Origin: a virus
Strand: one strand, 5' to 3'
IMG/VR virus record: IMGVR_UViG_3300022888_000016
Coordinates: 1-40,832 of that record
DNA length: 40,832 nucleotides
Part shown: piece after piece, positions 1-40,832 of the stretch
How positions within the stretch are numbered: the stretch's first letter is position 1
Layout: each line of letters begins with the position of its first letter
Made by a program: the position numbers and the translations under genes
Notes under the pieces: generated by a model
What the model was told of the DNA's origin: nothing
The model's database searches: none
The model's input: the letters and a program-made list of their open reading frames with translations, nothing else

Positions 1-101
1 CACCTCCACCAACTATAACCGAATTGGGGGTGTTTTGGTATTCGATTGCTAGTGAGAGTAACAGCGAGAACGGATGGGTGATGACCAACATCACAAACTA
101 G
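1..101 (+). CDS. C-terminal end of an unknown protein (cut by window edge)
   Basis: Frame 3 is open from the left edge to a TAG at 99-101 and gives a 32-residue tail beginning PPPTITELGVFWYS and ending WVMTNITN. The other two plus frames are closed within about 50 bases. The gene is followed by a good rho-independent terminator, which supports it being the last gene of a plus-strand unit. Too little is present to assign a family. Confidence 0.5.
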   Translation, partial: PPPTITELGVFWYSIASESNSENGWVMTNITN

Positions 102-184
102 CTGCAAATTTCAACGCTGCTAATCATTCAGACTATTCCCCTGCAAGGGTTGCTTTAGCGGCGTAATTAGACTGTAGGGTTTTT

Positions 185-219
185 AGGATTGTGCCTAGTA
201 ACAGAAACAATCCTTTTTA
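185..219 (+). terminator. Rho-independent terminator
   Basis: A perfect 8-bp stem (AGGATTGT at 185-192, ACAATCCT at 207-214) closes a 14-nt loop and runs directly into a T tract (TTTT at 215-218). It lies 84 bases after the stop of the left-edge gene and before the next ribosome-binding site, so it probably separates that gene from the 325-1742 group. Confidence 0.7.
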
Positions 220-244
220 CTATTTAATAACTCAACAGGAGTAA

Positions 245-313
245 ATGAAACAATTGGGTTATGGAGTAGTATTGGATATGATGAAAGAATTAAAATCTAA
301 TATGGGTATATAG
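245..313 (+). CDS. Possible 22-aa small protein
   Basis: ATG at 245 follows AGGAG at 237-241 with a short 3-nt spacer. The frame is open for 22 codons (MKQLGYGVVLDMMKELKSNM...) and stops at 311-313, directly before the AGGAAG ribosome-binding site of the next gene. It fills an otherwise empty gap and could be a leader peptide or a chance ORF. The product is not recognisable. Only the position and the SD support it. Confidence 0.3.
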   Translation: MKQLGYGVVLDMMKELKSNMGI

Positions 314-324
314 GAAGTAAAAAT

Positions 325-594
325 ATGTCAGAATATAGAGGCGGGTATGGTAATCAACCAGCTAGATATATACAAGCAGGTTTTGAACGAAAAAGATATG
401 AAGAGAAATTGAGGATAACGGATTTGGCAGAACTACAATTAACCATAGATAGAGGTGAACCTAGTTCCATTAATCCCAATTATGGTGAAGAGGGATTCAC
501 ATATTTTTATCCAGAGACTATGGATTTGGGTAGAGTGAAGGTTTCTTATGGCGAAAAAGATTGGATATTTGAATGGGAAAATAGAAGAAGATGA
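325..594 (+). CDS. Hypothetical 89-aa protein
   Basis: A small soluble protein, rich in charged and aromatic residues (start MSEYRGGYGNQPARY, end WIFEWENRRR), with no membrane segment or signal peptide. The ATG at 325 follows AGGAAG with a suitable spacer. It is the first full gene of the plus-strand group leading to gp33 and gp32. I do not recognise a family. The context suggests a phage accessory or early/middle protein. Confidence 0.7.
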   Translation: MSEYRGGYGNQPARYIQAGFERKRYEEKLRITDLAELQLTIDRGEPSSINPNYGEEGFTYFYPETMDLGRVKVSYGEKDWIFEWENRRR

Positions 595-621
595 ATAATT
601 TTAAACAAATCAGGAGTGGTT

Positions 622-1116
622 ATGACAACATATAAAGAAACTGATTGCCCGTTTATTTACAACGTCACGGCAATAGAAAAAGTCGTTGACGGAGATACAT
701 TGGACGCTGTGATTGATTTGGGTTTTGATGTTCGTTACTGTGGTAGAGTTAGACTACTCGGTATAGACACACCAGAGTCGAGGACAAGGGACTTAGAAGA
801 AAAGTTTTATGGATTACTTTCAAAGAAGGCACTCAAATCATGGGTACATTGGGCAGTATTGTCGGATCGTGATGACATAGAACTGCAAGTGAGATGTCCA
901 GAGGCAGACAGTAGAGGTAAGTTCGGAAGAATATTGGGTGAGATTTGGATCAATTGCACTGAAGATGGACATGAGTTTGGTGGTTGGACAAATGTAAATA
1001 AATGGTTATGTGAGAACGGACATGCGGTTGGATATCATGGACAGAATAAAGATGACGTTCAAGGTGAACATTTGAAAAATCGAGTATTACTAGCAGAACA
1101 AGGTATTAAATACTAA
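622..1116 (+). CDS. Thermonuclease-fold (SNase) nuclease
   Basis: A 164-aa staphylococcal-nuclease-like protein that would cut DNA or RNA phosphodiesters with a divalent metal. All five key SNase positions are visible: D25 in VDGDT, R44, D49 and E52 in RLLGIDTPE, and R103 in KFGRILGEIW, matching D21, R35, D40, E43 and R87 of the S. aureus enzyme. The NKWLCENGHAV stretch is the usual C-terminal family signature. There is no signal peptide, so it should act in the cytoplasm, perhaps in host DNA breakdown or recombination. An in-frame GTG at 616 lies inside the AGGAG SD (612-616), so the ATG at 622 is the better start. Similar genes are common in marine T4-like phages. Confidence 0.88.
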   Translation: MTTYKETDCPFIYNVTAIEKVVDGDTLDAVIDLGFDVRYCGRVRLLGIDTPESRTRDLEEKFYGLLSKKALKSWVHWAVLSDRDDIELQVRCPEADSRGKFGRILGEIWINCTEDGHEFGGWTNVNKWLCENGHAVGYHGQNKDDVQGEHLKNRVLLAEQGIKY

Positions 1117-1134
1117 GAATATCAGGAGAAAATA

Positions 1135-1518
1135 ATGGCAAAAAAGAAGCCAGTTAATGATAATATAATAGATACGGGTGATGAAATGATAGAAGAAAAT
1201 GAAAAAGAATTGTGGAAAAAAAATCCATTAGAAGCACTACGATATGACCAAATAGAAGCACGAAAGAAAATGAACTGGTGGGCGAGAATTGTCTTGTCTC
1301 TCATGATAGTAAGTACATTTTTGTTTCTGATCGGGCTATTGTTTTTTGCTGCACTCCCCCAAGAGTCTAGGGATTTAGTGAATATTTTAATAGGTGCTTA
1401 CGTGGCGGTACTCGCCAAATCTACTGATTATTGGTTTAAAAATGAAGCCGATGTGGAACAAAAAGAATCCGAAGCATTAGTCAATAATAATAATAACAAT
1501 AATACTGAAATTATATAA
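1135..1518 (+). CDS. Small two-TM membrane protein (holin-like topology, function unknown)
   Basis: A 127-aa protein with a charged, acidic N-terminus (residues 1-45), a strong TM segment at about residues 50-73 (IVLSLMIVSTFLFLIGLLFF), and a second hydrophobic stretch at about 82-97 (VNILIGAYVAVLAKS) followed by DYWFK. The tail is hydrophilic and contains seven consecutive Asn. The ATG has a strong AGGAG SD. The stop overlaps the next ATG (TAATG), implying translational coupling to gp33. Size and topology would fit a holin or other inner-membrane phage protein, but there is no adjacent endolysin, so the function is open. Confidence 0.75.
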   Translation: MAKKKPVNDNIIDTGDEMIEENEKELWKKNPLEALRYDQIEARKKMNWWARIVLSLMIVSTFLFLIGLLFFAALPQESRDLVNILIGAYVAVLAKSTDYWFKNEADVEQKESEALVNNNNNNNTEII

Positions 1519-1742
1519 TGGGAATAAAATTGAATAACTCTTTAAGGTTTATGGAAGAGATTGAGAACCTTGTTCAGAGAACTAGAATGACCTATATTGA
1601 TGCGGTTATCCATCATTGTGAGCATAATAAATTGGAACCTGAAGCAGCAGGTAAGCTAGTGGGAGGCATTCTAAAACAACACATACAAGAGGAAGCAGAA
1701 AGTTTAAACCTCATTGCAAAAAGTTCCTCGTTACCTATTTAA
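1518..1742 (+). CDS. 33: gp33-like late-transcription co-activator
   Basis: A 74-aa protein resembling the short marine T4-like gp33. It has a helical core with MTYIDAVIHHCEHNKLEPE, then KLVGGILKQHI and a conserved EEAESLNLI motif near the C-terminus. In T4, gp33 (112 aa) bridges RNA polymerase and the sliding clamp and works with gp55 to activate TATAAATA late promoters. Exact TATAAATA boxes occur at 7481 and 27958 in this window. Its position directly before gp32 agrees with other marine T4-like genomes. The assignment rests on motif recall, length and synteny. No gp55 or gp45 gene lies in the window. Confidence 0.65.
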   Translation: MGIKLNNSLRFMEEIENLVQRTRMTYIDAVIHHCEHNKLEPEAAGKLVGGILKQHIQEEAESLNLIAKSSSLPI

Positions 1743-1750
1743 TGTGGTAC

Positions 1751-1778
1751 TTGACAAATCAGGAATATGTGTTATAAT
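1751..1778 (+). promoter_or_regulatory. Sigma70-type promoter before gp32
   Basis: TTGACA at 1751-1756 and TATAAT at 1773-1778 are both perfect consensus hexamers separated by 16 bp. Transcription should start near 1785, giving a leader of about 73 nt before the gp32 ATG. A host-sigma promoter fits early or middle expression of gp32, unlike the structural genes, which use TATAAATA boxes. Confidence 0.85.
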
Positions 1779-1781
1779 AAA

Positions 1782-1798
1782 GTTACTTAATGAGTAAC
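1782..1798 (+). promoter_or_regulatory. 5'-leader hairpin of gp32 mRNA
   Basis: GTTACT (1782-1787) and AGTAAC (1793-1798) form a perfect 6-bp stem with loop TAATG at the predicted 5' end of the gp32 transcript. From 1800 to the SD (AAAGGAAA, about 1848) the leader is A-rich and looks unstructured. T4 gp32 represses its own translation through a 5' folded element followed by an unstructured A/U-rich tract, and this leader has the same general plan. Confidence 0.5.
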
Positions 1799-1857
1799 GT
1801 GAAATAAATCGCAATACAAATAATACAACGCAATACGAAATATACGAAAGGAAACAT

Positions 1858-2754
1858 ATGTCGTTCGCAGATATGAAGAAAAAACGTAGTGATAGACTAC
1901 AATCCCTCCTAGTAGAAACTCAGAAATTAAATCAGCCCGCTGGTGGTCAAGGTGATGATGACCGATTTTGGCGCCCAGAATTAGATAAGTCTGGTAACGG
2001 AATGGCCATTGTTAGATTCCTCCCCGCGCCTGAAGGAGAAGATTTGCCGTGGTCGAGATTATGGAATCATGGATTTCAGGGGCCTGGTGGCTGGTATATT
2101 GAAAATTCTTTGACCACATTAGGACATAAAGATCCTTGTTCGGAATACAATTCCCAACTTTGGAATTCTGGAATCGAAGCGAATAAAGATATTGCCAGAA
2201 AACAGAAACGTAGATTGACGTATATCACCAATGTCTATGTAGTTAGTGATCCTACTAATCCTCAGAATGAGGGGCAAGTTAAATTATATAAGTTTGGGAA
2301 AAAGATTTGGGACAAAATTAACGATAAGATGGAACCTGAATTTAAGGATGAAACTCCTGTTAATCCGTTTGACTTGTGGGAAGGTGCAAATTTTAAGATT
2401 AAGATTCGTAAATTGGACGGATATTCTAATTATGATAAATCTGAATTTACTGCTCCTGCTCCATTAGACTCCGAGGATGCTAAGATGGAGGAAATTTGGA
2501 AATCTGAACATTCGCTGAGTGAATTTACTGACCCTTCTAATTTTAAAACATACGAACAATTAAAAGAAAAATTGGATAAGGTTTTAGGTTTATATTCTCC
2601 TGATATTCCCCAACCGAAACCTCAGATCGTGGAATCTTCATCACCCCCTTTTGATGGTGATGTGAGTACTAAGAGTCCTGTTACAGCGGGTACAGCAGAG
2701 AACGAAACTTCTGAGGAGTTTTCATATTTTGCTAAGTTAGCGGAGACCGCATAA
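1858..2754 (+). CDS. 32: gp32 single-stranded DNA-binding protein
   Basis: 298 aa, against 301 in T4. It coats ssDNA at the replication fork and recruits replication and recombination partners. The N-terminal basic LAST-like segment (KKKRSDRLQSL, residues 7-17) would mediate cooperativity. The OB-fold core shows NGMAIVRFLPAPEGEDLPW (48-66), HGFQGPGGWYIENS and the SEYNSQLWNSG signature, followed by KLYKFGKKIWDKI. The C-terminal region is acidic and ends EEFSYFAKLAETA. The T4 zinc ligands (H-X12-C-X9-C-X2-C) are not kept: H71 is present, but the expected Cys positions are not, and the only Cys is C94. It has its own sigma70 promoter and overlaps the next small gene by one base. Confidence 0.95.
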   Translation: MSFADMKKKRSDRLQSLLVETQKLNQPAGGQGDDDRFWRPELDKSGNGMAIVRFLPAPEGEDLPWSRLWNHGFQGPGGWYIENSLTTLGHKDPCSEYNSQLWNSGIEANKDIARKQKRRLTYITNVYVVSDPTNPQNEGQVKLYKFGKKIWDKINDKMEPEFKDETPVNPFDLWEGANFKIKIRKLDGYSNYDKSEFTAPAPLDSEDAKMEEIWKSEHSLSEFTDPSNFKTYEQLKEKLDKVLGLYSPDIPQPKPQIVESSSPPFDGDVSTKSPVTAGTAENETSEEFSYFAKLAETA

Positions 2755-2897
2755 TGTTAGAAAATAACGATACAAATACTTATGTAGGTTTTTGGTTTAT
2801 GTGCTTGTTGGTGATATGGGCAATAATGGGTTGGGGTTCTCCTGACCTAATTGATGCTTTTATATACTACCTCTCTGATGGGTATTATAAGAATTAA
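2754..2897 (+). CDS. 47-aa single-pass membrane protein
   Basis: The ATG at 2754-2756 overlaps the gp32 stop (TAATG) and the frame ends with TAA at 2895-2897. The product has a short polar N-terminus (MLENNDTNTY), one hydrophobic segment at about residues 11-28 (VGFWFMCLLVIWAIMGWG) and an aromatic C-terminus (AFIYYLSDGYYKN). Coupling to gp32 and the clean fit between gp32 and the convergent tape-measure stop at 2898 support a real gene. The function is unknown. Size and topology fit small inner-membrane phage effectors. Confidence 0.6.
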   Translation: MLENNDTNTYVGFWFMCLLVIWAIMGWGSPDLIDAFIYYLSDGYYKN

Positions 2898-4859
2898 TTA
2901 CCCCGCCAGTAAACCGCCTCCATTTCCTGGAACAACAGCAGATGGAGGTAACACCACACCTGAAGAATTAGAAATATTTTGTTGTGTAGTTGAGCTGATT
3001 ACTGTTGTTTTTGAAGTTTCTCGGCTCAAATTATTTTGTTGTCTTTGTGCATTGATTAATTCCTGTCCCGAATAATTCATTTGGGACAAAGCTGACAAAC
3101 CTTTAGAAGCCGAACCCAAAGACCTCAGGGTTTTCATATCAATAGATTTCATAAAAGTATTTAAAGCTTTTGCTGATCTTGACGGATCTGAAGCATTGAA
3201 AGTGTTAAAGGCCTGAGCTAGACCTGATACTCCTTCTCCTGCTTGTTTTAATCCTGGACCCATCTTAGCGAATTTTTCAAATTGATTTGCCGGGTCCTTT
3301 TTTTTACTTACTTTCCCTTCTTCTTTATCGTCTTCTCCTAATCCAAAAAACCCACCTACAGCATCTGCTGCTCCCCCTAATAAATTGCCTACTTGACCAC
3401 CTGCTGTTGCGGCGGCAAATGCGCCTAATCCCTTAGATAAACTCATAATTCCGTCACCAACTTCTTTTAAGTTTGCACCTTTTATGTTTCCAAATTTTTG
3501 GATACCGTTAGCTATACCGGACAGTTCTCCTTCATTAGTTGCGAGAGTTACTGATGCTGCGCCTGCTGCAAAGGGTATGAGTGCCGCCCCTATAGCAGCA
3601 ATTCCTATTGCCACTGCTGCCATATTAACCGCATCCAAGTTCGCTAATTCTGAAATACCTTTAACTATGCCATTTATCACTTGCACTATCGAATCCCCTA
3701 CTTGTTTTACTAGAGGTTCGATTTTGCCCACAACACTATCAAAAGTGTCAAATATTTTGTTCACCACACCGCCCATTGTTGCCACAACCTTTTCAATACT
3801 TGAAGTAATAGAAATAATAACATCACCTAGCTTATTTAATACACTCTCTATAACCGGCGCAAATTCTATTACTAGTTCTTTTATATCTGTAATAGCAGTG
3901 CTGATGGCCTGAATTACTGTTTGAATTGTTTCATTTAGTACTGGATCTGTAATGATATCTTTTATTACTGTGAATAATGATGTAATAATTGGAGTTAAAG
4001 CTTTAACTACATTAGCAAGTCCATCAAAAAAAAGGGTAATGTTTGGGCCCATGTTTTTTACCATGGTCCCGAAACCTGTTAGCACTTTATGAAGAATGTC
4101 TCCAATTACTTCTCCTAATGCCTTAATTACACCCGTAACAAATTTTAGTGCTTTGCCTTCACCCGCAATCATTTCAAATACTTTAAATGCTGATGCGAGG
4201 CCAGCAGCAAAAATCGGCAAAGATACTGCCATCACGGTTACTCCTATTAATACTAATGGATTAGCAAAAGAAGCTAAACCCCTAGATAAACCTACAAGGA
4301 AACCTTCAATACCTTTTCCTATTGATTTTATGCCTTTACCCATAGATTTTAATGGATTCATTATAGCACCCGTAAGTTTAGAGAAGAAACCGCCAGATTT
4401 AGGGGAAGCTGGCGTGTCATCTTTTGGCACAGAGCCTTTGTTATCCTCAGTTTTTTGTTCCTGGAGAGCCTCCTGTTCTGCTCTAAATATTGTTTGATTT
4501 AATTTATATTGATCTTCGGCTTTATTCAGTAAAGATGTGTTAATATTTTTTATTGAACCTAGTAAAGATGTGTTAATATCTTTTATTGAACCCAGTAATG
4601 ATTCTAACAGCGTATTTTGCTCCTGGGGAGCTTCCTGTTTTGCTGTAAATATTGTTTGAGTTAATTTTAATTGATCTTCGGCTTTATTCAGTAAAGATGT
4701 GTTAATATTTTTTATTGAACCCAGTAAAGATTCTAACAGCGTATTTTGTCCTAAGAATTCGGTATGTAAACTATCCGACAAGGATAATATTTCTTTACTA
4801 GAACCTTTTCTGTTTTTTGTTAATTTTTCTATTACTGTGTCTAAAGTGGCTGCTGCCAT
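2898..4859 (-). CDS. 29: Tail tape measure protein (gp29 role)
   Basis: A 653-aa, Ala/Gly/Ile-rich, mostly helical protein with hydrophobic stretches at about residues 190-225 (FANPLVLIGVTVMAVSLP) and 415-440 (AAVAIGIAAIGAALIPFAAG), typical of tape measures. T4 gp29 has 590 aa. At about 0.15 nm per residue, 653 aa suggests a tail near 100 nm. Residues 38-80 (QNTLLESLLGSIKNIN...) are repeated at 81-134 with an extra 11-residue insertion. The gene starts one base after the gp51 stop on the same strand, the usual place of a tape measure after its chaperone pair. The C-terminus (VVLPPSAVVPGNGGG) faces the plus-strand 47-aa gene with no gap. Identified by composition and context, not by close similarity to T4 gp29. 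Confidence 0.75.
   Translation of the reverse strand: MAAATLDTVIEKLTKNRKGSSKEILSLSDSLHTEFLGQNTLLESLLGSIKNINTSLLNKAEDQLKLTQTIFTAKQEAPQEQNTLLESLLGSIKDINTSLLGSIKNINTSLLNKAEDQYKLNQTIFRAEQEALQEQKTEDNKGSVPKDDTPASPKSGGFFSKLTGAIMNPLKSMGKGIKSIGKGIEGFLVGLSRGLASFANPLVLIGVTVMAVSLPIFAAGLASAFKVFEMIAGEGKALKFVTGVIKALGEVIGDILHKVLTGFGTMVKNMGPNITLFFDGLANVVKALTPIITSLFTVIKDIITDPVLNETIQTVIQAISTAITDIKELVIEFAPVIESVLNKLGDVIISITSSIEKVVATMGGVVNKIFDTFDSVVGKIEPLVKQVGDSIVQVINGIVKGISELANLDAVNMAAVAIGIAAIGAALIPFAAGAASVTLATNEGELSGIANGIQKFGNIKGANLKEVGDGIMSLSKGLGAFAAATAGGQVGNLLGGAADAVGGFFGLGEDDKEEGKVSKKKDPANQFEKFAKMGPGLKQAGEGVSGLAQAFNTFNASDPSRSAKALNTFMKSIDMKTLRSLGSASKGLSALSQMNYSGQELINAQRQQNNLSRETSKTTVISSTTQQNISNSSGVVLPPSAVVPGNGGGLLAG
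4458..4748 (-). repeat. Tandem duplication within the tape measure gene
   Basis: Codons 38-80 and 81-134 encode near-identical units (QNTLLESLLGSIK.., NTSLLNKAEDQ, QTIF.A.QEA.QEQ). The second unit contains a nested 33-bp duplication, so GSIK(D/N)INTSLL occurs twice in a row. The nucleotide copies are also very similar, which points to recent origin. All changes are multiples of three. Confidence 0.85.
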
Positions 4860-4860
4860 T

Positions 4861-5058
4861 CTAACCCTTCATTTTAGCGTTATGTTCCGATATTCTTTGA
4901 TTTTCTTCTTTGATCCAATTTTGCAATAATATAATATAAATTTGTCGTTCAAACGGTAACATTTCATCAAGGTCACTTAAATTCCAATTATGATGCTGAA
5001 CCAAGGCGAAATTTGTTTGATAATGATTCGCCAAATTTTCATGACTCAGCCCTATCCG
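4861..5058 (-). CDS. 51: gp51-like ORF, probably expressed by -1 frameshift from gp26
   Basis: The -1 frame relative to gp26 is open from 5067 to a TAG at 4863-4861. After the predicted slip site it encodes 65 residues, including ANHYQTNFALVQHHNW, DLDEMLPFERQIYI and LLQNWIKEENQRI, which resemble the small gp51 proteins of marine T4-like phages. No ATG or GTG lies upstream of this core. The only candidates are CTG, ATA and TTG codons without an SD, although neighbouring genes have clear SDs. Expression by frameshifting would give a 309-aa gp26-gp51 fusion. gp51 is called a baseplate-hub assembly catalyst in T4. The tape measure starts one base after this stop. The coordinates mark the part after the slip site. 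Initiation at the weak TTG (5034) is the alternative. Confidence 0.7.
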   Translation of the reverse strand, partial: RIGLSHENLANHYQTNFALVQHHNWNLSDLDEMLPFERQIYIILLQNWIKEENQRISEHNAKMKG

Positions 5059-5077
5059 AAAAAAGAATCAACTCCTT
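4995..5077 (-). promoter_or_regulatory. Candidate -1 programmed ribosomal frameshift signal
   Basis: Read on the minus strand: SD-like AAGGAG (5077-5072), 7 nt, slippery heptamer TTTTTTC (5064-5058) in the correct T TTT TTC phase for gp26, 7 nt, then a two-tier stem. The outer stem is GCTGAG (5050-5045) with TTCAGC (5000-4995), including one G-U pair. The inner stem is GGCGAA (5032-5027) with TTCGCC (5010-5005) and a 16-nt loop. gp26 terminates two codons after the heptamer. These parts and spacings resemble dnaX-type and tail-chaperone frameshift sites. Confidence 0.7.
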
Positions 5078-5789
5078 CTAATTGTATCTTTTTTGATTTT
5101 TCACAATGCTCACATACCCAATTAACGCTATGTGTTAATTTAGGCATACCTTCTAACCATTCTCGTATTTTAGTAAATTGAGAAGAATTTAATGATTCGA
5201 TAAATGTTGTTATTTCTGTTGTTGTGTGATCTTTAGTTTTAAATATTTCTTCGTCATCCTGTATGTATTCAATACATTCGTTTATTAAATTAAAAACGTT
5301 TTCAGTATTTAAATTTCCGTCATTATTAGTATATTTTTGTACGGTGATTATTGTCGGGTATTTCATTTGTATACTAATAGTTTCGGTAAGTATAATTTTA
5401 GATTCTGGTATCTTAGATGTATTTATTTTTATATCATCTATGGGTATTTTGACATTACATGTATCATTATCTGATGATTTTTTACAACAATTAAAATTTT
5501 CTGGTCTAGGTAAATTAATTTCTATTATTTCGCCTACAGACCTGCCCCTAAGTTGTAGGAAAAAATATTCAATATCGAACGGGGCCAATGTTTTGGTGTT
5601 TACTTTTCCGTCCGTACAAGATGTTATAATATCCTGCATTGCTTTAGTCATTGCGGAAATTTCTCCTGACTCTAAAGCAATCAATAAAACTTTTTCTTCC
5701 TTTACCAGAAAAGGTCTATATGTCACTTTTTCGCCTGTAGATGGAATAACTAATTCATAGTTTATGTTGCTCACTTTTGGTAAAGCCAT
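5052..5789 (-). CDS. 26: gp26 baseplate hub / tail-assembly chaperone-like protein
   Basis: 245 aa, against 208 in T4, of the T4 baseplate protein family (PF12322 type). It begins MALPKVSNINYELVIPSTGEK, continues with a conserved PFLVKEEKVLLIALES segment and FDIEYFFLQLRGRSVGE, and has a Cys-rich region (NCCKKSSDNDTC) and a C-terminal CEHC pair (WVCEHCEKSKK) that could form a zinc ribbon. It ends DSFFG, and the two Phe codons form the slippery heptamer for shifting into gp51. A good SD (AAAAGGAG) precedes the ATG. Located between gp54 and the tape measure, it may act as a tape-measure chaperone as well as the hub component it is named for. Confidence 0.85.
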   Translation of the reverse strand: MALPKVSNINYELVIPSTGEKVTYRPFLVKEEKVLLIALESGEISAMTKAMQDIITSCTDGKVNTKTLAPFDIEYFFLQLRGRSVGEIIEINLPRPENFNCCKKSSDNDTCNVKIPIDDIKINTSKIPESKIILTETISIQMKYPTIITVQKYTNNDGNLNTENVFNLINECIEYIQDDEEIFKTKDHTTTEITTFIESLNSSQFTKIREWLEGMPKLTHSVNWVCEHCEKSKKIQLEGVDSFFG

Positions 5790-5853
5790 AATATTCTCCT
5801 TTTATTTTTTAATTATTTTACTTACAATTCCCTGTGTCCCGCTAATAAACAAT

Positions 5854-6435
5854 TTATTTTTTACGGGACCAAGATTTATATCTAATAGATATATCAAATT
5901 TCATTATTTCCGCATCTTCCCAATCTAAAGTAATTTCACTTATTGATTCCGGCCACGCTTCTTCTAATGTACAAATATAATTTTCTTTACCGGGTTCCGG
6001 TGACCCTGCCGTATCAGAAAATTGAAATATTTTTATGGAACCTATTATGTTTTTATAATATTGTATATTTCTAGTTTTTGCTGGTTGAATGTGATCCAAC
6101 CAGTCTTCCCAAAATATTTTAGGGTTAAAATTATTTGTGTTGATAAAACTCAATGTTACTGGTTCATAAATGACTCCATACGGGATAGTTTTTTCTATAC
6201 CATATATTTTTTCTTCTGTGGTACTGAATGCACGTCTTGGTAGTTGTGATGCAGAACAAAGGAAAGATATAGAACTCGCCTCTACCTCAGAAATTAATGT
6301 AGCAGGCGGTTTAATTTCTATAATATGTTTCCATTTTCTGGTAATACCACCTAATACTTCTGTTTCTGATATAAATTTGCTTATTGAAAAATTTCCCGGT
6401 TTTATAATTGTACCGAATGCATCTCTTTCTGCCAT
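5854..6435 (-). CDS. 54: gp54-like tail tube initiator (gp19-fold)
   Basis: 193 aa from the ATG at 6435, which has an AAAAGG SD. The upstream extension of this frame overlaps the preceding gene and lacks an SD. The sequence has tail-tube-fold features: FSISKF near the start, a central SFLCSASQLPRRAFSTTEEKI segment, IPYGVIYEPVTLSFI, then a C-terminal beta strand MKFDISIRYKSW. T4 gp54 (320 aa) and gp48 are gp19-like proteins that cap the hub and start the tube. Because gp48 is identified at 7530, this paralogue is best called gp54. It is much shorter than T4 gp54. A second tail-tube-type protein is the alternative. Confidence 0.65.
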   Translation of the reverse strand: MAERDAFGTIIKPGNFSISKFISETEVLGGITRKWKHIIEIKPPATLISEVEASSISFLCSASQLPRRAFSTTEEKIYGIEKTIPYGVIYEPVTLSFINTNNFNPKIFWEDWLDHIQPAKTRNIQYYKNIIGSIKIFQFSDTAGSPEPGKENYICTLEEAWPESISEITLDWEDAEIMKFDISIRYKSWSRKK

Positions 6436-6439
6436 ATTT

Positions 6440-7045
6440 TTACCTTTTATTATAAATTTTCTTACTCTCTTCCCAGACAGCCTTCTTGTTTGCTTTTTTA
6501 AATCGTTCAACGGGGAGGAATAATGCCACCCCCCATTCGTCTGCTTCAATAGGCACAAACATAGAGTTAATTTTATTATTTAAATATCTATGTATAGTGG
6601 GTCTAGCTCTTTTGTGTTTACTGAACCCCTTTAACATGTTATATGTCATTATTAATCGAGTAGTTTTATCATATTTTTTGTTGTTGGCATACGCTTTAAT
6701 TTGGTCCATTAGGATGGCTCTATCTTTCGGATATAAATAATGGAAATTTATTCCTAAAAACCCGTCTTTATATCTTTCTATTGGTATAACTAAAGGAAAG
6801 GTGTCGTAGTATGGTAATATGTTTTTCCATTTAGGGTTATACGAGAAAAAATACATTTTTCCGGGTATATATTTTCCAACAGTATCTTCTCGTGATAAAA
6901 GTTTTTGTGGACTTTTTTCATTTGATAATGCTGCTTTAGCTCTATTTGCTAATGTTCTGAACCAGTTACCTGCCGCACGCGTTTTTTTAACCACATTGTC
7001 GGTCTGTATTGCTTTTTTTAATGTATCAAAATATGATTCTTCCAT
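6440..7045 (-). CDS. Conserved T4-like protein of unknown role (possible gp2 position)
   Basis: A 201-aa basic soluble protein. Notable segments are GKMYFFSYNPKWKNILPYYD, FPLVIPIERYKDGFLGIN, FHYLYPKDRAILMDQI, YNMLKGFSKHKRARPTIHRY and a C-terminal FVPIEADEWGVALFLPVE followed by KKAVWEESKK. I recall similar proteins in other marine T4-like phages but cannot give a firm function. It lies directly downstream of gp4, and in T4 the neighbour of gene 4 is gene 2 (DNA end protector), so gp2 is a possibility from position alone. No clear SD precedes the ATG at 7045. The stop lies 4 bases before the gp54 start. Confidence 0.75.
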   Translation of the reverse strand: MEESYFDTLKKAIQTDNVVKKTRAAGNWFRTLANRAKAALSNEKSPQKLLSREDTVGKYIPGKMYFFSYNPKWKNILPYYDTFPLVIPIERYKDGFLGINFHYLYPKDRAILMDQIKAYANNKKYDKTTRLIMTYNMLKGFSKHKRARPTIHRYLNNKINSMFVPIEADEWGVALFLPVERFKKANKKAVWEESKKIYNKR

Positions 7046-7052
7046 AATATAA

Positions 7053-7481
7053 CTATTTAGTTGTTTTTACTAGAATATCCTCAGTAATTATTTGCCATTT
7101 CCATCCTCTATGCTCACAGTATATGAATGCTGCTTTCCATTTTGCCTCATTAATGCCCCAAGTTTTAACTTCTTTTAAATAACGGCGCCTGTGTTTGGAA
7201 TTGAGTTTAGGTGGACGTGTTTGTTTCTTTGGTTTAATTTCTATTAGTGTTATGTTTTTTGCTGTCTTGACCCAAAAATCAGGAAAATATCTATGTATTC
7301 TATTATCTATTGGTGAACGATATGGTATGATTATTTCTTCACTAGACCATAATAAAACCTCGGGTTGACGATCCAAATACCGCATAAATGTTAGTTCCCA
7401 ACCAGATCGATAGGTTATTTTAGTATAATCACCTTTATATTTTTTAATATTTTGTGGTCTAAATTTCCCTTTGTATGACAT
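7053..7481 (-). CDS. 4: gp4 head-completion nuclease
   Basis: 142 aa, against about 150 in T4 gp4 (gp50). It has GDYTKITYRSGWELTFMRY (residues 18-36, with E29 a likely metal ligand), then WSSEEIIIPYRS, and a textbook PD-(D/E)XK core: P67-D68 in HRYFPDFW and E81-I-K83 in LIEIKPKKQT. T4 gp4 is needed to finish the DNA-filled head before tail joining, and the family looks like TnsA-type endonucleases. It is the first gene of the minus-strand block. No SD is visible before the ATG, and the TATAAATA box of the opposite strand touches its start codon. Confidence 0.92.
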   Translation of the reverse strand: MSYKGKFRPQNIKKYKGDYTKITYRSGWELTFMRYLDRQPEVLLWSSEEIIIPYRSPIDNRIHRYFPDFWVKTAKNITLIEIKPKKQTRPPKLNSKHRRRYLKEVKTWGINEAKWKAAFIYCEHRGWKWQIITEDILVKTTK

Positions 7482-7488
7482 ATAAATA
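7481..7488 (+). promoter_or_regulatory. T4-type late promoter before gp48
   Basis: An exact TATAAATA box on the plus strand, 41 bp upstream of the gp48 ATG, in the 48-bp gap between divergent gp4 and gp48. It touches the first base of the gp4 start codon on the other strand. It probably drives the long baseplate block with gp55/gp33-modified polymerase. No equal box is visible for the minus direction. Confidence 0.75.
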
Positions 7489-7529
7489 TATAGATATTAA
7501 ATAAAAACACTTTTACCATATGGAGTAGT

Positions 7530-8366
7530 ATGACCATAACGAGAGATCATCATCCAGGAACATCATCACTTACTGTGAGCTATTTACATTGGCCCAATTC
7601 ATTATCCGGCGATGATTTGAACCACTGGATCTCTTTTAAGGCATTTGATTTTAGGGGGAAAACCCCCACATTAGATATAGCTTTATATATTCCTCCCGAT
7701 GCTTTACAAACTGGATATAAATCTGATTATAGTGAGGAAGGTTTAGGAACCTTTGCGGGTAAGGCTTTAGATATGTTTAAAACTACTGGCGGTTCTTTGG
7801 AATCATTAAAGAGTAATATGAGGTCTTTGGCCATTGGCTCTACAGGAGAAGCTAAGTTTTTATTAGAAAAGGGTGTTATGGAAAAAGTCGGAGGCGAAAA
7901 AGCAAAAACCGCATTACAGCAAGCGAAGGGTGCTGTTGTGAATCCTTATATTGTCGCAGCATATAAGGGTCCTACAAGTTTAAGGGAACATAAATTCACA
8001 TTTAAATTAATGCCAGAAAGTTCACTTGATTCTATTATTTGTAATAAAATTATTACAGCATTCAAGACTGCTATGTTACCTGCTCATGCGGGCGCGGACA
8101 ACAAAAATGCCCCTACGGGTTTATTTGGTTATCCGGACGAATTCACTATTGATTATTTCGTTAATGGTAGTAAATTAAACAATGACACATCAAATCCACT
8201 TTTTCGTGTGGGCAGGTCTGTGCTAACGGCATGTGATTTAAATTATTCTACACAAGACACTACGGCTTTTTTTGAAAACACCCAAAATCCTGTTTCAGTA
8301 GAAATGTCTCTTTCATTCATGGAATTAGAGGTTATGCACCGTGGCAAAATTACTCAAGGATATTAA
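7530..8366 (+). CDS. 48: gp48 baseplate tail-tube cap
   Basis: 278 aa, against 364 in T4. It has WISFKAFDFRGKTPTLDIAL and LYIPPDALQTGYKSDYSEE, the pattern I associate with marine T4-like gp48. A Gly/Ala/Lys-rich helical section (about 70-135) follows, and a tube-like C-terminal half includes REHKFTFKLMPES and LFGYPDEFTIDYFVNGS and ends VEMSLSFMELEVMHRGKI. gp48 binds the top of the hub and, with gp54, forms the platform for tube growth. SD GGAG lies 4 nt before the ATG. It is the first gene of the plus-strand baseplate unit. Confidence 0.85.
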   Translation: MTITRDHHPGTSSLTVSYLHWPNSLSGDDLNHWISFKAFDFRGKTPTLDIALYIPPDALQTGYKSDYSEEGLGTFAGKALDMFKTTGGSLESLKSNMRSLAIGSTGEAKFLLEKGVMEKVGGEKAKTALQQAKGAVVNPYIVAAYKGPTSLREHKFTFKLMPESSLDSIICNKIITAFKTAMLPAHAGADNKNAPTGLFGYPDEFTIDYFVNGSKLNNDTSNPLFRVGRSVLTACDLNYSTQDTTAFFENTQNPVSVEMSLSFMELEVMHRGKITQGY

Positions 8367-8386
8367 CATTAAAAGGAACTATCAAT

Positions 8387-8965
8387 ATGTCTGAATTTTT
8401 TTCCCATTATCCGAAGATTTCTTATAATGTTACTGGAGAATTAGGACCTACAAAATTAAAACTCGCTATAGACATTATGAATAGGGTCAAAATTAAAGAT
8501 GTCGTTTTAGATGAAATAGTACAATATCAACCATATTCTATTCCAGAGGGTGAACGTCCGGATATAACAGCTCATAAGGCTTATGGTGATGTAAAATATA
8601 CTTGGTTGATTTTTGCCATGAACGATATGCACGACCCTATAAGGGATTGGCCTTTAGGGACAAGGGAATTTACTACTTATATCGTATCAAAATACGGATC
8701 AATTTCAAACGCCGCGCAATCTATACATCATTATGAACGAATATTACGTCAAAGAGTAGAGTCCACAAGTTCCAGGGAAGCTATACCCGCATACAAAATA
8801 GAATGTGATCTCACAACTTATAATACACTTGGTGTAGACGAGAGAAATATAGTGTATAATTATACATGGGAAGTGGACCACAATGAATCTAAACGAGATA
8901 TTAAGTTAATTGATAGAAAAAATGTTTCACAAATATTATCAGAACATACGGATAAACTACTATAA
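8387..8965 (+). CDS. 53: gp53 baseplate wedge protein
   Basis: 192 aa, against 196 in T4. It has FFSHYPKISYNV at the N-terminus, then QYQPYSIPEGERPDITAHKAYGD (about residues 45-67), TWLIFAMNDMHDPIRDWPLG, and the SIHHYERILRQR segment. These match the gp53 family (PF11246). In T4, gp53 locks the wedge to the hub and is related to LysM-like folds. AAAGGA precedes the ATG. The stop overlaps the gp27 ATG (TAATG), so the two are probably co-translated. Confidence 0.9.
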   Translation: MSEFFSHYPKISYNVTGELGPTKLKLAIDIMNRVKIKDVVLDEIVQYQPYSIPEGERPDITAHKAYGDVKYTWLIFAMNDMHDPIRDWPLGTREFTTYIVSKYGSISNAAQSIHHYERILRQRVESTSSREAIPAYKIECDLTTYNTLGVDERNIVYNYTWEVDHNESKRDIKLIDRKNVSQILSEHTDKLL

Positions 8966-10803
8966 TGTCTGAAAAATTTGAATATGGTTCCGGTGCCATC
9001 TCTAGGCGCAAGGATTCTACACGACTAAAAAGTTCCGAAGAAGGTCACGGAGCAAAAAGTGAAGATTTATTACGTCCTACTCCAAAAAACATGCCCTCGT
9101 TTGCTGGTGAATATGATTTAACTATTTTAACACTAGTTTCTCCTCATGGGGATACAGGTAGTCGAGAAATAGATTTACGGGGAAGTTGGTCGGATTTAAA
9201 TATTTATGAAGATATGTTTTCTTCTACCCTCACTGCTGACATTACTATAGTTGACGGTGTGGGTTTGCTCGAAAGTTTACCTATTATGGGTGAAGAGACC
9301 ATCACGATACGGGTGAAAACTAAAAATTTAGTTACTAAACCTCCAGGGATAATTGGCACTGTGGGTCCGGACGGCAAGGAATTGATCGGACCCTTTAACA
9401 AGAGCGATAATACGGGGATAATTAATTTAACTTTTAAAGTTTATAAAATTACTGATAATATCATGCTGAATCAAGGATTACGTAGTTATAAATTACATCT
9501 AGTTTCAAATGAATATATCATTAATCTGAAACAAAAAATCCAAAAGGCAACATTAAATCCCGCTACGTTAGAGCCCCAAAAAATTTCTACTGTTGTACGA
9601 AAATTATATGCTCAATTTTTTGGGTTAAATGGCAAGAAAATTTTTATAGAACCTACTCGCAATTTGGTTAATTTAGTGATACCTAATTATTCACCATTCA
9701 AGTCTTTTAATTTTTTAGCTTCTAGAGCCGTATCGGCTGGACAACAAGCAGTCGGATCTAGTTTTGTTTTTTATGAAACCGTAACAGGTTATTTTTTTGT
9801 TTCGTTGGAAACATTAATGTCGGGCGGAGGAACAGGATATAGATACCCTCCAGATATACCAGCAGGATCTAGTCCCAGTGAAGGAGTTTATACTTACCCA
9901 GAAAGTAAAATTAAAGAAACCTACACAATATCCCCTAAACGTATGGATGATCCTAATACACCCAAAGAACAGCGTACTGCTTCTGAACTCACGAGTATTG
10001 ATGTCTATAATTTTTCATCTAATTTTGATGTGATAGAAAACCTAACAAAGGGTATGTATGCTAATAGACTATTAACGCATGATTTGGTGAGAATGAAATA
10101 TGATACTTTAGATTTTAATTATATAGATAAAGAAAATTTACGCAGTGTAGAAGTTACTCGTTCCGATGGTTCTACCGAAACAATAGATAAAAAAATTACA
10201 CCTGAGGACATGAAAAATTTTACTGATGGTTTTACTCATATAGGAAAAGGTAAATTATGTACCACTAAACAAAGTGCTATCGGTTCTCCTGAATCACATT
10301 TGAGTTTTTTCCCCACTAATTTTGCACATGATCAGGTGTTACATATTAAGGATGGCATTGGTTCTTCTAGTGTGAAATATGGATCAAAATTAGGTTCTTT
10401 AAATATAGTACCGAATAGAGTAGAGCAATGGATGCAACAACGTTTAGTGCAGAGTCAACAGATCAATAATATAAAATTAAATATTAGAGCTCCTGGTCGT
10501 TCAAGTAGAATGATAGGGGATTTAATAGAAGTTAAATTACCTACTTCATTTTTGGATGCACGAGACGGTAAAACAGCTTCAGAAGAAAATAAATATTTAA
10601 GTGGATATTATTTAATTACTAAATTAAAACACCACTTTACTGGCGAGAAATATGAAATAGAATTTGAGGCAATAAAGGATTCTTTAAAAAATACAGCAGA
10701 AAAAGAGAAACTTGATAAATCTGTATCAGGATCTTCGTCTATTACTAAAAGCGGACAATTAACCATTAATCCAAATACAGGAAAAGTTGTGGGGGGCCTA
10801 TAA
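8965..10803 (+). CDS. 27: gp27-like baseplate hub
   Basis: A 612-aa hub protein, longer than T4 gp27 (391 aa). After a charged 45-residue leader come FAGEYDLTILTLVSPHGD and IDLRGSWSDLNIYEDMFSS, then TADITIVDGVGLLESLPI and EETITIRVKTKN, the VgrG/gp27-type N-terminal barrel. The middle contains SSFVFYETVTGYFFVSLET and the C-terminal part SRMIGDLIEVKLP and LSGYYLITKLKHHFTGEKYE, typical of hub proteins. As a trimer it would attach the spike gp5, encoded directly downstream, to the tube. The C-terminal tail (Ser/Gly/Lys-rich) is low complexity. Confidence 0.85.
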   Translation: MSEKFEYGSGAISRRKDSTRLKSSEEGHGAKSEDLLRPTPKNMPSFAGEYDLTILTLVSPHGDTGSREIDLRGSWSDLNIYEDMFSSTLTADITIVDGVGLLESLPIMGEETITIRVKTKNLVTKPPGIIGTVGPDGKELIGPFNKSDNTGIINLTFKVYKITDNIMLNQGLRSYKLHLVSNEYIINLKQKIQKATLNPATLEPQKISTVVRKLYAQFFGLNGKKIFIEPTRNLVNLVIPNYSPFKSFNFLASRAVSAGQQAVGSSFVFYETVTGYFFVSLETLMSGGGTGYRYPPDIPAGSSPSEGVYTYPESKIKETYTISPKRMDDPNTPKEQRTASELTSIDVYNFSSNFDVIENLTKGMYANRLLTHDLVRMKYDTLDFNYIDKENLRSVEVTRSDGSTETIDKKITPEDMKNFTDGFTHIGKGKLCTTKQSAIGSPESHLSFFPTNFAHDQVLHIKDGIGSSSVKYGSKLGSLNIVPNRVEQWMQQRLVQSQQINNIKLNIRAPGRSSRMIGDLIEVKLPTSFLDARDGKTASEENKYLSGYYLITKLKHHFTGEKYEIEFEAIKDSLKNTAEKEKLDKSVSGSSSITKSGQLTINPNTGKVVGGL

Positions 10804-10804
10804 T

Positions 10805-12883
10805 ATGTCGTATTTTATGGGTAAAGAGGGTTTTGTTTGGTGGCAAGGTGTAGTAGAAGATAGACATGATCCGTTATATTTAGGTAGGTGCAAAGTTAGA
10901 GTATTAGGGTGGCATTCTGATGAAAAATCTCAAATACCCACCGAATCTTTACCTTGGGCTTATCCAATATCACCTATTACTTCTGCTAGTCAGACTGGAG
11001 TAGGCACCAGCCCGTTAGGGCCAGTAGAAGGTACTTGGGTGATTGGTTTTTTTAGGGACGGTGAATCCGCACAAGAGCCTATGTTTTTTGGTACTATTGG
11101 AGGTATCCCGGAACTAGATGCCAAAGGGGTAAATAGTGATGGGACAGGTATTGGGGGAAAAGGATTTTTTGATCCAAGACTTCATGCTGGTGATGGAAGT
11201 GAAACTATTGGGCATCCTGATTTTCCCGACGAAATTGGCGCCAGAAGTTTGGGTTATAACAGTTATTCGAAATCCGGAGGACATTTAGTACCGAGAGAAC
11301 CGGCCACTATTATACATAATGCTTCACCGAGTCCTAGTGATTTGCCACAAGAGGTCAAAATATCCGATAAAGTTACACTTAAACCTGGTTCCAAATCCAT
11401 AGATCATCCTGCTCACATAAAGGGTGAATATTCAAGTTTTCCTGTATCTTCTCTGATTTCTTCTGCATCTTCGGAAACATCACCATTTAGTGTGCAATTA
11501 GTAGAAAATCCTTCGCGGTCTACTTTTCCTGATACAGGATTAACACCATTAGATAGAGATGATCCGGAATCATTAATTTCTGCCACTAGAAATTTAAATT
11601 ATCTTCAAGAGCCTACAACAAATAGATTAGCTAGGGGTATGCGAGGGAATGACCATTTAACTAGTCCTTTATTGAATGGTATAGTATATGAGAAATTTTT
11701 AAATAGACTCCAAGGCCAACATAATATTTCTTGTGCCGATGGACATACTTGGTCTGAACCTTTTTCTCCATGGGCCGCCATATACCCATATAACCATGTA
11801 CACCAAACTGAGAGTGGCCATGTTATTGAAATGGACGACACCCCCGGACACGAAAGGTTGCATTGGTATCATCGTACCGGAACTTTTACTGAAATGCACC
11901 CAAGTGGTATAAAAGTAGATAAAATAGTAAACGATTATTATAATATAGTTTTAGGGTCTCAATTTGCGCATATAGAGGGTACTGATTGTATAACAATTGA
12001 CGGACAGCAACAAGTGTTTGTTAAAGGTGGTAAGATAGATAGAATAGATGGCCCATATAACATCAATATGTCAGGTAAGGGTAATTTCTCTTTAAGTAAT
12101 CCCGAGGGGGATAATACTATAAGTGGAGGTGGAATATATATAGAAACTCCCGGAAAATACCGTTGTCATTCTACTAATTTTCATAATCATAATAAATATT
12201 CTTATTCGAGAACAGACGGGAAATATATTAATTCTGTGGGGGGTAAACTCATTACCCGCGCAGGATCGTATAGTTTAAATATTCAAGGTTCAGGCAGCAT
12301 ACAAACAGGTAGCGGTTTATCATTTAATGTCACGGATTCTATCCACGAAACTATATTCGGAGTTTTGCCAGCAATCACTTTAGGTTATGCGAAAAAAACA
12401 ACAGCAACATTGGGTAAAATTGGTGTAGAAAGTACTGACAATGTATTATCTGGTGGAATAGAAATGAATTTAGGATTAAATGGATTAGGAGCTTCAATAT
12501 CAATATTACCTATTGGGGATATTGATTTTACTTCTAATCTGGGACTAAACGGTATCACAGGAACAGCACTATTAGGAGATATTAATTTTTCTAGTGTAAT
12601 AGGAAGTGTGAGTTTGAGTAGTTTGCTATCTTCATTTTCTTTAACGAATACAGGAGCAGCTCAAATGCAAGGCTTATTAGGTGAAGTGAGTATAGCAACT
12701 TCTGGTAAAGTGAAAGTTAAGGGTTTAATAGCATCACTAAAAGAGGTTTTAGATGAGTTGATAGATATTATAACAGAACATACTCACCCAACAGGGACCG
12801 GTCCTTCTGGACCACCTTTACCGCCAGCATCAATAAAATTGGCATTATTAAAATCTTTAAAAATAGGAATGAGTTTCGATTAA
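10805..12883 (+). CDS. 5: gp5 baseplate spike (OB-fold plus beta-helix, no lysozyme domain)
   Basis: 692 aa from the ATG at 10805. An earlier in-frame TTG lies within gp27. Residues 7-110 form the gp5/VgrG OB-fold (VEDRHDPLYLGRCKVRVLGW, PWAYPISPITSASQ, VEGTWVIGFFRDGESAQEP). A linker of about 180 residues follows. Residues from about 320 (NHVHQTESGHVIEMDD, HWYHRTGTFTEMHPSG) lead into the triple-stranded beta-helix. No T4 lysozyme-type catalytic motif is visible between the two parts, as in other marine T4-like phages. Near the C-terminus H659-T-H661 in EHTHPTGTGPSGPP resembles the HxH metal site at the tips of phage spikes. The stop overlaps the next ATG. Confidence 0.92.
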   Translation: MSYFMGKEGFVWWQGVVEDRHDPLYLGRCKVRVLGWHSDEKSQIPTESLPWAYPISPITSASQTGVGTSPLGPVEGTWVIGFFRDGESAQEPMFFGTIGGIPELDAKGVNSDGTGIGGKGFFDPRLHAGDGSETIGHPDFPDEIGARSLGYNSYSKSGGHLVPREPATIIHNASPSPSDLPQEVKISDKVTLKPGSKSIDHPAHIKGEYSSFPVSSLISSASSETSPFSVQLVENPSRSTFPDTGLTPLDRDDPESLISATRNLNYLQEPTTNRLARGMRGNDHLTSPLLNGIVYEKFLNRLQGQHNISCADGHTWSEPFSPWAAIYPYNHVHQTESGHVIEMDDTPGHERLHWYHRTGTFTEMHPSGIKVDKIVNDYYNIVLGSQFAHIEGTDCITIDGQQQVFVKGGKIDRIDGPYNINMSGKGNFSLSNPEGDNTISGGGIYIETPGKYRCHSTNFHNHNKYSYSRTDGKYINSVGGKLITRAGSYSLNIQGSGSIQTGSGLSFNVTDSIHETIFGVLPAITLGYAKKTTATLGKIGVESTDNVLSGGIEMNLGLNGLGASISILPIGDIDFTSNLGLNGITGTALLGDINFSSVIGSVSLSSLLSSFSLTNTGAAQMQGLLGEVSIATSGKVKVKGLIASLKEVLDELIDIITEHTHPTGTGPSGPPLPPASIKLALLKSLKIGMSFD

Positions 12884-13356
12884 TGGCACTAGTAAAAGCA
12901 ACAATGATGATGGAGTTATCCGGAGTATTTTCCGGTCATGCTACCGCCCCAATAAAACCAGGACAGGATATAGCAAAAGCCTTTAAGAATTATTTGATGA
13001 TGGGACAAAATGCGGGTGGTTTTCCAACAACCAATGTGGTGGATGCGGCGGCAGGGGTATCTATAGGAGGAGTTTTTGCTTCACAGTTACCAGCAGGCTT
13101 AATGGTAGGCACACAGATAGCTTCACATTTAACTACAATGGCAATAACATATATGAGTGGTCAACAAATAGGTCCTCCAATAACAGCACCTACTCATACT
13201 CCACAATTAATGGAATTATTTGAGAAAATGCCCACTTTTGGTATGAAATTTGCTAAAGATTTAGCGGACGTTTTAGATTCTTGGACAAAAACTTGGGTTG
13301 TTAGTGGTTTAATACCAGGATCACCCCCTATTCCTTTTTCGGGACCTTTATCATAG
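12883..13356 (+). CDS. Unassigned 157-aa hub/baseplate-region protein
   Basis: Coupled to gp5 by a TAATG overlap. A small protein with many Ala, Gly and Met (MALVKATMMMELSGVFSGHA), a Gly/Ala-rich middle (VVDAAAGVSIGGVFASQL), a moderately hydrophobic stretch (MVGTQIASHLTTMAITYMSG) and a Pro-rich end (GLIPGSPPIPFSGPLS). There is no PAAR-type His/Cys pattern. Its place directly after the spike gene suggests a virion or assembly partner of the hub. I do not recognise the family. Confidence 0.8.
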   Translation: MALVKATMMMELSGVFSGHATAPIKPGQDIAKAFKNYLMMGQNAGGFPTTNVVDAAAGVSIGGVFASQLPAGLMVGTQIASHLTTMAITYMSGQQIGPPITAPTHTPQLMELFEKMPTFGMKFAKDLADVLDSWTKTWVVSGLIPGSPPIPFSGPLS

Positions 13357-13365
13357 AGAAAAATT

Positions 13366-16155
13366 ATGGCAGGAGCAATAGAGAAAAAAATAAATGAGGT
13401 TGAGCAAGAAATAAAAACTAGTCCTAATAATCATTTAATTGCTAGGGCAGAGATATTAGACTCTATTACTATAACTAGGGAATTTTCTCAAACAATGTTG
13501 CATGCTGTTTGTAAACGATTTACGTCCTCTACGGGCAATTATACTCTTGCTCAAGTATGTGAGAATCTTGCAGAACAACGGGCAATATGTTATGGGGCAA
13601 GGGACTTAAAAACTTCTTTTAAAAAATTTAGTTATCCTTCGTATGAAACAGTTAATGGTGCATTGGGACTCACGGAACCAAATACTTCATTTATGGGTAT
13701 TAGAGCAACGGAAATATTAGACAAATATACTATAACTTTAAGTAACACTGACGGCACAACCCAAACAGAAGGTGGTAATACTTTTAGTACTTATATCGGA
13801 GATTATTATTTGGTTCGGTCAAGAGTTTCGGGTGAACTTATAGATGTATTGGATGACATTGATCCATATTCCACTCCGGATTCAGATACTTTATTCGGGA
13901 ATACTGTTGCTTGGGGCGCCGATGTTTCTAGTGAATCTTCCGCAAATACATGGAATTATAATTGGGCAAAAGCCAATGTAGATAGTATAGCAATAATTAA
14001 TCCTGGATCATTTAATGAATTAACTACACTAACACTAAGCGATCATTTGACACAGGGTAGCAATACGGATTACAATACATTAGGTCCATCTTTTGCTCAA
14101 AAATTTTATTTAAAGCGGCATACAGATCACGTAAACACTTTTACTATTACTGGTACTGCTACTACGAATAGTGTTGAAATAACTAATGTGTCAGATGAGG
14201 ATATGTTAAAAGTAAAATATAGTGATATTATTAGTGCGCCAGAAATACCTATGGGTTATTATGGTCCTACAACTATTGCGTCCGCAAAGATCACCGAAAA
14301 TAAAATTAGAATTAGTAATTTATTATATGATGTTGGTACTGTGAGCCAAAGTATGAATGTGGTAAGTTTAACTGGTGGAACTTGGCCTGTTGGAATAGAT
14401 AATGAAATAATTGAGTTTAATGGCGGTGGGGGCACTATTGTTAGCAGAGACAATGATACCCAACTAACACTCAGTAGTTCGGCTAATGTTGTTTCAGGAG
14501 AGAGTTATATTTTGTCTTATGGTGGTAAATCCACTTCAAATGGTATTATTACTCTTACAGTAAACAGTGTGCCTTTTGGTTATGCTAAAGATGATATATT
14601 TTGTCAAGTTGAGGTGGTGGCCGAAGGTTTAGTTATTAACGATGGTTGGAAACCTGTGGGGGACGGTTTAGGTAATTATGGTGGTTCTAATGAGGGACCA
14701 GATGACACTTTAACCGCAAACACCACTCAATTTGTAAGTCTTTTAGGTTTTTTTGATCCTGATAATGGTGGATCAAATGCTTCAAATGATTTGACTCGTA
14801 GTGCTAGAAATGATTTTTCTTCGGAAGGTAAAGAATATAATATAACATCTTATCCTTACATTGAAAAGAATCCATTTAAGCCTGCTGTGGGCGTGACACA
14901 TAAAGCATATACTGTTGAAAACGGAGAAATTACAGGTACTCAACCGACCGGTTTAACAGGCATGGATATACACACAGGAAGATATATAAGATGGGACGGA
15001 AAAAGAGCTGATGCAACCGGTGCCGTGCCCGAAAATAGATACTATACTGACACCGCAGAGAAATTTTATTATGAGCTGCCTTGTAATGCAGGATATTCTG
15101 CCGGATCTGTTACTGTATCTGATCATCCTATGCCTAATTCAGCAGAGCCTCCAAAAACTATAACTAAAACGGGCCTAAGTGATGCTATATTAAGAATACA
15201 AGAAGCTGACGTGACTTGTGTTGGGGTGCCTATTACGGTAGGTTCTACTGGAAATGTTCCTGTTGATGGGGATACTAGTAACCCTATTTTGACTGGTCCT
15301 ATTCCAGGTTTTCCGGCTCCACCCGCAGTAAATGCAACCATTGCTAATTACTACACATTAGAGGCCGATAATTATATTTATGTTAATAGATATCATATTG
15401 AATCAGTTAGCAACACTTCTAGTACATGGACGGCAACTGTAGCGACAGACAGTACTGCTTATGCGTGTCGTTATAATTTTGCACAACGGCACATATATAA
15501 TGCCGGGGGCACTGCAAATTCTTCTATGAATGCTGATACACAATTTATAGCCAGCACATTAGATGATTTACAGTCTATAAAATCTTTTCGTGATCCTGTA
15601 ATATCATCTAATGTGCATGCTAGTGGAATATCAGATGCGGATTGGGATTCTTATATTTCAACTGAACCAGATGCAGATTTAGCATTATTACAAACCAGTT
15701 TGAAAAATTTTAGAGACACCTTTGATGCACAAAATCGCACAGGCGCAAATAATAGTAATACTGGAATAGGTACAGAAATAACGTATGCTAATACAGAATG
15801 GTCTGCATTCCATTCAGAATTATCAACTTTTAGTACTAAGATTACGGCTAGAATAAATGAAATAGATGCAAGAATTGGCACACCCACTAGGTCAGGAACA
15901 CAATCTACCGCATGGGGTTCCCCGCCAGCAATATATGTGTCAGCTATACCTTCGTCTAATACTACAGGTGGATATGTACCGTATGGCAAGTCTATCTACA
16001 ATAATGTAAATAATTTATTAGGAAAAGATATAGATTTGTTGGGTAAACTCATACAAGATGTCCAAGGATTAGGTAGTTTAATAGACTTGGTTAAAAAGTC
16101 GAGAAATAAATATGAAATTTATAATGGCAGAGATAAGGAGTATACAGATGTCTAA
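13366..16155 (+). CDS. Large virion structural protein of the gp5-gp25 interval
   Basis: 929 aa. The N-terminal 110 residues are helical (ILDSITITREFSQTMLHAVC, NLAEQRAICYGARDLKTS). The middle is beta-rich, Thr/Ser/Gly-rich and contains a fibre-like module at about residues 324-388 (VVSLTGGTWPVGID...) related to modules in the gp7-like protein. The C-terminal 150 residues are helical, with NARINEIDARIG-type spacing and a LLGKDIDLLGKLIQDVQGLG amphipathic segment. Marine T4-like phages often carry a large structural protein annotated VrlC-like in this interval. This could be the equivalent, but I cannot confirm it. Overlaps the next small gene by 8 bp. Confidence 0.7.
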   Translation: MAGAIEKKINEVEQEIKTSPNNHLIARAEILDSITITREFSQTMLHAVCKRFTSSTGNYTLAQVCENLAEQRAICYGARDLKTSFKKFSYPSYETVNGALGLTEPNTSFMGIRATEILDKYTITLSNTDGTTQTEGGNTFSTYIGDYYLVRSRVSGELIDVLDDIDPYSTPDSDTLFGNTVAWGADVSSESSANTWNYNWAKANVDSIAIINPGSFNELTTLTLSDHLTQGSNTDYNTLGPSFAQKFYLKRHTDHVNTFTITGTATTNSVEITNVSDEDMLKVKYSDIISAPEIPMGYYGPTTIASAKITENKIRISNLLYDVGTVSQSMNVVSLTGGTWPVGIDNEIIEFNGGGGTIVSRDNDTQLTLSSSANVVSGESYILSYGGKSTSNGIITLTVNSVPFGYAKDDIFCQVEVVAEGLVINDGWKPVGDGLGNYGGSNEGPDDTLTANTTQFVSLLGFFDPDNGGSNASNDLTRSARNDFSSEGKEYNITSYPYIEKNPFKPAVGVTHKAYTVENGEITGTQPTGLTGMDIHTGRYIRWDGKRADATGAVPENRYYTDTAEKFYYELPCNAGYSAGSVTVSDHPMPNSAEPPKTITKTGLSDAILRIQEADVTCVGVPITVGSTGNVPVDGDTSNPILTGPIPGFPAPPAVNATIANYYTLEADNYIYVNRYHIESVSNTSSTWTATVATDSTAYACRYNFAQRHIYNAGGTANSSMNADTQFIASTLDDLQSIKSFRDPVISSNVHASGISDADWDSYISTEPDADLALLQTSLKNFRDTFDAQNRTGANNSNTGIGTEITYANTEWSAFHSELSTFSTKITARINEIDARIGTPTRSGTQSTAWGSPPAIYVSAIPSSNTTGGYVPYGKSIYNNVNNLLGKDIDLLGKLIQDVQGLGSLIDLVKKSRNKYEIYNGRDKEYTDV

Positions 16156-16336
16156 AGAGGAGAAATCTGAGACTTGGCAAAAAACAAATATAAAAAGAAA
16201 TGACATTAAAAAAATGTTACTGAATACTAAAAAATTGGCCAAAATGTATCATGAGATGTTAGAATCTAAAAAATCTGGTTGGGAAAAACTATTAAAAGCA
16301 CAAACAGAAAAGGAAGAAAAGGGTTCCAATGGCTGA
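16148..16336 (+). CDS. 62-aa Lys-rich helical protein
   Basis: The ATG at 16148 is chosen because AAGGAG (16135-16140) lies 7 nt upstream. Earlier in-frame ATGs at 16112 and 16124 lie deeper inside the preceding gene without an SD. The product is very charged and helical (KRNDIKKMLLNTKKLAKMYH, GWEKLLKAQTEKEEKG). It overlaps the genes on both sides by 8 bp, so it belongs to a tightly coupled trio with the 929- and 614-aa proteins. Possibly a small adaptor or chaperone. Function unknown. Confidence 0.7.
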   Translation: MSKEEKSETWQKTNIKRNDIKKMLLNTKKLAKMYHEMLESKKSGWEKLLKAQTEKEEKGSNG

Positions 16337-18173
16337 ATGGCAAAAATGGACTATGGCACAAGGCGGCATCCTTAAAGATATTGCGGATACTGCAGGAGAA
16401 TTAGCTACACAAATTAAAACTACTTCTGTATTGGCTTCTACTGCTATGGACGCGGTAAAGTTGGTTGCAGAATTACAATCTACTAATTTGTTTATAAAAG
16501 CACTAGATGCTGTGGCAGATGAATTACTTGATCAATTAGAAGATTGGAAAGAAGCAGGATATTATTATTTGTTAGTAGATCCATATTTTACAATAAATGT
16601 TACTCCTACCAAATCTGCTGTGTACGGCATAAAGCAAGAACGCAATAGAGGTGGTGATCGTTTATGGTGGGATGGGGTGAGTGATGATACCATTACCCCC
16701 AATAGGACTACTTCGGGTAGAGATAAAGCCGATAAACCCCGATTAATAACACCGCACACATTGGTGCCGGGAGGATGGAATCCGTATCAAGACCAAACCA
16801 TAGATCCTTATAGTGCATTGACTCCTTTTCCTCAATTCACCGCAAATCAAGTTATCAAATCTATGCAGGATGCTTTTGATGATAAGGGTGATGTCCCAAA
16901 ATACGAAGTACGGACAGGCGGCTCTAAAGTTCCTAAAACGGGCAATATTGTATATGATGAATATGGAGATCCATATACTGGTTGGGACACTAATAAGAAA
17001 TTTAGCATACAATTATATGATATAGGTTCAAATACTTTAAATTTTAAAAGTGATCGAGACACTATTAATAACCGAGTTCGGCACGGTAAGCCTAATGTTC
17101 GAGGTAATACCGAATTCGGCGGAGGATCATCTGCTATAGCAATTATTATTGCCGCACCATCATATAAGGTTTTCGCGGAAAGTTTTTTTGCATTTTCACA
17201 AATGTTTACTGATATTCCTGAATTTGCGAACAAAACTATAGAAAATATTTTAGATACGTATAATAAAATGCAGGCCCCTGATCCGATTACTTTACTTTTA
17301 ACCGAATGTGATACTAATTATGGTTTATTTGCTGTTGGTGATATAGTAGGAGGACAAAAGACAGGTTTAGGTAAAATTAAAAGTATAAATAGTGAATCCC
17401 AAACATCAACTTCTAAATCCACGGCAATAACAAAAACTATAACAGATGATTACGGTCAATTAAAAGAAATTACGGAATTTCGGGATGATAATCCAGATGG
17501 TAGATGGCAAGATATGGAAATATCAGTTGAACCTATATTAACAAGTGAAGGTTTACAGAATATTTTTACTATTGATGATGGACTTAGAGACCAAGAAGCA
17601 CATGGCACATGGGGAACTTTACCGGATGAAGGTGGTGTCAATTATCAAATAAAAGGAGAAGAAACTAGGTACTTTCCAAAAAATAAGAGAATTTTTTCTA
17701 AGTGTGGTGTAATAACTATGCAGAAATTAGAAGTGCCGACAGAATCTATTACCCCTGATTTTGGAGGAATTCAAATTAAAACTATTATTCCTTATTGGGC
17801 AGAATTTTTTGAAATGTTAGAAGGTTTTATTTTACAAGTTAAGGGGTTTATTGCTACATCTACTGAATTTATACAAGATATGATAGATGCTATTGAAGAA
17901 ATAATTAAATTTTTAGATGATATGATCTCCACGATTGAAGATTTTTTGAAATTTTTCTCAATAGACTTGTCCGGAGCAGGGATATATGCATTACATATTA
18001 AAGACCAACCAGATGGTAATTCTGGCCTACAGGCCGAATTAGGGTCCTCGGAATTGCCTAGAAATTTAACTTATGCTGCCGGTTTATTGTTTGTTGGGGT
18101 GGAAGTTGCAGGATTTAATCCCATAGACGCTATATTAGCGCCAATATTAGGTTTAGTTCCATTTAATAACTAA
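16329..18173 (+). CDS. Unassigned 614-aa virion-type protein
   Basis: The N-terminal 90 residues are helical (DIADTAGELATQIKTTSV, LFIKALDAVADELLDQLEDW). A beta-rich middle follows with GYYYLLVDPYFTINVTPTK and ALTPFPQFTANQVIKSM. A section near 390-470 includes SVEPILTSEGLQNIFTIDDG. The C-terminal 150 residues contain amphipathic/hydrophobic helices (FFEMLEGFILQVKGFIATS, DMIDAIEEIIKFLDDMIS) and end in a hydrophobic GFNPIDAILAPILGLVPF. It is translated from an ATG overlapping the previous gene. Position before gp25 suggests a baseplate part or assembly factor. No family recognised. Confidence 0.7.
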   Translation: MAEWQKWTMAQGGILKDIADTAGELATQIKTTSVLASTAMDAVKLVAELQSTNLFIKALDAVADELLDQLEDWKEAGYYYLLVDPYFTINVTPTKSAVYGIKQERNRGGDRLWWDGVSDDTITPNRTTSGRDKADKPRLITPHTLVPGGWNPYQDQTIDPYSALTPFPQFTANQVIKSMQDAFDDKGDVPKYEVRTGGSKVPKTGNIVYDEYGDPYTGWDTNKKFSIQLYDIGSNTLNFKSDRDTINNRVRHGKPNVRGNTEFGGGSSAIAIIIAAPSYKVFAESFFAFSQMFTDIPEFANKTIENILDTYNKMQAPDPITLLLTECDTNYGLFAVGDIVGGQKTGLGKIKSINSESQTSTSKSTAITKTITDDYGQLKEITEFRDDNPDGRWQDMEISVEPILTSEGLQNIFTIDDGLRDQEAHGTWGTLPDEGGVNYQIKGEETRYFPKNKRIFSKCGVITMQKLEVPTESITPDFGGIQIKTIIPYWAEFFEMLEGFILQVKGFIATSTEFIQDMIDAIEEIIKFLDDMISTIEDFLKFFSIDLSGAGIYALHIKDQPDGNSGLQAELGSSELPRNLTYAAGLLFVGVEVAGFNPIDAILAPILGLVPFNN

Positions 18174-18191
18174 ATATAAAAGAAAGGTATT

Positions 18192-18584
18192 ATGGCTACA
18201 ACACACGGAAAAGATTATATTGATTTTGACATGGATTTTGGAAAACATCCTGCGCATGGCGATTTAGAACAAGTTAAAAAGAATAATGTAATTAGTCGGT
18301 CTATTAATAATATTATTAAAACTAATGTGTATGAGAGATTATTCCAACCGGAAATTCAGGGTGGTATTTCTAATTTATTATTTGAAAATTTTGGACAACT
18401 AACAGATTCTAGATTAGAATCTGCCATTGAACACGCAATAGAACAATATGAACCTAGGGCTACAATACAAGAAGTGAAGGTTATCCGTAAAGAAGAAGAA
18501 AATGCTTATTTAATTCACATTAATTATATTCCAGATAACGATTCACGAGACGCGAACATAGAAGTATATTTGGAGAGGACATAG
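18192..18584 (+). CDS. 25: gp25 baseplate wedge (GPW/gp25 family)
   Basis: 130 aa, against 132 in T4. Visible family features are DYIDFDMDFGKHPAHGDL, VKKNNVISRSINNIIKTN, YERLFQPEIQGGISNLLFE and the conserved YEPR motif in EQYEPRATIQEV, followed by strands NAYLIHINYIPDN and IEVYLER. gp25 connects sheath and wedge and nucleates sheath assembly with gp6 and gp53. AAAGG SD precedes the ATG. gp6 starts 8 bases downstream, the order seen in most contractile systems. Confidence 0.95.
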   Translation: MATTHGKDYIDFDMDFGKHPAHGDLEQVKKNNVISRSINNIIKTNVYERLFQPEIQGGISNLLFENFGQLTDSRLESAIEHAIEQYEPRATIQEVKVIRKEEENAYLIHINYIPDNDSRDANIEVYLERT

Positions 18585-18592
18585 TATAAAAT

Positions 18593-20470
18593 ATGGCTAG
18601 CACAGAAGGTAAACTCAATGTTTCGGAATTAGATTTTGATAAGATTAAAGAAAATTTAATAGGGTTTTTACAAAACCAAAATGAATTTGTAGGTTATAAT
18701 TTCAGGGGCTCTTCATTCGACGTTCTTTTGGATGTCTTGGCTTATAATACACATTACAATGCGTATTATGCTAATATGATCGCAAATGAAATGTTCTTAG
18801 ATTCCGCAACTTTACGCAATTCTGTTGTGGCAAGAGCTAAACATTTGGGATATTTGCCTCGTTCAGCAAAAGGTTCCAAAGCTACTATAGATGTAGTGAT
18901 AACTCCCACGGATGATCCTGCTGTAATTACTATTCCGAGAAATTCACAGTTTCAGGGTGATGTGGACGGAATTTCTTACGTTTGGGTAACTTCTAATTCA
19001 CACGCCATTAATATAAATTCTAACGGTATATATACAGCCGCAAATGTGGAATTGACTCAAGGTATTCCTATTACATTCAGGTATACGGCTTCTACAGCAG
19101 ATGTGGATCAAAAATATATTCTTCCTAATGCTAATGTTGACACTGATACTTTGACCGTAACAATACAAACTTCTGCGACAGAATCCGCTGCTTATGAATA
19201 TCAATTAGCTAATGACATTACTACAGTAAATTCTAGTTCTAAGCATTATTTTTTAGATGAAAGTGATGATGGTTATTATGAAGTACAATTTGGAGATGGG
19301 ATATTAGGTAAACAATTAGCAAACGGTAATATTGTTATATTATCAGGATTAATTACTGATACTGACGCAACTAATGGTTGTAAATCTTTTTCTGTTGTTT
19401 CTGATATTGGGGGTTACTCTAACGTACAAATTACTACTGTTTCTGATGCTGGCGGAGGTGCTACTCCAGCAGATATAGAAGAAATTAAATTTAATGCTCC
19501 AAAAAACTATGATGCACAAAATAGATGTGTTACAGTATATGATTATATTAGTTTGATCAAAAGGGATTACGGGGGAGCTGAATCTGTTGTTGCGTGGGGT
19601 GGTGAGGATAGTGACCCCCCTGTTTACGGTAAAGTTTATGTGGCTATTAAACCGAGATTTGGAGATACACTTTCCACGGCACAAAAAGAAAGTATTGAGA
19701 AATCTATATTATCTAAACGTAATGTTGTTGGGGTTTCTTCTGTGGTTGTTGATCCAGACTATCTATATCTAAAAATTAATAGTATGGTGAAGTATGATTC
19801 CACTCTAACTTCTAATAGTGAAGCCATACTTAAAAGAACAGTAACATCTACAGTTAGTAATTTTGGCGCAAATAACCTAAAAGATTTTGATCAGGCATTT
19901 AGATATTCTAATTTAATTAAATTGATAGATGAATCTGAAATTTCTATAAAAAGTAATCAAACATCGGTTTCAATAAAACGTTATTTATATCCGTTAATAG
20001 GTTATACGGCAGCTTATACTTTACGATATTCTAATGAAATTTATCATCCATCAAATACTTTTTGGGGTTCAATAACGAGTAGTAAATTTTCATATAAGGA
20101 CACGTCTAATACTGTGTGGGATGGGTGTAAGTTACAAGACGAGAATGGTTATATTCAAGTATATAGAAAATTTGGTCTCGAGAGGATACTAGTTGCTAAT
20201 AATATAGGCACTGTTACTTATTCTTCAGGTAAGATTGAACTCAGTGGTTTTTTACCGGAAGTCATAAATACAATCACTTCAGGGAACACCGAACCCATGA
20301 GTATAACAATAGTTCCTGCTTCCTCAGATGTTAGGCCAGTACGCGAACAAATATTATTACTGAAAGATGAAGACATTAGTGTTAATATGTTAAATGATTC
20401 ACCTTCAGGAGCTTATGTCGCGGGAGTACATAGCACTGTTGATGGTTCCACACTTCGTACCGGAGAGTAA
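18593..20470 (+). CDS. 6: gp6 baseplate wedge (gpJ-like)
   Basis: 625 aa, against 660 in T4. The N-terminus has LDFDKIKENLIGFLQNQNEF and FDVLLDVLAYNTHYNAYYAN, then NEMFLDSATLRNSVVARAKH and LGYLPRSAKGSKATIDVVI, all typical of gp6/J proteins. GYYEVQFGDGILGKQLANGN and APKNYDAQNRCVTVYDYISL are also conserved. gp6 dimers form the inner iris ring of the baseplate with gp25 and gp7. The stop overlaps the next ATG (TAATG), so gp6 and the gp7-like protein are probably made in a coupled manner. Confidence 0.95.
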   Translation: MASTEGKLNVSELDFDKIKENLIGFLQNQNEFVGYNFRGSSFDVLLDVLAYNTHYNAYYANMIANEMFLDSATLRNSVVARAKHLGYLPRSAKGSKATIDVVITPTDDPAVITIPRNSQFQGDVDGISYVWVTSNSHAININSNGIYTAANVELTQGIPITFRYTASTADVDQKYILPNANVDTDTLTVTIQTSATESAAYEYQLANDITTVNSSSKHYFLDESDDGYYEVQFGDGILGKQLANGNIVILSGLITDTDATNGCKSFSVVSDIGGYSNVQITTVSDAGGGATPADIEEIKFNAPKNYDAQNRCVTVYDYISLIKRDYGGAESVVAWGGEDSDPPVYGKVYVAIKPRFGDTLSTAQKESIEKSILSKRNVVGVSSVVVDPDYLYLKINSMVKYDSTLTSNSEAILKRTVTSTVSNFGANNLKDFDQAFRYSNLIKLIDESEISIKSNQTSVSIKRYLYPLIGYTAAYTLRYSNEIYHPSNTFWGSITSSKFSYKDTSNTVWDGCKLQDENGYIQVYRKFGLERILVANNIGTVTYSSGKIELSGFLPEVINTITSGNTEPMSITIVPASSDVRPVREQILLLKDEDISVNMLNDSPSGAYVAGVHSTVDGSTLRTGE

Positions 20471-23400
20471 TGTCAAAAATCAAAGATAAATCAGATATTT
20501 CGGTATTAATAGAAACATTAATACCTGAATTTATCTCCAATGAGCATCCTAAATTTAAAAAATTCATAGAAAAATATTATGAATTTATGGAGTCTCATCA
20601 GGTTTATTTTGAGGATATAAATTTTGATGAATATAAACTCATTCCTGAGGATGAGCAATTTGAATATTTTATTTTTGAGGATGAACCGAATAATAAACTT
20701 TATATTAACGGTGATGCAAATGAATTTTTTGATCCGCGTTTTGCTGATGATGAAATAATAAATCATCGATTTCAACTTGAAGGAATACGTGATGCCTCCA
20801 AAGACGACCAACTACAATTTGAAATAGGTGAAACGGTTACGGGTAATGCTACAGGAGCAACCGCGGTTGTTACAGGTATCAATAGTAATACTACTGCTTT
20901 CATAAAACCCACCACTAATACTTCCTTTATATATGGCGAAGAACTCACAGGAGAATCTTCTAGGGCGTGGTCTACTTTTGCGAACGGTGTTGTTGCGGGT
21001 GTTTTTCCTGAAGGTTCTATAGAAGGGTTTCGTAGTAGGGGTCCTATTGCCGCAGTAAAAGAATTATCTGAAATTCAAGATATCGACAGAACACCCGAAG
21101 GGTTAATTGATGATTCTTGGAAAAAAGAGTTTTATACTCATATACCCAAACAAACCAAAACTGATCGTAGAAAACTTCTAAAACAAATGATAGAAGTTTA
21201 TAGAACGAAAGGTGGAGAAGCATCTTTTGAGTGGTTATTTAAGGCTGTTTTTAATAATCAAGATGTAGACTTTTATTATCCTAAGGCGGATCTGATGAGG
21301 TTATCAGATGGTAGATGGGTAGTAGATAAGACTGTAAAAATTAGAACAGACACGGCAAATAATATACAATTGTTTGAAGGTAAAACCATTACAGGCTTAA
21401 CATCAAGAGCCACAGGTATAGTAGAGAAAACTATAACTAAGATGGTCGGTCAGGTTCAAATCACTGAATTGTTTCTATCTAAAATTGTTAAAGGTGTTGA
21501 TGATACGGGTACCCTGGGATATTTCCAAACATATGAGGCTGTTGAAACTCCTCCGGATGCAAACAATGAAATAGCTAGAGGTTTTTGTTCAGGAATAATT
21601 TCTGATGTGATTATTAATTATGGGGGAAGTAATTATGAAATAGATGATGAATTATTATTTCAAGGTGGTGGTGGTGCTGAAGCTAAGGCAAAAGTTACAG
21701 AACTTAAAGATGACGTTCTTTCTGGTTTCCGTATAGTTGATTCTGGTGATGGTTATTTTGTTGGAGATAAATTAGATTTTATTGATGGAGGGACTGGAGG
21801 TGCAGGCGCTGCCGCAACAGTTGGTACAATTATTCCAACGGGTTCGGTTTTAAAAAATAGTGATCTAATAGAAACAGTCAAAACACAAGAAATAAGTGCC
21901 AATAATGAAGTATCTCCTCTGTACGCCAATTCGTCTTTGGTATTTTCTGCCACAATTAAAGAGAATTCAGGAGAATTTTTTGATTCATCTGGTTCATTTT
22001 TCACAACAGAGTTTTTTGCTATTGGAGATATACTCAAGAAACAAATTCATATAAATGGTAGTCAATTACTTTCCACATTGACCCAAACCGGCACAGTAAT
22101 TAATCTTTCGAATGATCTAACTGTCGATGAGGTTTCACATGCTGTTGGGGGTAAACTCACGTATGCTAACGGAACCAACACAATCATTACCGGGTATACG
22201 AACACATCTTCTTTGTTCGTCAAAGACTCTCGTAATATTTCTGCTTCCCAGACTTTTGATATCTACTACGGCGATGATAGTGTCACCGCTACAGTTATCG
22301 GTGCAAACGCCGAGATGGTTTTATATTCCGTCAGTTCATATAAATTTGATGAAAATTTTGGAACTTTTAGTATAGGTAATTTTTCTAATAATGATACAGT
22401 TATTTTATACGACACGGCACATACATTGCTATGGTCTCCAACAAATTCAAATGGTAGCGATGCCGCAATTACTCATAGTGGACATACTTTTGAAGTAGGC
22501 AACACCCCCGCTAATGTTGTGTCGAGTACTTTTCCTATTGGTGATGCATTTTCTTCAAGTGGAGGCTATGCTGCTAATGAGGTAATTACCGACTATAGTG
22601 TGACTGGATTATTAACTATGACGGAGCACAGCTTCGGTGCCATTAATTCTCTAGCAATAACATCGGGTGGAGGATATTATAAGCGCTTACCGGTAGTTAC
22701 TGTTGCTAATAACTTCATGATTAGTTTATCTAATTCATTAGAACATACTGGAGCAAATAATACATTAATTAATGTTAATTTACATTCATATACAACAGGA
22801 ACGATTGAACAGACCGGTGATGTATTAATCCTAACAGGTGGTGAATTTCCAGACGCTAATTCAGGACTGTTACATATTTCATATGAAAATGGTGATGAAG
22901 TCCAAATTAATTCTGTAATTAATAGTACTGCTTTAATAATGAATAGTGTTAAAACTATTAGTGTTCCCGAAACTTATGTTTTGACATATCAAGCTAATGC
23001 TAATACTTTTCCGAAATCAGCACTCATCTATAATGAAGATTATACGGCTAGAGCGCGAGTTTTAGATTTCATAGATGAAGCATCAAAATATTCTTTCCCT
23101 AGGTCCGTTGGAACTGAATTAGAGGGCACTTATGTAGAGAAGCCAGGACAAACAGGTTACCGACGACACGTCATAGAACACGGTAACACCACTCTGCGTG
23201 TGAGTATGTTATCTACTGGAGATTTTTCCCCTGTTAAATCTTTTTTATTAGCGGACGGCACAGGGAATGAAGATGGGATATTTGATAAAATAGTTTTCGA
23301 AGATGGCGCATATATTTATCCAGAAAATAGTGTGAATTTTGTATTGATGGAAGATTTTTCTTCCATTTTAGACGAAGACGGTTTCCGAGTTTATACGGAA

Positions 23401-26400
23401 GATGTTTCTAGTGACCGTATTACGGCCCATGATGGAGTTAATTTTGTTACTTATTCTACTGGCACCATTTCTCAATCTGGAAATACTATTACAAAAAATG
23501 ATGGTACTTTTCCTAATGAATTAGTGCGAGGTTCGCTTACGTATGCCAATGGTGATACCACTACAATAACCGGATATACTAATGCCACCTCTATTACAGT
23601 AGATAACTCTACTACAATAAGCACAGAAGAAACTTATTCAATAATTTACAATACTACTCTAACACACGGAGATGTACGTAGTATTAATGGTCTATCTAGT
23701 GGAATAGGTAATAGAACCATTACAATAACAGATATTGGTCATCCCGTATCTAGTTCAGATAAAATTAAAATATCTGGGGCCAGTTATGATATTTTCAATG
23801 GTACTTTCCCTGTATCTTATGTTGATACTAATACCTATAATTACACATTACCTGAAGATACTAGTTATGGTAATTTAGGTAATAATGCCACATCACAATT
23901 AGTTATCACCTCATGGACCGATACATCTAACGCGTCTGTGGTAGACACCTCACTCAAAGGTAACAACGCGATAGTAGAAGTTTCTTCTATTTCTGTTGGA
24001 GCTATTAAAGCAGTAGATGTTTATGATGTAGGAGCTGGATACTCTAGTAGTCCTACTGTTACTTGTCCTGCGGGAAATAATAATGCCATATTAGAAACTG
24101 TGCGTGGAGCTTTTGCTCAATATCCTGGAGAATATAAAGGCACACAAGGACGTTTAGATGATGCACCAAAAATCCAAGACAGTAGATATTATCAGGCATT
24201 TTCATATGTAATAAAATCTAATGTGGATACTACAAAATATCGAGCAGATGTAGATAGACTATTACATCCTGCTGGTATGAAAATGTTCGGTGAATTAGCT
24301 ATTAATTTATATGCTTCTGTAGAATTCTTTAAATCGGGGGAACACGGACACGTAGATGAACGAGATGTACGAAGACCGAAATATCTACAATTAAATACTC
24401 CGAGATTTCATCCTATCATACTTACCACTAATTCTTATGCTAACTTAATCTCTACTTCTGTTCTGGCCCCAGAAATAGAAATTTTTACAGCTGATGCTCC
24501 TACTCATGCTATTGATGCGAGATTAGAAGTCGATGATGACGTAAATCTATTACAAGAAGATTTGAGAGATGTATCGGTTACACGTACCGTTTCTACTGTA
24601 TTAAATTTTACTATGGGATCAGGTACAGGTACATATGAATTGGACGAAATAGTATATCAAGGAGCCTCATATTTTACTGCTACTGTAACCGCATTAGTTT
24701 CTGGTTGGGATTCCTCAGAAAAAATCCTAACTCTATATAATCAATCTGGCAATTTTAATCTCTCAAAAGATATTGTTGGTTATGGTTCTACCTCAGTTTA
24801 TGCAATAGATTATGAAACTGTATTGCCTGCGGCAACCATTACTGAATATGGACATAGTATGGTTGTTGGAGATGAAATACAGATAACTAAGGCCACTGAA
24901 GATTTTTGGAACGGCAAATATAAAATTCAAACCACACCTACAACCAATACTTACACTGTAACACTTTATAGAGGTGATCCAGGTATAGGCGAAGAAGCAA
25001 CAGCACAAACCGCTTATGGTAATGGTTGGATAAAAGTAGAAACACTCTCATTAGCAAATGTGTGGTTAGGTAATACAGTTAATTGGAATTCTCCGTATAA
25101 CGGTAATATTTTAGACGAACTTGACGGAGAAAAAATATTATTAGAATCCTATAATACATTTCTTTATCCTAAAATACAATTTCCTGAAGCTGATTCCGGC
25201 ACGATTTCTATTGATATGAGTTTTAATAGTGATATTCTATTAGAAGATCATATTAATCCAGACACCGCAATGCACGAAACCGGATATCTATTAGACGAGC
25301 AATCGGGTTCAATGGGATTTGGCCCTTCTCGGTATATTTCCCTTGAAGAAGATACTGATGGAATAGAATGGAGTTATGAACGTGGTTTTGCTGGACATAT
25401 GATCCAGAGTATTCCTTATATGGAATCTACAATAATATCCACCCCTCTTGATTCCGTAAGAGCCGGTTTTTCAATGGAAAATGATAGAGGGAACATAGTA
25501 GGTGAGGATGCTGATCCGGGAGAAGGGATACCAGCCACAAGATTTATTATAGAACATAGCCCAGTACAGGAACATTTTGCGGAAATAGAATATGAGCTTT
25601 TTGTGCCTACAGATTGGAGAATGCTATTAGAGGATGGTGTGACCCGTGTAAGAAACCAAGACGGAACATTAATGCTCACAGAAGAGAGTATCATAAAGGA
25701 TAATATTGGTGAATATGAATTTAATCTTTATGAAAATTCAGGATATAATTTAAAATTAGAAAATGAAGATCATTTAATTGAAGAGGGTGATGAAACCGGT
25801 AATCCATTATCTAGATTCCTCATAGAAGAGGACCAATTAATTGATTCGAAATTTCTAACAGAAGTTGAAATTGGACTCACAGAATCCATGGCATATCATT
25901 TGATAATGGAGGACAATTCTCATATAATAAAAGAGGGTGATGAAACGGCTGAAGTATTGGCGAGATTGATAACGGAAGAAGGCCATATTAAAAGGTGGTG
26001 GGGAGAAATAGAATATGTATTCGACATACATCCAGATTTTTCAGTCGGTTCTGCACTTCAACATTTCCATTTAGAAAATGGAGAACCATTAATAGATGAA
26101 AACGGCGAGGAATTAACAACTGAAAAAACATGGAGACCATTAGGGGAGGTTGAATTCGATCTTGTTGATTCTATTGGACACCACTTAATGATGGAAGATG
26201 ATGTTACTCATCACATTTATGAAGATGATACCAGAACACTCACAGAGGAAATACAATTAAAAAGAAATTATGGTGAAATAGAATTTGAAATAGTTGAGCA
26301 AACAGGATGGCATCTTATGATGGAGGATGATGTTACTCATCACATTTATGAAGATGACACAAGAGCACTTACGGAAGAAGGACTAATTAAATCTTCTACT

Positions 26401-27945
26401 CGTGAAATAGAATATGTATTTGATGCAAATTTACAATCTCAAATGGTCTCCGCAATATCACATCTTCCATCAACCGGAGACATAATTAATCTTGGTTGGA
26501 ATTTATTATTTGAGGATGAAAATTTGATGTTACAAGAATCCCGTAATGTCAGTAATACATATATTCTCACGGAACAAATTTACCCCGCTGTCGAGGAATC
26601 TCCTCCGCCTACAATTATAGATAAATCAGGATTCTATGCTCATAATCCCGCTTTAACTCTTACTGCGAGCAGAATAGGTAGCGAGCCAATATTTCATCAT
26701 AAAGATAGACGCATTAATTATTCGAGTTGGGGATTACAAGTTGGTCGGCCAAGAGGACCAGCACATCAATATCCGGTAGGTAAATTTTCAAATCATCGAA
26801 CCTTAAGTGGCGGTGATGATGTGTACGATCAGACTACTGGACAGGCAGGAAGTATTTCTTATGGGCCAGGAATCAATATGAATAATCCTGACCGTATAGG
26901 TGATTTTAATCAATATTGGGAAATTATCTCAGACCATAGAGCGTTTATGCTCACAGGTGAGAGATGGCACCGTAATATTAAGACTTCTGTAAATTTATTT
27001 CCTACACCTCTTGTTTTGGAAAATGGAGAAAGTGTTGATTTAGAGGATGGTTCTGGACATGTTCTCCTTACGGGTATGGGGGAGCAATATAGAAGAATAG
27101 AATATCCAGTATCACCTATTATAAATCTCAGTATCGATTCTTCTGACATAACACCGGTAACAATACGTCCCATTATTCAACGGGGTGAAATATTAAGATT
27201 GGAAACAGACCATGATGGATATTTAATTTCAGAACAAGAAGATAATCACTTTTTATTATCAACAGAATTTGCGGCTATTAGAGCTATACATAGTAATTTC
27301 ACCACCTTTAATTCTCTTATGGGACAAATTTCTATATCCCATAATGCCACTACTGTGACGGGTACAAACACTTTGTTTCAATCACAACTTTCTATTGGGG
27401 ATGTTATACAGACTTTTGACGAAAGTGTGTTGTTAGAAGATGATGAAGACATTGTAATGGAAAGTGATGAGAGAATACAGCATGAGGATATTCAAATTAC
27501 AGATATAGAAGAAGACTATTTAAATTTAGGGTTCTATGAAAATATTGTAATGGGTGATCTTAAATGGTTTATATCTACGGAAGAGTCTAATTCACATAAT
27601 AATAATTATTATCCAGGAACAGGACATAGAGATAAATATGATACTCCGGGTTCATTTTATCTCGTAGGAGAAACTTCACTTTCTGAAGCAGAAATAGAAC
27701 TCGAAACTGGCGATGGATTAACTGGAGTATTATTAGGAGAAAATATATTTGAATCTGATGATATTTTACTTGAAGACAATTTCGGTAAAATGTTGATGAC
27801 GGATCCGGGAGAATTTAAAATATCCGCAATCACGAATGATTCCGAACTTACGGTAACCCGTAAACATTGGGGAGGTACCGGTGATGTACCTTTTTGGAAA
27901 CAAACCGTAGAGGAAGAAACGACTGCGGCCGTATCGTATAGGTAA
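20470..27945 (+). CDS. 7: Giant gp7-like baseplate wedge protein with repetitive C-terminal extension
   Basis: 2491 aa, far longer than T4 gp7 (1032 aa). Residues 1-290 carry the marine gp7-like N-terminus (LIPEFISNEHPKFKKFIEKY, MIEVYRTKGGEASFEWLFKA, LSDGRWVVDKTVKIRTD). Residues about 535-610, 773-840 and 993-1060 are three copies of one beta module (LTYANGDTTTITGYTN type), and two GHxxxxGDxI-type modules lie at about 1085-1135 and 1455-1505. Residues 1239-1310 (YYQAFSYVIKSNVDTTKYRA, LHPAGMKMFGELAINLYAS) look like the usual C-terminal core. From about 1310 on there is an acidic extension rich in LLLEDG/LMMEDD phrases, with seven 43-50-residue unit starts at 1705-1979. It follows gp6 directly and ends in a promoter-hairpin element. 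Confidence 0.8.
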   Translation: MSKIKDKSDISVLIETLIPEFISNEHPKFKKFIEKYYEFMESHQVYFEDINFDEYKLIPEDEQFEYFIFEDEPNNKLYINGDANEFFDPRFADDEIINHRFQLEGIRDASKDDQLQFEIGETVTGNATGATAVVTGINSNTTAFIKPTTNTSFIYGEELTGESSRAWSTFANGVVAGVFPEGSIEGFRSRGPIAAVKELSEIQDIDRTPEGLIDDSWKKEFYTHIPKQTKTDRRKLLKQMIEVYRTKGGEASFEWLFKAVFNNQDVDFYYPKADLMRLSDGRWVVDKTVKIRTDTANNIQLFEGKTITGLTSRATGIVEKTITKMVGQVQITELFLSKIVKGVDDTGTLGYFQTYEAVETPPDANNEIARGFCSGIISDVIINYGGSNYEIDDELLFQGGGGAEAKAKVTELKDDVLSGFRIVDSGDGYFVGDKLDFIDGGTGGAGAAATVGTIIPTGSVLKNSDLIETVKTQEISANNEVSPLYANSSLVFSATIKENSGEFFDSSGSFFTTEFFAIGDILKKQIHINGSQLLSTLTQTGTVINLSNDLTVDEVSHAVGGKLTYANGTNTIITGYTNTSSLFVKDSRNISASQTFDIYYGDDSVTATVIGANAEMVLYSVSSYKFDENFGTFSIGNFSNNDTVILYDTAHTLLWSPTNSNGSDAAITHSGHTFEVGNTPANVVSSTFPIGDAFSSSGGYAANEVITDYSVTGLLTMTEHSFGAINSLAITSGGGYYKRLPVVTVANNFMISLSNSLEHTGANNTLINVNLHSYTTGTIEQTGDVLILTGGEFPDANSGLLHISYENGDEVQINSVINSTALIMNSVKTISVPETYVLTYQANANTFPKSALIYNEDYTARARVLDFIDEASKYSFPRSVGTELEGTYVEKPGQTGYRRHVIEHGNTTLRVSMLSTGDFSPVKSFLLADGTGNEDGIFDKIVFEDGAYIYPENSVNFVLMEDFSSILDEDGFRVYTEDVSSDRITAHDGVNFVTYSTGTISQSGNTITKNDGTFPNELVRGSLTYANGDTTTITGYTNATSITVDNSTTISTEETYSIIYNTTLTHGDVRSINGLSSGIGNRTITITDIGHPVSSSDKIKISGASYDIFNGTFPVSYVDTNTYNYTLPEDTSYGNLGNNATSQLVITSWTDTSNASVVDTSLKGNNAIVEVSSISVGAIKAVDVYDVGAGYSSSPTVTCPAGNNNAILETVRGAFAQYPGEYKGTQGRLDDAPKIQDSRYYQAFSYVIKSNVDTTKYRADVDRLLHPAGMKMFGELAINLYASVEFFKSGEHGHVDERDVRRPKYLQLNTPRFHPIILTTNSYANLISTSVLAPEIEIFTADAPTHAIDARLEVDDDVNLLQEDLRDVSVTRTVSTVLNFTMGSGTGTYELDEIVYQGASYFTATVTALVSGWDSSEKILTLYNQSGNFNLSKDIVGYGSTSVYAIDYETVLPAATITEYGHSMVVGDEIQITKATEDFWNGKYKIQTTPTTNTYTVTLYRGDPGIGEEATAQTAYGNGWIKVETLSLANVWLGNTVNWNSPYNGNILDELDGEKILLESYNTFLYPKIQFPEADSGTISIDMSFNSDILLEDHINPDTAMHETGYLLDEQSGSMGFGPSRYISLEEDTDGIEWSYERGFAGHMIQSIPYMESTIISTPLDSVRAGFSMENDRGNIVGEDADPGEGIPATRFIIEHSPVQEHFAEIEYELFVPTDWRMLLEDGVTRVRNQDGTLMLTEESIIKDNIGEYEFNLYENSGYNLKLENEDHLIEEGDETGNPLSRFLIEEDQLIDSKFLTEVEIGLTESMAYHLIMEDNSHIIKEGDETAEVLARLITEEGHIKRWWGEIEYVFDIHPDFSVGSALQHFHLENGEPLIDENGEELTTEKTWRPLGEVEFDLVDSIGHHLMMEDDVTHHIYEDDTRTLTEEIQLKRNYGEIEFEIVEQTGWHLMMEDDVTHHIYEDDTRALTEEGLIKSSTREIEYVFDANLQSQMVSAISHLPSTGDIINLGWNLLFEDENLMLQESRNVSNTYILTEQIYPAVEESPPPTIIDKSGFYAHNPALTLTASRIGSEPIFHHKDRRINYSSWGLQVGRPRGPAHQYPVGKFSNHRTLSGGDDVYDQTTGQAGSISYGPGINMNNPDRIGDFNQYWEIISDHRAFMLTGERWHRNIKTSVNLFPTPLVLENGESVDLEDGSGHVLLTGMGEQYRRIEYPVSPIINLSIDSSDITPVTIRPIIQRGEILRLETDHDGYLISEQEDNHFLLSTEFAAIRAIHSNFTTFNSLMGQISISHNATTVTGTNTLFQSQLSIGDVIQTFDESVLLEDDEDIVMESDERIQHEDIQITDIEEDYLNLGFYENIVMGDLKWFISTEESNSHNNNYYPGTGHRDKYDTPGSFYLVGETSLSEAEIELETGDGLTGVLLGENIFESDDILLEDNFGKMLMTDPGEFKISAITNDSELTVTRKHWGGTGDVPFWKQTVEEETTAAVSYR
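25582..26430 (+). repeat. Acidic tandem repeat array in the gp7-like protein
   Basis: Units begin with E(I/V/Y)E(Y/F/I) at codons 1705, 1748, 1798, 1846, 1893, 1936 and 1979. The spacing is 43-50 codons. Each unit contains a hydrophobic-acidic phrase such as LMMEDD and a LTEE or LIEE end. The units at 1893 and 1936 are nearly identical in protein (MMEDDVTHHIYEDDTR) and in DNA (offset 129 bp), so the array is still expanding or being homogenised. Confidence 0.85.
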
Positions 27946-27977
27946 TCTTATTAGTTGTATAAATATAATAAGATTAC
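27942..27977. promoter_or_regulatory. Perfect 12-bp inverted repeat enclosing a late promoter
   Basis: GTAATCTTATTA (27942-27953) and TAATAAGATTAC (27966-27977) are perfect reverse complements around a 12-nt loop, GTTGTATAAATA. The loop contains the exact late box TATAAATA (27958-27965) pointing toward gp8, 57 bp upstream of its ATG. The left arm overlaps the stop codon of the gp7-like gene (27943-27945). A T-rich stretch (ATTTTTAATT) begins 4 nt after the right arm, so the RNA hairpin may also slow or end upstream transcripts. Confidence 0.75.
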
Positions 27978-28022
27978 ATAATTTTTAATTAAAACTTTTA
28001 GATTTTTAGAAGGAGCAATAAA

Positions 28023-29672
28023 ATGCCTGCTATAGTAACCAACAAATTTAGAATTCATAATGCAAAACAGTTTGTAGAGGCATTTGATGAAGTGTCTACT
28101 ACATCTGGAGATGCATTTACTGATCCTAGTGGCTATCTTACTACCAATATGTATTTGTTTATCGGTAAAGTTACCCCTTGGGCAGATGATACTCAACCAC
28201 CCACACCAACAGATTCCGTTGCGAATACGGTTTATAACCACTGGCGTGATATGATTGCAGCCAAACGTATAGGACCGGCTGATGTTAGTCATGTGATTCC
28301 TCGTTATAACTGGACATCGGGACAAAATTATTTCGCATATTCTCATGCAAATAATACACTGTTCGATCAAACTTTTTATGTTATGACAGATGATTATAAC
28401 GTATATAAATGTTTGGCAAATAATAACACAGGCGGAGTATCTTCCACTAAACCTTCAGGTACAGGAACTTCATTTATCACAACGGGTGATGGATATAAAT
28501 GGAAATTCATGTATCAAATTTCGGCGTCGAGAGCATTGAAATTTGTTACTCCAAGTTATATGCCAACTCAACGTGTAAGGAAATCTAATGGGGCCATTGC
28601 TAATACTACAGATTCTTCTATGCAATATGCAGTAGAATTAGCAGCAAACACTTCAGGTAATGGGGCAGTTGAAATTTCACATGTTACTGCTGGTGGTACT
28701 GCTTATAAATTTGAAAGTGGAGCCGTTCAGTCGGGATATACAGAAACTACTACAACTTGTAAAATAGCAGGTGCCGGTTTAGCCGATGATGATATTGTAG
28801 ATAATGATATTTTCTTTACTGCTGATGGTGGTAGTGGTGTTACTGGAAAAGGTGGACGGATTACTGGTTATGTTGCCGCCACTCAAGTAGTTACTTGGAC
28901 ACCGGCTTTAGCTAGTGCAAATGTTCCCGCTGATGCCGATAGTTATTCCATAGCACCGGCTGTTACTATTAGTGGTGATGGACATGGCGCAAATGTGAGA
29001 GTTACGAACACCTCCTCGGGAATAATTGGAGACGTTGTTGTGATTTCTGGTGGTAATAATTATGGAAATGCAGTAGCAACTATCTCAACTAATTCTGGTA
29101 GTGGTGGAACAATTACTCCCATTATCGGACCACGAGGCGGACACGGTGATGATGCCGTAGAAGAAATGGGTGGATTTTTCGTAATGGTTAATAGTCGTTT
29201 AGAATATGGTGAATCAGGTAATTTCACAACAAACAACGATTTTAGAAAAATCGGACTATTATCACAACCATTATATGCAAATGGAGATGTGTCTACTTCT
29301 ACAATAATAGATCAAGCTGTAACCGCGACCATTCAAACTTGGAATAGTGTTGCATTTGATGAAGATGAAGTTGTTACCGGATCACTTTCAGGAGCGACAG
29401 GTAGAGTTGTGGATTTTAAGAGTAATACTACTATACGTTTAGTAGATGTTACTATGGGATCTAATACTACTGTTGGATATGATAGCATTACGGGTTCGTT
29501 TCAAGCCAACGAAACTATAACTGCGGCAAACGGAGCTCAGGCTAATACTAGTGCCGTTGTCGGTGGGGATTTCCAAAAATTCTCCGGTGATGTTCTTTAT
29601 ATTGAAAATCGTTCACCAGTAACAAGAGCAGATGATCAGATTGAGGATGTGAAATTAATAATTGAGTTTTAA
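28023..29672 (+). CDS. 8: gp8 baseplate wedge protein
   Basis: 549 aa, against 334 in T4. The N-terminal 190 residues match gp8: IVTNKFRIHNAKQFVEAFDE, NMYLFIGKVTPWADD, NHWRDMIAAKRIGPADVSHV, TFYVMTDDYNVYKCLANNN and TTGDGYKWKFMYQISASRAL. The end returns to gp8-like sequence (YANGDVSTSTIIDQAV, VLYIENRSPVTRADDQIE). The middle (about 200-330) and a module near 445-515 (FDEDEVVTGSLSGATGRVV) are insertions relative to T4. gp8 is a dimeric wedge part contacting gp6, gp7 and gp10. Strong AAGGAG SD and its own late promoter in the hairpin upstream. Confidence 0.92.
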   Translation: MPAIVTNKFRIHNAKQFVEAFDEVSTTSGDAFTDPSGYLTTNMYLFIGKVTPWADDTQPPTPTDSVANTVYNHWRDMIAAKRIGPADVSHVIPRYNWTSGQNYFAYSHANNTLFDQTFYVMTDDYNVYKCLANNNTGGVSSTKPSGTGTSFITTGDGYKWKFMYQISASRALKFVTPSYMPTQRVRKSNGAIANTTDSSMQYAVELAANTSGNGAVEISHVTAGGTAYKFESGAVQSGYTETTTTCKIAGAGLADDDIVDNDIFFTADGGSGVTGKGGRITGYVAATQVVTWTPALASANVPADADSYSIAPAVTISGDGHGANVRVTNTSSGIIGDVVVISGGNNYGNAVATISTNSGSGGTITPIIGPRGGHGDDAVEEMGGFFVMVNSRLEYGESGNFTTNNDFRKIGLLSQPLYANGDVSTSTIIDQAVTATIQTWNSVAFDEDEVVTGSLSGATGRVVDFKSNTTIRLVDVTMGSNTTVGYDSITGSFQANETITAANGAQANTSAVVGGDFQKFSGDVLYIENRSPVTRADDQIEDVKLIIEF

Positions 29673-29721
29673 GTTCTACAACATAAGATACTGCACAGTT
29701 AAACAATTTTAGGGATTATAA

Positions 29722-32700
29722 ATGCCGTTATCTACAAATTTTAATGTGTCACCATATTATGATGATTTTGATGAAACTAAGGGTTATTATCGCATACTTT
29801 ACAAACCAGGGTATGCGATTCAGGCCCGTGAACTGACACAATTACAGACAGCTTTACAGAAACAAATAGAAAAAGTCGGGAAACAAAACCTTAAAAATGG
29901 TACTAAGGTTTTAGGCGGAGATATAACATTAGATAATGATGTTAATTCTTTGCAACTCGAAACTCAATATTTGGGTACTAATATTAATACCGCTTCTTTT
30001 GAGGGTATAACGATAGTTGGCGCAACTTCCAATGCGAGAGCAAGGGTGGTTGCTTCACAATCGGCTACTTCACTATTACAGCCCCTATTAATGTTTCACT
30101 ATTTAGGTGGAGACACCTTTAAGGATGGTGAACTTATAGGTAACGAAGTCGTGGCTCCTGCTACGTCTAATGTTCTTGCTACTGTTGTAAGTATTGATGG
30201 CCCCTCAGCCATATCTAATGCGGTGGCTAACGGTTCTGTGGTGAGTATTGATACCGGTGTGTTTTTTATAGATGGGCATTTCATCTTAAAAACCGCAAAT
30301 ACCATAATCCTTGATTCTAATTCTGTGACTCCTTCTGGGAGAATTGGTTTAGAAATTACAGAAACTATAAAAACAAGTGATGATGATAATACATTATTGG
30401 ATCCCGCTGATGGCTCTTTTAACTATGCTGCCCCGGGAGCAAACAGACTTAATATTGAATTAGCATTAGTTAAAAAAGAAATAAATTCTGCTGATCCAAT
30501 AGCACAAGTGGCTGATCCCAATTTCATACAGTTATTAAAAATTATTAATGGGATTAAATATGAAAATATCAAATATCCCCTATATTCAGCATTAGAAAAT
30601 ACTCTTACAAAAAAATCTCATAATAAGTCTGGAGATTTTACTATATCACCATTTAATCTAAGATTATCTCCTCACCGTGGATTATCCGGAGTTACAGCAA
30701 ATTCAGGACTAGATGGTACGGCAATTTTCGGTAACAATACACTTTTTACCACGGAATTAAGTGTGGGTGATATGATATATTTAGGATCAAATGGGACTAC
30801 TTCGGAAATTAGTTCCATTGCTAATAATACGAGGCTCACGGTACTATCTCCACTTTCTACATCTACGGAAAATTTAAAAATATATAATGAATCAGAAATT
30901 TCTATTGGATTGAGTTCCGGTATTGCTCAAGTTAATGGCCATGAATATGAAAGTGTTTCTACTCAATTTATTGATATAGACAAAGGTAGAGATACGGCTA
31001 CTGATAGTAATTATAGTATGGGAATTGAAATGGGTAATTATTTGGTTGTAGATACGGCTAATGGATTATTTGATGTGGGTTCCCATGAAATAGTACATTT
31101 ACATAGTGTGCCTTATGCGTCTATCAATGTGGATGATAACACTGCTTATTTATCTACACAAACTGGAACAGCCAGAATACGAAGTATGGAATGGGATTCC
31201 AGTTCCGGTAACACTACTAATCCTGATACGAACCATTCAAACTTCCGTGTATATCTTTGGGATGTAGATACTTCTAATTCAGTTTCTGGAACAGTTGGTG
31301 GAGCAATAACTAATACCCAGATTATTCAATTAGATACTACTTCTACTTCTTATGTAAATGATGCTTATACTGGCGCCAGTATTACTATTAATACTACAAG
31401 TGGTATAGATTCCACAAGTGATATTAGAGTTATTGATAATTATTATTCTAATTCCACAGGACATTATGTAGTATGCAATACAGTCTTATCACAGGCGACA
31501 ATAGCAAATAGTTCGTATGAAGTGGAATTTTCTATAAAAGATACTGAGTCAGTAGTTGTAGGAGAATATTCTATTAGTTTACCTGGAGCAAACGCTTCTG
31601 TTAGTTCGTATGTGGATATATCTTCTGTCGGTAAATATAATAATAATGAAACAGGTAATACTATATTACATAAAGCCGATTTAAGTTCATTAGTATATCC
31701 TTTACCACAGAGTCCAGTAAAAGAAACAGTGAGTGTGGGTAATACAGTAAATTATATGTTTAAGTTGGTACAGAAAGATATAATTTCAGATTCTTCGGGT
31801 AAATTTACAATTACATTAGCAAATCCGAATTATGAATTTTTGCCAACTAGTGGAACCCTGTCTTCTGCTGATGCTCAGGGTAATTATATAGTAGTGGTGA
31901 AAACCGCTAATGGTGGTAGTGCCACAATAGCTCAAACTTTCGTGAATGCGGTATCTTCGGTTTCAACTTTACCCAATGCAAGTGGATCTATAGCTAGGAA
32001 TTTAGAAGATGGGAACTATTTAGATTTAAATTCCATGAATGATGTTGGTTCATCCATCCGACCTGTTATTGTGAGTGGTGATAAACACACATTAGAGATT
32101 TATTGTAACACTTCTTCGGCCTTTAGTGCAGATATAATATATTCCGTACAGAGTTCTACTGCACGTAAAGAACCGGGCCCTAGAACCAAATCACTAATTT
32201 CAGGTAATGGTTCCCATGTGGGTGCTTATAGTGCAGGTATCCCAACAGATCATTTATCTTCTGGTCAATTTTATTTTACAAGTCCAAACCACACACAAAC
32301 ATCTACTGATAGTTTATTTGTTTCGGATGCTTTTAATTTAGTAAAAGTTGTAGATTCAGGACAATCTTTTATTCCAGTAACAAATACTATGATGAGTTCT
32401 ACGGCAAATGATATTACTCACATGTATGAGTTTGATACCGGACAAAAGGATAATTTTTATGACCATTCAAAAATTAAACTAAAACCTAATAAACCAGGAC
32501 CTTCTGGACAAATTATGGTTGTAGTAGATTATTTTGATTGGGACGGAGCATTAGGGTATCATTCAATAGATTCTTATCCATCATCAGGCAATTATAATCA
32601 AAAGGATGCCGATAGTGTATTAACTTTTGATTATACTAAAATTCCTGAATTTACTAGTCCAATTACTGGTGAGACACTAAAATTAAGGGATTGTGTAGAC

Positions 32701-35700
32701 TTTAGGCCGAGAAGAGAAAATGAAACTAATGATTTTCAGGCAAACACTGCGGCAGTAGAATCAATACCTACACCCATACCTAATGGTACTTTAACGGCGG
32801 ATGTTACTTATTATTTACCGAGAGTTGATAAACTTACATTAACTAAAGATAGAAAATTTAAAGTATTAAAAGGCACACCCACATTGAATCCGATTGCTGC
32901 TCCTGATGATGAAGATTCAATGACATTATATACCTTAAATATTCCTGCATACACTTTTAATCTTAGTGATATTATTACTCGTTATGTGGATAACAAATCG
33001 TTCACTATGCGTGATATTGGCAAGTTAGAAAAAAGAATTGAACGATTGGAATATTATACTTCTTTGTCATTATTGGAAAAAGAAACAGCTGCGAGAGATT
33101 TTGTTACAGAATATTCTAAAGATTCATTATTCAACGAAAAGGGTAATACTTTCAAAAATGGTATATTGATAGATTCGTTTAGTGGACATTCTGTGGGTGA
33201 TGTAATGAATGATGATTATAATATTTCAATAGAATATGCCAATAAAGAAATGCGTCCGGGATTCTATTATGATAACCATGTGTTCACATATAATCCGGCG
33301 TATAGTAATAATATTACGAAAACAGGCGATTTAATCACTTTACCGTATACAGAAGTAGATTTTATACAACAACCTCTATCAAGTAATACTATTGTGGCTA
33401 ATCCATTTAATATTGTTAATTTTGTGGGTAATTTGAAAACTCTTCCATCGTCTGATGTATGGTTTTCTCAAAATTCTAGGCCAGATATACTCACTAATTT
33501 AGAGGGACAAAACGATAATTGGAGATTAAGTCCCGGTGATGGTCGTACCGGTTTTGGTTCACAATTTAATGATTGGGAAACTAATTGGACAGGCACAGAA
33601 ACAACAGAAGAGCCTTTGCGTGGGATAGATGTCCGTGGTAAAAATTTAGAAGAAAACCGTAGTACTGTTGAATTGAATAATTCTAAAACACGTATAGGAA
33701 TTCTCCCTACGCCACCGGATGCAATACTAAAAATTATTGGCAAAAAAGTAATAGACACTACTGTTGTACCTTATATGCGTGGACAAGTTATCCAATTTAC
33801 AGCAAAAGGTTTAAGACCACTCACAAATGTATATGCGTGGTTTGGTGGTACAGATGTTTCAGCAAATGTGCGTCCGGCCACTATACTTACCCTTGCTACA
33901 GTAAATAGTAATTTCCAAGTTGGTGAAACAATTATAGATGGTGCTAATAATTTCGGTACAGTATTATTGACATCTAATACTGTTTCTAATGCCGCGACGG
34001 TTTGGGTATCTAATGTAACGGGTAACGCGTCTTCTACTTCAGGTTCACCTTATGGGGCAGCAAATAATATATCTATAGGTGAAAGAGAAATTTTCTCCGA
34101 CACTCTCGGTGATGCTACTCACGTTTTTGCTTCTGGAAATAACATAACAGGTGAAACGAGTTCCGCAACAGCATCTATTACCTTGACTGTAAAATATTCA
34201 TTGGGTGCATCAAATGGTATTATGAGAACTGATTCATCAGGACAAATAGCCGGTGAGGTGTTCATAGATGATTCTGTTTGGAGGACAGGAGATAATCTTT
34301 TACGTATTACGGATAATATTTTAGATAACGTTTCTTCCACAATAGCGGTAGCAGAAACAAAATTTTCTTCTAAGGGTTTGTTAGATTCACATAAATCAAA
34401 TTATATTTCTACTCGTGAGGTAATCAACCGTCGAGAAATTGCAAATGAAGAGAACATCTTCGTTGATACCACAATGAGAGAAACCGAAAAAACAAATTGG
34501 TTAAATCCGACAACTCAAACATTTTATGTGGATCCTAATATTTATCCTAAAGGATTATTTTTACGGAACATATCTTTATATTTTTCTGCTAAAGATTTAT
34601 ATTTACCTGTAACCGTTCAATTGAGACCGGTTGAGAATGGTTTTCCTAGTGCATCAAAAATATTACCGTTTAGTGAAGTGACACTAAATCCTGATTCTAT
34701 TAATGTTAATAGCATAGCAAATTCTGCCGATTCCAATACTTCTACGAAATTCACATTTGATTCTTTGGTTTATTTAACTCCTAATGAATATGCCATAGTT
34801 ATAGATACTAATAGCACAGATTATCAATTACATATTGCGGAAGAGGGTTATGTTGCTTCAGGAACAGAAACGACTAAGATTTCCAAACCACCATTCATAG
34901 GAGCATTTTATAGACCACAAAATTCAGGAATTTGGAATACTAATTTAGACGAATATTTGACGTTTAGGATGGAACGAGCAAATTTTGATATTGGTGTAGG
35001 TGGAAACACAAATTTTGCGAAATTCATTAATAGTGCAAATTCTGCTTCAGGTAATACTTCTGATGTGGTTGTTGATACTTTTAGAATTAGTACTTCTACA
35101 ATAGATTTTAGTGATACGGAAACACAATGGAAGTATGTAGCATCAAACAGTACATATACTATGACAGATATACTAGAATCTACGGCAATATATACTGATT
35201 ATACTAATAATCAAAATATCAATTTAACAGATCAAAAAAAATTAATTCATACCTCTAATGGGAATTTTAGATTACGTGCAGAATTAGTATCTGCTAATTC
35301 TCATGTTTCACCTGTAATTGATATTGATAGATTAAATATCACATCGGTAGAAAATATTATTGATAATGGAGAATTATCTGATTCTGATATTACAATAATC
35401 ACACGAGGTTCTGGTTATGAAAATGTAGAAAGCCAAGCAGTGACCGCTACATTAACAGGAGGTGGTACAACAAATACTGCGACATTAAATGTGCATGTTT
35501 CTGTAACCATGAATGTGATTTCAAATTCCACAACCATTACGAGTGCAAATTCCAGCTATACTGTTGATGATAGTAACCCAGGAATTTTTGTAGTCGGAGA
35601 AGCAGTAATGGCTAACACGGTTGCAGACGTAAATGCAAATAATAGTGGAGTTTTTGGAGTAATAGACAGCATAACACATTTAGAGGGTGATGTTACTAAA

Positions 35701-36384
35701 AATGTTTCTTCTGTTACTATTAAAACAAACACAAACAATCAAGGTTCTTTTGGAAACAACATTTTAATTTGGGCGAATCCTAATGCACAGATAAATGCAG
35801 CTACGGGGTTACAAAACACGGCGAGTAATACTAAAATGAACGTGTTGGTTTCTAATGGATATGTTTCTAATGTGGTGATTGTGACTACCGGTACTGGATA
35901 TACACAAAACCCAACAGTAAATATTTCCACCATTGCCGGATCGGGTTCAATCAATGCCTCAGTTCAATGTACTGGAGAAGAGAGAAATAGTGGAGGGCCG
36001 ATAACTTCTAAATATATTTCTCGTAGAGTTACCCTTAAAGATGGATTCGATGCCTCGGACCTTAAAGTGGTGTTTAATGCCTACAAACCTAAAGGTACAG
36101 ATATTCATGTCTACTATAAAGTCAAAAATGCCGATGACCCTGAGGATTTTGATTTAAGAAACTATGCATTAATGACCCAAGAAACGAGTGCCGGTACAGT
36201 ATCACGAGGCAAAGAAGATTTCTTAGAATTTATCTATAAAACATCTGGAAATGATACTTCTTATATTAGTAATAATATACGATATGGAACTTTCAAAACC
36301 TTTGCAGTAAAAATTGCATATGTGGCAAATACCACCTACGATATGCCTAGAGTTAAGGATGTGCGAGCAATCGCATTAGATTAA
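29722..36384 (+). CDS. Giant DUF4815-type baseplate/tail structural protein
   Basis: 2220 aa. The N-terminus (FNVSPYYDDFDETKGYYRIL, PGYAIQARELTQLQTALQKQ) is the classic start of DUF4815 proteins of marine T4-like phages. Around 310-440 lies a module of the GTAIFGNNTLFTTELSVGD type. Residues 1040-1130 carry LTKDRKFKVLKGTP, NIPAYTFNLSDIITRYVDN and IGKLEKRIERLEYYTSLS. After about 1400 the protein is beta-rich and modular. The C-terminus (RRVTLKDGFDASDLKVVFNA, HVYYKVKNADDPEDFDL, MPRVKDVRAIALD) is again typical of the family. In gene order it occupies the place of T4 gp9/gp10-gp12. It probably forms the peripheral baseplate and holds the distal fibres. A weak AGGG SD precedes the ATG. Confidence 0.8.
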   Translation: MPLSTNFNVSPYYDDFDETKGYYRILYKPGYAIQARELTQLQTALQKQIEKVGKQNLKNGTKVLGGDITLDNDVNSLQLETQYLGTNINTASFEGITIVGATSNARARVVASQSATSLLQPLLMFHYLGGDTFKDGELIGNEVVAPATSNVLATVVSIDGPSAISNAVANGSVVSIDTGVFFIDGHFILKTANTIILDSNSVTPSGRIGLEITETIKTSDDDNTLLDPADGSFNYAAPGANRLNIELALVKKEINSADPIAQVADPNFIQLLKIINGIKYENIKYPLYSALENTLTKKSHNKSGDFTISPFNLRLSPHRGLSGVTANSGLDGTAIFGNNTLFTTELSVGDMIYLGSNGTTSEISSIANNTRLTVLSPLSTSTENLKIYNESEISIGLSSGIAQVNGHEYESVSTQFIDIDKGRDTATDSNYSMGIEMGNYLVVDTANGLFDVGSHEIVHLHSVPYASINVDDNTAYLSTQTGTARIRSMEWDSSSGNTTNPDTNHSNFRVYLWDVDTSNSVSGTVGGAITNTQIIQLDTTSTSYVNDAYTGASITINTTSGIDSTSDIRVIDNYYSNSTGHYVVCNTVLSQATIANSSYEVEFSIKDTESVVVGEYSISLPGANASVSSYVDISSVGKYNNNETGNTILHKADLSSLVYPLPQSPVKETVSVGNTVNYMFKLVQKDIISDSSGKFTITLANPNYEFLPTSGTLSSADAQGNYIVVVKTANGGSATIAQTFVNAVSSVSTLPNASGSIARNLEDGNYLDLNSMNDVGSSIRPVIVSGDKHTLEIYCNTSSAFSADIIYSVQSSTARKEPGPRTKSLISGNGSHVGAYSAGIPTDHLSSGQFYFTSPNHTQTSTDSLFVSDAFNLVKVVDSGQSFIPVTNTMMSSTANDITHMYEFDTGQKDNFYDHSKIKLKPNKPGPSGQIMVVVDYFDWDGALGYHSIDSYPSSGNYNQKDADSVLTFDYTKIPEFTSPITGETLKLRDCVDFRPRRENETNDFQANTAAVESIPTPIPNGTLTADVTYYLPRVDKLTLTKDRKFKVLKGTPTLNPIAAPDDEDSMTLYTLNIPAYTFNLSDIITRYVDNKSFTMRDIGKLEKRIERLEYYTSLSLLEKETAARDFVTEYSKDSLFNEKGNTFKNGILIDSFSGHSVGDVMNDDYNISIEYANKEMRPGFYYDNHVFTYNPAYSNNITKTGDLITLPYTEVDFIQQPLSSNTIVANPFNIVNFVGNLKTLPSSDVWFSQNSRPDILTNLEGQNDNWRLSPGDGRTGFGSQFNDWETNWTGTETTEEPLRGIDVRGKNLEENRSTVELNNSKTRIGILPTPPDAILKIIGKKVIDTTVVPYMRGQVIQFTAKGLRPLTNVYAWFGGTDVSANVRPATILTLATVNSNFQVGETIIDGANNFGTVLLTSNTVSNAATVWVSNVTGNASSTSGSPYGAANNISIGEREIFSDTLGDATHVFASGNNITGETSSATASITLTVKYSLGASNGIMRTDSSGQIAGEVFIDDSVWRTGDNLLRITDNILDNVSSTIAVAETKFSSKGLLDSHKSNYISTREVINRREIANEENIFVDTTMRETEKTNWLNPTTQTFYVDPNIYPKGLFLRNISLYFSAKDLYLPVTVQLRPVENGFPSASKILPFSEVTLNPDSINVNSIANSADSNTSTKFTFDSLVYLTPNEYAIVIDTNSTDYQLHIAEEGYVASGTETTKISKPPFIGAFYRPQNSGIWNTNLDEYLTFRMERANFDIGVGGNTNFAKFINSANSASGNTSDVVVDTFRISTSTIDFSDTETQWKYVASNSTYTMTDILESTAIYTDYTNNQNINLTDQKKLIHTSNGNFRLRAELVSANSHVSPVIDIDRLNITSVENIIDNGELSDSDITIITRGSGYENVESQAVTATLTGGGTTNTATLNVHVSVTMNVISNSTTITSANSSYTVDDSNPGIFVVGEAVMANTVADVNANNSGVFGVIDSITHLEGDVTKNVSSVTIKTNTNNQGSFGNNILIWANPNAQINAATGLQNTASNTKMNVLVSNGYVSNVVIVTTGTGYTQNPTVNISTIAGSGSINASVQCTGEERNSGGPITSKYISRRVTLKDGFDASDLKVVFNAYKPKGTDIHVYYKVKNADDPEDFDLRNYALMTQETSAGTVSRGKEDFLEFIYKTSGNDTSYISNNIRYGTFKTFAVKIAYVANTTYDMPRVKDVRAIALD

Positions 36385-36385
36385 A

Positions 36386-36622
36386 ATGGATATACAAACA
36401 GAAGATACACGATTTGTTAGAGATACACATTCTAAGGCTTTATTGAATACTGATTATAATGCCTTACAGCGACACCGTAAAGAACGTGCTTATTACCAAA
36501 ATCAACAAAATGAAATAAATATAATGAAACAAAAAATTGAAGATTTGGGTGGATTAAGTAATGAAATTTCAGAAATTAAACAGATGCTTAAAGATATACA
36601 AAATAATAGGAGTTATAATTAA
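36386..36622 (+). CDS. Small conserved coiled-coil protein
   Basis: 78 aa. The N-terminal half, RFVRDTHSKALLNTDYNALQ, is a pattern common in small proteins after the DUF4815 gene in marine T4-like phages. The C-terminal half is a predicted coiled coil (NQQNEINIMKQKIEDLG, EISEIKQMLKDIQ). It starts one base after the upstream stop and its own stop overlaps the next ATG (TAATG), linking it to the fibre protein at 36622. A connector or chaperone for fibre assembly is possible. The function is not established. Confidence 0.75.
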   Translation: MDIQTEDTRFVRDTHSKALLNTDYNALQRHRKERAYYQNQQNEINIMKQKIEDLGGLSNEISEIKQMLKDIQNNRSYN

Positions 36623-37911
36623 TGACTACCGATGTTTTACTAACCGACACCTTTGGATCATTCCGTACAAAAACCAATGAACTCATTGCAATGACGCAAG
36701 TCAGTGGAATGGATAATTACATAAAGGTGTTAGATGCAATTAACTCTACTAGTAATACTACGGGATCTATTACCACTGCCGGTGGTTTAGGTGTATCCAA
36801 ATCTGTTACCGTAGGCGGTGACCTAACCGTATATGGTGATGCCACTATTAGTGGTAATCTTACTTTTGGTGATGCCGCTACCGACCAAATAACATTTTCA
36901 GCAGATATTAATTCTAATATAATACCTAACGCAAATATTACCTTTGACTTAGGTAATAGCACAATGTCTTGGGCCAATGTATATACTAGAGACATTATAT
37001 TAAATGGTACACAAATTACGGCCACTGCCTCTGAACTAAATATATTAGATGGTATTACAGCCAATGTTGCAGAACTAAACACACTTGACGGTATTACTGC
37101 TACTGTTGCAGAATTGAATTTATTAGCCGGTGTTACTGATATTTCTACCCAAGGGGAATTAGATGCCAGGGTTTTAGTTGCAACCACTGCGGCACAAAGT
37201 ATAGGCACAGGGGATTCCCCAACATTTGTTGGTACAACCTTAACGAGTATAATTAACTCTACTAGTAATACTACGGGATCTATTACCACTGCCGGTGGTT
37301 TAGGTGTATCCAAATCTGTTACCGTAGGCGGTGACCTAACCGTATATGGTGATGCCACTATTAGTGGTAATCTTACTTTTGGTGATGCCGCTACCGACCA
37401 AATAACATTTTCAGCAGATATTAATTCTAATATAATACCTAACGCAAATATTACCTTTGACTTAGGTAATAGCACAATGTCTTGGGCCAATGTATATACT
37501 AGAGACATTATATTAAATGGTACACAAATTACGGCCACTGCCTCTGAACTAAATATATTAGATGGTATTACAGCCAATGTTGCAGAACTAAACACACTTG
37601 ACGGTATTACTGCTACTGTTGCAGAATTGAATTTATTAGCCGGTGTTACTGCTAATACAGCAGAACTAAACTATAATGATATTACTGCACTGGGTACAGC
37701 AGAAGTAAGTAAAGTGGTCACAAGTGATGGTTCAGGTAACATAACTTTTGTTAATAGCACAAACGATATAGATATTGCGAGCCACGATGGTACAAATGGA
37801 TTAAAACTGGGTGGAACACTAGTTACAAAAACTGCAACTGAACTTAATGCTATGGTATCAAGTGAGGAAGCGACAGCAGTAGCTGTTTCAATGGCAATAG
37901 CATTAGGATAA
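36622..37911 (+). CDS. Tail fibre protein with ELN-LDGIT repeats and internal duplication
   Basis: 429 aa. After a 40-residue head (TDTFGSFRTKTNELIAMTQ) there are two copies of a 171-residue-period block: TTGSITTAGGLGVSKSVTVG, GDLTVYGDATISGNLTFGDA, NITFDLGNSTMSWANVYTRD, then ELNILDGITANVAELNTLDG-type short repeats. This is the usual shaft sequence of marine phage tail fibres, thought to form trimeric beta-rich rods. The C-terminus (TATELNAMVSSEEATAVAVS) is shared by many such fibres. Nucleotides 36738-37138 and 37251-37651 are identical as far as I can read. Confidence 0.85.
   Translation: MTTDVLLTDTFGSFRTKTNELIAMTQVSGMDNYIKVLDAINSTSNTTGSITTAGGLGVSKSVTVGGDLTVYGDATISGNLTFGDAATDQITFSADINSNIIPNANITFDLGNSTMSWANVYTRDIILNGTQITATASELNILDGITANVAELNTLDGITATVAELNLLAGVTDISTQGELDARVLVATTAAQSIGTGDSPTFVGTTLTSIINSTSNTTGSITTAGGLGVSKSVTVGGDLTVYGDATISGNLTFGDAATDQITFSADINSNIIPNANITFDLGNSTMSWANVYTRDIILNGTQITATASELNILDGITANVAELNTLDGITATVAELNLLAGVTANTAELNYNDITALGTAEVSKVVTSDGSGNITFVNSTNDIDIASHDGTNGLKLGGTLVTKTATELNAMVSSEEATAVAVSMAIALG
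36738..37651 (+). repeat. 401-bp perfect direct repeat in the fibre gene
   Basis: 36738-37138 and 37251-37651 match base for base in my reading, offset 513 bp (171 codons). The intervening 112 bp encode the DISTQGELDARV...TSI linker. The absence of even synonymous differences indicates a very recent duplication, ongoing gene conversion or an assembly artefact. Recombination between the copies would keep the frame. Confidence 0.9.
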
Positions 37912-37925
37912 TAAAGGATTAAAAA

Positions 37926-38258
37926 ATGGCAAATTCGTTTAAAAGAAAAACTTCAGCCGGGATTGGAACGGGTTTCACTCCTATAAACAGCTATACTGTT
38001 GCTTCTGCAACAGAAGTTACTGTAATTGGATTAACTGTAGCAAATGTTACATCCGGTAGTATTTTAGCTGATGTATCATTATTTAATGGAGCATCATATA
38101 TCTCTATCGTAAAAGAGGCTCCTATTCCAAGTGGTGGCTCATTAGTTGTTGTTGGAGGAGATCAAAAACTCGTAATGGAAACAGGTGACAGTATGAGAGT
38201 TAAATCCGATACTGTATCTTCTATAGATGTAATAATGAGTATTTTGGAGATAACATAA
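37926..38258 (+). CDS. Conserved small virion protein of marine T4-like phages
   Basis: A 110-aa beta-rich protein. MANSFKRKTSAGIGTGFTPI, then a YTVASATEVTVIGLTVANVT strand pair, PIPSGGSLVVVGGDQKLVME and a C-terminal VSSIDVIMSILEIT. I recall closely similar small proteins near the fibre genes of many cyanophages, usually annotated only as virion structural. An AAAGGA SD precedes the ATG. Probably a fibre- or baseplate-attached beta-sandwich. The exact role is unknown. Confidence 0.75.
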   Translation: MANSFKRKTSAGIGTGFTPINSYTVASATEVTVIGLTVANVTSGSILADVSLFNGASYISIVKEAPIPSGGSLVVVGGDQKLVMETGDSMRVKSDTVSSIDVIMSILEIT

Positions 38259-38259
38259 T

Positions 38260-38634
38260 ATGTCGATGTTAGGTAGACAGCCAGCACGAGCAGCAATGAC
38301 TGCGGATGATATTGGAGATAATACTATAGGTTCAAATAAAATAATTAATGCTTCTATAGTAGCAGCAGATATTGGTGCTCTTGATGCTTCAGTAATGTCA
38401 GGTGTTATGCCAGTTGGTGTTACAGGTGGTTCTGGATTGACTGATGTCAGTCCTGCTAATTTAGCCACATCTGCGGCAGATATTACTGCTCCAGCACTTT
38501 ATAGTACAGCAATAGTGGGACCAGTTACAATCCCGAATTTAACAATAAACGGAAATTTAACAGTAATGACCGAACTAAATGTCACAGGAAATACAACTAT
38601 CGCCGCAACAGGACAATTAAATATAATAGGATAA
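38260..38634 (+). CDS. Short tail-fibre-like protein
   Basis: 124 aa. It begins MSMLGRQPARAAMTADDIGD, followed by NTIGSNKIINASIVAADIGA-type repeats seen in marine phage fibres, a linker, and a C-terminal shaft fragment, TIPNLTINGNLTVMTELNVT. It ends at LNIIG without a globular tip, and the next gene starts one base later. It may be a shaft adaptor to which one of the following tip proteins attaches. The TINGNLTV phrase resembles the shaft of the 429-aa fibre. Confidence 0.7.
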   Translation: MSMLGRQPARAAMTADDIGDNTIGSNKIINASIVAADIGALDASVMSGVMPVGVTGGSGLTDVSPANLATSAADITAPALYSTAIVGPVTIPNLTINGNLTVMTELNVTGNTTIAATGQLNIIG

Positions 38635-38635
38635 A

Positions 38636-39187
38636 ATGGCTGATTTTAAAATAAATGGTAAAAATGTAATACTACAGTCAGGAATTGATGAGCCGGTATT
38701 AGCGAGTAATGTGGTTTTTCCTACAGGAAAATTTATACCACTAAAAGATCAAGCTTATTCAAATGGAAGTACAGGCTCTTCGGGAAGTAATATTGATATG
38801 ATATCTTTATCACTCGATTTGACTCCCTACCTTGGTTATACTTTATTTGCTTGGGCCCATACTGCAATATCAGAAAATGCCAATACTGGTAATGCTTCAA
38901 GAATTAGAATTAAACTTGTTGGAGGATCAACAGTTTATTTTGCGGCTCAAAGACAAGGTGCTCATGTTTATAGTGAACACTCTTATGATACGAATAGTAT
39001 AGCACATTTATCATGTAAAGGATATTTTACTATAACAGCAGATTATGCACAGGCATGTACATTGTATATGAATGGAGGAATAGACGGAAGTGCTTTTTCT
39101 TGGGGTGATCAAGGAAGTTATACTGCTTTTGATGGTGAAACTCCAGAAACAGGTGGGACATTAGGATACTTGCTTTTTCATCCATAG
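38636..39187 (+). CDS. Tail-fibre tip/adhesin-like protein, copy 1
   Basis: 183 aa. The N-terminal module (ADFKINGKNVILQSG...VVFPTGKF) is shared with the proteins at 39253 and 40216. The rest is a beta-rich domain with LSLDLTPYLGYTLFAWAHTA, RIRIKLVGGSTVYFAAQRQG and a C-terminal GGTLGYLLFHP. It is unrelated in its body to the other two, as expected for exchangeable receptor-binding tips. Function is inferred from position and modularity. Confidence 0.65.
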   Translation: MADFKINGKNVILQSGIDEPVLASNVVFPTGKFIPLKDQAYSNGSTGSSGSNIDMISLSLDLTPYLGYTLFAWAHTAISENANTGNASRIRIKLVGGSTVYFAAQRQGAHVYSEHSYDTNSIAHLSCKGYFTITADYAQACTLYMNGGIDGSAFSWGDQGSYTAFDGETPETGGTLGYLLFHP

Positions 39188-39201
39188 AAATATTAAAGCA
39201 G

Positions 39202-39220
39202 AATAAATAGTTCTAGAACT
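39202..39220 (+). promoter_or_regulatory. Late-promoter-like box plus 12-bp palindrome
   Basis: In the 65-bp gap before the second tip gene lies AATAAATA (39202-39209), one base from the TATAAATA late box. The perfect palindrome AGTTCTAGAACT (39209-39220) begins at its last base. The next ATG is at 39253. It could be a weak late promoter for the cassettes downstream. One mismatch and AT richness make this uncertain. Confidence 0.35.
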
Positions 39221-39252
39221 TAAAGAAACAAGAAGAATAGGAAAAATAAATC

Positions 39253-39894
39253 ATGGCCAAGATAACATTAGCGGGAGTCGATGCACTTACAGAATCGGGA
39301 GGAGTAGTATCTCTCGCAGGGGCAATTGATTATCCGGCAGGGCATGTACTGAAAGTTAATTCTTTTCACAATAGTACAAGAGTAGTAATTTCTGCAAATT
39401 CAACAGGTGCTGTAATTATAGATCAGGATTTTACTGCACTCAAAACTAATAGTGCATATTATCTCTCAATGACTTTAGGCTCCTTTTCTGTTTCACGCAA
39501 TGTTTCTAGTGATTACGCAGATAGAGGTATTACAGCATGGTTAGAAGATTCTGGTGCTAGTGATAAATATAGATTTGGTTATAGAAATACTACTAACCCT
39601 AGACATGCTGTCCTGATGGCAGCAAACGATTATTACGCAATATGGGATTCGGATGGAGGGTTTGCTCCAAGTACATCAACGTGGGGAGAAGACCTTCACG
39701 CATTTGCTTGGGTATCTGGAAACCAAGCCTCATGGAATAGCACAGCAGTTGCAAGTTCTGCTTTTACTGCTGGAGAGACTGTAACTCTAAGAGTATGGAT
39801 GGCATCAAATAATGGATGTATTTTTAATGCGTCTCATGCTTCCTCCACACAAGCAGCATATTCACATTTTTCAATAATCGAAGTTGCAACTTAA
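39253..39894 (+). CDS. Tail-fibre tip/adhesin-like protein, copy 2
   Basis: 213 aa. The N-terminal module is AKITLAGVDALTESGGVVSL followed by IDYPAGHVLKV, related to the module at 38636 and 40216. The body contains IIDQDFTALKTNSAYYLSMT, RFGYRNTTNPRHAVLMAAND, YAIWDSDGGFAPSTSTWGED and a C-terminal YSHFSIIEVAT. Short AGGA-type SD sequence upstream. It is followed after 9 bases by the 102-aa small partner. The body resembles beta-sandwich tip domains of marine phages, which commonly end in an FSIIEV-like strand. Confidence 0.65.
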   Translation: MAKITLAGVDALTESGGVVSLAGAIDYPAGHVLKVNSFHNSTRVVISANSTGAVIIDQDFTALKTNSAYYLSMTLGSFSVSRNVSSDYADRGITAWLEDSGASDKYRFGYRNTTNPRHAVLMAANDYYAIWDSDGGFAPSTSTWGEDLHAFAWVSGNQASWNSTAVASSAFTAGETVTLRVWMASNNGCIFNASHASSTQAAYSHFSIIEVAT

Positions 39895-39903
39895 AGGATA
39901 ATT

Positions 39904-40212
39904 ATGGATGAAACAATAACTATGGACGTAGGTTCAGCTTTGTTTTCGTTAGTACCTAATGCTATATGGTCAGTACAAGATGGGGTGTTAAAATGGAATG
40001 ACGATAATATAACTCAACCAACTGAAGCAGAAATAGATGCGGAAATAATTCGTTTACAGGCGGAATATGACTCTCAAGAATACGCCAGAAAACGTAAAGC
40101 GGAATATGATGCCTTGAACCAACTTGAAATGCAATATGATGATGAAGAAGATGGTACTACAACATGGAAAGATGCAATTGCAGCAATTAAAACGAAATAC
40201 CCAAAGGTATAA
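39904..40212 (+). CDS. Small fibre-associated protein (assembly/cap type), copy A
   Basis: 102 aa. The N-terminus has LVPNAIWSVQDGVLKWNDDN and QPTEAEIDAEIIRLQAEYDS, the middle is a charged helix (YARKRKAEYDALNQLEMQYD) and the end is TWKDAIAAIKTKYPK. This pattern (W..DG.L.W.D, QPTE.EI, R/K-rich helix, WK..I..IK.KYPK) is common in small proteins next to marine phage fibre genes and looks like tail-fibre-assembly proteins. It begins 9 bases after the tip gene. A second, truncated copy follows at 40725. Confidence 0.7.
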   Translation: MDETITMDVGSALFSLVPNAIWSVQDGVLKWNDDNITQPTEAEIDAEIIRLQAEYDSQEYARKRKAEYDALNQLEMQYDDEEDGTTTWKDAIAAIKTKYPKV

Positions 40213-40215
40213 ACG

Positions 40216-40728
40216 ATGGCAACCTTAAAATTAAATAATGTACCAGTAATTACAGAAACTGCAGGTGTTGCACAAGTGGCAACCGGACTACAATTTCCTG
40301 GAACTACAATTCAAACAGTAAGTAGCCGACCTGCTAATTATTCTTCTACAACCGCTTATAGTAGTGCTAGTTTAGTACCATGTGCTTCACAAGCTATTAC
40401 AACAAAACAGGCCAATTCTTCATTTCTTATTACTTGGAATGCCGAGCATGCAAGAAGTGTTGCTGGTAGAAGTCAATTTTTAATGGCAGATAGCTATTCT
40501 GCTGGCACAAGTAACTATGGTACAGGAAATTATTTTTTTGTGACTCACTATGGGTGGTATCACAGTGCAGGTGGTGGAAACTTTATAACTTCTTATTCAT
40601 ATCATGATAAATCCCAAACCCTTGCAGCCGGAGCAAGTATTACATTTTATGTTTTCCTTGGGCCAGTTGGTTCAGCAACAGATCAAGCAAGCCATCAAGA
40701 AATACAAGTACAGGAGATATCAGCATGA
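40216..40728 (+). CDS. Tail-fibre tip/adhesin-like protein, copy 3
   Basis: 170 aa. The N-terminal module is ATLKLNNVPVITETAGVAQV followed by GLQFPGTTIQTV, clearly related to copies 1 and 2. The body is beta-rich with SFLITWNAEHARSVAGRSQF, FFVTHYGWYHSAGGGNFITS and YHDKSQTLAAGASITFYVFL, ending QEIQVQEISA. The stop overlaps the next ATG (ATGA), so tip and small partner are translationally coupled. Confidence 0.65.
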   Translation: MATLKLNNVPVITETAGVAQVATGLQFPGTTIQTVSSRPANYSSTTAYSSASLVPCASQAITTKQANSSFLITWNAEHARSVAGRSQFLMADSYSAGTSNYGTGNYFFVTHYGWYHSAGGGNFITSYSYHDKSQTLAAGASITFYVFLGPVGSATDQASHQEIQVQEISA

Positions 40729-40832
40729 GTATTCCACAGGCATTAGAATCATTACGGCCGGGTGCAGAATGGACGCTTATAGGTGATACCTTAACTTGGT
40801 CAGATATAAGTCAAACAGAACCAACTACGGCT
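40725..40832 (+). CDS. Small fibre-associated protein, copy B (cut by right edge)
   Basis: The ATG at 40725 overlaps the preceding TGA and has AGGAG upstream (40711-40715). Thirty-six codons are visible: MSIPQALESLRPGAEWTLIG then DTLTWSDISQTEPTTA. It matches copy A at PNAIWSVQDGVLKWND..TQPTEAE, showing a second tip-plus-partner pair. The end lies outside the window. Confidence 0.65.
   Translation, partial: MSIPQALESLRPGAEWTLIGDTLTWSDISQTEPTTA

Follow-up and report, generated by a model that had tools for sequence, protein, structure and literature searches.

We analysed a viral DNA record of 40,832 nucleotides (the window) and conclude that it very probably carries the tail assembly chaperone locus of an uncultivated marine T4-like myovirus, in which a -1 frameshift at T_TTT_TTC would yield a gp26-gp51 fusion; we put the probability of this reading at about 0.93. 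For most ribosomes, translation of gp26 (TAC-N) would end at TAG 5054-5052. In a minority, tRNA-Phe occupying both the P and A sites on T_TTT_TTC would shift by -1, and reading would continue through CGG ATA GGG... to TAG 4863-4861; the product would be a 309-aa gp26-gp51 fusion (TAC-NC). If the proteins act like lambda gpG/gpGT, many copies of the short form and few of the long one would coat the tape-measure protein encoded just downstream, recruit tail-tube subunits and then leave. We infer the slippage itself, its efficiency and the roles of AAGGAG and of a downstream hairpin from the sequence, and a lambda-type chaperone function of the gp26/gp51 products from the analogy.

The gp26 locus and its -1 frame

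In profile searches the window gp26 matched PF12322 (E 2e-55) and phrog_150 (E 1e-58), the same families to which T4 gp26 is assigned. T4-like genes surround the site in the 40.8-kb record (gp32-type, tape-measure-like, gp51/26, tail tube, gp2, gp4, gp48 and gp53-type), and the chaperone locus adjoins a tape-measure-like gene just downstream (653-aa ORF, phrog_305). The N-terminal part of this ORF contains direct repeats (window 4500-4745, minus strand; tandem core 4527-4602), in which a 33-nt unit occurs in 2.3 copies within a longer near-duplicate NTLLESLLGSIKNINTSLLNKAEDQ segment; these repeats are a possible site of tail-length change.

An AlphaFold2 model of gp26 was confident (pLDDT 91, pTM 0.83). 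Its matches among viral structures were gp26-family proteins including T4-type gp26, with an Acinetobacter gp51 at rank 42. A Foldseek search of the model against the PDB gave no match at E <= 0.001, the HK97 tail assembly chaperone 2ob9 appearing at rank 5 with an E-value of 1.7 and a probability of 0.33, the highest among the matches listed, and a sequence search of the PDB gave no match. Given that no PDB match is significant, common descent with the lambda-type chaperones is not shown.

The last codons of gp26 are GGA GTT GAT TCT TTT TTC GGA TAG, so that TTTTTTC at 5064-5058 lies in the gp26 phase T_TTT_TTC. The -1 frame is closed by TGA 5070-5068, one codon before the heptamer, then reads TTC TTT TTT CGG ATA GGG CTG AGT CAT GAA AAT TTG and stays open to TAG 4863-4861. 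The overlap that permits a shift is therefore about 16 nt, and the heptamer occupies much of it. The sequence-only reading had placed a gp51-like ORF in the -1 frame of gp26, continuing from this in-phase heptamer, and the sequence confirms it. The predicted lengths of 245 aa for gp26 and 309 aa for the fusion (244 + 65) also stand; its placing of the gp26 stop near the heptamer holds, with the minor correction that the stop is the second codon after it, one sense codon (GGA) lying between. TTTTTTC occurs 20 times in the window against 17.8 expected, an uninformative count. As the heptamer is not rare by itself, the evidence lies in its phase, place and conservation.

Residues 2-66 of the extension protein match phrog_634, 'baseplate hub assembly catalyst' (E 1e-26), and this match begins at the slip site, well upstream of TTG 5034. 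A second match of the extension (E 9e-7) is to the C-terminus of the gp26 family profile, phrog_150 positions 231-278 out of 282. Hence this profile does not end at the gp26 stop but reaches into gp51 sequence, which is expected if continuous gp26-gp51 proteins, like T4 gp51, are part of it.

Table 1. Positions in the window of the genes and of the putative recoding elements.
Feature	Position	Strand	Basis
gp26 / TAC-N ORF, 245-aa zero-frame product	5052..5789	minus	PF12322 (T4_baseplate), phrog_150, alignment, AlphaFold2
AAGGAG, internal Shine-Dalgarno-like element, candidate stimulator, 7 nt upstream of heptamer	5072..5077	minus	sequence; family-wide anti-SD pairing peak
Slippery heptamer T_TTT_TTC	5058..5064	minus	sequence phase and conservation
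gp26 zero-frame stop TAG, second codon past heptamer	5052..5054	minus	sequence
-1 frame extension (TAC-C / gp51-like), 65 codons and stop TAG	4861..5057	minus	ORF, phrog_634, alignment
Predicted downstream hairpin, 9+7 bp, 7-nt spacer from heptamer	4995..5050	minus	fold, resampling
Hairpin stem 1 (GCTGAGTCA) and stem 2	5050-5042 with 5003-4995; 5033-5027 with 5010-5004	minus	
Downstream gene, 653 aa, best matches tape-measure proteins	2898..4859	minus	phrog_305 E 1.6e-15

Conservation of the junction and alternative explanations

Of 25 close viral-contig loci from an initial scan, 23 could be read across the junction, and none of these departs from TTTTTTC, the TAG stop or the -1 frame. Three further scans, with eight isolate phages and T4 added, enlarged the viral-contig set to 216 loci readable at the junction. 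All 216 keep the -1 extension open for at least 50 codons, and the junction alignment suggested by the sequence-only reading showed an in-phase T TTT TTN in 215. In the only survey locus that lacks it (L088), gp26 ends GAA TTT TTT TAA and the run of seven T enters the stop codon, an arrangement that hints at slippage of one tRNA at a slowly read stop codon.

Reduction to loci non-redundant at 70% identity left 79 representatives, in which the sites are TTTTTTC (58), TTTTTTT (19), TTTTTTG (1) and ATTTTTT (1). Since Phe-Phe is conserved at the junction, the fair null is codon choice, and T TTT TTN is found in 78/79 representatives against about 20/79 expected from Phe codon use. At the other Phe-Phe pairs in these loci T TTT TTN occurs in only 14/190 (Fisher 8e-52, without correction for phylogeny). 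A stricter set of 27 representatives at 48% identity retains it in 26.

The site is likewise kept in isolates of distant groups, Kyanoviridae among them: syn9, S-CRM01, Vibrio phages VH7D, TCU-VP04 and vB_VmeM-32, Aeromonas P19 and avDM12, Xanthomonas X1, Stenotrophomonas YB07, Variovorax V45v66, Rhizobium LG08 and P10VF (T TTT TTG) and Pseudoalteromonas XG4 (T TTT TTA). Beginning at the slip codons, the extension has the consensus FFRxxLxHxxLxNxYxxNFALMQHHKYSLxELENMxPxEREIY.

A separate translation of gp51, whether reinitiated after gp26 termination or begun at a weak start (TTG 5034, ATA 5055 or CTG 5049), is improbable. Some relatives do have coupled starts, with an ATG overlapping the gp26 stop (S-CRM01, VH7D) or an ATG at codon 5 (several representatives), and a start codon lies within codons 3-6 past the slip site in 29/79 representatives. 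In 50/79, however, there is no ATG, GTG or TTG in the first 10 extension codons, which excludes ordinary initiation as the source of the conserved N-terminal part. Conserved residues precede TTG 5034, which is itself not conserved, being CTG or CTA in several close relatives. A single SD-like element is present; it lies 16-22 nt from ATA/CTG, too far for initiation, but 7 nt from the heptamer. The gp51-like ORF has no plausible start; the sequence-only reading had noted its lack of an ATG or GTG and of an SD. Reinitiation also leaves the in-phase T TTT TTN in 215/216 loci unexplained. Less probable still is transcriptional slippage, in which RNA polymerase would drop or add a U at the T run and the fusion would be read from edited mRNA. 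Across the family the run ranges from T6 to T8, 7-8 T being found in some loci, but T6 followed by C is short for a bacterial-type RNA polymerase, whose slippage usually needs runs of 8-9 or more, and the strict phase, the SD-like element and a window-clade hairpin at ribosomal spacing fit translational shifting. We give the least weight to a sequencing indel or pseudogene having split one gene artificially. There is a homopolymer run at the junction, and T4 gp51 is a single continuous gp26-gp51-like protein, but 216 contigs drawn from many assemblies show the same frame relation, as do isolate genomes, and this conservation refutes a split in practice.

The comparative evidence strongly supports what the sequence-only reading had proposed, namely a programmed -1 frameshift giving a short gp26 and a long gp26-gp51 in a lambda G/G-T-like arrangement before the tape-measure gene. 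Relatives with an SD-led ATG for gp51 and no slippery run, which that reading had named as counter-evidence, were not found.

The phages with an ATG at the gp26 stop might also make gp51 alone. TAATG overlaps in two loci (L237:3702-3710, L234:3804-3812) place a -1 frame ATG at the gp26 stop, and these phages could make both the fusion and free gp51. Databases annotate a short separate gp51, for example in syn9 and S-CRM01, and this stands in favour of separate translation. The annotated syn9 gp51 (L027:3771-3914) starts within the conserved domain; this start is very probably wrong, and the same error is likely in other cyanophage records. Many marine and environmental T4-like genomes have gp51 annotated as a small gene of its own; this annotation is very probably incomplete, the real product being a gp26-gp51 fusion.

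Candidate stimulators and the two-gene arrangement of T4

Most loci have an SD-like element (GAG GGN or GAA GGN) just upstream of the heptamer. Across the 79 representatives the mean best anti-SD energy is -6.8 kcal/mol, compared with -5.05 +/- 0.18 under synonymous resampling, an excess of about 10 standard deviations that falls to 2.6 (z -2.6) with only the 27 distant representatives. AAGGAG of the window is a candidate frameshift stimulator.

The predicted hairpin of the window clade has 16 pairs, with 99% of cells paired in 18 sequences. When codons are resampled synonymously with the -1 protein preserved, the hairpin has a z averaging about -4.5 over these sequences, which are related and not independent; the window-type sequence alone gives -3.5. 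Covariation in the clade is weak, one pair having changed on both sides in two sequences and 10/16 pairs never varying. Synonymous variability differs between paired and unpaired third positions (P 0.026, on small numbers, and two paired columns do vary), and several codons with paired third bases (CTG, AGT, TTC, CAG) are invariant. A 126-nt fold around the junction was uninformative (z 0.54); the structure signal is seen only for the 58 nt past the heptamer, against both dinucleotide shuffles and synonymous resampling. These data support, though they do not prove, a role of the window-clade hairpin as a stimulator.

Against synonymous resampling the syn9-type cyanophage clade shows no such structure signal (z about 0), and a large marine clade shows an intermediate one (z -1.9). 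Stenotrophomonas YB07, of an unrelated group, has a strong predicted structure past the heptamer (L028:3741-3830; synonymous-null z -4.6), perhaps an independent stimulator. As other T4-like groups keep the heptamer, often with the SD-like element, and not the hairpin, the stimulators appear to have turned over around a fixed slippery site. The clade-specific SD-like element and hairpin offer a testable case of such evolution.

In T4, genes 26 and 51 are divergent and separate. T4 gp51 matches PF12322 over residues 1-201 (E 4e-52) and phrog_634 over residues 147-246 (E 1e-23), and is therefore a gp26 paralogue plus extension, the counterpart of the frameshift fusion. T4 gp26 ends GAG TTC TTT GAG TTA CTA TAA, without a slippery run. 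The T4 gp51 (L034, T4 112000-120000) is thus a full gp26 paralogue with the extension (48 aa), and gp26 lacks the run in T4 and in three other loci (L230, L231, L233). Where T4 uses two genes, the frameshift-type phages apparently obtain both products by frameshifting.

A 42-sequence tree places all 30 frameshift types on one side of a branch with support 98/98 and the gene 26 and 51 products of six two-gene phages on the other. The tree is unrooted and has several long branches, so we infer the direction of change; it is compatible with one switch between the frameshift and the duplicated-gene state. According to PMC3004832, T4 gp51 is required for assembly but is not part of the finished particle, and the same source lists gp26 among hub assembly chaperones, both as expected of tail assembly chaperones. 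T4 gp51, long called an essential hub assembly protein of unknown function, would then be explained as a long-form tail assembly chaperone.

A combined model is slightly more likely than not. In the window clade a dnaX-like cassette would drive the frameshift, made up of an SD-like element 7 nt upstream, T_TTT_TTC, and a two-stem hairpin 7 nt downstream that overlaps gp51 coding and is under synonymous constraint; the stimulators would have turned over with the slippery site fixed, and the T4 lineage would have swapped frameshifting once for duplication (26 and 51).

Comparison with known systems

The sequence-only reading knew of no report of frameshifting for T4-type gp26 and gp51, and on novelty it was overtaken by earlier work. 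In 2022 Vladimirov, Gautam and Davidson reportedly identified the tail assembly chaperones of T4-like phages; frameshifting reportedly persists in several groups of these phages, with T4 itself relying on genes 26 and 51. Their paper (Virology 566:9-15) is cited in PMC12846349 for polyT frameshift signals in the TAC-N genes of T4-like phages, and in PMC10885494 for some T4-like phages carrying a short gene and a longer fused gene instead. As cited there, these chaperones have a poly-T -1 frameshift in TAC-N. The gene family is the one found in the window. The window is a further, uncultivated member, and the main frameshift claim is already published in kind. Novelty is thus low for the frameshift and moderate for the window clade's dnaX-like cassette (AAGGAG and hairpin), which is possibly new.

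The E. coli dnaX cassette consists of an upstream SD-like element, a slippery heptamer and a hairpin a few nucleotides downstream. The window resembles it in having an SD-like element, a heptamer and a predicted hairpin whose 7-nt spacer falls in the 5-9 nt range for such a structure; it differs in that the gene is unrelated, the run is of U whereas dnaX has an A-run, and the window stimulators are candidates.

Atkins et al. (2016; PMC5009743) describe G-T frameshifting as widely conserved in long-tailed phages 'except T4'. Lambda gpG/gpGT has a short product and a rarer -1 fusion directly before the tape-measure gene, as is proposed for the window, and the lambda-type products are absent from virions (PMC5009743). 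The two are without demonstrated sequence similarity, the window site is T TTT TTC and not that of lambda, and the window extension is about 65 aa. The chaperones of Vandenendeviridae and Andersonviridae also have a conserved -1 frameshift with a poly-T motif at the end of TAC-N, but there the motif is GTTTTT and the phage families are other than that of the window (PMC12846349).
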